Positions 1 to 64,000 of a stretch of DNA of 64,000 bases are shown here, in pieces. The position numbers and the translations under genes are program-made. The stretch covers positions 1-64,000 of the forward strand of contig JAAEOK010000052.1 of the NCBI GenBank assembly GCA_024244705.1, given 5' to 3'. The stretch's first letter is position 1. Every line of letters begins with the position of its first letter. This stretch comes from Alphaproteobacteria bacterium. GTDB lineage: Bacteria > Pseudomonadota > Alphaproteobacteria > JAAEOK01. A model generated the notes under the pieces. That model worked only from the letters and a program-made list of their open reading frames with translations, had not been told where the DNA came from and ran no database searches.

Positions 1-2
1 AA

Positions 3-929
3 ATCGCATCTGGATGGGAAAACGAAACAACTCTATCCTCGTACATGGCGTATCCTTCCTTCTTGGAAATCGGCGACCTCAACATCGCCAGGATACGCCG
101 CCTCTACATCACGCCATCACCAAGATTCGGTTATAGCTCGCTAATGGAACCGCGCCACGTTCGTGGGATCAGGGACGAGCACGCCGACCGGCCAGAAGCG
201 GCAAACGCTCGCGTCAAAGCGCTCCGTCAGTTGTTTGGTTGGGCAATTGATCCGGACCAGGAACTTGCTGAGCGCAGCCCGGCGCGTGATGTTCCCTACA
301 TTCGCACTGGTTCAACAGGCTTCCATACCTGGACCATCGAAGAGGTTCGACAATTCGAGGCGCGCCATCCCATAGGCTCCAAACCGCGACTCGCCCTTGC
401 GCTGCTGCTCTATACCGGCGTGCGACGTTCCGATGTCGTCACGCTCGGCCGTCAGATGGAGCGTCAAGGGCGGCTGCACTTCACGGAAGCGAAGGGCAGC
501 GCCCAACATCCCAAGGAGAGGCAGATCCCCATCTTGCCGGAACTGCGCGCAATCCTTGATGCGACGCCATCCGGCCATCTGACGTACCTGACCACTGAGC
601 ACGGAAAGTCCTACTCGGCTGCCGGCTTCGGGAACTGGTTCCGGCGCCAATGCGATGCCGCCGGGCTCAAGCATTGCTCGGCGCACGGGCTCCGTAAAGC
701 CGGGGCGACGATCGCCGCAGACAACGGCGCGACCGAACACCAGTTGATGGCAATGTTTGGTTGGGAGAGTCCGAAGCAGGCCGCGCTCTACACGCGGAAG
801 GCAAACCGCAAGAAGCTGGCCGACAACGCCATGCACCTACTAGTCCCGGACGAAAACGGGAACGAAAGTGTCCCACTTTCCGGCGCAATGCACCCTAGTG
901 GGACAATGAGGGGCAGAAAGTCGTGTTAA
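3..929 (+). CDS. Tyrosine-type site-specific recombinase (phage/island integrase), 5' end outside window
   Basis: Integrase of the tyrosine recombinase family, which integrates and excises genomic islands or prophages. The frame is open to the left edge, so the true start may lie outside; an ATG at 45 would give 294 residues. Numbered from that Met, the catalytic set is visible: R127 in TGVRRSD, K150, H214-x2-R217 in HGLRKAG, W240 where many members have His, and the nucleophile Y249 in LYTRKA. Residues 30-75 resemble the end of the core-binding domain; the region before that is not clearly integrase-like, so an N-terminal lesion is possible. About 45 residues follow the catalytic Tyr. The gene ends 21 bp before the 3' end of tRNA-Phe, as expected for an island that uses the tRNA as its attachment site. 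Confidence 0.85.
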   Translation: MASGWENETTLSSYMAYPSFLEIGDLNIARIRRLYITPSPRFGYSSLMEPRHVRGIRDEHADRPEAANARVKALRQLFGWAIDPDQELAERSPARDVPYIRTGSTGFHTWTIEEVRQFEARHPIGSKPRLALALLLYTGVRRSDVVTLGRQMERQGRLHFTEAKGSAQHPKERQIPILPELRAILDATPSGHLTYLTTEHGKSYSAAGFGNWFRRQCDAAGLKHCSAHGLRKAGATIAADNGATEHQLMAMFGWESPKQAALYTRKANRKKLADNAMHLLVPDENGNESVPLSGAMHPSGTMRGRKSC

Positions 930-950
930 ATCAACGACAAAAAACGGCAA

Positions 951-1026
<76 letters not shown>

Positions 1027-1148
1027 GCCTGGGCTTGACCGCAGCGCTTATAGCCAAGTCGAGGCAGCCTGTCCACCGTCTATGGATTTGCGCGCGGCGG
1101 CGCCAAAACCATGGAAAATCAGCGCCTTCCGAGCCTAGATATCTCTGG

Positions 1149-1361
1149 TCATCGATCGTAGCCCGGGTCGTCGCGCGTCGCGTCTTCGTCCTCCGCCGGC
1201 TCCTCGTTGGCAATGCGGTAGGCGCCGGTGAACCAGCGCGCCAGATCGATGTCGGCGCAGCGCCCGGAACAGAAGGGACGATAGCGTGCGACCGTCGGCT
1301 TGCGGCAGACCGGGCATTTGCCGCCCGACCTCGGCACTGGCGTTTTCTGCTTTACGGTCAC
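1149..1361 (-). CDS. yacG: YacG-family zinc-binding protein (DNA gyrase inhibitor family)
   Basis: A 70-residue protein with a four-cysteine zinc site, C16-x2-C19 and C31-x3-C35 (CPVC...CSGRC), followed by the family's conserved stretch DLARWFTGAYRI and an acidic tail. E. coli YacG binds GyrB and inhibits DNA gyrase; that role is inferred for this homologue. It lies 22 bp downstream of the RNase G gene on the same strand and probably shares its transcript. Length and Cys spacing are normal for the family. Confidence 0.92.
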   Translation of the reverse strand: MTVKQKTPVPRSGGKCPVCRKPTVARYRPFCSGRCADIDLARWFTGAYRIANEEPAEDEDATRDDPGYDR

Positions 1362-1383
1362 CCGGCCGTCCCCGCCACCTCGT

Positions 1384-2601
1384 TCATTCAGGTGTCATCG
1401 CCTCGGTGAGCGCCGCGTAGGCGTTGCGTTCGCGGCTCATCTCGACCAGTCCCAGCGGCGATATCCCCAATACCTGGACCCGGCTGCGGTCGTCGTCAAG
1501 CGCGGACCGTAGCGCCGCCACGACCCGGTCGCGGTCGTCCCGGTGCCGCATGTGGACGAAATCGACAACGACCAAGCCGCCGAGATTGCGGATCCGAAGC
1601 TGGCGGGCGATTTCCGCCGCGGCGTCGAGGTTGGCGGTGAGGACCGGGTTTCCCCGGTCGGCGCTGCGGGTGCCGGTGTCGACATCGATGGCGGTCAGTG
1701 CCTGAGTCGGTTCGACGGCCAGCGAGCCGCCGCCGGGCAGATCGACATGGCGCCCGAGGTAGGGCGCCAGAGCGTCATTGACGCCGGCCGCTTCGAATAG
1801 GCTCTCGGGGCGGTTGTCGATTTCGACGCGGCCGCCGAGGTCGGGCCACATGCCCTCGATTTCCGGCATCAGTTCCGCCATTCCGGCAACACCCTGGGTG
1901 CGGATAACGGCGTCGGAAGCCAGCTCCGCTTCGCGCAGCACACGGAGCAGCGGGGCGCCCCCGTCATCGACCCGCGTCGGCGCGGTCACGGTCCGCAGGC
2001 CCTGTTCGATCGCGGCCCAGCGCGACCGCAGGCGCTCGGCCTCGCCGCGGAGCGCGGCGGCGGTGGCGCCTGCAGCCAGTGTGCGCACGACAAAACCGTT
2101 GGCGCCGTCGAGCAGCGGTTCGACCAGTGCTGCCAATTCCTGGCGCTTTCCTTCGTCGTCGATGCGCCGTGAGATCGACAGGGCCGGATCGGCGGCGCGA
2201 AAAACCAGATAGCGGCCGGCCAAGGTGAGCTCGGTCGTCAGCACCGGCCCCTTCCCGGCGATGCCGGGTCGGGCAACCTGCACCGCCACGGCCTGGCCTT
2301 CGGTGACATAGTCGCCGATTCTCGGCCGGTCCTCGCCGATCGATCGGTCGTCGGCCGGCGAACCAGGCGCGGCGGCACCCCTTGCCGCCGAGGCGCGCAG
2401 AAAACCGTCGGTGGCGGTGCCGAGATCGACGAAGGCGCCGTTGATGCCCGGCAGAACCCGGCGGACACGGCCGAGAAAGATGGCGCCGACCGGCGCCTCC
2501 TCATCGATCGCGACCAGGAACAGATCGTCCAGTTCGCTGCCGTGCATGATTGCGGCGCGCAAATGGGCTTTGTGGATATCGACCAACATACAATCGTTCA
2601 T
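1384..2601 (-). CDS. rng: Ribonuclease E/G family endoribonuclease (RNase G-like, short form)
   Basis: Single-strand-specific endoribonuclease of the RNase E/G family, acting in rRNA maturation and mRNA turnover. An N-terminal S1 domain is visible (GAIFLGRVRRVLPGINGAF), and the catalytic DNase I-like subdomain keeps both magnesium-binding aspartates in AIDVDTG and VVDFVHM. The chosen ATG at 2601 overlaps the maf stop (ATGA) and begins directly at the conserved LVDIH region; a longer frame reaches 2772 but its extra 57 residues are Arg-rich and unlike the family. At 405 residues it is shorter than E. coli RNase G (489). It ends soon after the GLVEMSR motif, and the usual CPxCxG zinc-link is absent, so its oligomerisation may differ. 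Confidence 0.88.
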   Translation of the reverse strand: MNDCMLVDIHKAHLRAAIMHGSELDDLFLVAIDEEAPVGAIFLGRVRRVLPGINGAFVDLGTATDGFLRASAARGAAAPGSPADDRSIGEDRPRIGDYVTEGQAVAVQVARPGIAGKGPVLTTELTLAGRYLVFRAADPALSISRRIDDEGKRQELAALVEPLLDGANGFVVRTLAAGATAAALRGEAERLRSRWAAIEQGLRTVTAPTRVDDGGAPLLRVLREAELASDAVIRTQGVAGMAELMPEIEGMWPDLGGRVEIDNRPESLFEAAGVNDALAPYLGRHVDLPGGGSLAVEPTQALTAIDVDTGTRSADRGNPVLTANLDAAAEIARQLRIRNLGGLVVVDFVHMRHRDDRDRVVAALRSALDDDRSRVQVLGISPLGLVEMSRERNAYAALTEAMTPE

Positions 2602-3206
2602 CGGCTCGTCGGGCTCCTTGGCCAGGGGTAGCCGAGGCCGCCGAGCAAGGCCACGGTCTCGTAAAGTGGCAGCCCGACGACGTTGAAATAGGACCCGTTG
2701 AGCCCGGTGACAAATGCCCCGGCCAAGCCTTGTATACCGTAGGCGCCGGCCTTGCCGCGCCACTCGCCGCAATCGAGATAGGCGTCGACCTCCGACCGTG
2801 TGAGCCGTTTGAAACGTACCGAGGTCGTCACCACGCGAACCGCGGCGCGGCCGTCCGGTGCGACGACGGCGACTCCGCCAACGACGCGGTGGCGCCGACC
2901 GGACAGCATTCCAAGATATGCCGCCGCGGTATCCCGGTCCTGCGCCTTGCCGAGGATGCGCCGACCGCAGGCGACGACGGTGTCGGCGCCGATGACATAG
3001 GCCTCCCGGTGCGCCGCCTGCCCCGCCCTGGCCTTGGCCAACGCCAGACGCTTTGCCAACGGCGCTGCCAATTCTCTTCGTTGCGGGTGCTCGTCGACGT
3101 CGACCGGCGCGACGCGATCGGGGGCGAGCCCAATCTGCCTGAGAAGCTCATGCCGCCGCGGCGATGCCGATGCCAAGACCAGGGGCGGGCGATCGCTGGC
3201 GGTCAA
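2598..3206 (-). CDS. maf: Maf family nucleotide pyrophosphatase
   Basis: A 202-residue Maf/Ham1-type nucleoside triphosphate pyrophosphatase, predicted to hydrolyse non-canonical or modified nucleotides to monophosphates (house-cleaning). The N-terminal signature LASASPRRHELL and the core motif VIGADTVV with its conserved Asp are present, as is the LGKAQDRDTAAAYL segment. Which Maf subfamily (dTTP/UTP or 7-methyl-GTP) cannot be settled by eye. It sits 17 bp downstream of infA and overlaps rng by 4 bp, so the three are probably co-transcribed and translationally coupled. Confidence 0.93.
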   Translation of the reverse strand: MTASDRPPLVLASASPRRHELLRQIGLAPDRVAPVDVDEHPQRRELAAPLAKRLALAKARAGQAAHREAYVIGADTVVACGRRILGKAQDRDTAAAYLGMLSGRRHRVVGGVAVVAPDGRAAVRVVTTSVRFKRLTRSEVDAYLDCGEWRGKAGAYGIQGLAGAFVTGLNGSYFNVVGLPLYETVALLGGLGYPWPRSPTSR

Positions 3207-3223
3207 CTCCGGCCCTTAGAAAT

Positions 3224-3442
3224 CTATTTGAAGCGGAAGGTGATGCGTCCCTTGGTAAGATCGTATGGCGTCATCTCAACGGTCACCCGGTCGCCGACCA
3301 GAACGCGGATGCGGTTCTTGCGCATCTTGCCGGAGGTGTGCGCGAGGATTTCGTGCTCGTTGTCCAAAACTACACGGAACATGGCATTGGGCAGAAGTTC
3401 CTTCACTGTGCCCGTCATTTCCAGGAGATCTTCTTTCGCCAT
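3224..3442 (-). CDS. infA: Translation initiation factor IF-1
   Basis: A 72-residue IF-1, an OB-fold protein that binds the 30S A site and assists IF-2 and IF-3 in initiation. The sequence is essentially canonical: [12 protein letters not shown] at the start, then the [20 protein letters not shown] strand region and a C-terminal ITFRFK. It heads the infA-maf-rng-yacG cluster. The 104 bp upstream (3443-3546) separate it from the deiminase-like gene and should carry its promoter, though no clear -35/-10 pair stands out. Confidence 0.98.
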
Positions 3443-3546
3443 TCTCGACCCTTTATCGGGAAACCGGGGTGCAAGGTACGGGTGGTGGCCGAAAAGTCAA
3501 TGACTCGAAAGGCCGGCGTCGACGCCAACCGGCAGGTTTGCGGCCG

Positions 3547-4644
3547 CTAGCGTGCGGGAACGTGCTGGGTGTTGCAGTGAATACCGCCGCCGCCCTCGCA
3601 GATCTCGTCCACTTTCACTTGCACAATTCGGTACTTCGGCATCAGCCGGGCAAACAGATCCCGGGCCGCGTCGTCCCGCTCCCGATCGCCGAACCGTGGC
3701 AGGACCACGCCGCCGTTGGCGACGTAGCAATTGACGTAGGACGCGGCGAAATCGTTGCCTCGATCCACCATTTGATCCCAGCGCGGACGTCGCAGGCGGA
3801 CCACCTCGAGGACGCGGCCGGCCGCATCCCGCGCCGCATCGAGTCGCCGGGCGTTTTCCAACAGGTCCTCGTATTCGGGATCATCGGGGTCTTCCGAAAT
3901 CTCGACGACGAGCCGACCGGGCGCAACGAAACGCGCCAAGCCATCGACGTGACCGTCGGTGACCCTATCGGCGCGCGACCCGAACAGCCAGATGACCTTG
4001 GCCGCCCCGGTCAGTCGGCACAACTCGGCCTCGACTTCGGCCCGCGATAGACCCGGGTTGCGGTTGCGGTTCAGCAAACAGGTCTCGGTCGTGATCAAGG
4101 TGCCTTCGCCATCGACCTCGATCGCACCGCCTTCCGCGACGACACGCGCGCGAACTTGTGGAATGGACAAATGCCGGGCGAAGCGTTCGGCGAGGTCGCG
4201 GTCGTCGCCATAGCCGGGAAATCTTTCACCCCACACATTGAAGTTCCAGTTCACGGCATGGGTGCCGCCGTCGGCGCCGGAGACCAAGCTGGGCAGGGTA
4301 TCCCGCGCCCAGATGTCGTGATGACGGAGCTCCAAAATTTCGACCGTTGGACCGCACAGCGCCCGAACCTCGGCCAAGTCGGCGCGATTGGCTATCATGG
4401 TCACCGGTTCGAATTGGGAAATTACCCGCGCGACCGCTGCCTGCTCGCGACGGATGGCATCGATCTGGCCCGGCGTATAGGTCCCGTGGGCCGCGCTGAA
4501 AGCCATGAAACAGCGGGCGTGAAGGTGCCATTCCGGGGCCAGCCGAAACGCCGCCTCCCCGCGCGCGGTCCCGATCGCACCCGCCATCGTCATGGCGCCG
4601 GCGCTGGCTACGAACATGCGTCGCGTCATCTCCATCGGCCTCAC
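3547..4644 (-). CDS. Agmatine deiminase / peptidyl-arginine deiminase-family protein with Tat-like signal
   Basis: A guanidine-group-modifying enzyme (PPAD/agmatine deiminase family), expected to hydrolyse agmatine or a related guanidino compound to the ureido product plus ammonia. Conserved elements: DIWARDTLP, the VAEGGAIEVDGEGT region, TDGHVDGLARF, and the nucleophile Cys357 in GGGGIHCNTQHVP. Unusually for agmatine deiminases, which are cytoplasmic, it begins with TRRMF followed by a hydrophobic Ala/Gly-rich stretch, a plausible twin-arginine signal. The GTG at 4644 overlaps the phosphatase stop (GTGA); an ATG at 4635 is an equally good start and keeps the twin Arg. 365 residues is normal for the family. 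Confidence 0.85.
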   Translation of the reverse strand: MRPMEMTRRMFVASAGAMTMAGAIGTARGEAAFRLAPEWHLHARCFMAFSAAHGTYTPGQIDAIRREQAAVARVISQFEPVTMIANRADLAEVRALCGPTVEILELRHHDIWARDTLPSLVSGADGGTHAVNWNFNVWGERFPGYGDDRDLAERFARHLSIPQVRARVVAEGGAIEVDGEGTLITTETCLLNRNRNPGLSRAEVEAELCRLTGAAKVIWLFGSRADRVTDGHVDGLARFVAPGRLVVEISEDPDDPEYEDLLENARRLDAARDAAGRVLEVVRLRRPRWDQMVDRGNDFAASYVNCYVANGGVVLPRFGDRERDDAARDLFARLMPKYRIVQVKVDEICEGGGGIHCNTQHVPAR

Positions 4645-5081
4645 ACGGGCTTCAGCGGCATCGGGAAACGCGCCATGATGCGCTCCATGATCTGGTCGCG
4701 CACTTGCCGATAGGCGGCCAATTGCACCTCGCGCGAGCCCTCGACGATCGACGGATCGAAGGTGTTCCAGAATTCCACGTCGCAGGCCATGGTCCGGGTC
4801 ATCTCGACCGCCCGGTGCTGAGCCTCGGGAGACAACGTGACAACCAGGTCGAAGGACGAATCCTGCAATTCATCGAACGTCTTCGAGTGGTGCCGCGCGA
4901 GGTCGATGCCGATCTCCTCCATGACGGCGATCGCGAAGCCGTCGATTTCGCGCCCGTGCACGCCGACCGAATCGACGAAAATCAAATGGCCGAGAAAGTG
5001 TTTGAGGATCGCTTCCGCCATCGGCGAGCGCACCGAGTTGGCGGTACAGGCGAAGAGAACGCTGCCGGGAAGATCCGCCAC
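4641..5081 (-). CDS. Low-molecular-weight phosphotyrosine phosphatase / arsenate reductase-fold protein
   Basis: A 146-residue member of the LMW-PTP superfamily, which also contains thioredoxin-coupled arsenate reductases. The P-loop is C12-T-A-N-S-V-R18-S near the N-terminus (VLFACTANSVRSPMAEA); the general-acid Asp is probably in the FDPS segment. It lacks the extra Cys pair of ArsC that would favour arsenate reduction, so phosphatase activity on an unknown substrate is more likely. Alphaproteobacteria usually carry this gene between the UPF0262 gene and infA, as here. It starts 9 bp after UPF0262. Confidence 0.9.
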   Translation of the reverse strand: MADLPGSVLFACTANSVRSPMAEAILKHFLGHLIFVDSVGVHGREIDGFAIAVMEEIGIDLARHHSKTFDELQDSSFDLVVTLSPEAQHRAVEMTRTMACDVEFWNTFDPSIVEGSREVQLAAYRQVRDQIMERIMARFPMPLKPV

Positions 5082-5090
5082 CGCCGTACG

Positions 5091-5567
5091 CTACCCTTTG
5101 ATATGGAGGACGCAGATCAGCGTGAACAGCCGACGCGCCGTATTGAAATCCATTTCGACTTTGTCGACCAACCGCTCCCGCAGCAGCTCCGAACCATCGT
5201 TGTGGAGCCCGCGCCGGCCCATGTCGATGGCTTCGATCTGGGACGGCGTCGCCGTCTTGATCGCCTCGAAATAGCTCTCGCAAACGGTGAAGTAATCCTT
5301 GATGAGCCGGCGGAACGGGTTGAGCGACATCAGCACCCGGTCCAACGGCTCGTCGTTGCCGCCATGGATATCGAGGGCCAGGCGATCGCCCTCGACCGAC
5401 AAATGGAGAATAAACGGCCCCGGCATGGGATTGACCGGCTCGAACGAATTCTCGTCCAAGAGGTCGTAGATGGCGACGGCGCGCTCGTGCTCGACGTCGG
5501 CGTTGCGCCGAACGACCGTCCGTTCGTCAAGCTTCACGTCGATCAGGCGCTGGTCGTCGGACGCCAC
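5091..5567 (-). CDS. UPF0262 family protein
   Basis: A conserved alphaproteobacterial protein of unknown function (UPF0262). Recognisable family text: VEHERAVAIYDLLDENSF, the LNPFRRLIKDYFTVCESY core and the C-terminal FNTARRLFTLICVLHIKG. A GTG at 5567 was chosen because it lies 5 bp after the hisD stop and gives the usual length (158 residues); the frame opens further upstream into hisD, but that extension is Arg/Gly-rich and has no family similarity. It belongs to the murA-his-infA cluster and is probably translated from the same message as hisD. Confidence 0.9.
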   Translation of the reverse strand: MASDDQRLIDVKLDERTVVRRNADVEHERAVAIYDLLDENSFEPVNPMPGPFILHLSVEGDRLALDIHGGNDEPLDRVLMSLNPFRRLIKDYFTVCESYFEAIKTATPSQIEAIDMGRRGLHNDGSELLRERLVDKVEMDFNTARRLFTLICVLHIKG

Positions 5568-5572
5568 GGCGG

Positions 5573-6877
5573 CTAATCGGCCGTTGTCTGGCCCAGCCGG
5601 ATGGCGACCGACCGCGCGTGGGCGTCGAGTCCTTCGGCCTCCGCCAAGGTGACGGCCGCCGGCCCGATCATTGCCAGGCCGCGGGCATCGCATTGGACCA
5701 GGGTCGTACGCTTCGTGAAATCGAGCACACCCAGGCCCGACGCATATCGAGCGCTCCGCGCCGTCGGCAGGACGTGGCTGGGACCGGCGACGTAATCGCC
5801 GATCGCCTCCGGCGTGTGGCGGCCCAGGAAGATCGCCCCGGCATTGCGGATCCGCGCCGCGAGGGCCTCGGGATCGGCGACCGCGAGCTCGAGATGCTCG
5901 GGCGCCAGTGCGTCGATCAAGGGTCCCGATTCGATGACATCGGGCACGACGATAATGGCGCCGTGTTCGCGCCAGCTGTCACCGGCAACCGCGGCCCGCG
6001 GCAGCGTATCGAGGTGTTCGGCGACGGCATCGGCGACGGCGTTCGCAAAGTCCGCATCGTCGGTGATCAGGATGGCCTGAGCCACGCTGTCGTGCTCGGC
6101 CTGCGACAACAGGTCGATGGCGATCCACGACGGGTCGTTGGCCGCATCAGCGACGACCAGGATCTCCGACGGTCCGGCGACCATGTCGATGCCGACGACG
6201 CCGAAGACCCGCCGCTTGGCGGCGGCGACAAACGCGTTGCCGGGTCCGACGATCTTGTCCACCGGGCTCACAGTTTGCGTGCCATATGCCAGTGCCGCGA
6301 TCGCCTGCGCACCGCCGATACGATAAATCTCATCCACTCCCGTGATCTCGGCGGCGGCCATGACCAGGGGATTGAGTTCGCCGTCGGGGGTCGGCACGGT
6401 CATCACCAGGCGCGGCACGTTGGCGACGCGGGCGGGAATCGCGGTCATCAGGACCGAGCTGGGATAGGCCGCGGTGCCCCCAGGAACATAGATGCCGGCG
6501 GCGGCAACCGGCGTCCACCTTGCCGCCAAGCGGATGCCGGCGTCATCGACGAAGGAATCGTCGGCGGGAACTTGCCGCTCATGAAATGCGGTGATCCGCT
6601 GCGCCGCTTCGGCGAGCGCGCGGCGCGCATTGGCGGAACAGCGCGCCGCCGCCTCCGCGATCTCCGCCGCGCCGACGCGCAGGGTCTCGGGGGTAAGGTT
6701 CTGACCATCGAAACGCGCGGTAAGATCGATCAATGCTCGATCGCCCCGGGTCCGAACGTCGGCAATGATCTCGGCGACCGCGTCGTCGACATCGGCTTCG
6801 ACGCCGCGCCGCGCTTCGACCAGCCTGATAAAGTCCGATTCGAAACCGGCCTCGGCGGCGTTCAATCTAAGCGTCAT
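5573..6877 (-). CDS. hisD: Histidinol dehydrogenase
   Basis: Zinc enzyme for the last two steps of histidine synthesis, L-histidinol to L-histidine with two NAD+. At 434 residues it has the normal length, with the family's [15 protein letters not shown] segment, the [12 protein letters not shown] loop, the GPSEILV motif and the catalytic Glu-His pair in LAPEHLEL. The ATG at 6877 lies inside the 3' end of hisG (11-bp overlap), so the two are translationally coupled. HisD and HisG are the only histidine genes in the window. Confidence 0.97.
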
Positions 6878-7529
6878 CGATCGCCTCCCTGAAGCGGTCG
6901 ATCCACGGGCCCAGTTCGTCGGGCCGCGTCTTGAGCGATGCGCGGTTTACGATCAATCGAGAGCTGACATCGACGATCCGCTCGACCTCGACCAAATCGT
7001 TGGCCTCGAGCGTCGCGCCCGTCGATACCAAGTCGACAATACGGCGGCATAGTCCGAGGCGGGGCGCCAACTCGATCGCGCCCGACAGCTTTATGCATTC
7101 GGCCTGAACGCCGCGGGCGGCGAAATGGCGCTGCGTCAGCGCCGGATATTTCGTCGCCACCCGGATATGGCTCCACCGCGTCGGGTCGTCGCCCGCGACC
7201 AGGTCCGCCGGTTCGGCGACGCTCAGCCGGCACACCCCGACCCCCAGATCTACCGGGGCGTAGATCTCGGGATACTCGAACTCCATCAGCACGTCCTGCC
7301 CCGCGATGCCCATCGCAGCCGCACCGAAGGCGACGAAGATGGCGACATCGAAGCTGCGGACGCGGATCAGGTCCAATCCCGGAACACTGGTGCGAAAATG
7401 CAATTGGCGCGAATCGGGGTCGTCGAAAGCCGGTTCGGGCTCAATACCTGCCCGTCGGACGATCGGCATGACCTCCGCCAGGATACGCCCCTTGGGCAGG
7501 GCGAGGATGAGCCCCTCTTCCTTGCGCAC
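6867..7529 (-). CDS. hisG: ATP phosphoribosyltransferase catalytic subunit, short form
   Basis: First enzyme of histidine synthesis: ATP + PRPP to phosphoribosyl-ATP. This is the 220-residue short form (HisG-S), with [16 protein letters not shown] at the start, GQDVLMEF in the middle and the PRPP loop [13 protein letters not shown]. It has no C-terminal ACT-like regulatory domain, so by family knowledge it should need HisZ as regulatory partner; hisZ is not in this window. The start is a GTG at 7529 with GGAG nine bases upstream. It follows the DUF2948 gene by 36 bp. Confidence 0.95.
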
Positions 7530-7565
7530 CTTTCGTGACTCCGTGATGTGATCCGTGCATCGCCG

Positions 7566-8006
7566 TCAATCGCCATCGGAATCGGGGTGTCCCGGCTTCC
7601 ATTGGGTCGGCCAGGGCTCCCCGATGTCCTGTAGATGGCATACTATGCGCTCTACTTCCAGCCGCACCTCGCCGCCGCCGCCGAGCACCAAGGTGATGCC
7701 ATTGTCCTCACCGCTGAGGGCCAAAACGGTAAACGTCTGGCGGCGGTCCTTGAGATCGACGTTGCGGGTCCGCACCCGCGTCACGCAATCGAACATGACG
7801 CCGCAATTCACTCTTTCGTGGGCGCTGCAGTTTTCGCGGGCCGCATCGCAATTCTCCCAGCGGAACCGGCTGGCGACGAACGCGAAGCGGCGTTCCCGCG
7901 GCAGGTAGGTGATTTCGCTGAGCGGGACCACCGCATCCTGCAGGTGCGTCGAGACGACACTGAGATCGTCGCCGTCGAGGGCGCGCAGTTTCAGCCCGTC
8001 CTTCAT
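7566..8006 (-). CDS. DUF2948 family protein
   Basis: A 146-residue conserved protein with no known function, recognised as DUF2948 from [20 protein letters not shown], the [20 protein letters not shown] region and its place directly after murA, where this family is found in many Alphaproteobacteria. It has three cysteines clustered at the middle ([19 protein letters not shown]), which is more than usual and might bind metal; that is speculation. The ATG overlaps the murA stop as ATGA, so translation is coupled to murA. Confidence 0.88.
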
Positions 8007-9280
8007 CCTGCCTCCTTTACACGTTCGATGTCGGCGCCGCAGCCGGCCAGTTTGCGCACCACTTTCTCGAATCCGCGGTCGAGATGATAGACGCGGCTTA
8101 TCGTCGTCTCGCCGTCCGCTGCCAGCCCCGCCAACACCAGCGACGCCGAGGCCCTGAGATCGGTCGCCATCACGGGCGCCCCGTGCAACCTCGGCACGCC
8201 GCGCACCATCGCCGTCCCGCCGTGAAGGTGGATGTCGGCGCCCATCCGCGACAGCTCCGGCACGTGCATGAAACGGTTCTCGAAGATCGTCTCGGTGACC
8301 ATCGCCGCGCCGTCGGCAGTGGACATCAGCGCCATGAATTGAGCCTGGAGATCGGTCGGAAAACCGGGGAACGGTTCGGTATGGGTATCGACCCCCAAGA
8401 GCGGCCTTTCGGCGGCGCTGGCGACCAACCCGGCGCCGTTGCGGATCACCGTCACCCCGGCCCGGTTCAGGGTTTCGATCACCGCCGTCAAGTCGTCATG
8501 GCGCGCACCGACCAACTCGATCCGCCCGCGCGTGATCGCCGCCGCCATCGCGTAGGTGCCGGTCTCGATGCGATCGGCGATGATTTCGTGAGTTGCGCCG
8601 CCGAGGCGATCGACCCCTTGGACGGTCAGGGTTGACGAACCGATGCCATCGATCTGCGCCCCCATCGCCACCAGGCAGCGCGCCAGATCGGAGATCTCCG
8701 GCTCGCGGGCGGCATTCTCGATCACCGTTTCGCCGCGCGCCAGGCTGGCCGCCATCAGGACGTCCTCGGTGGCGCCGACCGAAACCATCGGAAACACGAT
8801 ACGCGCGCCGTTCAGGCCGCCCGTGGCGGTGGCGCGAATATAGCCGTCACCGAGCTCGATGTCGGCGCCCAGGCGCCGCATGCCTTCGAGGTGCAGATCG
8901 ACGGGTCGGGCGCCGATGGCGCATCCGCCGGGGAGCGAAACCGTCGCCTGGCCGTAGCGCGCCAGCAGCGGCCCGAGGACCAACACCGAGGCGCGCATGC
9001 GGCGCACCAAATCGTAGGGCGCGGTGGTGTCGAAGATGCGGTCCGCGGTCAACGATATGGCGTGGCGCTCGCCGTCGCCGTTGCGGGAAACGCTGACCCC
9101 GAGCTTTTCGAGCAACCGGGCCATGCTCATGATGTCGGCAAGATCGGGGACGTTGGTCAGGGTCAGCGTGTCGTCGGTCAGCAGGCATGCCGCCATCAGC
9201 GGCAGCGCCGCGTTCTTGGCCCCGCTGATCTCGATCTTGCCGTCGAGCGGTCGCCCGCCGCGAATGTGGATCCTGTCCAT
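8003..9280 (-). CDS. murA: UDP-N-acetylglucosamine 1-carboxyvinyltransferase
   Basis: First committed step of peptidoglycan synthesis, enolpyruvyl transfer from PEP to UDP-GlcNAc in the cytoplasm. The ATG at 9280 gives 425 residues and starts at the conserved [14 protein letters not shown]; ten extra upstream codons are open but not conserved. Substrate-binding KN is in SGAKNAALP, and the catalytic Cys120 is in [13 protein letters not shown], so fosfomycin sensitivity through this residue would be expected. It leads the minus-strand murA-DUF2948-hisG-hisD run. Confidence 0.97.
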
Positions 9281-9394
9281 GGTCCGCCCAAGGATTGCCG
9301 GGGCCGGCACCGTCGTCGCGGCGTCCCGCGCCCGATCGCGCCGAAGGCCCGTTTGTACGTGAGTCGGGGAACGGCCTCAAGGCCGCGCACGTCG

Positions 9395-9580
9395 TTAATC
9401 CGAATCGTGTTCGTCGCTATGCCGGCGCTCGGCGCGCGCCTTGGTCTGGGCCTTGCGGCGGCGCAGATTGGCGCGCAGGGCGGCCGCCTGGCGCTCGGCC
9501 CGGTCCTTGCTTGCGGCCGCGCCGCGCGGCCGGGTCTCATCCTCGTCGTCTCGCTTACGATTCACCGCGTTCCGCCCCAT
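9395..9580 (-). CDS. Small basic conserved protein upstream of murA
   Basis: A 61-residue, highly charged protein from the ATG at 9580 (a longer frame reaches 9625). The core RQAAALRANLRRRKAQTKAR resembles the short basic proteins often found beside murA in Rhodospirillales, most of them listed only as hypothetical. It is predicted to be one long amphipathic helix with no membrane segment. It lies 114 bp upstream of murA on the same strand. Function unknown; RNA or ribosome association would fit the composition but nothing here shows it. Confidence 0.65.
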   Translation of the reverse strand: MGRNAVNRKRDDEDETRPRGAAASKDRAERQAAALRANLRRRKAQTKARAERRHSDEHDSD

Positions 9581-9649
9581 CGACTGCACGGTCGAAATGG
9601 TAGGCCGCGTGTCGGCCCGGCGCAACGGTTGCGCCGCCTTTTGGTGCCC

Positions 9650-10096
9650 CTATTGGACCCGCGGCACGCCACGGCAGGGGCCCGCCGCTTGGAGCTCGGT
9701 CAGGGTCATCGCGCCGTCGCCGTCGGCATCGACCCGACGCAGAAATGCCAGCCGCACCGCGAAGATTTCCGCCATCGTCACGGCGCCGTCGTTGTCCGCA
9801 TCGAGCCTGACGAAACGCCGCTCTGCACGGTCGCCCTGGCGCCCTTGGCCGGCAGCCGAGAATTCGTCCGCGGACAGCACGCCGTCGCCATTGGTGTCGG
9901 CCCGCTGCACAAGCGTCAGGCGAACCTGCATCATCTCGTCTTCGGTGACGCGCCCGTCCCGGTTCGCGTCCATGCGGTCGAAATGCTTGGCCGCCCTGGC
10001 ACCGTCGCAGCCGCCGGGCGGGTCGGCGCTCTGGCCGGCGGCGGGTGGGATGGAGACGGCGAGAATTGATAGGAATACGAGGATGCGGACGGTCAC
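9650..10096 (-). CDS. Secreted EF-hand calcium-binding protein
   Basis: A 148-residue protein with an N-terminal signal peptide (hydrophobic to about residue 21, likely cut after AAGQ or nearby) followed by four EF-hand loops: DANRDGRVTEDE, DTNGDGVLSADE, DADNDGAVTMAE and DADGDGAMTLTE. All four keep Asp at positions 1, 3 and 5 or close equivalents and Glu at 12, so all should bind calcium. Loops are paired 1-2 and 3-4 as in calmodulin. It is probably a periplasmic calcium buffer or sensor. It stands alone, divergent from tRNA-Thr. Confidence 0.88.
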   Translation of the reverse strand: MTVRILVFLSILAVSIPPAAGQSADPPGGCDGARAAKHFDRMDANRDGRVTEDEMMQVRLTLVQRADTNGDGVLSADEFSAAGQGRQGDRAERRFVRLDADNDGAVTMAEIFAVRLAFLRRVDADGDGAMTLTELQAAGPCRGVPRVQ

Positions 10097-10280
10097 GGCG
10101 GCTCTCCTTGTCGTGGGCGCGGAGCGGAATGGCTCTCTGTCGTTGAACGGGCGAGCGCGCGAATCCCCGCGCCGGTGCCGAAGATTTAGCCGGTTTCAAT
10201 CCGGTGCCGCCACGACCCGCGCCGAGCCGCCGAGCCGCTTGCGCGGCCAGGTCCCTTGTGGCATGTTGCGCGCCCTCTAT

Positions 10281-10355
10281 GCCGCCGTAGCTCAGGGGTA
10301 GAGCACACCCTTGGTAAGGGTGGGGTCGTAAGTTCGATTCTTACCGGCGGCACCA
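10281..10355 (+). tRNA. tRNA-Thr (GGT)
   Basis: A 75-nt tRNA with acceptor stem GCCGCCG/CGGCGGC, D arm GCTC-AGGGGTA-GAGC, anticodon stem CACCC/GGGTG around loop TTGGTAA (anticodon GGT, threonine), T arm GTAAG-TTCGATT-CTTAC, discriminator A and encoded CCA. Confidence 0.97.
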
Positions 10356-10446
10356 TTTTAATCCGCAGTAGATATGGGCTTTTCGACAATTCGCGCGGAA
10401 GTCCAACTCTGCATCGAACTGCGCAACTATGCATGGAGGAGGACCG

Positions 10447-10884
10447 ATGAATGCCCTTGCGCGCTCAGGCGCGATCGTCGTCGCGTCCGTGCTCACCGCC
10501 GTTGCGATCGGGACGTCCGCTTTTGCCGATTCGTCCGTGCCGAATCTCGTCGGCACGTGGTCCGGGTCGGGTAACGAAGGAGCCGTACAGGGGACGCTTG
10601 GGCATCAAGCATCACGACAGGAACCAGTATTCGCTGACCGCTCGATCTTGTGGACGTTGAAGATCGACCGGCACGATGGTCGTGGGCTGATCGGCTTCTG
10701 GTCCTCGCCGACACACGTCGAGACTTTGGTCGGCGTGATCCGGAGCGACAACGAAAGCCTTTTGTTCTCCGACGAGGACTCTCTTTTCCAGGCAAAGTTG
10801 TTGTCGCCAACGTCAATGGAGGTGTGTGCCCAGGAGTCTGGAAGCGCGCTCATTGCCACCTGCAGGGTTCTCGAAAAGCAGTGA
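10447..10884 (+). CDS. Secreted hypothetical protein
   Basis: A 145-residue protein not recognised by family. The ATG at 10447 has AGGAGGA seven bases upstream, which decides the start over the ATG at 10429. Residues 1-27 form a signal peptide ending AFADSSVP. The mature part begins PNLVGTWSGSGNEGAV, a pattern seen in small beta-barrel or lipocalin-like secreted proteins, and carries two cysteines near the C-terminus that could form a disulfide. It follows tRNA-Thr by 91 bp and converges on the cyclic-nucleotide-binding gene. Confidence 0.65.
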   Translation: MNALARSGAIVVASVLTAVAIGTSAFADSSVPNLVGTWSGSGNEGAVQGTLGHQASRQEPVFADRSILWTLKIDRHDGRGLIGFWSSPTHVETLVGVIRSDNESLLFSDEDSLFQAKLLSPTSMEVCAQESGSALIATCRVLEKQ

Positions 10885-10937
10885 CGATAGCCATATCGGG
10901 CCTGACCGACCTGGCAACTCAACCGCCCGAACTACTC

Positions 10938-11543
10938 TCACGCCACCTTCGCGTGGTCGCGCAGGTCGTGGATCAGCCGCCCGGTGACCAGGCGGATCAG
11001 GAAAAAGGCGAACTCCCGGTTCTGGTACAGCAGCTCCATCACCTTCTGGTCGGAGATCGCCAACAATTCGCCATCGGTGGTGCAGGTGGCCGAATCCATG
11101 CGCATCTGGTCGGGCGCGAAGAGACCGATCTCGCCGATCAGATCACCGGCACCGAGGTCGTGGCCGAGCTCATCCAGACGCACCGTGCCGCTGACGACAT
11201 AGAACATCTCGTGGGCCGGGTCGTTCTTCTCGAACAACACCTCGCCCGCCGCGAAGCGTCGCTTGCGCATGTAGGGCAGCAGCCATTGAACATTGAGGTC
11301 GCCATCCACCGCTTCGCGCACGCCGCGAATCGTCTTCCGGATCTCGTGCAACCGGTAGAGGTTGAGCGGCAGCAGGATGGTGTGGAGGATCAGGATCGGA
11401 TAGAGCCCGCCAACGACGCCATAGGTGATGAAGGCGAAATTGCTGGTGATCGCGACATAGCGCAGCGGCATCATCGTCTTCATGCAAAACGTCGTGAAAA
11501 CGAGGCCGGCGGCGAGATAACCAACCGCTTCTGACAAATCCAT
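10938..11543 (-). CDS. Membrane protein with C-terminal cyclic-nucleotide-binding domain
   Basis: 201 residues from the ATG at 11543, which has GGAGG upstream; the frame is open further but that extension is Arg-rich. Residues 1-65 hold two or three hydrophobic segments (YLAAGLVFTTFCM, YVAITSNFAFITYGVVGGLY, ILHTILLPLNLYRL). Residues 75-195 form a CAP-type cyclic-nucleotide-binding domain with the phosphate-binding cassette region GAGDLIGEIGLFAPDQMRMDSA. The canonical cassette Arg that contacts the cyclic phosphate may be shifted, so cAMP binding is plausible but not certain. No helix-turn-helix follows, so it is a membrane sensor rather than a transcription factor. It may be linked to PPK2, the next gene upstream on the same strand. 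Confidence 0.8.
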   Translation of the reverse strand: MDLSEAVGYLAAGLVFTTFCMKTMMPLRYVAITSNFAFITYGVVGGLYPILILHTILLPLNLYRLHEIRKTIRGVREAVDGDLNVQWLLPYMRKRRFAAGEVLFEKNDPAHEMFYVVSGTVRLDELGHDLGAGDLIGEIGLFAPDQMRMDSATCTTDGELLAISDQKVMELLYQNREFAFFLIRLVTGRLIHDLRDHAKVA

Positions 11544-11657
11544 CGGAGCCCCTCCGTTCCAAACCGATGACAGGGCAAACTGGCGGAACTCTATCATGGC
11601 CCGCGAACGGCCGCGACACGCCGCGGCGCGGACCGCCATGAGGCCGACTGGCGGCAT

Positions 11658-11678
11658 CGGTCCCGGGGCCCGGGACCG
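11658..11678. terminator. GC-rich hairpin after ppk2
   Basis: A perfect 9-bp inverted repeat CGGTCCCGG / CCGGGACCG around a 3-nt loop, starting 10 bp past the ppk2 stop. There is no T-run on either side, so it would be an atypical intrinsic terminator or a transcript-stabilising 3' stem. Confidence 0.4.
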
Positions 11679-11688
11679 GAGATCGGTG

Positions 11689-12726
11689 TCAGGAGTTGCG
11701 CCGGTGTTCGGGATGGAGGCTCCGCCCCAATATGTGCTCGTTCTTACGGATCACATCGAGGCCCGACCCGACGATCAGTGGGTCCGGCGGACGCACCACA
11801 TCCTCGTTCTTTTCCGGATAGGGCAATGAGTGGAGGAAATGCATCATGCAATTCAGGCGTGCCCGTTTCTTGTCGTCCGACTTGATGATCGTCCACGGTG
11901 CGTCGGCGGTGTCGGTGTAGAAGAACATCGCCTCCTTCGCTTCCGAGTAGTCGTCCCATTTGTTGAGCGATTCGCGGTCGATCGGCGACAGCTTCCATTT
12001 CTTTAGCGGTTCGTGCTCGCGCGCCTTGAATCGCCGCAGCTGCTCTTTGCGAGTCACCGAGAACCAGTATTTGAACAAACGGATGCCGCTCCGCACCATC
12101 ATTCGTTCGATCTCCGGCGCCTGGCGCATGAACTCGAGGTACTCGTTGGGCGTGCAGAAACCCATGACCCGCTCGACGCCGGCGCGGTTGTACCAGGAAC
12201 GGTCGAAAAAGACGATCTCGCCACCGGCGGGGAAATGGCGAATGTAGCGCTGGAAGAACCATTGCGCCCGCTCCCTCTCGGTCGGCTTATCGAGCGCCGC
12301 GACGCGCGCGCCACGAGGATTCAGGTGCTCCGTGAAGCGTTTGATCGTCCCCCCCTTGCCGGCCGCGTCGCGGCCTTCAAACAGCATGACGATCCTTTGA
12401 CCCGTCTCGCGGACCCAATCCTGAACCTTGACCAGCTCGACCTGCAGCTGAGCCTTGTGCTTCTCGTAGTCTTTTCGGCTAACCTTCTGCTTGTAGGGAT
12501 ATTCACCGGTCTCGAACATCCGGCGTATCGTGTCCGGATCGCGTGCCGGTTCCGCCGGACTGGGAGCCTCGATCGGCGGAGCTTCGGCGATCTCGCGTGC
12601 GCCGGTGTCCCTTGGGCCGGCGCCGGCGGCACTATCCGGCACTTCCGGCGCGGTCGCTCCGCTGCCGTCGACTGCACCGTTTGGGCTTTCGACCTTCAAG
12701 CTCTGGACGTTGCGCGGGCTCGCCAT
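11689..12726 (-). CDS. ppk2: Polyphosphate kinase 2 (PPK2 family)
   Basis: Polyphosphate-dependent nucleotide kinase (or the reverse, GDP/ADP to GTP/ATP from polyphosphate), cytoplasmic. After a 60-residue Ala/Pro-rich, probably disordered N-terminus comes the P-loop FEGRDAAGKGGTIKRFTEHL, then the lid/Walker B segment EIVFFDRSWYNRAGVERVMG and the conserved FKYWFSVTRKEQLRRF. 345 residues, slightly long because of the N-terminal tail. Single-domain, so class I (NDP-phosphorylating) is likeliest, though the class is an inference. Confidence 0.93.
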   Translation of the reverse strand: MASPRNVQSLKVESPNGAVDGSGATAPEVPDSAAGAGPRDTGAREIAEAPPIEAPSPAEPARDPDTIRRMFETGEYPYKQKVSRKDYEKHKAQLQVELVKVQDWVRETGQRIVMLFEGRDAAGKGGTIKRFTEHLNPRGARVAALDKPTERERAQWFFQRYIRHFPAGGEIVFFDRSWYNRAGVERVMGFCTPNEYLEFMRQAPEIERMMVRSGIRLFKYWFSVTRKEQLRRFKAREHEPLKKWKLSPIDRESLNKWDDYSEAKEAMFFYTDTADAPWTIIKSDDKKRARLNCMMHFLHSLPYPEKNEDVVRPPDPLIVGSGLDVIRKNEHILGRSLHPEHRRNS

Positions 12727-12892
12727 TCCGCCCCCCTTTCGGTTGTCAAAGTCCGAACAGGCCCGAATATCAGAGACCGTCGCCCGACACTTTGATTCAA
12801 ATCAATTCCAGCAAAGAGTACCGTTTCCAGCGATCCGGCCGCGACCGGCCCGTCTTCGGGCGAACCGCGCGGGCGTCTGCCGTCCGCAATAC

Positions 12893-13352
12893 GGCCGGCG
12901 AGGCCCCATTGGACAGACCGCGGCCCCGCTCCTACTCTTTGCCGCGATGAGCCCGGTGGACGACGAACCAGTCAGACCAGTCGCGGTTGCCGCGATCAGC
13001 CGTCTTTGCGCGCGGGCGGCACAGGCGCGGGAGGCCGGCCGGCTCGAGGCGGCACGCAATCTGCTCACCCAGGCGAGCGCGGCGGCCCGCATACAAACCG
13101 CGGCGCGGCACGAGGTCGCCGTCAATTTCAACAATCTGGCGGCCGCCTACGCCACCGTCCAACGGCACGACGATGCGATCGAGTTGCTCCGGGCGGCGCT
13201 TGCCGTCGTTCCCGAATATGCCCTGGCCCATGCCAACCTCGCCGACCTGCTGAAGCGCCAGGGCCGCACCGACGCTGGTTCTCCGAGAAAGTCGTCAGCC
13301 TGCCCCGCTGCTACCAGGTCAGCGACCCCGGCCAGGAGATCGACGATTCGCC
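12893..13352 (+). repeat. Direct repeat copy A: truncated duplicate of the TPR-GT41 gene and its upstream region
   Basis: From 12893 to 13277 this matches 14596-14980 at a constant offset of 1,703 bp with scattered substitutions. From about 13273 to 13352 it matches 15778-15857 (offset 2,505). The two matches meet at the shared pentamer CGCTG, so copy A equals copy B minus 802 bp. It includes 54 bp upstream of the start codon. Confidence 0.92.
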
Positions 13353-13369
13353 AAACCGGTGCGAGGTAG
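12947..13369 (+). pseudogene. Truncated, frameshifted copy of the TPR-GT41 gene
   Basis: The ATG at 12947 corresponds to the ATG at 14650 of the intact gene, and about 108 codons (two TPR repeats, e.g. AIELLRAALAVVPEYALAHA) are nearly identical. The 802-bp deletion then joins GRTDA to the out-of-frame equivalent of RWFSEKVVSLPRC (802 is not a multiple of 3), giving a nonsense tail of about 30 residues. Homology ends at 13352. The catalytic glycosyltransferase domain is gone; at most a TPR-only peptide could be made. Confidence 0.88.
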
Positions 13370-13488
13370 TCCGGTTAACTGACTCACACCGTGCTGGCTG
13401 GAAGACTAGACTGGCAATGCGAATTCCACGAAAATCGATATCATCTGGGGAATGTCGGCTAAGCAGTCATCAGCTGAGGAAATGGGGC

Positions 13489-14538
13489 ATGTCGAAACAG
13501 CGGCCGAGTAGCCGAAAGATCTCCCGGCGCCAAGTAGTCAAGATTTCAGCGGGGTTGGCTGCCGGGGCCATTATTGGGGCGCCGGCGATCGTCCGTTCGC
13601 AACAGGCGAAAAGGTTTTTTAAGCCAATTGTCGTCGGGCTGAACGGGAAGGAAGGCGATCCGTCCCACGTCTCCGTCTCACGCATCCCGGAGATCCTGCG
13701 TAAGAAGTATGACGTCGAGATGGACTTCCACATCTACACTATGTCGACGGTAGGCACTGATGTCTATCAGCTCGAGGCGGTACAGACCGGCTTCATCGAC
13801 ATCACCTCGCACGCGACGCCGCAGTTCAGCCTGTTCTCCGACAAGTTCTCGTTTGTTGACCTGCCTTATGCCATTACCGACTGGGACATGGCGCTGCGGC
13901 TGTTCAAGTCCGACTTGTGGAAGAAGCAGGCGGCGGGGTTCGAATCCGAAGTGCCGGTAAAGGTGCTGCCGCCGGTCGGTGCCGGTGGTTTCCGCCTCTT
14001 GTGGAACAATATCCGCGCGCTACCGGCGCCAGACGCGGTCGACGGTCTGAAGTTCCGCACGCTCCGCTCACCGTTGTCGATCGCACTGATCCAAAACTGG
14101 GGCGGCATCCCGACGCCGCTGCCGTGGACGGAGACATTCCAGGCCTTGAAGGTCGACGTCGTCGACGGCATTCACGTGCAGCCAATCTGGACTTTCCAGT
14201 TCGATATGCACGAGGTGCTGAAATACGCGACCGAGGTCAACGCGATCTTCTCCGTCCTGTTCCAAGTCATGAACATCAATACGTTCAACGCCATGCCGGA
14301 GTCGATGCGCGAGGTGTTCATGTTGGCCGCCCAGGAGGCCGCTTACGAAGCCACCGAGCAAGACCGTAGGCTCGAAAACTTTTACAAGAGAGCACTCACC
14401 AAGGCCGGCATGGAGATCTACACGCCGACGGCCGCAGAGGCGAACCAATGGACCGTCCTTGGCGAGGCCGTCTGGGAGACCGAAGGCAAGGACGTCGACC
14501 GCGGCGTGCTCAACGAATTGATGGCGCTGCGCGCCTAG
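13489..14538 (+). CDS. TRAP transporter substrate-binding protein (DctP family), Tat signal, orphan
   Basis: 349 residues from the ATG at 13489. The N-terminus SRRQVVKISAGLAAGA is a twin-arginine signal, with cleavage likely before QQAKRFF. The mature protein has the DctP fold: the Arg that binds substrate carboxylate is probably in KFRTLRSPL, followed by the QNWGGIPTPLPWTETFQAL segment and the family's VDGIHVQP. Substrates are usually organic acids. No DctQ/DctM membrane genes are near, so it either serves a distant TRAP permease or is a relic. It lies between the two copies of a duplicated segment and probably arrived with, or was trapped by, that duplication. Confidence 0.87.
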   Translation: MSKQRPSSRKISRRQVVKISAGLAAGAIIGAPAIVRSQQAKRFFKPIVVGLNGKEGDPSHVSVSRIPEILRKKYDVEMDFHIYTMSTVGTDVYQLEAVQTGFIDITSHATPQFSLFSDKFSFVDLPYAITDWDMALRLFKSDLWKKQAAGFESEVPVKVLPPVGAGGFRLLWNNIRALPAPDAVDGLKFRTLRSPLSIALIQNWGGIPTPLPWTETFQALKVDVVDGIHVQPIWTFQFDMHEVLKYATEVNAIFSVLFQVMNINTFNAMPESMREVFMLAAQEAAYEATEQDRRLENFYKRALTKAGMEIYTPTAAEANQWTVLGEAVWETEGKDVDRGVLNELMALRA

Positions 14539-14595
14539 CGTCGCCCTGGCCGCCTTCACGTGTGTCGGCCTGATTAGGCGGCTGGATGCGGTCGG

Positions 14596-14980
14596 GCCGG
14601 CGAGGTCCCCATTGGACAGACAGCGGCCCCGCTCCTACTCTTTGCCGCGATGAGCCCGGTGGACGACGAACCAGTCAGGCCAGTCGCGGTTGCCGCGATC
14701 AGCCGTCTTTGCGCACGAGCGGCACAGGCGCGGGAGGCCGGCCGGCTCGAGGCGGCACGCGATCTGCTCACCCAGGCGAGCGCGGCGGCCCGCATACAAA
14801 CCGCGGCGCGGCACGAGGTCGCCGTAAATATTAATAATCTGGCGGCCGCTTACGCCACCGCCCAACGGCACGACGACGCGATCGAGTTGCTCCGGGCGGC
14901 GCTTACCCTTGTTCCCGAATATGCCCTGGCCCATGCCAACCTCGCCGACCTGCTGAAGAGCCAGGGCCGCACCGACGCTG
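14596..14980 (+). repeat. Direct repeat copy B (5' part), in the intact TPR-GT41 gene
   Basis: Partner of 12893-13277. The second matching block, 15778-15857, lies 802 bp further on. Differences are mostly single substitutions, with one cluster around 14823-14838 where copy B is more AT-rich than copy A. Confidence 0.9.
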
Positions 14981-16524
14981 CGTTGGGCCATCTCCGCCGG
15001 ATCGAGGAAATCACAGGGCAATCGGCCGATAATCTCATTGCCCAGGGCAAGGCGCTCCAGCGGCTTGATCGCGTCGTCGAGGCGCGCGGCTGCTTCGAGG
15101 CCGCGCTCGATCTCGACCCAGGCCATGTCGGCGCCCTCGACGGCGGCCTCTATGCCCGGCTCAGCCTGGCGGACTGGACCGGCATTGGGGTGGATACCAA
15201 GCGGTTGATTGAGCTCTTCCGACTCCAATCCGAACCGCCACCATCCCACCTCATTGCCCCGTTCCATTCCCTGCTGTTGGACATTGCCGAGGAAGACCGG
15301 CTGCGGATCGCTCGAGCGTGGTCGCTGCAATTCCCGGCGGCAGGATCGCCGAGGCCCCATACGCCACACCCGGGACCGTTACGCATTGGCTATTTGTCGG
15401 GCGATTTTCGGCGCCATGCCACGGCTTACCTGATGCAGTCCCTGTTCGCCGCGCACGACCGGACCCGGGTCCGGGTTCATGCCTACGCGACGGGAACCGA
15501 CGACGGCAGCGTCGAACGCCGGAAGATCGCCGCCGATTGCGACCGCTTCGTCGACCTGCACCGCTTGAGCGATGAAGAGGCGGCCCGCGCGATTGCGGCG
15601 GATGAAATCGATATCGTTGTCGACCTGATGGGATATTCCGGGTCGGCGCGGCCCGGCATCCTTGCCCGACGGCCGGCGCCGCTCCAGGTTTCGTACCTGG
15701 TCTACCCCGGCACGACGGGTGCCGCCTGGATCGATTACATCATCGCCGATCCGGTGGTGCTACCGCCGGCGAACCGGCGCTGGTTTTCCGAGAAAGTCGT
15801 CAGCCTGCCCCGCTGCTTCCAGGTCAGCGACCCCGGCCAGGAGATCGACGATTCGCCGACACTGCGCGGCGAGTGGGGACTACCCGACGATGTCTTCGTC
15901 TTCGCCTGCTTCAATATCGCCCACAAGATCGAGCCCAAGGTCTTTGGCCTGTGGATGGAGATCCTCCGCGAAGTACCGCGATCGGTCCTTTGGTTGCTCG
16001 CAGACAGCGATACCGTCACGGCCAACCTGCGCGCCGCCGCCGCGAGTGCCGAAGTCGATCCGGCGCGGCTCCTCTTTGCCAAGCGGGTCTGCCGTCCGCG
16101 GCATTTGCGGCGGCAACAATACGCCGACCTGTTCCTCGACACCCTGATCTGCAATGCCCATACCACGGCCAGCGATGCGCTGTTCGTCGGCCTGCCGCTG
16201 CTCACCGTCGCCGGACCGTCGTTCGCCGGCCGGGTCGCGGCCAGTCTGTTGACAACGCTTGGCGTCGAGGAGTTGATCGCCGCCGACGGCGCGGGCTACC
16301 GCGAGACCGCGATCGCGCTTGCGCGAGATCCGGACAGGCTCGCTCAATTGCGCGGCCGGATCGTCGGCGCTGCCGGGACCGGCCCGCTCTTCGATGTCGG
16401 ACATTTCGCCGGCGCGATCGAAAGCGCGTTCGAGTTGATCTGGGAAAACCACAGCGTCGGCAATACGCCTCGCCACATCGACGTGCCGCCATTCGCCCCG
16501 TCAAACGGGGCCAAACGGCCTTGA
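14650..16524 (+). CDS. TPR-repeat O-GlcNAc transferase-like glycosyltransferase (GT41/SPINDLY type)
   Basis: A 624-residue protein in two parts. Residues 1-150 are TPR helices (AIELLRAAL, LAHANLADLL, ALQRLDRVVEARGCFEAAL). Residues about 240-610 are a GT41 catalytic region: LRIGYLSGDFRRHATA, VDLMGYSGSARPGILARRPA, YPGTTGAAWIDYIIADPVV, FNIAHKIEPKVF and the donor-binding DTLICNAHTTASDALFVG. By family knowledge it transfers a sugar from a UDP donor to Ser/Thr of protein, with the TPRs choosing the target. Cytoplasmic; no signal or membrane segment. The Cys-rich gene at 16605 follows in the same direction. Confidence 0.88.
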   Translation: MSPVDDEPVRPVAVAAISRLCARAAQAREAGRLEAARDLLTQASAAARIQTAARHEVAVNINNLAAAYATAQRHDDAIELLRAALTLVPEYALAHANLADLLKSQGRTDAALGHLRRIEEITGQSADNLIAQGKALQRLDRVVEARGCFEAALDLDPGHVGALDGGLYARLSLADWTGIGVDTKRLIELFRLQSEPPPSHLIAPFHSLLLDIAEEDRLRIARAWSLQFPAAGSPRPHTPHPGPLRIGYLSGDFRRHATAYLMQSLFAAHDRTRVRVHAYATGTDDGSVERRKIAADCDRFVDLHRLSDEEAARAIAADEIDIVVDLMGYSGSARPGILARRPAPLQVSYLVYPGTTGAAWIDYIIADPVVLPPANRRWFSEKVVSLPRCFQVSDPGQEIDDSPTLRGEWGLPDDVFVFACFNIAHKIEPKVFGLWMEILREVPRSVLWLLADSDTVTANLRAAAASAEVDPARLLFAKRVCRPRHLRRQQYADLFLDTLICNAHTTASDALFVGLPLLTVAGPSFAGRVAASLLTTLGVEELIAADGAGYRETAIALARDPDRLAQLRGRIVGAAGTGPLFDVGHFAGAIESAFELIWENHSVGNTPRHIDVPPFAPSNGAKRP

Positions 16525-16604
16525 TCCAGGTCAATGCCGCCGATCGGCCGGTTTGTCACCATATGCTGGCGCGATTCCAACCGGCGACGGAGGGGAAGCG
16601 ACCG

Positions 16605-17432
16605 ATGTCGCGATTGCTGGACGAGATCAGGACGCCGGAGGCTCGGGCCGAGCCGGCACGCAAGGATTACGCGGTTTCGGCGCGGCCGTTTCATGCCGAT
16701 ACGGTGTTCACGATTTCCGCCCGCAGCAAGCCGCCGGAGCAGCCGGTGCTGCGCTTCTTGGCCAAGAACTACGCCACCGTGCCGATCGCCCAGATCGACA
16801 GCCTGTTCGGATTCGTCGAGGGCAGCACGCTCTATGGTGGCCGCGTCTTCAACCAGCCCGAGCTTTACGAGCGCGATGTTGCGGTGATGTACGATGTCGG
16901 CATCGGCGTCCGCATCCCGCTGACCAACCATTTCGCCGAAGAACCCGAATACGAGGAAAACCTGGCCTTCCTCGACAAGTATCATCGCCCGGGCAATGCC
17001 GCAATCGTCACCAATGACAAGCTCGCGGAGTGGATCCGGCGTGACTTCCCGAAATACAGAATCGAGGCCAGTGTCATCAAGAACATCGACACCCAGGCGA
17101 AAATAGACGCCGCGCTCGAGATCTACGATACCGTCGTGCTGCCGATGGAACTCTGCGAGCAGCCGGAATTTCTCGAAAAACTGGAAAACAAACAACGGAT
17201 CACGCTGTTCGCCAACGCCGGATGCGCCCTGACCTGCCCGGCTCGGATCTGCTACGTGTCGGTATCGAAGATCAACAAGGGCCGCAACGATACCCAATGG
17301 CGCTGCTCGCAGCCGATCAAGGACCGCGATACGCGCGGCATGGTCGATTTCGACCTCGAACACTTGTCCGACCTCGGCTTCCGGCGCTTCAAGCTGCTGC
17401 GCTCGCGGCCCGGCGGCAAGACCGGCGTGTAA
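16605..17432 (+). CDS. Conserved Cys-cluster protein of unknown function (U32 peptidase-like features)
   Basis: 275 residues from the ATG at 16605, preceded by GGAGGGGAAG; I do not recognise a named family. The middle and C-terminal parts read like a TIM-barrel protein (VIKNIDTQAKIDAALEIYDTVVLP), then a Cys cluster C207-x3-C211-x4-C216 with a further C234 and an upstream C184, enough for an iron-sulfur cluster. The NAGCALTCPARICY segment recalls the Cys-rich part of U32 proteases and the UbiU/UbiV type, but the spacing is not theirs. It lies 80 bp downstream of the GT41 gene. A role in modifying or hydroxylating the glycosylation target or sugar is possible but not shown. Confidence 0.6.
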   Translation: MSRLLDEIRTPEARAEPARKDYAVSARPFHADTVFTISARSKPPEQPVLRFLAKNYATVPIAQIDSLFGFVEGSTLYGGRVFNQPELYERDVAVMYDVGIGVRIPLTNHFAEEPEYEENLAFLDKYHRPGNAAIVTNDKLAEWIRRDFPKYRIEASVIKNIDTQAKIDAALEIYDTVVLPMELCEQPEFLEKLENKQRITLFANAGCALTCPARICYVSVSKINKGRNDTQWRCSQPIKDRDTRGMVDFDLEHLSDLGFRRFKLLRSRPGGKTGV

Positions 17433-17644
17433 CGCCGCGGCCACACGCCCACCCAAGGAAAATCCCTCGCCGCTAACGCGATTCCGCCGGACGGTGCTAG
17501 TGTCCGAAGGCGTTTGGACCCTGCCCGATCCCATTGGATAGCCGCCATGCACCGTGCCTGCCTGCCCGCCACGTCTTGTATCCTGGTTCTCGCCGGTTGC
17601 CGCGCGAGAACTGGCATGAACGGCGCAAGGCAGATATCACGCCC

Positions 17645-17896
17645 ATGATCGAGCCGCAAATTGTTATCGCCGCGCTGCTCAAGGCGGCGCTGGCGATCAG
17701 CCCGGCGGCGCAGTATTCCGAAACCTTCCTGCGCGGCGCGCCGTTTGTCGTCTGTGCTGCGGAATCGCCCGAGGATGGCCGATTGTTCGATGCCGGCGGC
17801 ATTGACGGCCGGGTTCTCTGCCGCTCCATCGACTGGAGCTGCTTCCGGTCCGATGGCGTGGTTATCCCCATAATCGACAGGCCCGTCGATGACTGA
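17645..17896 (+). CDS. Small hypothetical protein
   Basis: 83 residues from the ATG at 17645; family not recognised. The start MIEPQIVIAALLKAALAISPAA is mildly hydrophobic but lacks a clear signal peptide. Three Cys occur in the second half (VVCAAES, LCRSIDWSCF). Its stop overlaps the next start (ATGACTGA, 8 bp), so the two genes form a coupled pair. Upstream codons are open to 17534 but Arg-rich and poorly supported. Confidence 0.55.
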   Translation: MIEPQIVIAALLKAALAISPAAQYSETFLRGAPFVVCAAESPEDGRLFDAGGIDGRVLCRSIDWSCFRSDGVVIPIIDRPVDD

Positions 17897-18140
17897 AAGC
17901 GAACGCCGATTGCTTGAATTCGCCGCCGCCGATCATGTGCTGGCCCTGACCCGCCTGCCTCACCCCGCCGCCTTCTGGGAGGGCGATCATGGGGCCGCCC
18001 CGGCGGTGGAATTCCGCCACGCCGAAGCACTGCGCAGGCAGGGGTATTTGGAACTCGATCCGGCCTCGGCACAGCCGAAGTGGAAATCGCTCTATCGGAT
18101 CAGCGCGGCCGGACGGGACGCGCTGGCAAACGATCGCTAG
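17889..18140 (+). CDS. Small winged-helix-like hypothetical protein
   Basis: 83 residues. The C-terminal half, AEALRRQGYLELDP...YRISAAGRDAL, has the recognition-helix, wing and AAGRDAL pattern of winged-helix or PadR/MarR-type C-termini, so a small DNA-binding or protein-interaction domain is plausible. It is translationally coupled to the preceding 83-residue gene and its stop overlaps that of the convergent dioxygenase gene by 4 bp. No function can be assigned. Confidence 0.6.
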   Translation: MTESERRLLEFAAADHVLALTRLPHPAAFWEGDHGAAPAVEFRHAEALRRQGYLELDPASAQPKWKSLYRISAAGRDALANDR

Positions 18141-19018
18141 GCCGGCGCGGATGGCAGCCGGACCAAGCCACCCGGCAGTCCAAGATCGGCGGCCAGACTG
18201 CGGCCATCGGGGAAACGCTTGAACCAGTCCCAGGCGACATAGGGAGCGCCACCGTCGGTATTGGGCGCGGCGCGGTGCGCGCGCACGTCGTCGATATTGA
18301 CCGTCCGGCATTCGGTATTGAACCGCGTCAGGGCGGCAGCATCAGGCCGGCTGGCGTGCAGGTGCTGGGCGGAGAAGCATAAGAGATCGCCGGGATCGAT
18401 GACGATGGGCACGGGCGTGGTGTCGCCCATCGGCTCCGCCAGCGCCGCCAGCCGCGGATACGCCTTGCGGTCGGTGGGCGGCAGCCGGCGCAGCTCGGCT
18501 AAGTCCCAGCGCGCGCTGGTGTTGGCGATCGGTCGTGACCAATAGTCGGGATAGACTACCAATGTCCGCTCCGCCTCGAGTGGGAAGACCGGTGCCCACC
18601 AGTTGATTTGCTGGTAAACGTTCGAACCCCAGCTGTCGCGATGGGGCGGCAGGTGGAGGCGGGGGTTGGCGGGAAAGTGATGCCGCGGCGGTACCGCCCG
18701 CAGGGCGAACCAATCGTAGTAGGTTTGCTCCGGATCGGCGCCGACGGCGCGCAAGATATCGATCCACAACGCGCGCACCCGACCCTCGCTGCGCCAATTG
18801 CGCCGCAAAGTTTCGACCTTGTCGAGATAGTCGCCCACCGTGAACCGTTGGTGCGCCGTTCGCGGCTCACCGCCAAGAACAGCCTCCACGTGATCGCGCG
18901 CCAGCGTCAGCAGTGGCGCCAACGCCGCGACCTGGCGATAGACGACCAGCGCGCCATCGAACACCCGTGCCGCGCGCGCCGGGTCATCCTCGGGAAAAGC
19001 AATCGATTCGACGGTCAT
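18137..19018 (-). CDS. PhyH-like Fe(II)/2-oxoglutarate dioxygenase
   Basis: 293 residues of the phytanoyl-CoA-hydroxylase-like superfamily. The iron triad is visible as H-x-D in LPPHRDSWGSN and a distal His in SAQHLHASRPD, with an Arg in LTRFNTECRTVN that could bind 2-oxoglutarate. It would hydroxylate an unknown small molecule. It begins 3 bp after the stop of the isocitrate-lyase-family gene on the same strand, a strong sign of a two-gene operon. 2OG oxygenases of this group also act in phosphonate and antibiotic pathways, so the substrate stays open. Confidence 0.8.
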   Translation of the reverse strand: MTVESIAFPEDDPARAARVFDGALVVYRQVAALAPLLTLARDHVEAVLGGEPRTAHQRFTVGDYLDKVETLRRNWRSEGRVRALWIDILRAVGADPEQTYYDWFALRAVPPRHHFPANPRLHLPPHRDSWGSNVYQQINWWAPVFPLEAERTLVVYPDYWSRPIANTSARWDLAELRRLPPTDRKAYPRLAALAEPMGDTTPVPIVIDPGDLLCFSAQHLHASRPDAAALTRFNTECRTVNIDDVRAHRAAPNTDGGAPYVAWDWFKRFPDGRSLAADLGLPGGLVRLPSAPA

Positions 19019-19021
19019 CGC

Positions 19022-19885
19022 TTATCCGCCAAGATAGCGGTCCTCGGCCGCGTAGTAGTCGTCGAAGCCGACGATCTCGCACAGTTCGCCAAAATCGGTC
19101 ATCATTTCGACCGGCTGGCGACCCTCGGCGAGCGCCGCCAGGGCCTCACTCATCGCCTTGATCGCCGCGGCGAGCGGCGTGAAGGGATAGATCGCGAGCT
19201 TAAATCCCAATTCCTCGAGGCGTTGTGGCGAGAGGACCGGGGTTAGACCCTGGTGCACCATGTTCGCCATTTGCGGCGTCGGGATCTCTTTACAGATACG
19301 GGCCAACTCCATTTCGTCGCTGGGCGCTTCGACGAAAGTGATATCAGCGCCGAAATCGGCAAAGGCTTGGGCCCGCCAGATCGCCTCGTCGATCCCGTCG
19401 GTGCCTCGCGCGTCCGTACGCGCGACGATCAGGATATCGTCGCCCTCATCGCGGGCGTCGACGGCGGCCCGCACGCGCGCCAGCGCTTCACCGCGGTCGA
19501 CCACCTGCTTGCCGCGGGTATGGCCGCAGCGCTTGGGCGAAACCTGATCCTCGAGCATCACGCCGGCGAACCCTGCCCGCCGATAACCGTCCACGGTCCG
19601 TTTGACGTTGATCGCATTGCCATAGCCGGTGTCGCCGTCGCCGATGACCGGAATGTCGACGGCGGCGCAAATGTTGCGTCCCTGGTCGGCCATCTCGGCA
19701 AAGGAAATCAATCCGGTATCGGGCAGACCGAGACGAACCGCCGACACCGCGAAGCCGGACATGAACGACAGCGGGAAACCCGCGCGTTCGATCAGTCGTG
19801 CGCTCAAGGCATCGAAGCAGCAAGCGGTGACCCGTATCCCGGGCTCGGCAAACACCGCCCGCAGGCGGCCGGCAGATGACGTCAC
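19022..19885 (-). CDS. Isocitrate lyase / PEP mutase family protein
   Basis: A 287-residue TIM-barrel C-C (or C-P) lyase. The Mg-binding GDGDTGYGN loop and the active-site SPKRCGH motif are clear; the Cys in KRCGH is typical of the isocitrate/2-methylisocitrate/dimethylmalate lyase branch rather than of true PEP mutases. The exact substrate cannot be read off. The start is a GTG at 19885 with AGGGAG seven bases upstream; a longer open frame to 19942 has no ribosome site. Operon with the downstream PhyH-like dioxygenase. Confidence 0.82.
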   Translation of the reverse strand: MTSSAGRLRAVFAEPGIRVTACCFDALSARLIERAGFPLSFMSGFAVSAVRLGLPDTGLISFAEMADQGRNICAAVDIPVIGDGDTGYGNAINVKRTVDGYRRAGFAGVMLEDQVSPKRCGHTRGKQVVDRGEALARVRAAVDARDEGDDILIVARTDARGTDGIDEAIWRAQAFADFGADITFVEAPSDEMELARICKEIPTPQMANMVHQGLTPVLSPQRLEELGFKLAIYPFTPLAAAIKAMSEALAALAEGRQPVEMMTDFGELCEIVGFDDYYAAEDRYLGG

Positions 19886-20039
19886 GGCGAAACTCCCTTG
19901 GCAATTTCCCATTGGCAATCGGCAAGCCTGGAATGGTACCAAGTACCGCCCCAGGGGCGCACGTCAATAAAGGACCGTTCAAGAGTTGGAGCCGCCGTCC
20001 GCAGTATCTCGTCAACCCGGTTTTCCCCAAGCGGAGCCG

Positions 20040-21494
20040 ATGCAGCAGAAACAGATTTCCATTCCCGAGGCGCTCAAGCTGGCAAAAAAACTCCTGGCCA
20101 ACAATCAGATTGGCAAGGCGGCGCAGATATTGGGAGAGGTCACCCAACGCCAACCCAGCTTGGTCGAGGCGCAACAGCTCTATGCCACCGCCTTGATGCA
20201 GATCGACCGTGCCGAAGATGCGGAGCCGGCCCTGCGGCGGGCGCTCAATGCCGCGCCCGACCATGTCGGGCTGCTCAACACGCTCGGACTATGCCTGGTC
20301 CTGCTCGGCCGTCTCGATGAGGCGCGCGACCTGCTGCAGCGGGTCGAAACGCTGGTCCCGAGCAATCCGCTGGTCCATCGCAATCTCGGGCTCCTGCACT
20401 ATTACGGGCACGACTACGAGGATGCCGAAAAGGCGTTCCGGCGCACGCTTCGCCTCGAGGCCGGCTTCGTCTCTGCGCTTCACAATCTCGGAAATGTGCT
20501 CGAGGCCACCGCCCGCTTCGATGAGGCGATCGAAATATATGATCGTGCCCTGCGCCATGCGCCGAAGGACCCCGAAATGCGTTTCGATCGCGGGCTCTGC
20601 TATCTCCGCGCCCGCGACTACGAACGCGGCTTCGCCGACTACGAGGCGCGTCTGAACCGCCGCGACCAGCGCGCGCGGCACCAGCGATTCAAGCCACCGT
20701 TGTGGGACGGCGGTGATTTCGCGGGCAAAACGCTGATCGTTTACGGCGAGCAAGGCTTCGGCGACATTATCCAGTGCGCGCGTTATTTGCCGGGGATCAA
20801 GGAGCGCGGCGGCACCATAATCTTTTATGCGCCGCAACAGATCAAGAGGTTGCTTGAAACCGTCGCCGGGGTCGACCGGGTCGTGACGCCCGACGAAGAA
20901 ATGCCGGCGGCGGACCTTAAGGTCCCGGTGTTCAGCTTGCCCGGTCTGTTCGAGACCCGGTGGCCGGACATACCGGCCAAGGTCCCCTATGTGTCCGCAG
21001 CGCCTCGGGACACCTCCCCGCTCGACGGCGACGGCCTGAAGGTCGGACTGGTGTGGGCCGGCAGCAAGATCTTCAAGGGCGACTACACCCGATCGATGCG
21101 TCTCGAATATCTTGCGCCGCTGCTCGACGTTCCGGGCGTCAGTTACTTCAATCTTCAGTTCGGCGAGTCGACGGCGGGCTTCGACGATCGGATTCACGAC
21201 CTCGGGGACGAAACGCTTGGCGATTTCTATCAGACCGGCGGCATCATTGAGCAACTCGACCTGCTGATATCCGTCGACACCGTCACGGTTCACCTCGCCG
21301 GAGCGTTGGACCGGCCGGTGTGGGCGATGCTGGCTTACGCCTGCGATTGGCGCTGGGGCGCCGACGGCGACCGCTCCCCCTGGTATCCCAGCGTCCGCCT
21401 CTATCGCCAGCCCGAGCCAAAACAATGGGACGCGGTGGTCGCCCGGATCGCCGATGACCTCACCGCCTTGGCCACTGAAAGGGCGACATCGTGA
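20040..21494 (+). CDS. TPR protein with C-terminal GT9-like glycosyltransferase domain
   Basis: 484 residues from the ATG at 20040. Residues 1-210 are six or so TPR units (LNTLGLCLVLLGRLDEARDL, ALHNLGNVLEATARFDEAIE, KDPEMRFDRGLCYLRARDYE). Residues about 230-480 resemble heptosyltransferase-type (GT9/GT-B) domains: LIVYGEQGFGDIIQCARYLP, LKVGLVWAGSK, and the signature DLLISVDTVTVHLAGALDRP followed by the WRWG and WYPSVRLYRQ motifs. Such TPR-GT9 proteins are common in Alphaproteobacteria, with unknown acceptors. Cytoplasmic. Together with the TPR-GT41 gene it suggests protein or surface-glycan glycosylation. Confidence 0.85.
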   Translation: MQQKQISIPEALKLAKKLLANNQIGKAAQILGEVTQRQPSLVEAQQLYATALMQIDRAEDAEPALRRALNAAPDHVGLLNTLGLCLVLLGRLDEARDLLQRVETLVPSNPLVHRNLGLLHYYGHDYEDAEKAFRRTLRLEAGFVSALHNLGNVLEATARFDEAIEIYDRALRHAPKDPEMRFDRGLCYLRARDYERGFADYEARLNRRDQRARHQRFKPPLWDGGDFAGKTLIVYGEQGFGDIIQCARYLPGIKERGGTIIFYAPQQIKRLLETVAGVDRVVTPDEEMPAADLKVPVFSLPGLFETRWPDIPAKVPYVSAAPRDTSPLDGDGLKVGLVWAGSKIFKGDYTRSMRLEYLAPLLDVPGVSYFNLQFGESTAGFDDRIHDLGDETLGDFYQTGGIIEQLDLLISVDTVTVHLAGALDRPVWAMLAYACDWRWGADGDRSPWYPSVRLYRQPEPKQWDAVVARIADDLTALATERATS

Positions 21495-21524
21495 CGACGC
21501 AATGGTGAACGGAGTGATCGGTCG

Positions 21525-22160
21525 ATGACCAAATCTATTCTCGTCTACGGCGATTCGATTTCCTGGGGCTTTCGGGCGGACAACATGTTGCGATACCCGC
21601 TGGCGCAGCGGTGGCCGCACATTCTTCGGGGCCTGCTCGGCAAGCGGGCGCATGTCGTCGAAGAATGCCTCAACGGGCGCACGACGGCCTATGACAGCCC
21701 GCTGCTCCCCGATCGCAACGGTGTCAAGGCGCTGCCGCCGCTGCTCGAATCCCATGCCCCGCTCGATCTCGTCATCATCATGCTCGGCACCAACGACCTG
21801 CAATCGAACATGCATTTGACGGCCAACGACATCGCCGCCGGATGCGGCGGGCTGGTCCTCGGCATTCTCAGGAGCCAAGCCGGGCCCGACCTCGGCATTC
21901 CGAAAATCCTCGTCGTCGCGCCGCCTTTGGTCACCCGGCCGGTCGACGCGATGGCGGTTTTCTTCGATGGCGTCGAAGAGAATTCGCGGGCGTTGCCGGA
22001 ACTCTATCGGCGGCTCGCCGAGGGCTACAAGTGCGATTTCCTCGACGCCAGCACCATTGTCGAGGGGTGCGAAATCGACGGCATTCATCTGACGCCGGAG
22101 AGCAACGCCGTCCTGGCGCGCGCGGTGGCCGACGCGGTCGAACCGATCCTGTGGCCATGA
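21525..22160 (+). CDS. SGNH/GDSL-family hydrolase
   Basis: A 211-residue SGNH esterase. Block I is YGDSISWGF with the nucleophile Ser near residue 12, block II contributes LNGRTT, block III is IMLGTNDLQ and block V is EIDGIHLTPE with the catalytic Asp-x2-His. No signal peptide, so it acts in the cytoplasm, probably as a carbohydrate esterase or small-molecule acylhydrolase. It lies 30 bp after the TPR-GT9 gene and 43 bp before the M24 gene, all in one direction, so these three may be an operon. Confidence 0.9.
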   Translation: MTKSILVYGDSISWGFRADNMLRYPLAQRWPHILRGLLGKRAHVVEECLNGRTTAYDSPLLPDRNGVKALPPLLESHAPLDLVIIMLGTNDLQSNMHLTANDIAAGCGGLVLGILRSQAGPDLGIPKILVVAPPLVTRPVDAMAVFFDGVEENSRALPELYRRLAEGYKCDFLDASTIVEGCEIDGIHLTPESNAVLARAVADAVEPILWP

Positions 22161-22203
22161 TCGGAACCGGGATTTCGGCGAGGAACGTTGAGGAGGCATA
22201 GGC

Positions 22204-23484
22204 ATGAATAGCGACCAGTCAACCGGCCGACCGTCGGATCGCCGACCGGATATGGTGCGGATCGCCCGATCGACGCCGATCAACCGCCTGCCCGATACCG
22301 AAGCCGGCATCGACATGACCGCGCTCCGCCGCTATCGATTGGGGCGCGTCCGCGAGCAACTCGCGGCCCACGATTACGGCGCCTGCATTCTGTTCGATGC
22401 GCTCAATATTCGCTACGCCACCGGCAGCCGTCACAGCTCCGCCCTGCAGATGCACATCCCCTACCGCTATCTGTTCCTACCGGTCGAAGGTCCGGTTGTG
22501 TTGTTCGACGCCGGCTATTCCCATCATACGGCCGCCGGCCTGGATACCGTCGACGAATGCCGGCCGTTCAAGCCGATAAGCCCATTCTTCGGCGGGCCCA
22601 GAGTGGGTGAGATGACGAAAGCCTGGGCCGACGAGATCGGTGACCTGCTCGTTGCCCATGGCGGTGGCAGTAAACGGATCGCTATCGATGGCGGTCCGCC
22701 GTTGATACCGCAGGAATTGGCGGCCCGCGGCTACGTCGTCGGCGACGCGCAGGTGCCGATGGAACTGGCCCGCTCGATCAAATCGGCGGAGGAAGTCCAA
22801 TGCATGGTCTACGCCATCGCCGTCGCCGAGATTGGGCTGTCACGCATGCGCGCTGCGCTCGAGCCCGGCATGACCGAGAACGAGCTGTGGTCGATTCTCT
22901 ATCAGACCAATATCGCCATGGGAGGCGACTGGATCGACGACCGCGCGCTGAGCGCCGGCGACCGCGCCAATCCGTTGTTGCAGGAATCCTCCGACCGGCT
23001 CATCCGTCCTGGTGAGTTGGTCGATGTCGACACCGACATGTTGGGCCCGCTCGGTTATTGCGCCGACATTTCGCGGACCTTTTTCTGTCGTCCCGGCAAA
23101 CCCAGCGACGAGCAGCGAAGGCTCTACAAGCTCGCCCATGAGGAACTGCACCATAATTTGGAGCTGGTGCGGCCCGGTATGGGCTTTCGCGAATTCTCCG
23201 AAAAGGCGTGGCAACGGCCGCCAGAGTTCGAGGCCAACCGCTACCCCGTCCTCATGCACGGCATCGGCGTCTGCGACGAGTACCCCAGCTTCTTCCACCT
23301 CCAGGATTGGGACCGCGTTGGCTACGACGGCACAATCGAAGAGAACATGACCTTGTGTGTGGAAAGCTTCATCGGCGAGGAAGGCGGCTACGAGGCGGTG
23401 AAGCTCGAGCAGCAGGTGCTGGTAACCGCAAACGGGTGCGAAGTGCTGACCAAATTCCCGTTCGAGGACGACCTCCTGGCTTGA
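22204..23484 (+). CDS. M24 metallopeptidase-fold protein, DddP-like paralogue
   Basis: 426 residues of the M24 (pita-bread) family, closest in pattern to the DMSP lyase DddP. The metal ligands are D276 and D278 (VDTD), D288 (CADIS), H352 (MHGIG), E387 (LCVES) and E402 (VKLEQ), with the DddP catalytic counterparts Y347 and D358. Spacing between them is identical to that in the second copy at 31550. The substrate-side segment, WIDDRALSAGDRANPLLQES, differs from DddP proper, so another substrate is likely: another onium compound, creatine-like molecule or X-Pro peptide. 43 bp downstream of the GDSL hydrolase. Confidence 0.8.
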   Translation: MNSDQSTGRPSDRRPDMVRIARSTPINRLPDTEAGIDMTALRRYRLGRVREQLAAHDYGACILFDALNIRYATGSRHSSALQMHIPYRYLFLPVEGPVVLFDAGYSHHTAAGLDTVDECRPFKPISPFFGGPRVGEMTKAWADEIGDLLVAHGGGSKRIAIDGGPPLIPQELAARGYVVGDAQVPMELARSIKSAEEVQCMVYAIAVAEIGLSRMRAALEPGMTENELWSILYQTNIAMGGDWIDDRALSAGDRANPLLQESSDRLIRPGELVDVDTDMLGPLGYCADISRTFFCRPGKPSDEQRRLYKLAHEELHHNLELVRPGMGFREFSEKAWQRPPEFEANRYPVLMHGIGVCDEYPSFFHLQDWDRVGYDGTIEENMTLCVESFIGEEGGYEAVKLEQQVLVTANGCEVLTKFPFEDDLLA

Positions 23485-23501
23485 ACGCGGCGGGCTGCCG
23501 T

Positions 23502-23948
23502 CTAATCCGGCGCCATTCCCTTTTCGACCAACTGACCGACCGCCGATTCGTTCTTCACCAGCCCGCTCAATCCCATCCCGCGCAGGACATTGGCCGCCTT
23601 GGTAAATTGGATGTTGGGATAGCTGACGATCTCGATGCGGTTGCCCCAGGGGTCGAGAAAGTCGAGGAAGCGTCCGGGCAGGATCTCCACGCCCATTGCC
23701 TCCAGGGCTCGGCGCGCCGCCTCCTTGTCATCGACGACAAGGCCAAAGTGACGCGACCCGTCGGGGCCTTGGGTGCGGCCCTTCGACAGCGCGATGAACT
23801 GGTCGCCGAGATCGATCTCGGCTGAATTCTCGCCCTTGCCACGCAACTCGAAATCGACGAAGCCGCGATAGAATTCGATCGCCTCGTCGATATCGCCGAC
23901 TTCGAGGGCGACGTGGTTGAAGCCAACGGCCCGCGCCTTCTGTTCCAC
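23502..23948 (-). CDS. Glyoxalase/bleomycin-resistance (VOC) family protein
   Basis: 148 residues from a GTG at 23948 with GGGGAG upstream. It carries the VOC repeat: FNHVALEVGDIDEAIEFY with the first metal-binding His, and SRHFGLVVDD with a second, ending in FLDPWGNRIEIVSY with the Glu. This fits a divalent-metal enzyme such as a lactoylglutathione lyase, dioxygenase or epimerase. The C-terminal 35 residues extend past the fold. Convergent with the M24 gene, 17 bp apart. Confidence 0.85.
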   Translation of the reverse strand: MEQKARAVGFNHVALEVGDIDEAIEFYRGFVDFELRGKGENSAEIDLGDQFIALSKGRTQGPDGSRHFGLVVDDKEAARRALEAMGVEILPGRFLDFLDPWGNRIEIVSYPNIQFTKAANVLRGMGLSGLVKNESAVGQLVEKGMAPD

Positions 23949-24127
23949 GATTTCCAGCTCCCCAATCAAATGCCTAGACGACCCAAATAGACGCCGCGTA
24001 GTCGATCCGCGAAGGGCGGCGACCGCGACGCATCGAAACTGACATCTAACTAGGTCGGAGAACCAAGAATGGTAGTCCCGCGAGAGAGCGAGCGGGTGCA
24101 ACCCGACCCCCGCCGGATCCCGATCGC

Positions 24128-24997
24128 CTATTCGGGGAACGGCAGCGGCGGCAGGGTCCGCAAGTAGGCAACGATGGCGTCGAGGTCCGACTCGTCGAGG
24201 TTCCGGTAATACCCAAAGCCCATGGGCGGAGACAGCGGATCGCCATCGGCGCGGATGCCCTCGGTGATGGCGCGCTTGATCTCGGCATCGGTCCAGTGCC
24301 CGATACCATCTTCGGGATGGGGGGTGATGTTCCGCGACACGGCGAGGCCCCAAGGGCCTTCCAAGACGAACCCGCCCGCGCCGAGATGATGTTCAAAATC
24401 GGGACGGCCGTCGACGGGCGTCGAGTGGCATTCGATGCAGTGCCCAAGCGGACCGGCCAGATAAGCGCCGTAGGCGACCATGTCGTCGCGCGGCACCTCC
24501 GCGACGCTCTCCGCGGGCGGGCCATAGGCCGGCGGCAGCGGGATGTTGTAGGTCGATCTCGGGACCTCGTTTCGCACCGCCGGCACCGACCGCAGATACG
24601 CGATGATCGCCGCCACGTCGCGGTCGGAGATGTCACGGTAGAGCTCGATCGGCATCGGCGGGCCGATGATCGACCCGTCCGGGCGCCGGCCTTCGCGGAT
24701 GGCGGTCGCGATATCGGCATCGCTCCAAGCGCCGATTCCGGTTTCCGGATCGGGTGTGATATTCGGGGCATAGGCCGTGAACGCGTCCCCCATCTCGATC
24801 AGGAATTGGCCAGCCAACTCCATTCCTTCGACCGGGCCTTCCGGTCCTTGCGGCGTGTGGCAATTGCCGCAGGCGACGATGCCTTGCATCAAGTAGGTGC
24901 CGCGTTCAAGCAGCGCCTCCGCGTGCGATTTTACCGGTGACGCAAGCAAGAATACGCCTACCGCCACCGTGGCGGACAGCCCCCCAATACGACCCAT
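24128..24997 (-). CDS. Diheme cytochrome c
   Basis: A periplasmic 289-residue protein with signal peptide (hydrophobic 8-20, cut near SHAEA) and two cytochrome c domains. Heme motifs are C43-GN-C46-H47 and C187-IE-C190-H191; each domain has its distal Met in a PPM segment (IGPPMPIELY and LSPPMGFGYY). The arrangement matches electron-transfer subunits of membrane dehydrogenases (alcohol, gluconate, aldehyde types). The ATG at 24997 has GGGAGG upstream; longer open frame not used. No dehydrogenase is next to it. Confidence 0.88.
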   Translation of the reverse strand: MGRIGGLSATVAVGVFLLASPVKSHAEALLERGTYLMQGIVACGNCHTPQGPEGPVEGMELAGQFLIEMGDAFTAYAPNITPDPETGIGAWSDADIATAIREGRRPDGSIIGPPMPIELYRDISDRDVAAIIAYLRSVPAVRNEVPRSTYNIPLPPAYGPPAESVAEVPRDDMVAYGAYLAGPLGHCIECHSTPVDGRPDFEHHLGAGGFVLEGPWGLAVSRNITPHPEDGIGHWTDAEIKRAITEGIRADGDPLSPPMGFGYYRNLDESDLDAIVAYLRTLPPLPFPE

Positions 24998-25154
24998 GGC
25001 GGCCTCCCTCGTACGACACTGTCTATTTGTTGTCTCCACGCGACGCAGAATCGGTGTCTTCGTTCTGCGCGTTTTTCGACGACGGCGCATTGCACCCACA
25101 TGGCGGATGAAAGTCAAATTCCGGCGTTGCGGCCGGGCCGCTCGAATGCCCTCG

Positions 25155-26864
25155 TCAAGCGGCGAATATCAGTCGAATCGTAACGTCGCTGCCGTGAGCC
25201 GAAGATTCCATGCGATCGGGATAAACGCCGGTCAAGAAATCGGCCAATCCATAGGAGAACGATTCCTCCTCGAAGAAGATGTGCCGGTGAACACCGACGT
25301 TCGGGAGGTTTAACAGTGTGCCCGAGTATTCCAAGGTCACGACAAGGTCGACGTCGTTGTAGGTAATCGCGGCGCGGATATTTCCTGAAATGAGGTTCGC
25401 GTCCTCGATATGGACCAGCACCTGCCGGGTCGTCGATACCGCCCGGTCCATGGTACCGGCGTCTATTCCCCATGCATTGCCGCGCGCCGTCAGCAATCCC
25501 TCTAGATCGTCCAGCGAATGATCCGATTGGTCGAGTTTGAAGGTCGCAGTGCGCCTGGCGCCAAGGCGAAAGAGCAGGTGCAGGCTCAGTGCCGTAACAA
25601 CCGCCACCGACAGCATTGTCCCGGTCAATGGCTGAATCAAATGCGGCAATTGCTTGAAGTAGTTCTGAAACACCTCCTTGCCCAGGCCCAGCAGCATGGC
25701 AATGCCGATGACATAGGTCATACGCGAATCGATGTTGCGCGATACCATGATCTGGATGCCGCCCGAGATCATGAACGATGATGTAAAAACGAGCGCGGCG
25801 CCGATTACGGCTTTCGGCAACAAAAGAAAAAGCGCGCCCACGGCAGGCACGAAGGCCAGCAGGATCAAAATGGCCCCGGCCGAAAAGGCGATATAGCGGC
25901 TGGTCGCGCCCGAAGCCTTGGACACGCCGACCAGACTGGGCGCCGTGTTCTGTCCGATCGTGCCGAGCAGACCGGCAACGATGCACCCGATGCCGTCGGC
26001 CAGCATGCCGCCCTTTATCGACGTCAGGTCAGGCCGTTTCCAATCGGTGTCATTGATCTTCTGGCATGTCGTGATGACGCCGACGGTGCGCAGCGCGGCG
26101 GCGATTCCGGCGATCAGGAAAGCCGGCACCAACACCCATTCGAAATCGTACGAAATGTAACCGGGATCGGGAACGAATACGGCAGGCCCCGCAAATATCG
26201 CGCCGATGGCGGACAGCGGGACGAGACCGAAGACGACCGACATAACCAAACCGAACAGGATGCCGGCAGACGCGCACATCAGCCGTGCCAACCCGCCGGC
26301 CCACAGGCTCAACCCAACAATCGCCGCCAAGGTCAGCAGCGACACGATCACATGCGTGAGATAATCCGGCCTGCCATAGGCGTCCACGTTGAGCACATGG
26401 TCGATGCCGACGAGGCCAAGCTGTATGCCGACGATGACGACGATGAAACCGCTAATCGCCGGTGGAAAAAAGACGCGAAGGTGGCTGAGAAATCGCGAGA
26501 TCACGATCTCGACCAGTCCGGCGAAAATGGTCATGCCGAAGACCGCGCCGAGGCCGAAGCTCGACGATGCCAACATGGAGGGGCCGAGGTAAATAGCCGA
26601 GAACACGGGCGCGGCGAGAAACCCGGACCCAACCGGGCCGCGCCAGATGGCCTGCAACAAGGATCCGATGGCAGCCGCAACCATGCCCAGACTGACCGCG
26701 TTGATCGTGTCCTGCTGGGTGGCGCCGCCGGCGCGCACGACGACGACGATGAGAATCAAGTAAACCGACAGAAGCGCCGCATACTGACCGCCGAGCAGGA
26801 TCAGCCGAGGCCATGGCGGCACGTCATCGACCGCGTAGATCAAATCTTCGGGCGGTTTGGTCAT
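25155..26864 (-). CDS. NCS2-family nucleobase permease with a soluble C-terminal domain
   Basis: 569 residues. Residues 1-435 are a 12-14-helix NCS2 (xanthine/uracil permease) carrier, with QYAALLSVYLILIVVVVRAGG at helix 1, the helix-8 region AAALRTVGVITTCQKIND, and the family's LGTIGQNTAPSLVGVSKASG. Residues 437-569 are an unusual cytoplasmic tail (LDDLEGLLTARGNAWG..., LVVTLEYSGTLLNLP) that resembles a degenerate RsbW/GHKL ATPase fold, though the N-box is not convincing. The ATG at 26864 was chosen because the family text begins there; 30 extra upstream codons are open. Inner membrane; purine or pyrimidine uptake is likely. Confidence 0.85.
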   Translation of the reverse strand: MTKPPEDLIYAVDDVPPWPRLILLGGQYAALLSVYLILIVVVVRAGGATQQDTINAVSLGMVAAAIGSLLQAIWRGPVGSGFLAAPVFSAIYLGPSMLASSSFGLGAVFGMTIFAGLVEIVISRFLSHLRVFFPPAISGFIVVIVGIQLGLVGIDHVLNVDAYGRPDYLTHVIVSLLTLAAIVGLSLWAGGLARLMCASAGILFGLVMSVVFGLVPLSAIGAIFAGPAVFVPDPGYISYDFEWVLVPAFLIAGIAAALRTVGVITTCQKINDTDWKRPDLTSIKGGMLADGIGCIVAGLLGTIGQNTAPSLVGVSKASGATSRYIAFSAGAILILLAFVPAVGALFLLLPKAVIGAALVFTSSFMISGGIQIMVSRNIDSRMTYVIGIAMLLGLGKEVFQNYFKQLPHLIQPLTGTMLSVAVVTALSLHLLFRLGARRTATFKLDQSDHSLDDLEGLLTARGNAWGIDAGTMDRAVSTTRQVLVHIEDANLISGNIRAAITYNDVDLVVTLEYSGTLLNLPNVGVHRHIFFEEESFSYGLADFLTGVYPDRMESSAHGSDVTIRLIFAA

Positions 26865-26989
26865 CCCCTGGCTCTTCGACCTCGATCGTATAATCGGGCA
26901 ATGCCCGCCGGGCCTGATTCTTCCTCGATCAGTGTTCCGGACTATCGCCGCCAATCCAACAACGGCGGTTCACCGTGTCCGGCCATGTC

Positions 26990-28486
26990 TCATGCGGCAC
27001 GGCCCGGCACCGCCCGCTGGTCGGCCAGGACGGTGTCCTGCCCGGCGGCGCCGGCTTCGTGGTATTCGGCGTCCTGGTTGACCCGCCATACGTCGTAGAT
27101 GGTTTTTCCGGCGAGAATGTTATCGACCGTCAGCATGGCCGTCATCATGGCGTGGTCCTGGTTGTTGTATTTGTGCATCCCCGCCCGACCGACCAGATGC
27201 AGGCCGGGATAGCTGTCGGCCACCGCCCGGCGCAGGATGGCGACGTTTTCTCCATAAGCGTCGTCATAGACTGGATAGGCCTTGCGTTGGCGGACCACGA
27301 CGCCGTCGACGATGTCCTCGGGTTCGACCAATCCCAGCGTGGCGATTTCCGTCCGGGCGAGGGCGATAAGTTCGTCATCGGAGCTGTGCCAAAGCCGGTC
27401 GCCTTCGAAGCAGAAATATTCCATGCCGTAGCACACCATATCCGGGTCCGGGACCATATCGGTCGACCAGTTCTTGAAGTTCTCGATACGACCGACCTTG
27501 ACCCGGTCGTCGTGGATATAGATCCAGTTGTCGTCGAACGGCGCGCGGTCGCGCGCGATCAGGCCGACGATCAGGAAATCCCGATAGCGCAGAGCCGCCG
27601 CGGCGCCCGATGCGGCAGCGCGGGGCGCCGGCTCGAGCATGGCGAACAAATCCCGCATCGGCGCCGAAGAGATGACGTGGGATGCGGTGTGGGTTTCGGT
27701 TTCCCCGTCGGGTGTCGTAGCTGCCACCCGCCACCGTGCCGTCTCCGGACAATGCGTCAGACCGGTCACCCGGCGGCCCATCTTGACCTTGCCCCCCTGC
27801 GCCGCAATCCGCCGCGCCGCTTCTTCCCACAGCATGCCGGGGCCGCGGCGGGGATAGCGAAAGCGGTCGATCAGCGTCTTGATGACGCCCTCGCGCGGGC
27901 TGGTCTTGGGACGCGGCTTGAGGGCGTTGAGTATGGCGGTCCCCAGGGTCAGGCGGTTGATGCGCTGGGCCGCCCAATCGGCCGAAATTTCCGTGCATTT
28001 CATGCCCCAGACCTTCTCGGTATAGGTCTCGAAGAAGGTCGAGAACAGCCGGCGGCCGAACTGGTTGACCACCCATTCCTCGAAATTCGCCGGCGGGCGA
28101 TAGGGAAACATCCGCGCCTTGAAATAGGACAGGACGCAGGCCGCCGAATTGAACAGGCCGAGTTGCTTCAAGGCATTCGCCGCGCGCAGGGGGTAGTCGT
28201 AGAACTTGCCGCGATAGAGGATTCGGGTCTTGCGATTGCAATCGAGCATATCGCCGGCGAGCAGCTCGGTCCACAGATCCTCGACCTCGCGCGATTTGGA
28301 AAAGAACCGGTGGCCGCCGATATCGATCAGGAAACCCTGGTAATCCACGGTCCGGGAAATTCCGCCGACATAGCGCGGATCGGCCTCAAGGACCGTCACC
28401 GACCGGCCCCGCTTGCTCAACAGGTAGGCCGCGGTCAGGCCGGCCGGGCCTGCTCCGATGCAGAGGACTTCCGACTGTTGTTCCAT
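26990..28486 (-). CDS. FAD-dependent oxidoreductase (UDP-galactopyranose mutase-like / amine oxidase fold)
   Basis: 498 residues. The N-terminal dinucleotide fold is GAGPAGLTAAYLLSKRG with ADPRYVGGISRTV; GGHRFFSKS and the FETYTEKVWGMKCTEIS segment are shared with UDP-galactopyranose-mutase-like proteins found in polysaccharide loci; AGMHKYNNQDHAMMTAM closes the FAD site. The reaction is probably a redox-neutral sugar isomerisation or a desaturation. It lies 125 bp upstream of the NCS2 permease gene on the same strand. Confidence 0.85.
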   Translation of the reverse strand: MEQQSEVLCIGAGPAGLTAAYLLSKRGRSVTVLEADPRYVGGISRTVDYQGFLIDIGGHRFFSKSREVEDLWTELLAGDMLDCNRKTRILYRGKFYDYPLRAANALKQLGLFNSAACVLSYFKARMFPYRPPANFEEWVVNQFGRRLFSTFFETYTEKVWGMKCTEISADWAAQRINRLTLGTAILNALKPRPKTSPREGVIKTLIDRFRYPRRGPGMLWEEAARRIAAQGGKVKMGRRVTGLTHCPETARWRVAATTPDGETETHTASHVISSAPMRDLFAMLEPAPRAAASGAAAALRYRDFLIVGLIARDRAPFDDNWIYIHDDRVKVGRIENFKNWSTDMVPDPDMVCYGMEYFCFEGDRLWHSSDDELIALARTEIATLGLVEPEDIVDGVVVRQRKAYPVYDDAYGENVAILRRAVADSYPGLHLVGRAGMHKYNNQDHAMMTAMLTVDNILAGKTIYDVWRVNQDAEYHEAGAAGQDTVLADQRAVPGRAA

Positions 28487-28574
28487 GGGCGGTATATGAA
28501 CTCTGGCGGCCCGTTACCCGCCCAAACGGCAAGGCGCGGCAAGATGCCACGACCGGCACCAGCGGGCAACAACC

Positions 28575-28775
28575 ATGCAGTGGTGGCCGGCCGACGCAGG
28601 CGTTTTCTATACCTGCACCGCCTGCCATTCGAGCAACATGGTGCTGCAGCAGCGCCTCACCCGGCCGGTGTGGAACGAGGTCATCGATTCCATGGTCGCG
28701 ACTCACGGCATGCCGGCCCCGGAGGCAGAGGACCGCGCGATGCTGCTCGACTATCTCGCCGCCCACCTCAAATGC
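28575..28775 (+). pseudogene. Remnant of a c-type cytochrome (single heme motif)
   Basis: An open stretch coding WWPADAGVFYTCTACHSSNM, then VLQQRLTRPVWNEVIDSMV and the C-terminal LLDYLAAHL expected of a small cytochrome c. The heme motif CTACH is intact, but there is no signal peptide in this frame, so the heme could not be attached in the periplasm. After residue 65 the frame runs on through Arg-rich, non-conserved codons to a stop at 29225. I read it as a C-terminal fragment that has lost its start and stop; a frameshift near 28560 is another possibility. Confidence 0.5.
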
Positions 28776-29124
28776 CGGACGATATCGAGCGCGCGTCGCG
28801 GACGCCGCTTAGCCGTTCGCCGTAGGGAGCGTCGTACGTGTCGCGCCGCGCTTGAAAAGGGCAAAACCAGAACAGGCTCTACTCACAATCGGGGAATCAA
28901 AGGGAAACAAGTTGCGGGCGCCATCAACGTCCATGCCCAGTCTTCCATCTCGTACTCCAAATTGCACGCGCGAATTGTGGGAAAGCTCACTGCACACAGA
29001 GCTCACACGACCCATAATCACGAAAAAATCAGCACGAATTCCTTGGTCCAAACCGGATCATTGTGCGCCACAAACGCCGAATACGCCGGGCGAAGGGCGT
29101 TAGCAATTTTGAGTGGAGTGGGTC
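28776..29124. other. Gene-poor stretch between the cytochrome remnant and a small ORF
   Basis: About 350 bp with no convincing coding sequence on either strand and visibly lower GC than the flanks (for example around 28,900-29,060). It may be leader and promoter sequence for the small gene at 29125 and the LysR gene, but I see no strong promoter motif. Confidence 0.5.
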
Positions 29125-29277
29125 ATGACCGACCAGACGGATACATTAGATCAACGTCAAGTTGTTTTGCCCGAGGGCGAATATGCCAAATACCTGGCGG
29201 ACTACGCTGCCAGGGTCGCCGATGAAAGAGCCAGTGAAGTTCTCTTCGCCGTCGCCCAGGCCATCCAGTTCGGCTAG
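29125..29277 (+). CDS. Small hypothetical protein (50 residues) before the LysR gene
   Basis: The ATG at 29125 has GGAG seven bases upstream and opens a 50-codon frame ending TAG at 29277. The product begins MTDQTDTLDQRQVVLPEGEY and ends VLFAVAQAIQFG: mixed charged, one amphipathic helix (AKYLADYAARVADE), no signal peptide. Codon use is ordinary. It stops 11 bp before the LysR gene. Family unknown; short, so it could be chance. Confidence 0.5.
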   Translation: MTDQTDTLDQRQVVLPEGEYAKYLADYAARVADERASEVLFAVAQAIQFG

Positions 29278-29288
29278 TCTCGCGCGTT

Positions 29289-30197
29289 ATGGCCCGCCGC
29301 TACTACGCCCTGCCGTCGCTGACCAGCCTCGCCGTCTTCGAAGCCGCCGCGCGCCGGCTCAGCCAGAAGCTCGCGGCCGAGGAATTGAACGTCACCCCGG
29401 GCGCGGTCAGTCGCCAGATCAAGGCGCTCGAGGCGGAGCTCGGTACGCCGCTGCTCCGCCGCGTCCACCGCGGCGTCGAATTGACCCGCGAGGGCGAGGA
29501 GCTCCACCAGGCGCTGTCCCATGCCTTCGGCGGCATCGCCGACGCTTTCCACCGGTTGCGGACGAGAGGCGGCGGCGCGAGCGTGACCATCGCGGCAACG
29601 ACCGCCGTCGCTTCGATGTGGTTGATGCCGCGGATCGGGGCCTTCTGGCGGACCCACCCGGAGATCAGCGTCAACCATCTCATCTCCGACGATGCGCGCG
29701 AGTTTCGCCGTGCCGACATCGATCTGCGCATCCGCTACGGCGACGGCGCCTGGCCCGACGAGACCGCGGTTGCGCTATTCGGCGACCGCGTGTTCCCGGT
29801 CTGCGGTCCCGGGCTCGCCAAGCGCCTCAAGGGCCTCGGCATCGCCGACCTGCCGGCGCAGACCCTGCTCCAACTCGTCGGCGTCGATCCGCGGTGGACG
29901 AGCTGGAACGATTGGTTCCGCCAGCTCGAGCAGGCCCACCCGCCGCTGTCGGGACCGCACTTCAACAACTATTCGATCGCCCTCCAGGCGGCCCAGGACG
30001 ACCAGGGCATCGTTCTCGGCTGGGAGCGGCTGGTCCGGCCGCTGATCGAGGCCGGCGGCCTGGCGCGGGTGACCGACGCCGCCATCGTCGCGCCCGGCCG
30101 CTATTTCGTCACCACCAACGCCCAGCGCGTGCCGACGACCGAGGCCGCTGCGTTGCGCGATTGGCTCATCGAGCAGGCTTCGCGCGAAAGCGATTGA
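29289..30197 (+). CDS. LysR-family transcriptional regulator (GcvA-like)
   Basis: 302 residues. The N-terminal winged helix-turn-helix is ALPSLTSLAVFEAAAR...LAAEELNVTPGAVSRQIKAL, very like GcvA/AmpR-type LysR proteins. The substrate-binding domain follows, with the subfamily's LRIRYGDGAWP and DPRWTSWNDWFRQ segments. It probably controls the Rieske oxygenase and dddP genes, which begin 106 bp downstream in the same direction, with the ligand likely the pathway substrate or acrylate. Regulation is inferred from position only. Confidence 0.9.
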   Translation: MARRYYALPSLTSLAVFEAAARRLSQKLAAEELNVTPGAVSRQIKALEAELGTPLLRRVHRGVELTREGEELHQALSHAFGGIADAFHRLRTRGGGASVTIAATTAVASMWLMPRIGAFWRTHPEISVNHLISDDAREFRRADIDLRIRYGDGAWPDETAVALFGDRVFPVCGPGLAKRLKGLGIADLPAQTLLQLVGVDPRWTSWNDWFRQLEQAHPPLSGPHFNNYSIALQAAQDDQGIVLGWERLVRPLIEAGGLARVTDAAIVAPGRYFVTTNAQRVPTTEAAALRDWLIEQASRESD

Positions 30198-30303
30198 GGC
30201 GGTCTGGGTTTACCTCCGCTCAACCCTCGATTTCGCCGAATTCATATTGATTCCGGGGCCGATTCGGCGCCTCATCGAGCGTTCTCAGCGAGGGAGGCCC
30301 ATC

Positions 30304-31491
30304 ATGGTCCCGACCACACCGGAAGCACTCGGCGAGGTGATGCAGCCGGTCGCCGGCGCGCGCGGCCTGCCGAACAATTTCTACATCGACGCCGCCACCT
30401 ACGAGACCGAAAAACAGAGGGTCTTCTTCGCCAACTGGTCGGCGATCGGCTTCGCCAAGGACGTCCCCGAGATCGGCGACGCGCGGCCGGTCGACTTCGT
30501 CGGCATGCCGCTGGTCGCACTGCGCGACGGCGACGGCGAAGTGCGGGTGTTCCAGAATACCTGCCGCCATCGCGGGATGATCCTGATCGACCAGCCGACC
30601 AACGTCCGCGGCGCGATCCGCTGCCCCTACCATTCGTGGTGCTACGGTCTCGACGGGGCACTCAAATCGACACCCCTGGTCGGCGGCCCCGGCCGCAACG
30701 ACCATCCCGACATCGACCCGTCCAGGCTCGGCCTGTTCGAGATCCGCTCGCGGGTGTGGCGCGACGTCATCTTCGTCAATGTTTCGGGAACGGCCGCCGA
30801 TTTCGAGACCTATGCCGCCGACCTCATCGAACGGTGGCGGGATTTCGACAAGCCGCTCTATCACGGCGGCGCCGAATCCTCGTTCGCCCTCGAAGTCCAG
30901 GCCAATTGGAAGTTGGCGGTCGAGAACTATTGCGAGAGCTACCATCTGCCGTGGATCCACCCCGGCCTCAACAAGTATTCGCGGATTCAGGACCACTACC
31001 ACATCGAGGTGCCGGGCCATTATTCCGGCCAGGGGACGACGGTCTACAATCCCGGTCTCGATGTCGCCGGGCGGCGATTCGCCGACTTCGAGGGCACCCT
31101 GGAGAGGTGGAGCCAGGCGGCCGAGTATGTCGCCTTCTATCCCAATGTCCTGTTCGGCGCCCACCGCGACCATGCCTACGCGATCCTGCTCGAACCCCAT
31201 GGGCCCGAACGGACGATCGAGCGGGTCTCGATCTATTATGCGTCGGACGAGATGCTCGACGACGGTTGGGCGACCATGCGGGCGACCAATGCGCGTCAGT
31301 GGGAAGGTATCTTCATCGAGGATGTTTTCGTCGTCGAGGGCATGCAGCGCGGCCGCCACGGCGTCAAATTCGACGGCGGCAAATTCTCCCCGGTGATGGA
31401 CGGTCCGACCCATTGCTTCCACCATTGGGTGGCGAGCCAGTTCGCGGGCGAAAGCACGGCACCGTTCGCGCGGGCCGCCCGCGAGGCTTAG
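30304..31491 (+). CDS. Rieske non-heme iron oxygenase, large subunit
   Basis: 395 residues from the ATG at 30304 with GGGAGG upstream. The Rieske 2Fe-2S ligands are C87-x-H89 and C107-x2-H110 (CRHRG...CPYHSWCYG). The mononuclear iron site has H214 and H219 in YCESYHLPWIHPGLN, with the third Asp probably in the later EDVFVVEGMQRG region. The overall pattern is that of GbcA/CntA-like oxygenases acting on quaternary ammonium compounds or of ring-hydroxylating enzymes. No reductase or ferredoxin gene is adjacent. It lies 58 bp before dddP in the same direction, so the two are probably co-transcribed and act on the same or related substrates. Confidence 0.88.
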   Translation: MVPTTPEALGEVMQPVAGARGLPNNFYIDAATYETEKQRVFFANWSAIGFAKDVPEIGDARPVDFVGMPLVALRDGDGEVRVFQNTCRHRGMILIDQPTNVRGAIRCPYHSWCYGLDGALKSTPLVGGPGRNDHPDIDPSRLGLFEIRSRVWRDVIFVNVSGTAADFETYAADLIERWRDFDKPLYHGGAESSFALEVQANWKLAVENYCESYHLPWIHPGLNKYSRIQDHYHIEVPGHYSGQGTTVYNPGLDVAGRRFADFEGTLERWSQAAEYVAFYPNVLFGAHRDHAYAILLEPHGPERTIERVSIYYASDEMLDDGWATMRATNARQWEGIFIEDVFVVEGMQRGRHGVKFDGGKFSPVMDGPTHCFHHWVASQFAGESTAPFARAAREA

Positions 31492-31549
31492 CGACAGCGC
31501 CAGGAAGCGAAAAACGGAACAATGATTTCGAGCGACGTGAGGCACCAAT

Positions 31550-32887
31550 ATGGACGACGCGCCTTCACCCTATTCGATCCCCGATCCGAAGATAAACCCG
31601 GCCCGTCGGCCGGCTGCGAGGCCCGACGGCACGCCGGACGACAATGACCGGGTCGAGACCGGGCCAACCCAGCTCGCTTTCGACGAATGGGCAAGGCTCG
31701 GCCTGACCCCGCCCAACCTGGAGGCGATGCGGGCCTACCGGCTCGGCCGTATCCGCGCCGAATTGGTGCGACACGACTATGCCGGCATCCTGTTGTGGGA
31801 TCCGCTCAATATCCGCTACGCCGTGGACTGCACCAACATGCAGGTGTGGATCACCCACAATCCCGCGCGTGCCTGTTTCATCGCCACCGAGGGGCCGGTC
31901 GTGTTGTGGGATTTCGACCGCTGCGAACACCTCTCCAGCCATCTGCCGCTGATCGACGAAGTGCGCACGGTCACCGCGCAGTTCTATTTTCTGGTCGGGC
32001 CGCGGGTCGAGGAAATGAGCGCCAAATTCGCCGCCGAGGTCGAGGACCTGGTGCGGGGCCATGGTGGCGGCAACCGGCGGCTGGCGGTCGACCGGATGGA
32101 GGTTTCCGGTGCCCTCGCCCTGCAGGCGCTCGGTATCGAGCTGCGCAGCGGGCAGGAGGTGACCGAGCTCGCTCGCGAGATCAAGGATGCGAACGAAATC
32201 AATGCCATGCGTTGCGCGGTGGCGGCGTGCGAGGCGGCGATGGCGGAGATGCAGGTGGCCCTCCGTCCGGGTGTCAACGAAAGCGAACTGTGGTCGCACC
32301 TCCATGCCGGCAACATCCGACGCGGCGGCGAATGGATCGAAACCCGGCTGCTGTCGTCGGGGCCGCGCACCAATCCCTGGTATCAGGAGTGCGGGCCGCG
32401 GGTGATCGAGGACGGCGATCTGGTCGGCTTCGATACCGACCTGGTCGGGCCCTACGGCTATTGCGCGGATATCTCGCGCACCTGGCTGTGCGGTGACGGC
32501 CGGCCTAAAGACGCGCAACGCGAGCTCTATCGGATCGCCCACGAGCATATCCAGGCCAATCTCGCCCTGATCAAGCCGGGTGTATCCTTCGCCGAACTGA
32601 CCGCGACCGCGCACCGCCTGCCCGAGGCCTACCGCGCACAGCGCTATACGGTCATCGGCCATGGCGTCGGGCTGTGCGACGAATATCCGTCGCTGCGTTA
32701 TCCGGAGGACTATGAATCCTGCGGCTATGACGGCGTCGTCCGGCCGGGCATGACGCTGTGCCTCGAGGCCTATGTCGGTGCCGAAAACGGCCGCGAAGGG
32801 GTCAAGCTGGAGGACCAGGTGCTGGTCACCGAGACCGGCACCGAACCGATTTCGGTCTATCCCTTCGAGGCAGAATTATTGAATTGA
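31550..32887 (+). CDS. dddP: DMSP lyase DddP (M24 fold)
   Basis: 445 residues. DddP cleaves dimethylsulfoniopropionate to dimethyl sulfide and acrylate in the cytoplasm. Counting from the ATG, the metal ligands recalled for Ruegeria DddP fall at the same numbers: D295, D297, D307, H371, E406 and E421, and so do the catalytic Y366 and D377 (RYTVIGHGVGLCDE). The N-terminal DRVETGPTQLAFDEW and the IETRLLSSGPRTNPWYQECG region are also DddP-like. M24 relatives include creatinases and X-Pro peptidases, so the substrate needs proof, but the match is close. It follows the Rieske gene; LysR lies upstream. Confidence 0.82.
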   Translation: MDDAPSPYSIPDPKINPARRPAARPDGTPDDNDRVETGPTQLAFDEWARLGLTPPNLEAMRAYRLGRIRAELVRHDYAGILLWDPLNIRYAVDCTNMQVWITHNPARACFIATEGPVVLWDFDRCEHLSSHLPLIDEVRTVTAQFYFLVGPRVEEMSAKFAAEVEDLVRGHGGGNRRLAVDRMEVSGALALQALGIELRSGQEVTELAREIKDANEINAMRCAVAACEAAMAEMQVALRPGVNESELWSHLHAGNIRRGGEWIETRLLSSGPRTNPWYQECGPRVIEDGDLVGFDTDLVGPYGYCADISRTWLCGDGRPKDAQRELYRIAHEHIQANLALIKPGVSFAELTATAHRLPEAYRAQRYTVIGHGVGLCDEYPSLRYPEDYESCGYDGVVRPGMTLCLEAYVGAENGREGVKLEDQVLVTETGTEPISVYPFEAELLN

Positions 32888-32927
32888 GGCCGAGCGGCGC
32901 GCGTCCGGCAAACCCTTGAGCAGGGGT

Positions 32928-33428
32928 CTAGGCCGGGCCATCGCCGTCGCCGTGGCCGAGCAGACGCAATGTTTCCGGGCCCGCGCCCGGCCCCGCCACG
33001 ACACGGACCTGATGCGGCCGCATGGCGCGTCCATCGGCATCGCGGACCGCGATCGGCGGCACCGGGCGACCGCCGTCGCGTTCGACCAGACGCAGCCGCG
33101 GTCCAAGCGGGTCGCCGTCCCAGCGGTCTCCCCAGACGGCAAGGGCCACCAAGACCGGATAGAGATCGAGCCCCTTCTCGGTCAGTCGGTACTCGAAGCT
33201 GCGGCCATCTTCGGCGGCGCGTCGCTTCTCGAATACGCCGCCGCGTACGAGCTTGGCCAGGCGCTCGGCCAGAACATTGGAGGCGATCCCGAGATCGCGT
33301 TGAAATTCATCGAAACGGCGGATGCCATGGAAGGCATCGCGCAAAATGAGTAGAGTCCACCACTCGCCGACCAAATCGAGCGCGCGGGCGATTGGGCATT
33401 CCCTGGTCGCGAAGGAGGTGCGTTCCAT
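32928..33428 (-). CDS. HxlR-family winged-helix transcriptional regulator
   Basis: 166 residues. Residues 10-110 are the HxlR wHTH: ECPIARALDLVGEWWTLLIL, RRFDEFQRDLGIASNVLAER and the wing AEDGRSFEYRLTEKG. Cys11 is the usual redox- or effector-sensing position of the family. The C-terminal 55 residues are family-variable. It is divergent from the SDR gene across a 121-bp AT-rich gap with repeated sites, so it most likely represses itself and that gene. Confidence 0.92.
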   Translation of the reverse strand: MERTSFATRECPIARALDLVGEWWTLLILRDAFHGIRRFDEFQRDLGIASNVLAERLAKLVRGGVFEKRRAAEDGRSFEYRLTEKGLDLYPVLVALAVWGDRWDGDPLGPRLRLVERDGGRPVPPIAVRDADGRAMRPHQVRVVAGPGAGPETLRLLGHGDGDGPA

Positions 33429-33441
33429 GGCCGCCTCATGA

Positions 33442-33492
33442 CATTTAACTTGTATAATTAAACCTAAATCATTTAACTTTAAAAATACAAGT
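33442..33492. promoter_or_regulatory. Divergent regulatory region with likely HxlR operators
   Basis: An AT-rich island in a GC-rich genome between the HxlR and SDR genes. It contains the 10-bp direct repeat CATTTAACTT at 33442-33451 and 33470-33479, and the 8-bp inverted pair ACTTGTAT (33448-33455) and ATACAAGT (33485-33492). These are natural candidates for HxlR-dimer binding sites. Confidence 0.6.
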
Positions 33493-33549
33493 AAATTAAC
33501 TCGAAACCCACGCTACATCTACTGTGGCGGTCGATCCTGGAGGATGAAA

Positions 33550-34422
33550 ATGTCGACACCATTGGCTGGAAAAACCCTGTTCATTACCGGCGCCAGCCGC
33601 GGCATCGGCAAGGCGATCGCGCTGCGCGCCGCGCGCGACGGTGCCAACGTCGCATTGGCCGCCAAAACCGCCGAACCCCATCCCAAACTCGATGGCACGA
33701 TCTACACCGCGGCCGAGGAAATCGAAGCCGCCGGCGGCACCGCCCTGCCGCTGATCGTCGATGTCCGCGACGCCGACCGGGTGCGCGATGCCGTCGCGGA
33801 GACGGTGGACCGTTTCGGCGGCCTCGACGTGCTGGTCAACAACGCCAGCGCGATCTCGCTGTCGGGGACCCTCGATACCGACCTCAAGCGCTTCGACCTG
33901 ATGCACCAGATCAACGCCCGCGGCGCCTTCGTCTGCGGTCAAGCCTGCCTTCCCCATCTTATCGCCAGCGACAATCCCCACATCCTCAGCATCTCGCCGC
34001 CGCTCGATTTTGCCGATCACTGGTGGGGTACGAATTTCGGCTGGACCCTGGCCAAGTACGGCATGAGTCTTTGCGTCCGGGCCTGGGCCGAAGAGTTCCG
34101 CGACCACGGGGTCGCGGCCAACGCCCTGTGGCCACGCAGCACGATCAGCACCGCCGCCATCGCCATGCTCGGTGGCCAGGAGGCCCTGTCCCACTGCCGT
34201 ACGCCGGACATCATGGGCGATGCGGCTCATGCCATTCTGAGCCAGCCCAGCCGCGAGTGCACGGGACGCTATTTCATCGACGACGAAGCCTTGACCATGG
34301 CCGGGGTGACCGACTTCGACCGCTATGCGGTCGCCCGCGGTACGGTGCTCTATCGGGACCTCCTGGTCGACAGCGACGGCGGTTTCGAGATGGCCGCCAT
34401 GCCGCCGCGGGGAAACGGCTGA
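33550..34422 (+). CDS. Short-chain dehydrogenase/reductase (HSDL2-like), catalytic Tyr replaced
   Basis: 290 residues from the ATG at 33550, which has GGAGG six bases upstream; the ATG at 33544 sits directly on that site and is less likely. The NAD(P) motif is TGASRGIG and the strand motif DVLVNNAS is present, with Ser149 in SISPP. The usual YxxxK is WTLAK here (W165, K169), where HSDL2 relatives have YTIAKYGMS. The C-terminal region TGRYFIDDEAL is also HSDL2-like. If the Tyr is really absent, normal dehydrogenase chemistry is doubtful. Probably regulated by the divergent HxlR protein. Confidence 0.85.
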   Translation: MSTPLAGKTLFITGASRGIGKAIALRAARDGANVALAAKTAEPHPKLDGTIYTAAEEIEAAGGTALPLIVDVRDADRVRDAVAETVDRFGGLDVLVNNASAISLSGTLDTDLKRFDLMHQINARGAFVCGQACLPHLIASDNPHILSISPPLDFADHWWGTNFGWTLAKYGMSLCVRAWAEEFRDHGVAANALWPRSTISTAAIAMLGGQEALSHCRTPDIMGDAAHAILSQPSRECTGRYFIDDEALTMAGVTDFDRYAVARGTVLYRDLLVDSDGGFEMAAMPPRGNG

Positions 34423-34522
34423 CGCCACCGCCGATCACGAACCGTGGCGGCAAAGCTTGGCGTTGTCATTCGCCGCCGGCGCGGGTAGTAATCAGCCAAC
34501 GCAGCCCTATCAAGGAACCGTT

Positions 34523-35086
34523 ATGAAATCCGCATTCCAGGTCGTCCTCGTGTTTTTGTTGGGGGCGGTATCGCTCCCCGCCTTCGCCGCAGATGCGCGT
34601 CCGATCGAGGACTTCTACGGAGAGTATGTCGGCAAGAGCATCGCCGGCTCGACCGGTGCGACCGGCGAGGACGCGGAAATCAGGCCGCGCCACCTCAATA
34701 TCTCGATCCAGGCCCATGAGAACGGTTTCACGGTCGCTTGGCTGACCATCATCACCTCGGCGAGCGGGAAGACCAAGGCGAAGTCCCAATTGGTCAATTT
34801 CAGGCCGACCGCGAACGATGGGCTCTACGCTTCGGCCATGCGCCGCGATACCACGGGCGCGCTGGTGCCGCTGGATCCGATGAGCGGTGATCCCTATGTA
34901 TGGGCGAGCATAAACGGTGATACGCTGACCGTTCACGCCCTGTTGGTGACCGCGGACGGCGGCTACGAAGTTCAGGTCTACGACCGCACCCTGACCGAGG
35001 ACGGCATCGATCTCACTTTTCGGCGTTTTCGTGACGGCGTGATGATGAAGGAAATCGAGGGCAAGCTGACCCGAGTCGGAGATTGA
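34523..35086 (+). CDS. Secreted hypothetical protein
   Basis: 187 residues from the ATG at 34523. Signal peptide: MKSAFQVVLVFLLGAVSLPAFAA, cut after AFA or AAD. The mature part is rich in beta-strand (LNISIQAHENGFTVAW, GDTLTVHALLV, GGYEVQVYDRTL) and contains no cysteine, suggesting a small periplasmic beta-sandwich or lipocalin. Family not recognised. It precedes the lipoprotein gene by 31 bp in the same direction. Confidence 0.65.
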   Translation: MKSAFQVVLVFLLGAVSLPAFAADARPIEDFYGEYVGKSIAGSTGATGEDAEIRPRHLNISIQAHENGFTVAWLTIITSASGKTKAKSQLVNFRPTANDGLYASAMRRDTTGALVPLDPMSGDPYVWASINGDTLTVHALLVTADGGYEVQVYDRTLTEDGIDLTFRRFRDGVMMKEIEGKLTRVGD

Positions 35087-35117
35087 CTCGCCACGCCTCA
35101 ACACCAAGGTTAAAAAG

Positions 35118-35549
35118 ATGAACGAACGCACCCATAAGCGGTTCGGACTATTCGGCCTCGGCGTGCTCGCGCTGGTTTCGTTGCTTGCCGCCTGTACCTA
35201 CGAGCGGTCGCAAGTCGCGAAGGACGCCCGGACCGAACTGATCGGCAAGAGCCGTGGCGATATCCTCGCCTGCGCCGGCCGGCCAAAGACCACGATCAAG
35301 GATGGTGATCTCGAGTATTTCGCCTATTACGTCGGCAATCCCGATTACGACCGGGTACTGGGCGTTCAGCCGACCGAGGCGCAAAAGATAACCGGCAGCG
35401 CGCTCCCCAAGAATTGCAAGGTGCGGATCATGTTCCGCAACGGCATCGTCGAAACGGTCAGTTACTCGGGCAATACCGGCGGAATCATAACCCGCGGCGA
35501 GGTCTGCGCATCGGTGGTCAGCCGCTGCGTCTCTTCGACCTCGGATTAG
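35118..35549 (+). CDS. Lipoprotein, unknown function
   Basis: 143 residues. The lipobox LLAAC is near residue 26 after a hydrophobic helix, so the mature protein is lipid-anchored; the residue after the Cys is Thr, so outer-membrane sorting is likely. Its GKSRGDILACAGRPKTTIKDGD segment resembles SmpA/OmlA-like small lipoproteins with a GxxRxxV-type start, but the match is weak. Its 3' end overlaps the convergent EamA gene by 32 bp. Confidence 0.7.
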   Translation: MNERTHKRFGLFGLGVLALVSLLAACTYERSQVAKDARTELIGKSRGDILACAGRPKTTIKDGDLEYFAYYVGNPDYDRVLGVQPTEAQKITGSALPKNCKVRIMFRNGIVETVSYSGNTGGIITRGEVCASVVSRCVSSTSD

Positions 35550-36432
35550 CAACCGCGCGGTCGCCGCGCAGCGCGGCCAGCGAATGCACCAGCAGGGTGG
35601 CGATGACGACCGCCCCGCCGGCGAGCGCGTACGGCCCCGGCTCCTCCGCCAGCACCAGCCAAACCCAGAATGGGGCAATCACCGTTTCCAACGGCGTCAG
35701 CAATCCCACCTCCGCCGCCGAAAGATAGCGCGGGCCGATCGAGATCAACGTGAAAGCGACCGGCGTGACGACCACGCCGAGAATCGCCAGCATGGCAAAA
35801 TCGACACCCGTAACCGTGAACGGCGTCGCCAGTGGCACCATCAGGGCCGCCGTGATCAGGCCGCTCAGCAATAGCCCGGGGACCATGTCGACAGTCCGCC
35901 CGCGGCGCAAGATGGTCAGAAACGCCGCGAAGGCTATGGCGTTGCAGAGGGCGGCAAGATCGCCGATCGCGCTCTGCCCGCTGATTTCGATGCCCTGCAT
36001 CGAGGGGTAGACGATCACGCACAATCCGCCAATCGCGGCGGCGATCGCGAGCCAGGTTCTCGGCGGCACCGGCTCGTCCAGGAAAATGCGGCTGAAGATG
36101 GCGGCGAACAGGGGTGCCAGGCTGAATATGATCAACGCGTTGGCGACCGTGGTGAGATTGATCGACGCGACAAAAAAGATGGTGCTGACGGCAAAGGCGA
36201 TCGCCGCCCACACTCCCCAGCGGCCGAGTGCGCGGGCGGGCGCCACCATCGCGCCGCGATGGCGCAGCGCCATGAAAGCGGCGAGCGCGGCCGCCATGAA
36301 CAGGCTGCGCCAGAACGCCACCGTCCAGTGATCGGCCGAGATAAGGCGAATGAGCAAAGCGTCCGGGGTAAGCGCCAGATAGCCCGCCGACGTAATCAAC
36401 AGACCCTTGACGTGGGCCGAATAGGCACTCAT
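35518..36432 (-). CDS. EamA/DMT-family transporter
   Basis: A 304-residue, ten-helix inner-membrane carrier of the drug/metabolite superfamily, built from two EamA repeats (residues about 8-140 and 150-285). It begins MSAYSAHVKGLLITSAGYLAL and is a close paralogue of the next gene; aligned, the pair share most of FWRSLFMA, TVANALIIFSLAPLFAAIFS and GDLAAL. Substrates of this group are usually amino acids or metabolites, exported. The shared N-terminus and adjacency indicate tandem duplication. Confidence 0.88.
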   Translation of the reverse strand: MSAYSAHVKGLLITSAGYLALTPDALLIRLISADHWTVAFWRSLFMAAALAAFMALRHRGAMVAPARALGRWGVWAAIAFAVSTIFFVASINLTTVANALIIFSLAPLFAAIFSRIFLDEPVPPRTWLAIAAAIGGLCVIVYPSMQGIEISGQSAIGDLAALCNAIAFAAFLTILRRGRTVDMVPGLLLSGLITAALMVPLATPFTVTGVDFAMLAILGVVVTPVAFTLISIGPRYLSAAEVGLLTPLETVIAPFWVWLVLAEEPGPYALAGGAVVIATLLVHSLAALRGDRAVANPRSKRRSG

Positions 36433-36439
36433 GCCGCGA

Positions 36440-37351
36440 TCAACCGGCGCTTCCCGTCGGCGCGACGACCGCCGCCTGTTCGCTCCGCAGCGCGGCCAGC
36501 GAATGCATCAGCAGTGTCGCAATGACCAGACCGCCGCCGGCCAGGGCATAGGGACCCGGGTTCTCGGCCAGAACCAGCCATACCCAAATCGGCGCGAGGA
36601 CGGTTTCCATCGGCATCAACAGCCCGACTTCGGGCGCCGATATATAACGGGGGCCGGTCGCGATCAGCGTGAAGGCAAGCGGCGCGATGACCAACCCGAG
36701 GAACGCCAGCAGGGCGAAATCGGTCGAATCCATCGCCAGCGGCGCCGACAACGGTGCCATCAGACACATCGTCAACAGGGCGCTCAATGCCAGTGCCGGC
36801 ATCATGTCGGTATCCCTGGCCCGCCGCAGCACGGTGAAGAACGCCGCCATCGAGACCGCCGTACCGAGCGCGGCCAGATCGCCGGTCATGCTCTGTCCGC
36901 TGACTTCGATGCCGTACAGCGAGGGATAAACTATGATGCCGATCCCGAAGATCGCGACGGTGATCGCGATCCACGTCCGCAGGGCGACCGGCTCGCGCAG
37001 GAAAACCAGACTGAAGATGGCCGCGAACAGGGGTGCGACGCTGATGATGACCAGCGCGTTGGCCACCGTGGTGAAAGATATCGCGGTGACGAAGCAAATG
37101 CTGCTGATCGTGAACAACCCGCCGATCAGGGCACCCCGCCGGCCGATCGCCCGCACCCGGACCAGGAACATGCCGCGGTAGCGGAGGACCATCAGGCCGA
37201 TGAGGCCGATGGCCATGAACGCCCCGCGCCAGAACACGATCGTCCAGTGATCGGGCGTTACCAGGCGAATGATCAATGCCTCGGGCGAGAGCACCAGATA
37301 TCCCGCCGCCGTCACCGCCAGGCCCTTTACGTGATTGGAGTAGGCACTCAT
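36440..37351 (-). CDS. EamA/DMT-family transporter (tandem paralogue)
   Basis: 303 residues from the ATG at 37351, chosen because it begins MSAYSNHVKGLAVTAAGYLVL, exactly parallel to the sister gene; the open frame continues 12 codons upstream. Ten predicted membrane helices in two EamA repeats. It precedes its paralogue by 7 bp and is the first gene of the pair. It is divergent from the CoA-ligase gene at 37497, so the 145 bp between may hold both promoters. The two could form a heterodimeric exporter like other paired small EamA genes. Confidence 0.88.
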   Translation of the reverse strand: MSAYSNHVKGLAVTAAGYLVLSPEALIIRLVTPDHWTIVFWRGAFMAIGLIGLMVLRYRGMFLVRVRAIGRRGALIGGLFTISSICFVTAISFTTVANALVIISVAPLFAAIFSLVFLREPVALRTWIAITVAIFGIGIIVYPSLYGIEVSGQSMTGDLAALGTAVSMAAFFTVLRRARDTDMMPALALSALLTMCLMAPLSAPLAMDSTDFALLAFLGLVIAPLAFTLIATGPRYISAPEVGLLMPMETVLAPIWVWLVLAENPGPYALAGGGLVIATLLMHSLAALRSEQAAVVAPTGSAG

Positions 37352-37496
37352 CCGTTGCCGCCTCTCGAATGGGTCAAAAGCGCGCATTCCCGGGTTCGCG
37401 GCGTCCGTGCTAAACTAGACCCGATGGCGATGCAAAGGGCGTTTTTCGTCGAGCGAGCTTGGAAAACGAACTCGTGGGAGAAATGGGAATAGCATC

Positions 37497-39074
<1,578 letters not shown>

Positions 39075-39132
39075 ATCCGGGAACGGACGACTACGGAACA
39101 GCCCGACGCAGCGCGACCGAAGGAGAGTACCG

Positions 39133-40356
39133 ATGACCGCACCCGCGATAACCGCCCCGACCGGCAAGGCTTCCCCGTCCCTGGCCGCCTTCAATTGGGA
39201 AGATCCGCTATTGCTCGACGCCGCGCTCGACGAGGACGAGCGCCTGATCCGCGACAGCGCCCGCGCTTATTGCCAGGAACAGTTGATGCCGCGAATCCTC
39301 GAGGCCAACCGGCACGAGATCTTCCATCGCGAGATCATGACCGAAATGGGCGAACTCGGCTTTCTCGGCTCGACCATCGATGGCTATGGCTGCGCCGGCG
39401 TCAACTACGTCTCCTACGGCCTTGTCGCGCGCGAGGTCGAGCGCGTCGACAGCGGCTACCGCTCGGCGATGAGCGTCCAGTCGAGCCTCGTCATGTATCC
39501 GATCCACGCCTATGGCAGCGAGGAGCAGCGCCAGAAGTACCTGCCCCGGCTGGCGACCGGCGAGTGGGTCGGCTGCTTCGGCCTGACCGAGCCCGACCAC
39601 GGCTCCGACCCGGGCGGCATGAAGACGCGCGCCCATGCCGCCGACGGCGGCTACCGGCTGACCGGCAACAAGATGTGGATCACCAACTCGCCGATCGCCG
39701 ACGTCTTCGTCGTCTGGGCCAAGACCGACGATGGGGTCATCCGCGGCTTCATCCTGGAACAGGGGATGGAGGGGCTGAGCGCGCCCAAGATCGAAGGCAA
39801 GTTCTCGCTCCGCGCCTCGGTCACCGGCGAAATCGTCATGGACAACGTCTTCGTCCCGGAAGAGAACCTGATGCCCAACGTCAGCGGCCTCAAGGGGCCG
39901 TTCGGCTGCCTCAACCGGGCACGTTACGGCATTTCCTGGGGGGCGATGGGCGCGGCCGAGTTCTGCTGGCACGCCGCCCGTCAGTATACCCTCGACCGCA
40001 AGCAGTTCGGCCGCCCGCTGGCCGCCAACCAGCTGATCCAGAAGAAGCTCGCCGACATGCAGACCGAGATTACCCTCGGCCTCAACGGATCGTTGCGCGT
40101 CGGCCGCCTGATCGACAGCGGCGAGGCCGCGCCCGAGGCGATCTCCCTGGTCAAGCGCAACAATTGCGGCAAGGCCTTGGACATCGTCCGCATGGCGCGC
40201 GATATGCATGGCGGCAATGGCGTCGCCGACGAGTTCCATGTCATTCGCCATGTCATGAACCTGGAAGCGGTCAACACCTACGAGGGCACCCACGACATCC
40301 ACGCCCTCATCCTCGGCCGCGCCCAAACCGGCATCCAGGCGTTCACCGGTTCGTAG
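39133..40356 (+). CDS. gcdH: Glutaryl-CoA dehydrogenase-type acyl-CoA dehydrogenase
   Basis: 407 residues; FAD flavoenzyme that oxidises and decarboxylates glutaryl-CoA to crotonyl-CoA. The group is identified by [36 protein letters not shown], and the catalytic Glu in [20 protein letters not shown]. Glutaryl-CoA arises in lysine, tryptophan and anaerobic-type benzoyl-CoA breakdown, so it pairs naturally with the benzoate-CoA ligase upstream. RBS AGGAGA precedes the ATG. Electron acceptor would be ETF. Confidence 0.92.
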
Positions 40357-40395
40357 GCGTCAATCCCGCCGGGCGCGATGAATTAGCGGCCCGCC

Positions 40396-41382
40396 CTATC
40401 CGATCTCGACGACGGCGCGGCCGCGGATCTGGCCCTTGAGAATGGCATTGCCGAGATCGGGCACGTCGTCGAGCGTCGCCGGCACGGCCAGCGAATCGAG
40501 CTTGTCCATGGGCAGGTCGGTGGAGATTCGGCGCCACACCTGCTCGCGCAGGTCGCGCGTGCAATTGACCGAATCGATCCCCAGCAGGTTGACCGCCCGC
40601 AGCAGGAACGGCAGCACCGTGGTGTCGAGATCGCTGCCGCCGGCGAGCCCGCAGGCGGCGACGCTGGCGCCGTAATCCATTTCCGCCAGCAGATGCGCCA
40701 GGCTGGTGCTGCCGACGGTGTCGATAGCCCCGGCCCAGCGCGTCTTGAGCAGCGGGCGGTCGGGCTTCGCCGCCAGTTCGGCGCGGTCGACGATGGTCGT
40801 CGCGCCAAGGCCTTTGAGAAAGTCGTGGGTCTCGGCCCGGCCCGTCGACGCGGCGACCGCATAGCCGAGATTGGCCAGAATAGCGACCGCCACGCTGCCG
40901 ACGCCGCCGGCGGCGCCGGTGACCAGCACCTCGCCCTTGTCGGCGGCGAGGCCATGGCTCTCGAGCGCCATGATGCATTGCATCGAGGTGAAGCCGGCGG
41001 TGCCGACCGCCATCGCCCGCGCCGGGGTCAGCCCGTCGGGCATCTTGATCAGCCATTCGGCCGGAACGCGGGTCTTTTGCGCATAGCCGCCCCAGTGGAT
41101 TTCGCCGTGGCGGTAACCGGTCAGCAGGACCGCGTCACCGGGTGCGAAATCGGCCGAGTCGGAGGCAATAACTGTCCCCGCCAGATCGACACCGGGCACG
41201 TGGGGATAATCCCGCACCAGGCGCCCGAGGCCGTTGAGGATCATGCCGTCCTTGTAGTTCACCGTCGAATGGCTGACGGCAATGGTGACGTCGCCATCCG
41301 GCAGGTCCGAATCCTCGAGCTCGACGAACCGCGACAGGACCTTGCCGTCCTCCTCCTCCAACATGATCGCCCGATGTGTCAT
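40396..41382 (-). CDS. acuI: AcuI/YhdH-type acryloyl-CoA reductase (MDR family)
   Basis: 328 residues from the ATG at 41382. A medium-chain dehydrogenase/reductase without zinc; NADPH fold VTGAAGGVGSVAVAILANLG. The family's opening is intact: STVNYKDGMILNG, YPHVPGVDLAGTV, GYRHGEIHWGGYAQ and the AVGTAGFTSMQCIMALE stretch of AcuI/YhdH proteins. AcuI reduces acryloyl-CoA to propionyl-CoA and protects cells from acrylate made by DMSP lyases, which fits dddP 7.5 kb away. Convergent with gcdH; downstream of the thiolase gene, from which it is separated by 55 bp. Confidence 0.88.
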   Translation of the reverse strand: MTHRAIMLEEEDGKVLSRFVELEDSDLPDGDVTIAVSHSTVNYKDGMILNGLGRLVRDYPHVPGVDLAGTVIASDSADFAPGDAVLLTGYRHGEIHWGGYAQKTRVPAEWLIKMPDGLTPARAMAVGTAGFTSMQCIMALESHGLAADKGEVLVTGAAGGVGSVAVAILANLGYAVAASTGRAETHDFLKGLGATTIVDRAELAAKPDRPLLKTRWAGAIDTVGSTSLAHLLAEMDYGASVAACGLAGGSDLDTTVLPFLLRAVNLLGIDSVNCTRDLREQVWRRISTDLPMDKLDSLAVPATLDDVPDLGNAILKGQIRGRAVVEIG

Positions 41383-41437
41383 CGTTTCGTATCCCCGTGT
41401 GTAATTTTCCAGACAATGGGTCGAGATGGGACGGCGA

Positions 41438-42601
41438 TCACCGCAATCCTTCAACGATGCTGCAATAGTTGGCGACGCCGGCACCGCCCATGTTGAACAC
41501 GCCGGCGATCTTGGCATCGGCGACCTGCATCTCGTCGGCACGGCCGGTGACCTGCATCGCCGCCATGATATGCATCGAAATCCCGGTCGCGCCGATCGGA
41601 TGACCCTTCGATTTGAGCCCGCCCGAGGGATTGACCGGCAGCTTGCCGTCCTTTTCGGTCCAGCCTTCCTCGGTGGCCCGCGCGCCGTCGCCGTCTTCGG
41701 TCAGGCCCATCGCCTCATACTGCATCAGCTCGGCAATGGTGAAGCAGTCATGGGTCTCGACCAGGTCGAGATCGTCGATCGAGACCTTGGCGTCGTCGTA
41801 GGCGCGCCGCCAGGCGACCGCGCAGCCCTCGAGCCGCGTCATGTCGCGGCGGCTCATCGGCAGGTAGTCGCTGACATGCTGGGCGGCGCGGAACACCGCC
41901 GCCTTGCCGAGCGTGAGCGCGGTTTCGACGTCGGCCAACACCACCGCCGCCGCGCCATCCGAAACCAATGAGCAGTCGGTACGCCGCAGCGGTGCGGCGA
42001 CCATCGGATTCTTGTCCGACACCTCGCGACAGAAATCGTAGCCGAGATCCTTGCGCAACTGGGCATAGGGATTGGCAACGCCGTTCTTGTGGTTCTTGGC
42101 CGCGATCCGCGCCAGGGCGTCGCTGTGGTCGCCGTATTTCTGGAAATAGAGCTGGGCGATACGGGCGAACACGCCGGCGAAGCTGCCAAGCTCCTCCTCT
42201 TCCTTGAGATAGGCGCCTTTCAACAGCACGCCGCCGACCTCCTCGCCGGGCAGCGCCGTCATCTTTTCGACGCCCACCGCGAGCACGATCCGGGCCTGTT
42301 TGGCGGCAATGCTCTTGAGCCCTTGATGGATCGCCGCCGAGCCGGTGGCGCACGCGTTTTCGACCCGCATCGCACGCTTGAAGCGCAGGCTGTCATCGGC
42401 CTGGAGCACCAAGGACGACGGAAATTCCTGCGGCACGAAACCACCGTTGAAGTTGCCGACGATGATCTCGTCGATGTCGGCGGGGGCAATTCCGGCATCG
42501 GCAATGGCATCGGCCGCCGCCTTGACGACCATCGATTCGAGGTCGTCGTCCTCGCGCTTGCCGAACGGCAGATGTGCCCACCCTACGATGCATCCGGTCA
42601 T
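41438..42601 (-). CDS. Thiolase family protein (SCP-x/acetyl-CoA acetyltransferase type)
   Basis: 387 residues from the ATG at 42601. The nucleophilic Cys is in VENACATGSAA, the acid/base segment GLKSKGHPIGATG, and the C-terminal region MGGAGVANYCSIVEGL. DCFTIAELMQYE and the ETHDCF motif place it with SCP-x-like thiolases rather than classic PhaA. It probably cleaves a 3-ketoacyl-CoA at the end of the local acyl-CoA pathway. It shares a direction with acuI, 55 bp apart, and is divergent from the MBL-fold gene. Confidence 0.88.
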   Translation of the reverse strand: MTGCIVGWAHLPFGKREDDDLESMVVKAAADAIADAGIAPADIDEIIVGNFNGGFVPQEFPSSLVLQADDSLRFKRAMRVENACATGSAAIHQGLKSIAAKQARIVLAVGVEKMTALPGEEVGGVLLKGAYLKEEEELGSFAGVFARIAQLYFQKYGDHSDALARIAAKNHKNGVANPYAQLRKDLGYDFCREVSDKNPMVAAPLRRTDCSLVSDGAAAVVLADVETALTLGKAAVFRAAQHVSDYLPMSRRDMTRLEGCAVAWRRAYDDAKVSIDDLDLVETHDCFTIAELMQYEAMGLTEDGDGARATEEGWTEKDGKLPVNPSGGLKSKGHPIGATGISMHIMAAMQVTGRADEMQVADAKIAGVFNMGGAGVANYCSIVEGLR

Positions 42602-42761
42602 AATTCGTCCTCCGGCTCTTTGACGCTGCGAATCGGCGCGCACAATAGCAGACGCGTCCCGGGCCGATAAGCGTCATGTTGCAGTGCACAGGCCAGATCG
42701 CAATGACGGCGGAGCCAATTTTGGCTTATGCTTCCCGGGGACCCACGGGGAAAGAAAACGG

Positions 42762-43550
42762 ATGACTCTCCAACTCGCCGACCGGTGGTTCGAGCGCCGG
42801 CGCATCGACGACGATATCACCCTGCTGTGGGAGCCGTTCGTCGACCCCTTGGGACGTTGCAACATCTGGCACGTGCGCGGCCGCGAGCGCGACCTGCTGG
42901 TCGACTCCGGCATGGGTATCGCCAGCCTGCGCGATGCCGCCGCGGACCTGTTCGAGGGCTCCCTGGTCGCGGTCGCCACCCACAGCCATTTCGATCACGT
43001 CGGCTCGATGCACGAATTCCCCGACCGCGTCATTCACCGCCTCGAGGCGGACCTGCTCGCGGCGCCGGGCGACGACCGTTCGCTAAAGGTGGCGGATATC
43101 GACAAGGACTTTCGCGACTATCTGGCCGAGGTCGGCTATCCGCTCGACAGCGAATGGCTGATCACCGCCCTCCCCACCGCCGATTACGACCCCGCGGCCT
43201 GGACCACACCGCCGGCGCCGGCGACGCGAACGGTCGATGACGGCGATGTCGTCGACCTCGGCGATCGCAGTTTCGAGGTCCTGCACCTGCCCGGCCATTC
43301 GCCCGGCAGCATGGGGTTATGGGAAGCGGCCACGGGGACCCTGTTCTCCGGTGACGCGGTCTATGACGGCCCGCTCCTCGACCGGCTGCCCGAATCGGAC
43401 ATCGCCGCGTATATGACGACCATGCATCGCCTGCGCGAACTTCCGGTGACGGTGGTCCATGCCGGCCACGACCCCAGTTTCGGCCGTACCCGTCTGGCCG
43501 AGATCGCCGACCGATTCATCGCTCACGGCGGCTACGTACCCGAGGCCTGA
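42762..43550 (+). CDS. Metallo-beta-lactamase-fold hydrolase
   Basis: 262 residues from the ATG at 42762. The zinc motif is ATHSHFDHVGSMHEF (H-x-H-x-D-H) with further ligands HLPGHSPGSMGLW and the Asp in FSGDAVYDG. The fold is that of glyoxalase II-like hydrolases; substrate not known, thioester or lactone likely. The 3' end overlaps the convergent dihydroorotase gene by 19 bp. Confidence 0.88.
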   Translation: MTLQLADRWFERRRIDDDITLLWEPFVDPLGRCNIWHVRGRERDLLVDSGMGIASLRDAAADLFEGSLVAVATHSHFDHVGSMHEFPDRVIHRLEADLLAAPGDDRSLKVADIDKDFRDYLAEVGYPLDSEWLITALPTADYDPAAWTTPPAPATRTVDDGDVVDLGDRSFEVLHLPGHSPGSMGLWEAATGTLFSGDAVYDGPLLDRLPESDIAAYMTTMHRLRELPVTVVHAGHDPSFGRTRLAEIADRFIAHGGYVPEA

Positions 43551-44884
43551 TCTTTCTCGAGAGTCTCGACGAAGCGAACCGGCCGGCCGCCCGGATCGCC
43601 CAAGACCTCGCCGTCGCGCACGGCGAGCCGGCCACGCAGGATGGTCGTCACGGTGCGGCCGGTAATCGTCATATCGTCGAAGGGTGTCCACCCACAACGG
43701 CTCGCGATCCAGTCGTCGGTGATGGTCCATTTGGCATCGAGATCGACGACGGCGAAATCGGCATCGTAGCCACGGGCGATGCGGCCCTTGCCGGCAATGC
43801 CGTAGATCCGCTGCGGCCCGGCCGACGTCAAATCGACGACGCGCTCGAGCGAAAGCCGTCCCGCCGCGGCATGATCGAGCAGGAGCGGCAGCAGCGTTTG
43901 CACCCCGGGCATCCCCGAGGGGCTCTCCGGATAGGGCCGGTCCTTCTCTTCCCGGGTGTGGGGTGCGTGGTCGGAGCCGATAACATCGACGACGCCATCG
44001 GCCACCGCCCGCCACAGGCCGGCTTGGTGATCGGCATCGCGGATCGGCGGATTCATCTGCGCGTAGGTGCCGAGCCGGTCGTAGCAGTCGGGCGCGGCCA
44101 GGGTCAGATGTTGCGGCGTGGTTTCGACCGTAGCCAGGTCCTTGTTGGCGGCGAGCAGGTCCATTTCGTCGCTGGTCGTGACATGGAGGACGTGGACCCG
44201 CCGTCCGACCCGGCGGGCCAAAGCCAGCAGGCGTTGTGTCGCGAGCAACGCCGTCTCGACGTCGCGCCAAATCGGATGGGTCGCCGGGTTGCCGGCTTCG
44301 CGCAGGCCGGCTCGGGCGATCAGCCGGTCCTCGTCCTCGGCGTGAACCGCCATCCGGCGGCGGCCCGACTTGAGCACCTCGAAAACGGTCTCGTCGTCGG
44401 GGACCAGCAGGTTGCCGGTCGAGCTTCCCATGAACATCTTGACCCCGGCACAGCCCGGCCGGCGCTCCAGATCGGCGAGAGCGTCGACGTTCTCGGCCGC
44501 CGCGCCGACGAAGAACGCGTGGTCGCACCAGGCGCGGCCCGCGGCCCGCGCCAGCTTGTCGTCGAGATCGGCCGCGGTCAGCGTCGCCGGCGACGTATTG
44601 GGCATTTCAAAGATCGATGTCACGCCGCCGAGCAGAGCGGCGCGGGTTCCCGTGTCCAGATCCTCCTTGTGGGTGTTGCCGGGTTCACGGAAATGAACCT
44701 GGGTATCGATCGCGCCCGGCAGCACATGCAATCCGGAGGCATCGAAGACCTCCGCCGCATCCCCTGCCTCGAGGGTACCGAGCGCCGCGATTCGACCGCC
44801 AGCGACCCCGATGTCGGTCCCGACCCGCCCACCGGGCGTCATGACGGTGCCGCCAGCGACAATCAGATCGAATCGTGGGTTCAT
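43532..44884 (-). CDS. Dihydroorotase-like cyclic amidohydrolase
   Basis: A 450-residue amidohydrolase. Zinc and substrate residues: IDTQVHFREPG, where the first His of the usual HxH is Gln; the carbamylated Lys in GVKMFMGSSTG; His in VHVLHVTTSDE; Asp in GSDHAPHT. The ring-opening Arg-Glu pair is intact. This Gln-bearing clade is common in Alphaproteobacteria and is annotated as dihydroorotase, but hydantoinase or allantoinase activity is possible. Length is usual. The N-terminal start ATG at 44884 is unambiguous. Confidence 0.85.
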   Translation of the reverse strand: MNPRFDLIVAGGTVMTPGGRVGTDIGVAGGRIAALGTLEAGDAAEVFDASGLHVLPGAIDTQVHFREPGNTHKEDLDTGTRAALLGGVTSIFEMPNTSPATLTAADLDDKLARAAGRAWCDHAFFVGAAAENVDALADLERRPGCAGVKMFMGSSTGNLLVPDDETVFEVLKSGRRRMAVHAEDEDRLIARAGLREAGNPATHPIWRDVETALLATQRLLALARRVGRRVHVLHVTTSDEMDLLAANKDLATVETTPQHLTLAAPDCYDRLGTYAQMNPPIRDADHQAGLWRAVADGVVDVIGSDHAPHTREEKDRPYPESPSGMPGVQTLLPLLLDHAAAGRLSLERVVDLTSAGPQRIYGIAGKGRIARGYDADFAVVDLDAKWTITDDWIASRCGWTPFDDMTITGRTVTTILRGRLAVRDGEVLGDPGGRPVRFVETLEKDQASGT

Positions 44885-44990
44885 GGGGTGCCTATCGTTG
44901 GGACTGGGATGGGGGCGGTATTGGCAGCAGGACGTTAATGCGCCACCCCACCCTTGCCAAGACTCTGGCGGGTGTCCATCTTTGCGGGCG

Positions 44991-45887
44991 ATGTCCGAAT
45001 CTGTCTATGTCATTCCTGAGAACCGCGGCTTCATCGCTGTTTCCGGACCCGACGCGCGAACCTTCCTGCAGGGAATCGTCACCAACGATGTCGGCGCGGT
45101 AGGCCCGGCGACGGCGCAGTACGGCGCCATGCTGACGCCCCAAGGCCGCGTGATGTGGGACTTTGTGCTCGCCGAGATCGATAGCCGGCTGGTGCTCCAA
45201 TGCGAGGCTGACCGCCTGCCCGCATTTCTCAAACGCCTGTCGATGTATCGGTTCCGCGCCGAGGCGACGGTCGAAGACGCCAGCGCCGAGTTTGCCGCGG
45301 TCGTCTTTCCCGGCGCCGCGGCGCTCGCCGCGCTCGACCTCGGCGACAATGCCGGTGCCGCCAGACCATGGCACGGCGGGTCCCTGTTCGCCGATCCGCG
45401 CCTGCCCGCGCTTGGCGCCCGCGCCATTGTTGCGAAGTCGGCCCTGGACGCGGCGTTGGCGGAGACCGGCTTCGACGCCGGCGAACGTGACGCCTACGAT
45501 CAGCTGCGGCTTTCCCTCGGCGTCCCCTCCGGTGCGGTCGACTTGCCGCCGGAAAAGGCACTGCCGCTCGAGGTCGGCTTCGACGAACTGCACGGCGTCA
45601 GCTGGACCAAGGGATGCTACATGGGCCAGGAATTGACGGCGCGGATGAATTACCGGGCGCTGGTCAAGAAGCGGCTACTCCCGGTCGCCATCGACGGACC
45701 GGCGCCGGAACCGGGATCGCCGGTCGAGCTCGACGGCAAAGCTGTCGGCGAGATGCGTTCGTCCAATGGTGCGCTCGGTCTCGCTTACCTCCGCCTCGAA
45801 GCCGCAACCGCGGGAACACCGCTCAGCTGTGGCGGCGCGGCGCTGCGGCCGCAATTCCCGCCTTGGCTGAAATTGCCGGCGGAATAG
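44991..45887 (+). CDS. ygfZ: YgfZ/GcvT-fold folate-binding protein
   Basis: 298 residues from the ATG at 44991; the open frame continues upstream but without conserved text. YgfZ uses tetrahydrofolate to support Fe-S cluster assembly and repair. The signature KGCYMGQELTARM with its conserved Cys is present, followed by LVKKRLLPVAI. The N-terminal FLQGIVTNDVG is also typical. Cytoplasmic; no near partners. Confidence 0.92.
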   Translation: MSESVYVIPENRGFIAVSGPDARTFLQGIVTNDVGAVGPATAQYGAMLTPQGRVMWDFVLAEIDSRLVLQCEADRLPAFLKRLSMYRFRAEATVEDASAEFAAVVFPGAAALAALDLGDNAGAARPWHGGSLFADPRLPALGARAIVAKSALDAALAETGFDAGERDAYDQLRLSLGVPSGAVDLPPEKALPLEVGFDELHGVSWTKGCYMGQELTARMNYRALVKKRLLPVAIDGPAPEPGSPVELDGKAVGEMRSSNGALGLAYLRLEAATAGTPLSCGGAALRPQFPPWLKLPAE

Positions 45888-45928
45888 TTGGCGCCAGCGA
45901 AGGTCTGAGCACTAAATCTGTGGACCGT

Positions 45929-46348
45929 TCAGATCGCCGCCTTGACCTTTTCGTAGGCCGCCTTGACGGCATCCACGTCACCCGGGATATGGCCCCAATT
46001 GAGCTTGAGTTCGTCGCCCATCCGGCGCGGCAGAATATGGATATGGAAATGCGGCACCGATTGCAGCGCCCCCGGCCCGTTGGCCTGGATCAGATTCAGG
46101 CCGTCGGGCGACAGCGCCTTCTCGATGCCCGCGGCAACGCGCTTCGCGGTCTTGACGCAGGCCGCGATCAGCTCTTCGGGCACCTTGTGGATGTCTTGAT
46201 AGTGGGCCTTGATGATCGCCAGTGAATGGCCCTCGTTGGCCGGGTTGATGTCCATGAAGGCGAGGGTGTCATCGTCCTCGTAAAGCTTGAAACAGGGAAT
46301 CCCGCCGGCCACGATTTTGCAGAAGATACAGTCCGGATCCGCGCTCAT
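45929..46348 (-). CDS. HIT family protein (Hint/HinT-like)
   Basis: 139 residues from the ATG at 46348, preceded by GGGGAGG. The histidine triad is VPHFHIHILPRRMG, with the catalytic His in the middle. An N-terminal CIFCKIVAGGIP with two Cys suggests the zinc-bearing Hint type. Expected to hydrolyse adenosine phosphoramidates or related nucleotides. Confidence 0.93.
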   Translation of the reverse strand: MSADPDCIFCKIVAGGIPCFKLYEDDDTLAFMDINPANEGHSLAIIKAHYQDIHKVPEELIAACVKTAKRVAAGIEKALSPDGLNLIQANGPGALQSVPHFHIHILPRRMGDELKLNWGHIPGDVDAVKAAYEKVKAAI

Positions 46349-46431
46349 GTGGTCCTCCCCAAAAGATATTTTCCCGCCGGCAATCATTCGCTATTGCCGA
46401 CCCCGGCATCAAGGGAAAAAACGACACCCGC

Positions 46432-47340
46432 TCAACCACGGAGGATGGTCACGATCTCCTGTCGGCGCCGGAACGGGGACTGGCCGGCGGATAACGCCAA
46501 CGGACCGGCGCGAATGAGGCCTTCGCGACCATAGGCGTCCTCGACCGACCGGCTGAGCCAATTCTCCGCTTGCCGTCGACGCAGCGCGGCCAAGCGCCCG
46601 GCATCGGTGAGGTAGGCGCGATGATCGTCGATGGTAGCGATCAGCCGGTCGAGGCCGGTTCCCTGGGTCGCCGAAATCGTCATCACCGGCACCGCCCAGC
46701 CGCCGGCGACACCCGACAGGTCGAGCGCACCACGGGCATCCGATTCGGTCCTCGCCGCCGGCGCCCCGAGATCGCCCTTGGTCACGACGACGATGTCGGG
46801 AATTTCGATGATGCCGGCCTTCATGAATTGCAAGCTGTCGCCGGCGCCGGGCTGGATGCAGAGCACCACGGTGTCGGTCGTATCGGCGACATCGCCCTCG
46901 GACTGGCCGACGCCAACGGTCTCGACGACGACGGCGTCATATAGCGCGCGCATCAACACGGTGGCCGGCCAGGTCAGGCCGGCGAGGCCGCCGAGCCGGT
47001 CTCGAGCCGCCATCGAGCGAACGTAGACACCGTCGTCGCCGGGCGCCGTCTTTATCCTGGTGCGATCGCCGAGCAAGGCACCACCGCTGCGTCGCGACGA
47101 CGGATCGACGGCGATGACACCGACCGTCCGGTCTTCCCCGCGCCAGGCGGCGATCAGCGCGTTCAACAACGTCGACTTACCAACGCCCGGAGGACCGGTG
47201 ACGCCAAGAACATGCGCCCGGGGGGCAGCATAGGCCGCGTCCAGAAGATCGAGGCTGGCGGGCCCATCGGGTGAACGTTCGAGCTCACCCAGCGCTCGCG
47301 CCAGGGCGGTTTTGCCGTTCCGTTTGATCGTATCGAGCAT
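46432..47340 (-). CDS. meaB: MeaB/ArgK-family GTPase chaperone of methylmalonyl-CoA mutase
   Basis: 302 residues from the ATG at 47340. G-protein motifs: Walker A GPPGVGKSTLLNALI, VDPSSRRSGGALLGDR, switch VETVGVGQSEGDVAD, and VVTKGDLGA. MeaB loads adenosylcobalamin and protects methylmalonyl-CoA mutase during propionyl-CoA breakdown. It implies a mutase elsewhere in the genome and fits an acrylate-to-propionyl-CoA flux. It starts 26 bp after the ppdK stop. Confidence 0.93.
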   Translation of the reverse strand: MLDTIKRNGKTALARALGELERSPDGPASLDLLDAAYAAPRAHVLGVTGPPGVGKSTLLNALIAAWRGEDRTVGVIAVDPSSRRSGGALLGDRTRIKTAPGDDGVYVRSMAARDRLGGLAGLTWPATVLMRALYDAVVVETVGVGQSEGDVADTTDTVVLCIQPGAGDSLQFMKAGIIEIPDIVVVTKGDLGAPAARTESDARGALDLSGVAGGWAVPVMTISATQGTGLDRLIATIDDHRAYLTDAGRLAALRRRQAENWLSRSVEDAYGREGLIRAGPLALSAGQSPFRRRQEIVTILRG

Positions 47341-47366
47341 GGGCGCCAAGTGCCTGCGTCGGTGGG

Positions 47367-50036
47367 CTAGCCTTCCCGTACCCCAAGCGCCGCCTGGGCG
47401 GCGGCGAGGCGGGCGATCGGGACCCGGAACGGGGAACAGGAAACATAGTCGAGCCCGACTCCCTCGAAGAAGGCGATCGATGCCGGGTCGCCGCCATGCT
47501 CGCCGCAAATGCCGAGCTTGATATCGGGACGCGTCGCCCGGCCGCGCTCGCAGCCGATCGAGACCAGCTCGCCGACGCCGGCGACGTCGATCGATACGAA
47601 AGGGTCGTGGTCGATGATGCCCTTCTGCAGGTACATGTCGAGAAAACTGCCGGCGTCGTCGCGCGACAGGCCGAAGGTGGTCTGGGTCAGGTCATTGGTG
47701 CCGAAGCTGAAGAACTCCGCGGTCTTGGCGATGACGTCGGCGCGCAGCGCCGCTCGCGGCAGTTCGATCATGGTGCCGACGAGGTATTCGACCTTCGTGC
47801 CGGTCTCTTCGGCAACCTGATCGGCGGCATCGTCGATTTCCTTCTTGAGCAAGTCGATTTCGACGACGCTGGCAGCGAGCGGGATCATCACCTCGGGCAC
47901 CACCGGCCGGCCGGTCTTCTTTCCCGCCGCCACCGCCGCTTCGAAGATCGCCTGGGCTTGCATGCGCGAAATCTCCGGGTAGCTGACGCCGAGGCGACAG
48001 CCGCGATGGCCGAGCATGGGGTTGGTCTCGTGGAGTCGGAGCGTGGTCGCCCGGACTGTCTCCAGGTCGCTGCCGGCGGCCCTTGCGACCTCCTCCATCT
48101 CCCCCTCGTCCTTGGGCAGGAACTCGTGCAGCGGCGGGTCGAGGAGGCGGATCGTTACCGGCAGCCCGGCCATGATCTCGAAGATCTCGGTAAAATCCTC
48201 CCGCTGCATGGGCAGGATCTTGTCGAGCGCCGTTCGCCGGCCTTCGGCGTCACCGGCGAGAATCATCTCGCGTACCGCGGTGATGCGCTCGCTTTCGAAG
48301 AACATGTGCTCGGTGCGACAGAGGCCGATGCCTTCGGCGCCGAATTCCCGCGCCGTTTTCACGTCCTTGGGGGTATCCGCATTGGCGCGAACGCCGAGGC
48401 GGCGAATCTCGTCGGCCCACCCCATCAAGCGCTCGAACTCCGCCGACAGTTGCGGCTGAATCGTCGGCACCGCCCCGCGCATAACCTCGCCGGTGCTGCC
48501 GTCGAGGGTGATCAAGTCCCCGGAGCGAACCACGTTGTCGCCGGCTTTCATGGTACCGGCGTGATAATCGATGCGCAGACCGCCGGCCCCGGCAACGCAT
48601 GGCCTTCCCATACCGCGGGCGACGACGGCGGCGTGGCTGGTCATGCCGCCGCGCGTAGTCAGGATGCCGCGCGCCGCATGCATGCCGTGGATGTCCTCGG
48701 GGCTGGTCTCGACGCGGACCAGGATGACGTTCTCACCCTTGTGCGCCATGTCCTCGGCGGCGTCGGCGCTGAACACGATCTTGCCCGATGCCGCCCCCGG
48801 CGAGGCGGGCAGGCCGCGTCCGAGCACCGCCCTATCGACGTCGGGGTCGAGCGTCGGATGCAACAGCTGGTCGAGCACGGCCGGATCGATCCGCGAAACC
48901 GCGGCCGCACGATCGATCAGGCCGGCGTCGACCATCTCGACGGCAATACGCAACGCGGCCTGCGTGGTGCGTTTGCCGCTTCGCGTCTGTAGCATCCACA
49001 GCTTGCCCTTCTGCACCGTGAACTCGATGTCCTGCATGTCGCGGTAATGGGCCTCCAGCCGCTGACGCACGTCGCCGAGTTGGGTGAAGACGTCGGGCAT
49101 CACCTCTTCCATCGCCGGCATAGTGCTGTTCTGCGCCTCTTTGCCGGCCACGGTCAGGTTCTGCGGCGTGCGAATGCCGGCAACCACGTCCTCGCCTTGC
49201 GCATTGACCAGATATTCACCGTAGAACTCGTTCTCGCCGGTCGATGGATTGCGCGTAAAAGCGACACCGGTGGCGCAATCATCGCCCATATTGCCGAACA
49301 CCATGGCCTGGACGTTGACCGCCGTGCCCCATTCCTGGGGAATGTTGTGGAGCCGGCGATAGGTCATCGCGCGCTGGTTCATCCAGCTATCGAAGACGGC
49401 GTCGATCGCGCGCCACATCTGCTCGTTCGGATCCTGGGGGAAGGGTTGGCCGAGACGTTCCTCGACCATGTCCTTGTAGCGGCCGATCAGGTCGTCGAGA
49501 TCGTCGGCACCGAGCTCGGTATCGAGCGCCGCACCACGCTCCTCCTTCAACCGATCGAGCAAGTCTTCGAAATTGTGGTGGTCGACGCCGAGAACGACGT
49601 CGCCGTACATCTGCATGAACCGGCGATAGCTGTCGCGGGCGAAGCGCGGATCCCCGCTCATCGCGGACAGGCCCTCGACGGTCGCGTCGTTGAGCCCCAG
49701 ATTGAGGACGGTATCCATCATGCCGGGCATCGAAGCGCGGGCGCCCGAGCGGACCGACACCAAAAGCGGGTTGTCGGGGTCGCCAAAGCGGGCGTCGGCG
49801 GTCTTTTCGACCTCCGCCAACGCGGTTTCGACCTCCTCCGCAAGCCCCGACGGATAGGTTCGGTCGTTGGCATAGAAGGCGGTGCAGACCTCGGTGGTGA
49901 TGGAGAATCCCGGCGGCACCGGCAGGCCGAGATTGCTCATCTCGGCGAGGTTCGCGCCCTTACCGCCGAGCAAATCGCGCATCGCCGCGCTGCCTTCCGC
50001 CACGCCGTCGCCGAAGCCGTAGACCCACTTGGTCAT
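47367..50036 (-). CDS. ppdK: Pyruvate, phosphate dikinase
   Basis: 889 residues; interconverts PEP + AMP + PPi and pyruvate + ATP + Pi. N-terminal ATP-grasp ([20 protein letters not shown]), the phospho-His swivel [16 protein letters not shown], and the PEP-binding TIM barrel ending [14 protein letters not shown]. Length is standard. 9 bp downstream of glyS on the same strand, followed by meaB. Confidence 0.97.
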
Positions 50037-50045
50037 GTTTCGTGT

Positions 50046-52196
50046 TTACCCTTCGATCTTCGAGAAATCCGCGATCCGGTCCATCGTCTTGCGGATTTGT
50101 GACAGCAGTTCCAGCCGGTTGGAACGCAGATTGGACTCTTCGGTGTTGACGGTGACCTGGTCGAAGAAAACGTCGACCGGCGTCCGCAGCTTGGCCAGCA
50201 CCGCCATCGCCGCGCCAAAATCCTCACCCTGGATCGCCTCCGAGCTGTCCGTTTCAACCCGCCGTAGCTCCTCGAGCAAAGCCTTCTCCGCGGGTTCGGC
50301 CAGCAAGCCTTCATCGACGACGCCGTCGAATGTGGTCTTGTCCTTCTTCGCCTCGATGGAAACGATATTGCCGGCACGCTGATAGGCGACCAGCAGGTTG
50401 GTCCCGGCGTCACCGGTCACGAAATCCTGTAGCGCATCGACCCGCGCCAGCAGACGGACGAGATCGTCCTCCTTGGTCGCCGGCAACCTCTCGACCGCGA
50501 ACACGGCAGCGATCAAATCATGCCGTACGCCGCGTTCTCGAAGCGCGACTTTCATACGATCGGTGATGAACTCGAGCAACGGGTCCTCGACCGGGACTTT
50601 CGAAACGCGGTGGAAGGCTTTCTGTGCCTGTACAAAGATTTCGCTCAACGGCAAGCGGAGATCGTTTTCCACGATCAAGCGGATGACCCCGAGAGCCGCG
50701 CGGCGCAAGGCGTAGGGATCCTTCGACCCGGTCGGTTTCTCGTCGATCGCCCAGAATCCGACCAGGGTATCGATCTTGTCGGCCAGCGCGACGGTGACGC
50801 TGACCGGCTTGCTCGGGCAGGCGTCGCCGGGCCCCAACGGCCCGTAATGCTCGGCGATGGCATCGGCGACTTCCACGTGCTCGCCGTCATTGAGGGCATA
50901 GTAGCGGCCCATCACGCCCTGCAATTCGGGAAACTCGCCGACCATGCCGGTGGTCAAATCGGCCTTGGCCAGGCGCGCCGCGGAGCGCACCCGATCGATA
51001 TCGGCGCCGGAGACATGTTTGGCGATTTCGACCGCCAGCGCCTGGACGCGGTCGGCCTTGGCGTCGAGCGAACCGAGCTTGGCATGGAAGACCACGTCGC
51101 TCAGCGCCGGCACGCGGCTGGCGAGACTCTGCCTTCGGTCCTGGTCCCAGAAGAAGCGCGCATCGGCCAACCGCGCGCGCAGGACGCGCTCGTTGCCGGC
51201 GATGATATTGGTGCGGATGTCGGAGCCTTCCGGCGCCGGCATGTTGGCAACGACGAGGAACCTGTTGGCCAGGCCGTCATCGCCGTCGAGGCACGAAAAA
51301 TACCTCTGGTGGCTGCGCATCGACGTCTCGAGCACTTCGTCCGGCAGGTCCATGAATGCGTCATCGATGGTGCCGATCAACACCTCCGGCCATTCGACCA
51401 GGCCGGTGACCTCGTCGAGCAATGCCGGGTCGTCTTTGACCGTCAACCCTTCCGCCGCTGCCTGCTCGATTGCCTGTTCGGCGATGATCTGCCGCCGCTC
51501 CGCCGGGTCGAGGATGACGAAGGCGGCGCGGAGCTTGGTCCGGTAATCGTCGAATGAATGAACTGTAATCTTCTCAGGCGCCAGAAATCGGTGGCCGGAG
51601 GTCGTGTTTGATATTATCAGCGGCCTAACTATAGACCCAATCTTGTTAGGATCACTGGTCAGCTCAGGATCATCACCTCCGACCATTACATCGCGTGCGG
51701 GAATTTCACCATCAAAGAGCATACAGATCTGATGAACGGGGCGTACCCATCGAAATTGACCACTCTCACCCCACTTCATCGACTTGGGCCATGCGAACTC
51801 ATGAAATGTGAGCGTCACAATATCCGCTAGGACATCTGCTACCGGTCGTCCGGCAATGTCGCGCACCACGAAATAGAACGTGCTGCCCTTGATCTCGCGG
51901 ACCTCGCACTGGTCGACCGAGTCGAGGCCGGCGGATTTGAGAAAGCCTTCGATCGCCTTATCGGGTGCGCCGACCCGCGGGCCTTTGCGCTCCTCGCTGA
52001 GATCGGGTTGCCGTTCCGGCAGGCCGTCCACGACCAGGGCCAGACGGCGCGGCGTGACAAAGGCCTCGGCGCGGTCGTAATCGAGCCGCGCCTCTTTCAG
52101 CTTGTCGGTGACCAGCCGCTCGAGGTCGGATGCGGCGCGGGCCTGCATCCGCGCCGGAATCTCCTCGGACAGGATCTCGAGCAGGAACTCAGCCAT
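50046..52196 (-). CDS. glyS: Glycyl-tRNA synthetase beta subunit
   Basis: 716 residues from the ATG at 52196. With GlyQ it forms the alpha2beta2 GlyRS. Family text: [39 protein letters not shown], and the DALRR-like tail near the C-terminus. The ATG overlaps the glyQ 3' end by 8 bp. Between about 51545 and 51840 the coding sequence shifts to much lower GC while the frame stays intact (see the separate entry). Confidence 0.95.
51541..51840. other. Low-GC patch inside glyS (possible imported segment)
   Basis: Counting five 60-base lines by hand gives 148/300 G+C (49%), with the lowest line 51601-51660 at 43%. Sample lines on either side are 62% and 73%. On the coding strand it uses codons rare in the neighbours (ATA, AGG, TCA, AAT). 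The encoded protein is normal for GlyS. This is what a homologous replacement from a lower-GC donor would look like. Confidence 0.6.
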
Positions 52197-53097
52197 CGGC
52201 TGCGGCCCTGCCCACACCGACCCAGGCCTCGCAACAACCCTTGGCCAGGGCCCGCACGCGGCCGATATAGGCCTGGCGTTCGGTGACGCTGATGACGCCG
52301 CGGGCGTCGAGCAGGTTGAACAGGTGGCTCGCCTTCATGCACTGGTCGTAGGCCGGCAGCGAATGGCCGGAGGCGAGCAGCGCGCCGCATTCGGTCTCGG
52401 CGTCCTCGAAATGGCGCAGCACGATGGCGGTATCGGCGCGTTCGAAGTTGAAGGCGGAAAATTCCCGCTCCGCCTGCAGAAAGATGTCGCCATAGCACTT
52501 GCCCCCGGCGTCGGACGGAATGCCGTCCCAATCGAGGTCGTAAACGTTCTCGACACCCTGGATATACATCGCCAGCCGTTCCAGCCCGTAGGTCAGCTCG
52601 ACCGGCACCGGATCACAGTCGATGCCGCCGACCTGTTGGAAGTAGGTGAACTGGGTCACCTCCATGCCGTCGCACCAGACCTCCCAGCCGAGGCCCCAGG
52701 CGCCCAGCGTCGGGCTTTCCCAATCGTCCTCGACGAAGCGGATATCGTGGGCCAGCGAATCGATACCGAGGTCGGCCAGACTGTCGAGATAGAGTCCCTG
52801 GCTATTCGGCGGCGACGGTTTCAGCAGAACTTGGAATTGGTAGTAGTGCTGGAGGCGGTTCGGATTGTCGCCGTAGCGGCCGTCTGTCGGCCGCCGCGAC
52901 GGTTGGACATAGGCGCAATTCCACACCCGGTCGGGGCCGAGCGAGCGCAATGTCGTCGCCGGGTGAAACGTGCCGGCGCCGATTTCCATGTCGTAAGGCT
53001 GGAGGATGACGCAGCCCTGATTCGCCCAGAAGCGCTGCAGCCGCAGGATCAGTTCTTGAAAGCAGTTGTCCGGGTTGGCCGCGCGTTTCTGCGCCAT
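52189..53097 (-). CDS. glyQ: Glycyl-tRNA synthetase alpha subunit
   Basis: 302 residues from the ATG at 53097. Class II catalytic subunit: [39 protein letters not shown], and [20 protein letters not shown]. Makes Gly-AMP and needs GlyS to charge tRNA. First gene of glyQ-glyS-ppdK-meaB, an apparent operon. Confidence 0.97.
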
Positions 53098-53198
53098 GGG
53101 TCGGGTCGCGTCCCTGGAATTGTTGCGGCGCAAAATAACCGCCGCTCAGAACCCGGTCAAGCGCACTCGGCACGCGGTATCCCGCCGCGGCGCTGGGA

Positions 53199-53420
53199 TT
53201 AGGCGTCGCAGCTATGGTCCCGGCCGGCGGGAACGAAGGTACCGCAATTCGGGCACTTGACCATGTCCTCGGCGTCGACCTTGCGGGTCTCCGCCGCGCC
53301 CTCTTCCTTAACCGCCCGGCGGCGATCGCGGTCGAGCTTGGTGATCCATTTGAAGCCGTACCAGATCGCCGCGATGATCAGCACCAGGACGAGCAACTTG
53401 GGCAGGGAGAATCCGAACAT
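53199..53420 (-). CDS. Small membrane-anchored zinc-ribbon protein
   Basis: 73 residues. An N-terminal membrane helix (LLVLVLIIAAIWYGF), a charged linker (KLDRDRRRAVKEEG) and a C-terminal CPNCGTFVPAGRDHSCDA that can bind zinc with C-x2-C and a later His/Cys. This type of protein often sits between the S49 peptidase and glyQ genes in Alphaproteobacteria. Function unknown. Confidence 0.8.
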   Translation of the reverse strand: MFGFSLPKLLVLVLIIAAIWYGFKWITKLDRDRRRAVKEEGAAETRKVDAEDMVKCPNCGTFVPAGRDHSCDA

Positions 53421-53478
53421 GGGGCCTTTTAGGTGGCGGCGGATGCGCGGTCAAGCACGGCGCCGCCGGTCCGACCGC

Positions 53479-54333
53479 CTAGAGCCCGTAGCGTTGCCAC
53501 AGGGCGCGCTCCTCGATCGCCGAAAAAACCGCCCCCGCCCAGGCATCCGGGTCGGTGAGCTGGCCCAGGCCAAGCTTACGCTTGATCCAACTCTCGCGGC
53601 CGCCGACCCGGCGCAGCTTGACCCTGTCGCCGAAACGCTCGCGCATCACGCCGCGGAGATCGCCGAGGCCGTCGATGAGCCCCAGATCGAGCGCCGTGCG
53701 CCCGGTCCAGAACTCGCCGCTGAACAGCGCCCGGTCGTCGCCCTTGAGCCGTTCGCCCCGCCGCGATCGCACAAAATCCTGGAAGTTCTGATGCAATTCC
53801 TTGAGCAGGCCGTCGAGCTTCTCGACATCCTCGGCGTTTTCCGGCTTGAACGGGTCGAGGATCGATTTGCGCTCGCCGGCCGTATAGACGCGACGGCTGA
53901 CGCCATGGGATTGGATCCATTCATCGAGGCCGAAGCCAGCGCTGATCACCCCGATCGAGCCTATGATCGAAGACATGTCGGCGTAGATTTCATCCGCCGC
54001 ACAGGCCAGCCAATAGCCGCCCGAGGCCGCGACATCTTCGGCGAAGGCGATCACCGGGATCTCCTTCTCCTCTGACAAATCGCGAATGCGCTTGGCGATC
54101 AGCGACGATTGCACCGGCGAGCCGCCGGGTGAGTTGAGCGCCAACGCCACCGCTTTGAGGTTGCGCGGCTTGAAGGCGGCTTCGATCTGGGCGGCCAATC
54201 CGGTCAACGTCAACCCGCCGCGCATCAGGCCCATCTTGCCGATGACGCCGGCGAGCGGCAGCACCGTCACCACCGGCGCCGGGTCGCGGAACCGCTTCAG
54301 GGGAATCTTGGTCAGGACATCGTCGAATTTCAT
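53479..54333 (-). CDS. S49-family peptidase (SppA-like signal peptide peptidase)
   Basis: 284 residues. The Ser nucleophile is in EDVAASGGYWLACAADE and the general-base Lys in the AGERKSILDPF segment, the Ser-Lys dyad of SppA. ALNSPGGSPVQSS forms the oxyanion strand. There is no clear N-terminal membrane helix, so it is either peripheral or soluble. It could degrade cleaved signal peptides or membrane-derived peptides. Confidence 0.9.
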   Translation of the reverse strand: MKFDDVLTKIPLKRFRDPAPVVTVLPLAGVIGKMGLMRGGLTLTGLAAQIEAAFKPRNLKAVALALNSPGGSPVQSSLIAKRIRDLSEEKEIPVIAFAEDVAASGGYWLACAADEIYADMSSIIGSIGVISAGFGLDEWIQSHGVSRRVYTAGERKSILDPFKPENAEDVEKLDGLLKELHQNFQDFVRSRRGERLKGDDRALFSGEFWTGRTALDLGLIDGLGDLRGVMRERFGDRVKLRRVGGRESWIKRKLGLGQLTDPDAWAGAVFSAIEERALWQRYGL

Positions 54334-54433
54334 TGCTGTTAGATAAGTGATTCTTTGCCCTTTTCCAACGACCGAAATTTTGACACACTAAAATCCGTTC
54401 CTGAAAATCTTGGCAGAACGCGGGAGGATCGTT

Positions 54434-54835
54434 GTGCCGTTACGAATACGTCCGACATACCGGACCTACGCCGCGATCGGCTTGGCCGCCACCGTGCCTG
54501 CCGCGCTGCTGTTCGCCTATGGTCTGAGCTTTTCGCTCCTCGGCGAAACGCCGATCCACCGCTCGATCGACCTGTTCTGGGATGGGCCGTTCGGCATTGT
54601 TCTCGATGCATTGTGGCATCCCGCCGTCATCCTCGGCGGCCTGCTGGTGGCGCTGGTGCTGAGCGGCGGACCCTTTTTGAGAGCCGGAAAGACGCGCCGC
54701 AACGGTGTGACCGCCAAACTCGGCTGGTACGGGTGGGTGCTGAATGTCTCGATCACGGTGTTCGCCGCGACGTTGATGGCGGCCATCCTGTTGTACCTCT
54801 TCGTGGAGAACGCCGCCCCGCACGCCGCAGGTTAA
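54434..54835 (+). CDS. Small integral membrane protein
   Basis: 133 residues from a GTG at 54434, with GGGAGGA five bases upstream, which decides it over the ATG at 54410. Three hydrophobic helices: YAAIGLAATVPAALLFAYGL, AVILGGLLVALVLSG and VSITVFAATLMAAILLYLFV. No recognised domain. Divergent from the S49 peptidase gene. Confidence 0.7.
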   Translation: MPLRIRPTYRTYAAIGLAATVPAALLFAYGLSFSLLGETPIHRSIDLFWDGPFGIVLDALWHPAVILGGLLVALVLSGGPFLRAGKTRRNGVTAKLGWYGWVLNVSITVFAATLMAAILLYLFVENAAPHAAG

Positions 54836-54887
54836 CGACCCACCGCCAGCGTTTGCAATCTCATCGAACACCCGCCATAAGGCGCAG

Positions 54888-55409
54888 ATGGTCGCTTATC
54901 GCGAAGAAGAGGCGCGCGACCGCCCCGGCATACGCGCCGCCAATTGGCTGGCTTTCGGCGGCGGCGACGAAGTCTTGCTTATCGACCGGCTGTGGGCCGA
55001 CGGCCTGGTGATCGTCTCGTTGGTCGCCGTCGACGGGCATCAAGTTGTGGGCCACATACTCTTCAGCCGCCTGGCAATCGAAACCGCGCATCGGACGGTC
55101 CGCGCCGCCGCGCTGGCGCCGCTGGCGGTATTGCCGGAGCGGCAGCGCGAACGTATCGGCTCGGCCCTCGTCGAGCGGGGCATCGAGGCCTGCCGGGAAG
55201 ACGGTATCGAAGCCATCGTCGTCGTCGGCCATGAGGACTTCTATCCCCGATTCGGTTTCTCCGCGATTACCGCCGAGCGACTTCGCGCGCCCTTCTCCGG
55301 CCCCGCCTTCATGGCCCTCGAACTGGTTTCCGGTGCCCTCGCCGTCGATAGCGGCACCGTACGCTACCCACCCGCCTTCCGCCTCGAGAACGCGACCGCG
55401 GACACCTGA
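54888..55409 (+). CDS. GNAT-family N-acetyltransferase
   Basis: 173 residues of the GCN5 type, nearest YhbS-like proteins. Motif A, the acetyl-CoA pyrophosphate loop, is PERQRERIGSALVERGIEA, and VGHEDFYPRFGFS is the characteristic motif B. The substrate is unknown. It starts 52 bp after the membrane-protein gene. Confidence 0.88.
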   Translation: MVAYREEEARDRPGIRAANWLAFGGGDEVLLIDRLWADGLVIVSLVAVDGHQVVGHILFSRLAIETAHRTVRAAALAPLAVLPERQRERIGSALVERGIEACREDGIEAIVVVGHEDFYPRFGFSAITAERLRAPFSGPAFMALELVSGALAVDSGTVRYPPAFRLENATADT

Positions 55410-55529
55410 ACGACCCAATTCCCGGCGATCGAAAGGGCGCCCCGCCGCGGCACCTTGGCCGGAAGGATGATCACCGCCTGGGTCCTCATAGGGGGCGCCA
55501 TGGGCAAAGGTATGGCGGCAATATTTCTT

Positions 55530-55560
55530 TTGCGCTCTTACGCCGAGCGGGCGCTATAAT
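55530..55560 (+). promoter_or_regulatory. Candidate sigma-70 promoter of the lipoprotein gene
   Basis: A perfect -10 TATAAT at 55555-55560 with a weak -35 TTGCGC at 55530-55535, spacing 19 bp, one or two longer than ideal. It lies 52 bp upstream of the ATG at 55612. Confidence 0.4.
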
Positions 55561-55611
55561 GATGCCGGTTTCAAGAATTTTTCAGTGCAAGATCACGATG
55601 GTGAGGTTGCG

Positions 55612-55944
55612 ATGAAGACTTGGAAATCAGCCACCGGCACGATGGCGTTGGCCGCCCTGATTGGATCGTCGGGCTGCGCCGACACCGTAACCATGGGCTC
55701 GCCGGCCTATGTCGAGGGCTGGCGGATGGGTTGCTACTCGGGCTACACCGATGCCGGCGTTACCTGGTACTGGGGTCTCGCCAACAACAAGCCGACCTAC
55801 GGCGATAGCCCTGAATATGAGCCGGCGTGGCAGACGGGTTACCGATCCTGTTTCGACAACACCCTCGCCGGCGTGCCGCCCTGGCGAACCTTGCCGCCGA
55901 GCGATCCCGACTGGGCCGAGGAACCGGAGTCCGACGCTTCCTGA
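55612..55944 (+). CDS. Small lipoprotein, unknown function
   Basis: 110 residues from the ATG at 55612. A short signal sequence ends in a lipobox-like IGSSGC; then ADTVTMGSPAYVEGWRMGCYSG and the repeated pattern YTDAG...YEPAWQTGYRSC. Two Cys (GCYSG, RSCFD) in equivalent GWRMGC/GYRSC contexts suggest an internal duplication and a disulfide. Aromatic-rich, Pro-rich C-terminus. Family not recognised. Convergent with the TPM gene, 6 bp apart. Confidence 0.72.
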   Translation: MKTWKSATGTMALAALIGSSGCADTVTMGSPAYVEGWRMGCYSGYTDAGVTWYWGLANNKPTYGDSPEYEPAWQTGYRSCFDNTLAGVPPWRTLPPSDPDWAEEPESDAS

Positions 55945-55950
55945 GAGGCT

Positions 55951-56988
55951 CTAATTGGCGGCCTTCGGAAAACCGTGGCGGTCGAAACGCCAGTCATCGA
56001 ACGCAAACATGTAAGGGTGTTCGGCGTCCAGATCGAAGCGCCAGGCATTGGTGCGGCCGAAGCGGATCGCGCGCTGCATCATGGTGAGATCGAGCGCCCA
56101 GGAATCGTCGACCCGCTCGAAGAAGAACGGCGCGCATGCGCGTTCACCGGGCGGATAGCGAACCACCGCGTAACGGCCGTCATCGGAGTAACGCAACGCT
56201 TCGGCCGGACAGCGCCGGTAGATGCGGGCCACATTGTCCATCTGCGCCGGGGTCATGACCCAGTCGTTCAACATGCGCCGGGTCGCCTCTGTGTAGATGT
56301 CGAGGCCGGGGTCGTCGTTGCGCGCCGCCATGGCGTCGAAATAGACCTGAAGCGTCGCCGACGGTGTTCGCCCCGCCTCGGCCGAAGCCTGCTGCGCATC
56401 CTCGGGCGCCGCTCGGGCCCCCGCGCCGAGGCGCGCCGCGGTGGTCGCACCGCCACCACCGCTGCCGACTATCCAGGCCTCGCCTTCGAACCCTGCGTTA
56501 TCGGCGGCACGCTGGGCGCGGGTGATGACGAGCTCGGTGGTTGCCAGGATTCCGTCGGCGACCCGGCCGCGTTCGAAAAACGGCACCATCTGCCGGTGTT
56601 CGACATAGGCGGCAAAAGCGTCCGGAAACACGCCTTCCAGCGCATAGCCGATTTCCAAGCGAAGGACGTCCTGATCGGCGTCGACGATCAACAGCAGCGC
56701 GCGGCCGCTCTCGCTTCGGATCGTCTCCGCCAGTTCCTCGAAATGGGCCACGGCGCTGCGGTTGATATCGCCTAGGCCGTTCGCGGTGACGACCCGATAA
56801 TCGATATCGTGATCCTTGAGCAGGTAGTCGTGATATTCGGCGACGCGGGCCCGTTGATCGGCCGACATGAGAGCCGCGTCGTCGCGAATCAGCTCGGATG
56901 ACGTGGCCGGCCACAGCCACCAGAAGACGGCCGCGAGCGCCAGCAGCGCACCGAGCGCGACGCTAATCGAAATCGAGATCCGGCGCAT
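55951..56988 (-). CDS. TPM-domain membrane protein
   Basis: 345 residues: an N-terminal membrane helix (ISVALGALLALAAVFWWLW), then a TPM domain (residues about 33-155; DDAALMSADQRARVAEYHDYL, LRLEIGYALEGVFPDAFAAYV), a Gly/Ala-rich linker near 180-200 and an unrelated C-terminal domain (ATRRMLNDWVMTPAQMDN, YAVVRYPPGERACAPFFFER). TPM proteins typically pair with LemA, and here the LemA-like gene overlaps it by 26 bp upstream. Periplasmic; role in envelope or photosystem-type repair is known only for distant relatives. Confidence 0.82.
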   Translation of the reverse strand: MRRISISISVALGALLALAAVFWWLWPATSSELIRDDAALMSADQRARVAEYHDYLLKDHDIDYRVVTANGLGDINRSAVAHFEELAETIRSESGRALLLIVDADQDVLRLEIGYALEGVFPDAFAAYVEHRQMVPFFERGRVADGILATTELVITRAQRAADNAGFEGEAWIVGSGGGGATTAARLGAGARAAPEDAQQASAEAGRTPSATLQVYFDAMAARNDDPGLDIYTEATRRMLNDWVMTPAQMDNVARIYRRCPAEALRYSDDGRYAVVRYPPGERACAPFFFERVDDSWALDLTMMQRAIRFGRTNAWRFDLDAEHPYMFAFDDWRFDRHGFPKAAN

Positions 56989-57289
56989 TCCGCGCCTCTT
57001 CCTCGGATCTGAAATAGGCCTTGCGCTGGAAGCTGCCGAGGGAAGCGACGAGATTCCATGGCAACATGCGCAGGGTCGAATTGTAGTCGCGGACCGCGTC
57101 GTTGAACCGCATACGAGTGATGTTGATACGGTTTTCGGAACCTTCGAGTTGGGCCTGCAATTCGAGGAACTGATCGGAGGAGCGCAATTCGGGATAGGAT
57201 TCGACGACCGCGAACACGTTGGCCATGCCGCGTCCGACCGCGGTCTGAGCCTCGTAAAGCCGCCGTAGCAGCGTCTCGTCTTCGATCAC
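56963..57289 (-). CDS. LemA family protein, N-terminally truncated
   Basis: 108 residues that match only the second half of LemA: GMANVFAVVESYPELRSSDQFLELQ, SENRINITRMRFNDAVRDYN, and LPWNLVASLGSF. The usual membrane helix and first helical hairpin (some 80-90 residues) are missing. The GTG at 57289 lies in the last codons of the glycosyltransferase gene (4-bp overlap), and no LemA N-terminus appears in any frame upstream. It may be expressed as a fragment or be a relic. Confidence 0.7.
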   Translation of the reverse strand: MIEDETLLRRLYEAQTAVGRGMANVFAVVESYPELRSSDQFLELQAQLEGSENRINITRMRFNDAVRDYNSTLRMLPWNLVASLGSFQRKAYFRSEEEARNAPDLDFD

Positions 57290-58422
57290 CGGCGGTCCCC
57301 TCTTGGCCCAGGATCTCCGAGGATTCCTGCTGCGCCGTGATGAGTTCCTCCGAAATGTTCGACGATGCGGCTCCGCGCACCCGCCGAGCGTGCCGCCTTG
57401 TGAGCCGGCGTCAGTGCCAGCGTGAGAGCAAAAGCGCGGACCAGCGACTCGACATTGCCGGGCGGCGTCACCTCCCCGTACGCACCAACAAGCATCGCAG
57501 CGTCACCGACGTCCGAAACAATGCACGGTAAGGCGCAGGCCATCGCCTCGGCCACCGCATTGGGCATGCCTTCGCCGTAGCGCGACGGCAGGCAGAAGAT
57601 ATCGAAGGCGTTGTAGACATCCGTCATGTCTTCGCGGGGGCCCGCCCAGATCAATGCCGGCGTGACACCGAGACCATCGGCTTGGTGGGCGAGTTTGTTC
57701 TTGAGGGCGGGGTCGCCGTCGCCGACGAAAGCCAACCGTAGCCTCGGTTCCCCGCTAATCAGCCGGGCCGCGGCATTCAGAATTACGTCATGGCCCTTCA
57801 TCGGGTCCAGGCGGGCGACGACGCCGATAACGATGTCCTCGTCGGACAGGTCCCACTGCGCGCGCGTTCGAGATCGGGCGTCACGATCGGGATGAAACCA
57901 GTCGGTGTCGATACCGTTCGGAACGACGCTAATTCGATCGGCGGGAAATCCGCGCCTTATGGCGTCGTCGCGCCCGACAAACGAGTTTGAAATAATCGCG
58001 TCCGGCATGAACGACAGCCAACCTTCGGCGCGCCGGAATATGGCGCCAACCCGGCCATAGGCGCGCGACGGCATGTCCGAAATGAGCAGTGCCCAGATCA
58101 GCCGCATGCGCGGACGAAAACACCGAACAAACGCCCCCAACACGTTGGGCACGTCGAGATGGGTATAGAGGATCGTGGGATTTTCTCTGATCATGGTGCG
58201 AATGAAGCGGAAGGAGAACCCGATAACGTCGAGGCGCCCCTTTTTGTCGAGAGAAACGACTTTGATACCCGATGCCGCAAGCGTCGTGAAAAACGGCCCG
58301 CCCGGATAGAACGTTACGACCGTGACCCGCGAGCCAGATTCGGCTAGGGCCTGGGCGAGCTGGGTCACCTGCCGTTCAGCCCCGCCGATGCCGAGGCTGC
58401 GGATCAGAATGACAATGCGCAT
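57286..58422 (-). CDS. Glycosyltransferase family 4 protein, aberrant C-terminus
   Basis: 378 residues, GT-B fold. N-terminal ILIRSLGIGGAERQVTQLAQAL, central SVVPNGIDTDWFHPD, GVVARLDPMKGHDV, and the donor-site E-x7-E in SRYGEGMPNAVAEAMACALP. After RIVEHF the frame encodes a Gly/Pro-rich tail unlike GT4 proteins; one added base near 57350 would restore HFSEELITAQQESSEIL, a normal-looking helix. So a single-base deletion or junction with the truncated LemA gene is suspected. Likely adds a sugar in surface-polysaccharide synthesis. Confidence 0.85.
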   Translation of the reverse strand: MRIVILIRSLGIGGAERQVTQLAQALAESGSRVTVVTFYPGGPFFTTLAASGIKVVSLDKKGRLDVIGFSFRFIRTMIRENPTILYTHLDVPNVLGAFVRCFRPRMRLIWALLISDMPSRAYGRVGAIFRRAEGWLSFMPDAIISNSFVGRDDAIRRGFPADRISVVPNGIDTDWFHPDRDARSRTRAQWDLSDEDIVIGVVARLDPMKGHDVILNAAARLISGEPRLRLAFVGDGDPALKNKLAHQADGLGVTPALIWAGPREDMTDVYNAFDIFCLPSRYGEGMPNAVAEAMACALPCIVSDVGDAAMLVGAYGEVTPPGNVESLVRAFALTLALTPAHKAARSAGARSRIVEHFGGTHHGAAGILGDPGPRGDRR

Positions 58423-58489
58423 CGATCGGAACTTCGGCAGCGAAAGCGCGATTGTCGGCCCTGAAACGAAGCGCCCACGATTCCGCCCG

Positions 58490-59251
58490 TTACAGGATCA
58501 ACGCGGCGGCGTCGCTCAAAACGGCGGCGGCGGCGGCGGTATATCCGTCCCCGTCATCGTGCAGCACCAAACCGGCGGCCAGCCGGGTCGGCGTCCGGAT
58601 GTCCTTTCGACCGCGCACGATGACGCGACGCGCAGCCGGCGCGGCGGCCTTGGGCCACAGCGGAAAGACGACGATTTCGCCGAGTTTCCCGTGCATGGCG
58701 GCGAGCAGATCGTCGAGGCGGTCGGCGCGGTGGATCACCGTGATGCTGCCGCCCGACCGCGCCATCAAAATGCAGAACCGGAGCCATCGTTCGAGGTCGG
58801 CCGCGCCTTCGACGTTGGCCTCGCGGCGCCCGGCATAGGGCGAGGCGGTGACCTTCCCGGCCTCGAGATAGGGCGGATTGGACAAAACATGGCCGAACGT
58901 GCCCGGCGCCAGGCGGGGCGGCGGCCGCGTTAGGTCGCCAAGCACGGCATCGACGCGGTCCCGCGCATTGTTCAGCAGAATATTATCGGAGGCGAGGCGG
59001 AGAATATCGGGGTCGATCTCGAGCCCGGTGACGCGGCAGGCCGGCACCCGGTGAGCCAGGCACAGCGCGGCGGCACCGACGCCGCAACCGACATCGAGCA
59101 CGCGGTCGCCGGCACCGGCCTCGATCGACGCCGCCAGCAGGACCGGGTCGATCGCTACCCGATAGCCATCGCGCGGCTGGCGCAGGCGCACGCGCCCGCC
59201 GATCAGCGTATCTTCTGTAAGAACCGGCCGGCCGCCGCCCGGCTTAGACAT
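58490..59251 (-). CDS. Class I SAM methyltransferase (TrmN6/tRNA1(Val) m6A type)
   Basis: 253 residues from the ATG at 59251 (ATG at 59260 is an alternative). SAM motif VLDVGCGVGAAALCLA, then the N6-adenine motif LSNPPYLEAG (NPPY). DGYRVAIDPVLLAASI before motif I is the TrmN6 hallmark. Likely methylates A37 of tRNA1(Val) or another adenine. Its start overlaps the DUF2007 stop by 8 bp. Confidence 0.87.
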   Translation of the reverse strand: MSKPGGGRPVLTEDTLIGGRVRLRQPRDGYRVAIDPVLLAASIEAGAGDRVLDVGCGVGAAALCLAHRVPACRVTGLEIDPDILRLASDNILLNNARDRVDAVLGDLTRPPPRLAPGTFGHVLSNPPYLEAGKVTASPYAGRREANVEGAADLERWLRFCILMARSGGSITVIHRADRLDDLLAAMHGKLGEIVVFPLWPKAAAPAARRVIVRGRKDIRTPTRLAAGLVLHDDGDGYTAAAAAVLSDAAALIL

Positions 59252-59462
59252 CTTGCCCATCGGGGCGAGCGTCTTCGAGGATGTGCCGGGCTCGTGTGAA
59301 ATCGTCGTCGCCGACCATGGTCCGCCGCGGCAGCGCATTGACGCTGCCCTCGAGAATGCTGGTATGGGTGTCCAGTACGATGGCCTCGATGTTCTCCGCC
59401 GACAGCGTGGCGACGACCCAGGACAGCAAGACAGGATCGTTGGCGCGAATAATTTCCTTCAT
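59244..59462 (-). CDS. DUF2007 family protein (putative signal-transducing)
   Basis: A 72-residue DUF2007 protein: MKEIIRANDPVLLSWVVATL, the mid-strand AENIEAIVLDTHTSILEG and the C-terminal DDDFTRARHILEDA. Ferredoxin-like small fold, sometimes linked to PII-like signalling. It is divergent from ispB and coupled to the methyltransferase gene. Confidence 0.9.
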   Translation of the reverse strand: MKEIIRANDPVLLSWVVATLSAENIEAIVLDTHTSILEGSVNALPRRTMVGDDDFTRARHILEDARPDGQDV

Positions 59463-59570
59463 TTGGGCCCTTTCGGCAGGTGGCGGTACGGAGGATGGGC
59501 GCTTGACCGACTACGGCGACGCTTTATGCTCCTTGCGAGGGCTCGGCGCGTCAAGGCGGGGAATACGGAT

Positions 59571-60593
59571 TTGGCGGTTATCGTAAAATTCGACGGCGAA
59601 CGCAATAAGGACCAGCGGCCCAGCTTGGACGCTTTGACCACGTTGACCGAAGCCGACCTGGTGCGGGTCAACGAAATCATCCTCCGCCGCATGCACAGCC
59701 AGGTCGAGCTGATCCCGCAACTCGCCGGTCATATCATCGCCGCCGGCGGCAAGCGCCTGCGGCCGATGCTGACGATTGCCGCCGCCCGGCTTTGCGGCTA
59801 CGACGGCGACCGCCATCTCGGCCTCGCCGCGGTGGTCGAGTTCATCCATACCGCGACCCTGCTGCACGACGATGTGGTCGACGAGAGCGACCTGCGCCGC
59901 GGTCTCGCCTCGGCCAATGCGGTGTGGGGCAACAAGGCCAGCGTGCTGGTCGGCGACTTCCTGTTCAGCCGCACGTTCCAGCTCATGGTCGAGGACGGCT
60001 CGCTCAAGATTTTGGAAATCCTGTCGAGCGCGTCGGCGATCATCGCCGAAGGCGAAGTGGCGCAAATGATCACCGCCAACGATACCGAGACCAGCGAGGC
60101 CGCCTATCTCGACGTCATCAGGGCGAAGACGGCGACCCTGTTCGCCGCCGCCTGCCGGGTCGGCGCGGTCGTTGCCGAGCGCCCCAAGGTCGAAGAGGAA
60201 GCACTCGAAATCTACGGCCTCAATCTCGGCATCGCGTTCCAGCTCATCGACGACGTCATCGACTTCTCATCGTCGCGGGCGGCGATGGGCAAGGATATCG
60301 GCGACGATTTCCGCGAGGGCAAGATCACGCTGCCGGTGGTGCTCGCGTTTCGCCGCGGCAGCGACGAGGAACGCAAGTTTTGGCGGCGGACTCTCGAGGA
60401 CCTCGACCAGACCGAGGACGATTTGGCCCATGCGATCGCCTTGATGGAGGGCCACAACGCACTCAAGGACACGGTCGAGCGCGCCACCCATTACGGCGCC
60501 ATCGCCCGCGACGCCCTCGGCATCTTCCCCGACAGCGAGATCAAACAGGCGCTGCTCGACGCCATCGACTTCTCCATCGACCGCGCCTATTAG
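59571..60593 (+). CDS. ispB: All-trans polyprenyl diphosphate synthase (octaprenyl/decaprenyl)
   Basis: 340 residues from a TTG at 59571, preceded by GGCGGGG at a loose spacing; the open frame continues 106 codons upstream without homology. Catalytic Asp motifs are LLHDDVVDESDLRRG (first, with FHIT-type length 5 region) and LIDDVIDFS (second). GGKRLRPMLT binds IPP. It makes the C40-C50 side chain of ubiquinone. Followed by tRNA-Pro. Confidence 0.93.
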   Translation: MAVIVKFDGERNKDQRPSLDALTTLTEADLVRVNEIILRRMHSQVELIPQLAGHIIAAGGKRLRPMLTIAAARLCGYDGDRHLGLAAVVEFIHTATLLHDDVVDESDLRRGLASANAVWGNKASVLVGDFLFSRTFQLMVEDGSLKILEILSSASAIIAEGEVAQMITANDTETSEAAYLDVIRAKTATLFAAACRVGAVVAERPKVEEEALEIYGLNLGIAFQLIDDVIDFSSSRAAMGKDIGDDFREGKITLPVVLAFRRGSDEERKFWRRTLEDLDQTEDDLAHAIALMEGHNALKDTVERATHYGAIARDALGIFPDSEIKQALLDAIDFSIDRAY

Positions 60594-60671
60594 GCCGACG
60601 ACAATCGGTCACCGCGACGGGGTGACGAGCCTTGCGGCGCCATCGCCGCGGCGCTATAACCCGGGCCCGGT

Positions 60672-60748
60672 CGGAGTGTAGCTCAGCCTGGTAGAGCACC
60701 GTCTTCGGGAGGCGGGGGCCGGAGGTTCAAATCCTCTCACTCCGACCA
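60672..60748 (+). tRNA. tRNA-Pro (CGG)
   Basis: A 77-nt cloverleaf with acceptor CGGAGTG/CACTCCG, D arm GCTC-AGCCTGGTA-GAGC, anticodon stem CCGTC/GGCGG with loop TTCGGGA (anticodon CGG, proline), T arm GGAGG-TTCAAAT-CCTCT, discriminator A, encoded CCA. Degraded, lower-GC DNA begins right after it. Confidence 0.95.
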
Positions 60749-61544
60749 AAATTTCCTCGAGTTCTAATATTATTATCAATTGGTTAGGTCTAGGTGCAGA
60801 TATTCAATCAGGCCAAAGCCACCAATAAGCAACCAGCAATGCGTGAATTGGCGAACGCTCTTGGGGTCGCTTGTCGCTATTGAGCCGAGGAATGGGGAAG
60901 CCTGAGGGCGAGCGGATCCGAAGTGAAAAATGAACACTAAGGACTTTGCCCGCTGAATTGCGGCAAGCCATCGAAGAAATTGAGGCAGACGGTGCCGAGG
61001 CGATTACCTGCGACAACTTAATTGCCTATCTTGAGAATGTTCAAGATTCCGAGCACGTCGATCCATCTCCGGCCAAAAGTGAGCAGTACAAGGCTCGCCT
61101 TCGACAGTGGATAGAGTATGCATGAGCCGACTTACTATGCGAGCTGTAGCGGCCTGCGCGTTGACACGACATATGGCACTATACAATCGCCGTCCATCGC
61201 AATCGACCTGAGTTCATTTGGCACTGTCGCTGGGCTACCAACGCAAATACGGGCGCTAACCAGTTCCACTATTCCTTTCGGTTGTATTCGAGTCTTTCTC
61301 ATTGGACTGAGATCGAAGATCAAGGACCGCTCGCCAGAAGAAACCAAGGGAACGTCCACCCACGGCGGCCATAATGTAACCCGATATGATCGGCGGCTAT
61401 CTGCCTTGGGCGTCGATCGTCGCAGGTGGCATTGTGAGAATGTTTCCAGTTCCCGCGTTATGGGCTGAAATCTCTGCCTACGTAGTCGGGTTCGATATTC
61501 TCATGCTCGCAGGCGGCTACATTCTTAAGATCATCCTATCCGTC
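60749..61544. other. Degenerate, gene-poor region downstream of tRNA-Pro
   Basis: About 800 bp with no confident intact gene and lower GC (27 of 60 at 60781-60840). Coding-like remnants include a 59-codon frame 60946-61125 (LPAELRQAIEEIEADGAEAI...), a possible start MRELANALGV at 60839, and a weak membrane-like stretch from 61386 (VGFDILMLAGGYILKIIL) that runs into the tnaA 3' end. No downstream copy of the tRNA 3' end is visible. I read it as island debris. Confidence 0.5.
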
Positions 61545-62930
61545 TCATTGGTCTGCTTGAACCGGCCTCAGGTTGGCCGTGAAATGCCGCAGCGATGCCG
61601 GTTCCCAAGTAATTTCCAGTCCCGGAACATTGCCGATGTTGTTCCTCAGTTCCTCGAAACATTCCACGATGTAATCGGCCTGGGCCTGCGTGTAGACGCG
61701 GCGCGGCATGGCCAGCCTGACCAGTTCCATCGGCGCCGGTCGTTCACTGCCGTCCGGTTGGCGGCCAAACATGAAGGACCCGATTTCCACCGCACGGATG
61801 CCGCCCTGGATGTAGAGTGCAACAGCCAGGGACTGCCCAGGATATTGAAGCGCCGGGATATGCGGTAACATCTTTTTCGCGTCGATGAAAATGGCGTGGC
61901 CGCCCGGGGGTTTCATTACTGGCACGCCCAGTGCCTCCAGCCCTTCGTTGATGTACTGGATGGAGCGGATCCGGTACTGCAGATAGTCCTCATCGATGAT
62001 TTCCTGCAACCCGATGGCCAGGCACTCCATGTCGCGGCCTGACAGGCCGCCATAGGTCGGGAAGCCCTCGGTCATGATCAGACGCGTGCGGGCCCGCTCA
62101 GCCCACTCGTCGTTGTTGAGTGCCAGCCAGCCGCCCATGTTGGAAAAGGTGTCCTTCTTGGCGCTCATGGTCATGCCGTCGGCATAGGAAAACATTTCAC
62201 GCACGATTTCCTTGACCGGTTTGTCCTGGTAGCCCTCCTCGCGCAGCTTGATGAAGTAGGCGTTTTCCGCGAAGCGTGCGCTGTCGATAATCAGCGGCTT
62301 GTCGTACTTGTCGCAGATAGCCTTCGCGCCGCGGATATTGGCCATGGAGACCGGCTGCCCCCCGCCCGCGTTGTTGGTGATGGTTATCTCGATCATCGGG
62401 ACGCGGTCCGCCTCGGCCGCCAGCAGGCGTTCCAGCCTGTCGAGATCCATGTTGCCCTTGAACGGATGTTCCAGCCCCGGATCCAGCCCTTCTTCGATCA
62501 CGAGATCCCGCGCGTCAATGCCGGCATCCTCGAAATTGGCCCGCGTGGTGTCGAAATGCGTATTATTGGGAACGATCTTTCCCTCGCCGTGCCCCTCGGC
62601 GATGATGGAGGTAAGAATATGCTCGGCGGCCCGTCCCTGGTGGGTCGGGATCACGTGCTTGAACGGCATCAGATCCTTTACCGCTGCTTCGAAGCGGTAG
62701 TACGACGGTGATCCCGCGTAGGACTCGTCACCCCGCATCAGCGCCGACCATTGCATGGTACTCATTGCCGAGGTCCCTGAATCGGTAAGCAGATCGATCA
62801 GAACGTCCTCGGACTTCAGGGAGAACAGGTTGTAGTCCGCTTTCCGGATGAGTTTCCTGCGCTCCTCGACCGTGGTCATCCTTATCGGCTCGACGGTCTT
62901 GATCCGGAACGGTTCGATTATGGTCTTCAT
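61545..62930 (-). CDS. tnaA: Tryptophanase
   Basis: 461 residues from the ATG at 62930 with AGGAG upstream; the open frame extends 15 codons more without a ribosome site. PLP enzyme that turns L-tryptophan into indole, pyruvate and ammonia. The PLP Lys is in MSAKKDTFSNMGG. GIRAVEIGSFMFGR and MELVRLAMPRRVYTQ follow the tryptophanase pattern rather than tyrosine phenol-lyase (which has GVRSMERG). Uncommon in Alphaproteobacteria, so transfer is likely. The symporter gene at 63722 probably supplies the substrate. Confidence 0.92.
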   Translation of the reverse strand: MKTIIEPFRIKTVEPIRMTTVEERRKLIRKADYNLFSLKSEDVLIDLLTDSGTSAMSTMQWSALMRGDESYAGSPSYYRFEAAVKDLMPFKHVIPTHQGRAAEHILTSIIAEGHGEGKIVPNNTHFDTTRANFEDAGIDARDLVIEEGLDPGLEHPFKGNMDLDRLERLLAAEADRVPMIEITITNNAGGGQPVSMANIRGAKAICDKYDKPLIIDSARFAENAYFIKLREEGYQDKPVKEIVREMFSYADGMTMSAKKDTFSNMGGWLALNNDEWAERARTRLIMTEGFPTYGGLSGRDMECLAIGLQEIIDEDYLQYRIRSIQYINEGLEALGVPVMKPPGGHAIFIDAKKMLPHIPALQYPGQSLAVALYIQGGIRAVEIGSFMFGRQPDGSERPAPMELVRLAMPRRVYTQAQADYIVECFEELRNNIGNVPGLEITWEPASLRHFTANLRPVQADQ

Positions 62931-63093
62931 TGCATGCTCCTCTGAAAATGCAACGGTATTTCGCACGCTTTTCATGTAAACGGCGGTGACAAATTAGTCC
63001 ACGGAAGTGGCGGGAGCTGGCCAGCCGCGGGCCGAGTAAGACTCTGCCACCTATAGCCTTCACTCCTCTTGGGGATGGTGATCTGCCCCCACG

Positions 63094-63393
63094 TTAAGTC
63101 CCACTCACTAGTTTAGACCAGTCCCGGTTATAGAACAGGTGGTGGGCGACCAAATCCGCCGGCAGCGGGATATCGATCAGAATGTTGCCGAAATTGTCGG
63201 ATTGCGGATCGACGTTGATAATGGCGATCCCTTCGCGGCGCGGCTGGGGGACGATCGCGTTCTTGAGCGCCTTCAGCGATTCCGGCGATTTGGTTTCGTA
63301 GTTCATCATTGCGAGTATCTCGGCGTCCGAAGTCGCAGACAGCGTCAGACCCGCGGCGCATGTCGCGACGCCGAGAAATCTAGTGATATTCAT
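63094..63393 (-). pseudogene. Truncated secreted protein (beta-propeller-like N-terminal fragment)
   Basis: 99 residues from the ATG at 63393, with GGAGG upstream. Signal peptide FLGVATCAAGLTLSATSDA. The mature part, EGIAIINVDPQSDNFGNILI followed by VAHHLFYNRDWSKL, reads like the first blade of a YVTN-type beta-propeller, after which the frame ends abruptly at VSGT. Only the N-terminal part of such a protein (typically over 300 residues) is present. Confidence 0.55.
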
Positions 63394-63721
63394 AATTCCT
63401 CCAAGTCTTCGATTGAACCAATCCGCCACAACTCATGCGATGAATGCGGCGGCATTCTCCGTGGCCGACCCTCCATTTAGGCATAGCGCCTAGAAAACCG
63501 GCTCTCAATGCGTCCTGCTCATCGGCTTCGCTTGGTGGGATGTCCCGCCGCACCCGCTGATTTGGGCTCAAATGCTTGCATGTGGGTGAGCCTAACGGAT
63601 GACGCCCTAGGCTGAATCGACATTCAACGCATTCATAGCATTGCCATAGCTCACTGTGGGCTGCTAGCCTCGTTGCGGGGAACGCGTGGATGTGACGCCG
63701 TATAATACAGGGAGACGAGCT
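63394..63721. other. Intergenic region before the symporter gene
   Basis: A 328-bp stretch without a supported gene. It holds a TATAAT at 63701-63706 and GGAGA at 63711-63715 just before the symporter ATG. A matching -35 at standard spacing is not visible. The 63500-63600 part is possibly mobile-element debris, but I cannot name it. Confidence 0.45.
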
Positions 63722-64000
63722 ATGGCGGCACGACGCGAACATTTCGGCTCACGGCTCGGCTTCATACTCGCCGCCGCGGGGTCCGCGGTCGGCTTGGGCA
63801 ATATCTGGAAATTCCCTTACACGACCGGCGCCAATGGCGGCGCCGCATTTCTCGTTCTCTACCTCGCCCTCACCTTTTCGATCGGCCTCAGCATCATGCT
63901 CGCCGAATTCGCCGTCGGCCGGGCGGCCGAGCGCAATCCGGTCGGTGCCTTCGCCAAACTCAAGGGCGGCGCCTGGCCGGTCGTCGGCTATCTCGGGGTC
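63722..64000 (+). CDS. Neurotransmitter:sodium symporter (NSS) family transporter, 3' end outside window
   Basis: The first 93 codons of a sodium-coupled amino-acid transporter; the frame is open to the right edge. GSRLGFILAAAGSAVGLGNI and WKFPYTTGANGGAAFLVLYL are helices 1 and 2 of LeuT-fold NSS proteins, including the unwound helix-1 sodium/substrate site. Such symporters (TnaT type) often accompany tryptophanase, so tryptophan uptake is the best guess. RBS GGAGA lies seven bases upstream of the ATG at 63722. Inner membrane. Confidence 0.88.
   Translation, partial: MAARREHFGSRLGFILAAAGSAVGLGNIWKFPYTTGANGGAAFLVLYLALTFSIGLSIMLAEFAVGRAAERNPVGAFAKLKGGAWPVVGYLGV

Follow-up and report, generated by a model that had tools for sequence, protein, structure and literature searches.

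A putative IS1380-family gene-capture remnant with an orphan dctP gene between a truncated and an intact TPR-GT41 gene

Insertion sequences of the IS1380 family can take along DNA that adjoins their 3′ end by means of a downstream repeat-like sequence, which gives rise to transposable modules, and the elements bear outward promoters (PMC9330008). A single copy of ISEcp1 (ISEc9) is sufficient to mobilise downstream genes, the far ends of such units match in as few as 3-12 bases, and target duplications in the family measure 4-5 bp (PMC12116815). The cargo of ISEcp1 includes beta-lactamase genes, and ISPme1 is another element that forms such modules (PMC9330008; PMC12116815). Modules can also be reduced to the outward end of the element, as in the case of blaOXA-232, before which ~200 bp of ISEcp1 are left (PMC9330008). 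IS1380 modules have been studied mostly for the spread of resistance genes. Scars left by such modules beside metabolic genes of wild bacteria would reveal how widely capture extends to ordinary genes; they would also account for some of the orphan solute-binding proteins and some of the broken gene copies.

The locus described here lies in the window, i.e., the analysed stretch of 64 kb at the start of contig C52 (128 kb), which belongs to an alphaproteobacterial genome of 4.5 Mb in 127 contigs (96.7% complete, 4.4% estimated contamination). As in the ISEcp1 (ISEc9) and ISPme1 modules, a terminal repeat of the family stands directly upstream of an unrelated gene that runs in the same direction. 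Unlike in those modules, the cargo is a TRAP solute-binding protein gene and not a resistance gene, neither transposase nor left end nor target duplication survives, and the right end is only a candidate. The locus would be a single, degraded case of a known type of gene-capture unit, unusual in its cargo. On balance, it is probably what remains of an IS1380-family gene capture after recombination of GT41 alleles and a microhomology deletion had reshaped it. Its features and flanking genes are the following (window positions, strand in brackets):

11689..12726 (-): PPK2 polyphosphate kinase gene (PF03976, 3e-106), divergent neighbour of the locus
12893..13277 (+): truncated TPR-GT41 5′ copy (leader from 12893, ATG at 12947, first ~110 codons)
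13273..13277 (+): deletion junction CGCTG, common to the parental sites 14976-14980 and 15778-15782
13278..13352 (+): later GT41 block, equivalent to 15783-15857 and in a different frame from the 5′ part
13353..13458 (+): AT-rich spacer sequence, interpreted as what is left of the 3′ part of an IS1380-family element, with similarity only at ~13418-13458
13442..13458 (+): IS1380-family terminal inverted repeat CATCTGGGGAATGTCGG, exact in loci of three other genomes
13489..14538 (+): orphan dctP, TRAP solute-binding protein of 349 aa (PF03480, 2e-46; NF037995 over cut-off)
14579..14595 (+): weak candidate for the right end of the captured unit (10 of 17 bases as in the IS end), where the second GT41 copy starts
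14650..16524 (+): intact TPR-GT41 glycosyltransferase gene, 624 aa (PF13844, 1e-92, and TPR models of Pfam)
16608..17432 (+): downstream gene of no matched family (no Pfam match)

The surviving IS end belongs to the spacer that separates dctP from the GT41 fragment (13353-13488), which has a G+C content of 52% compared to 64% for the window. When 385 genomes of the class were searched at the DNA level, matches to spacer positions 66-110 came up in three other genomes (best E-value per genome 1.2e-6). At locus L071, the matching 21 bp sit 185 bp behind an intact IS1380-family transposase gene (NF033539, 403 bits), on whose far side a perfect 13-bp inverted mate of the repeat is found; at locus L074, the end comes after a transposase remnant of 50 aa, which is 94% identical to the L071 transposase. 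About 40 bp of the end recur at 83-87% identity in four solo ends from two genomes, and three more solo ends have 64-237 bp in common with L074 or with one another. The ends of annotated, plasmid-borne copies of ISKpn23 (TACTTGGGGAATGTGGG) and IS1247 (TACTTGGGAAATGTGGG) are of the same type: they agree with the end at the locus in 12-14 of 17 bases, i.e., this is not the same element, and in comparison to them only the last ~40-106 bp are left here. Within the window, 13442-13458 is the sole site with three or fewer mismatches to CATCTGGGGAATGTCGG, and a weight matrix gives it 24 bits compared to 14.5 for the next site, a lead that is somewhat inflated by the inclusion of the identical L071 end in the matrix. 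Judged by its sequence, 13442-13458 is a terminal repeat of the IS1380 family, a feature absent from the original prediction for this DNA. The orientation set by L071 and L074 puts the lost transposase on the side of the GT41 fragment, pointing towards dctP. A tblastn search with the L071 transposase found no IS1380 transposase left in the window, and what is preserved is therefore a remnant, not an element. A left end and a target duplication were likewise not found at the locus, where a single IS end remains, followed by the bases CTAA. The candidate far end at 14579-14595 is not supported by the weight matrix, on which it ranks only 5208 of 127,968. Two other readings of the spacer were rejected: its end is not a conserved protein C-terminus (HLGNVG), since conservation holds at the level of single bases and an inverted mate is present on the far side of the transposase gene; nor is the spacer the upstream region of dctP relatives, to which it bears no similarity.

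Solo IS1380 ends without an intact transposase were seen in L072 (498-539), L073 (4238-4276), L074 (534-573) and L075 (4104-4143), the one in L073 directly upstream of a gene for an SsuA-type-like binding protein. These solo ends are possible further scars of gene capture. The same 17-mer also occurs in a viral contig (L076, 2861-2877) with no recognisable IS1380 flank, by chance or as another solo end.

The probably foreign gene that adjoins the 3′ end of the IS, as in a transposable module, is dctP: its ATG lies 30 bp past the IS end, the gene has the position and reading direction that such a unit would predict, and a GAGG ribosome site precedes the ATG at 9 nt. The product resembles DctP-type TRAP binding proteins (PF03480, NF037995) in its full-length domain and its twin-arginine-type signal (SRRQVVK), and the closest solved chain is 4n8g_A. 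The gene stands apart from the relatives examined in that no dctM lies beside it, and thus no complete TRAP transporter is encoded at the locus. The original prediction had described a dctP-like gene without permease between the copies, and DctM is indeed absent within 70 kb, the nearest DctM gene on the contig being at C52:88454-90052; the other DctM genes of the genome lie elsewhere, and the best of them is 39% identical to the permease of the dctP relatives. In those relatives, dctP belongs to dctP-dctQ-dctM operons at both loci examined, one of which has three dctP genes; no convincing IS1380 ends were found near these operons. Three clusters of family f30 (L061-L063) contain two or three diverged dctP genes with one or two dctM each, and several binding proteins may serve one permease there.

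The nearest sampled kin of dctP, at 58-62% identity, come from one other family. At E<=1e-60, relatives turned up in only 3 of the 384 other genomes of the class, each of them from this family, and 7 of 10 family members had one. At E<=1e-50, none of 397 other genomes sampled from the phylum contained a relative. MurA identities of 60-65% do not single the family out as particularly close to the genome studied here. The narrow distribution, the missing permease and the nearest kin in another family support dctP as an incoming gene, and a transfer into this genome is likely. However, such a transfer would be old, because identity does not exceed 62%, codon usage is ordinary (0.278, compared to 0.167-0.378 in 12 neighbours) and the tree gave the gene no firm position inside the other family. 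Foreign composition was considered for dctP and rejected, as GC3 and codon usage are both ordinary.

The intact copy of the flanking gene is like bacterial TPR-GT41 (O-GlcNAc-transferase-like) glycosyltransferases, with a GT41 domain (PF13844, over cut-off) and TPR repeats, whereas the upstream copy retains only TPR repeats, over ~110 codons, before a frameshift. Repeat search and alignment gave 96% identity between 12893-13277 and 14595-14980, a shared segment that comprises ~54 nt before the ATG and codons 1-110 and whose single indel, of 1 base, falls in the leader; the homology of the intact gene to the truncated copy begins at 14595. The later block, 13273-13352 (80 bp with CGCTG), corresponds to 15778-15857; over the 75 bases beyond the join, the two differ at 2 positions. 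The spacings of the two blocks, 1703 and 2505, differ by exactly the 802 bp that are missing, and since 802 mod 3 is 1, the join is out of frame. The pentamer CGCTG is present at the join and at both parental sites, and five or more bases are common to two random breakpoints in the GT41 gene in 1.1% of draws. The 802-bp loss as a microhomology deletion at CGCTG is therefore supported, with a coincidence expected about 1% of the time. A partial TPR-GT41 duplication with an exact 802-bp deletion, an out-of-frame join at CGCTG and a microhomology-mediated loss had all been put forward in the original prediction: the coordinates hold to the base, and the alignment of 12893-13352 with 14596-15857 confirms that the copies are related, at 96% in the 5′ part.

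No further occurrence of the GT41 copies was found in the 4.5-Mb genome. The search for a single-copy locus in a relative yielded no GT41 gene of more than 46% identity in 40 other genomes of the class and a contig scan, and viral contigs contained no close relative of GT41 or dctP. The genome holds at least eight other GT41-like genes (contigs C42, C52, C3, C50, C77 and C112), at most 54% identical to the intact gene, with two at 53-54%. Another TPR gene lies in the window at 19986-21494.

The comparable codons of the two GT41 copies contain 17 differences, 10 synonymous and 7 non-synonymous, compared to ~5 and ~12 expected from random mutation (P ~0.013, a moderate value from a small test). 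Because the differences are mostly synonymous, the copies presumably diverged largely while both were working, as strain alleles or as paralogues. The two resolvable amino-acid changes, at codons 86 and 390, are assigned to the branch of the intact copy, because the truncated copy has the residue of the closest relative in the genome and of several others. The truncation would therefore seem to be younger than the divergence of the copies, as far as a small test with a moderate P can tell. The synonymous bias is in line with recombination involving DNA of a different strain and speaks against a simple duplication of recent date.

Capture, allele recombination and deletion, in the following order, could account for what is observed, namely the two copies and their junction, the IS end, and an orphan dctP whose kin are linked to permeases. 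An IS1380 element carrying dctP behind its 3′ end would have brought this gene beside the TPR-GT41 gene. Recombination of two non-identical GT41 alleles or copies would then have produced the order partial GT41, IS, dctP, intact GT41; in the simplest case, an IS inside one GT41 allele would have recombined with an IS-dctP module before another, which would give the order in one step. Most of the IS would then have been lost in later deletions, one of which, at CGCTG, would have cost the first copy 802 bp. For the step behind the partial GT41 duplication, we infer this route as the simplest one. Against capture speak the single surviving IS end, the weakness of the candidate far end and the ordinary codon usage of dctP, and an IS insertion beside an already resident dctP would look identical; likewise, a single crossover with a circle, or old tandem paralogues followed by a later IS, would give an identical order.

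The crossover with a circle corresponds to the vehicle named in the original prediction, insertion of a circular or integrative piece: a circle with the 5′ part of GT41 (~1.3 kb) and dctP would have integrated by one Campbell-type crossover in GT41, which would leave a 3′-truncated copy, the insert and a whole copy, with the 802-bp deletion at CGCTG to follow. The order of the parts and the 5′ completeness of both GT41 copies agree with such an integration, as does their allele-like, mostly synonymous divergence. However, dctP and the IS end are all that lies between the copies, with no gene for replication, integration or conjugation, and the plasmids of the collection contain neither a close dctP (all matches below 60% identity) nor a match to the spacer. 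An incoming dctP is thus supported, while the IS1380 end that abuts the gene points to capture by an insertion sequence, a different or at least a more specific vehicle than the one proposed; nothing observed requires homologous integration of a circle, which we regard as unlikely.

Rather unlikely, too, is an origin from old tandem GT41 paralogues that were both working, beside or within the first of which an IS1380 element landed, with dctP resident or added later and the first copy cut back. The synonymous-biased divergence, the changes on the branch of the intact copy and the presence of several GT41 genes in the genome would agree with such a history, but the 3′ part of a first copy has left no trace, and with identities of at most 54%, the other GT41 genes do not stem from a recent expansion of this kind. 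An assembly chimera that joins the versions of the locus from two strains is improbable: a draft genome in 127 contigs with 4.44% estimated contamination, a strain-like copy divergence of 4% and exact stretches of 64, 56 and 48 bp common to the copies, within which an assembler might have switched, would allow for it, but it is unlikely at the three joins (13273, with 5 bases, 13352/13353 and 14595), which share far less than a usual assembly k-mer, and the IS end supplies a biological reason for the rearrangement.

If the locus is indeed a remnant of IS1380-family capture, there might be consequences for the intact GT41 gene. It starts 111 bp behind dctP and is separated from the leader on the ppk2 side; co-transcription with dctP is therefore possible, and the two genes may form one transcript. 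A more far-reaching and rather doubtful suggestion is that an IS1380 module moved a nutrient-binding gene between alphaproteobacterial families and thereby placed a TPR-GT41 gene under transcription from the module. If true, this would be a natural case of the capture machinery acting outside resistance and rewiring surface or protein glycosylation.

Elsewhere in the window, a small secreted-looking protein with EF-hand motifs is encoded beside murA (9650-10096, -). At the start of the contig, a phage-type integrase gene (PF00589; 45-929, +) adjoins a tRNA-Phe gene (951-1026, -), and this region is possibly the edge of an integrated element that is cut by the contig end.
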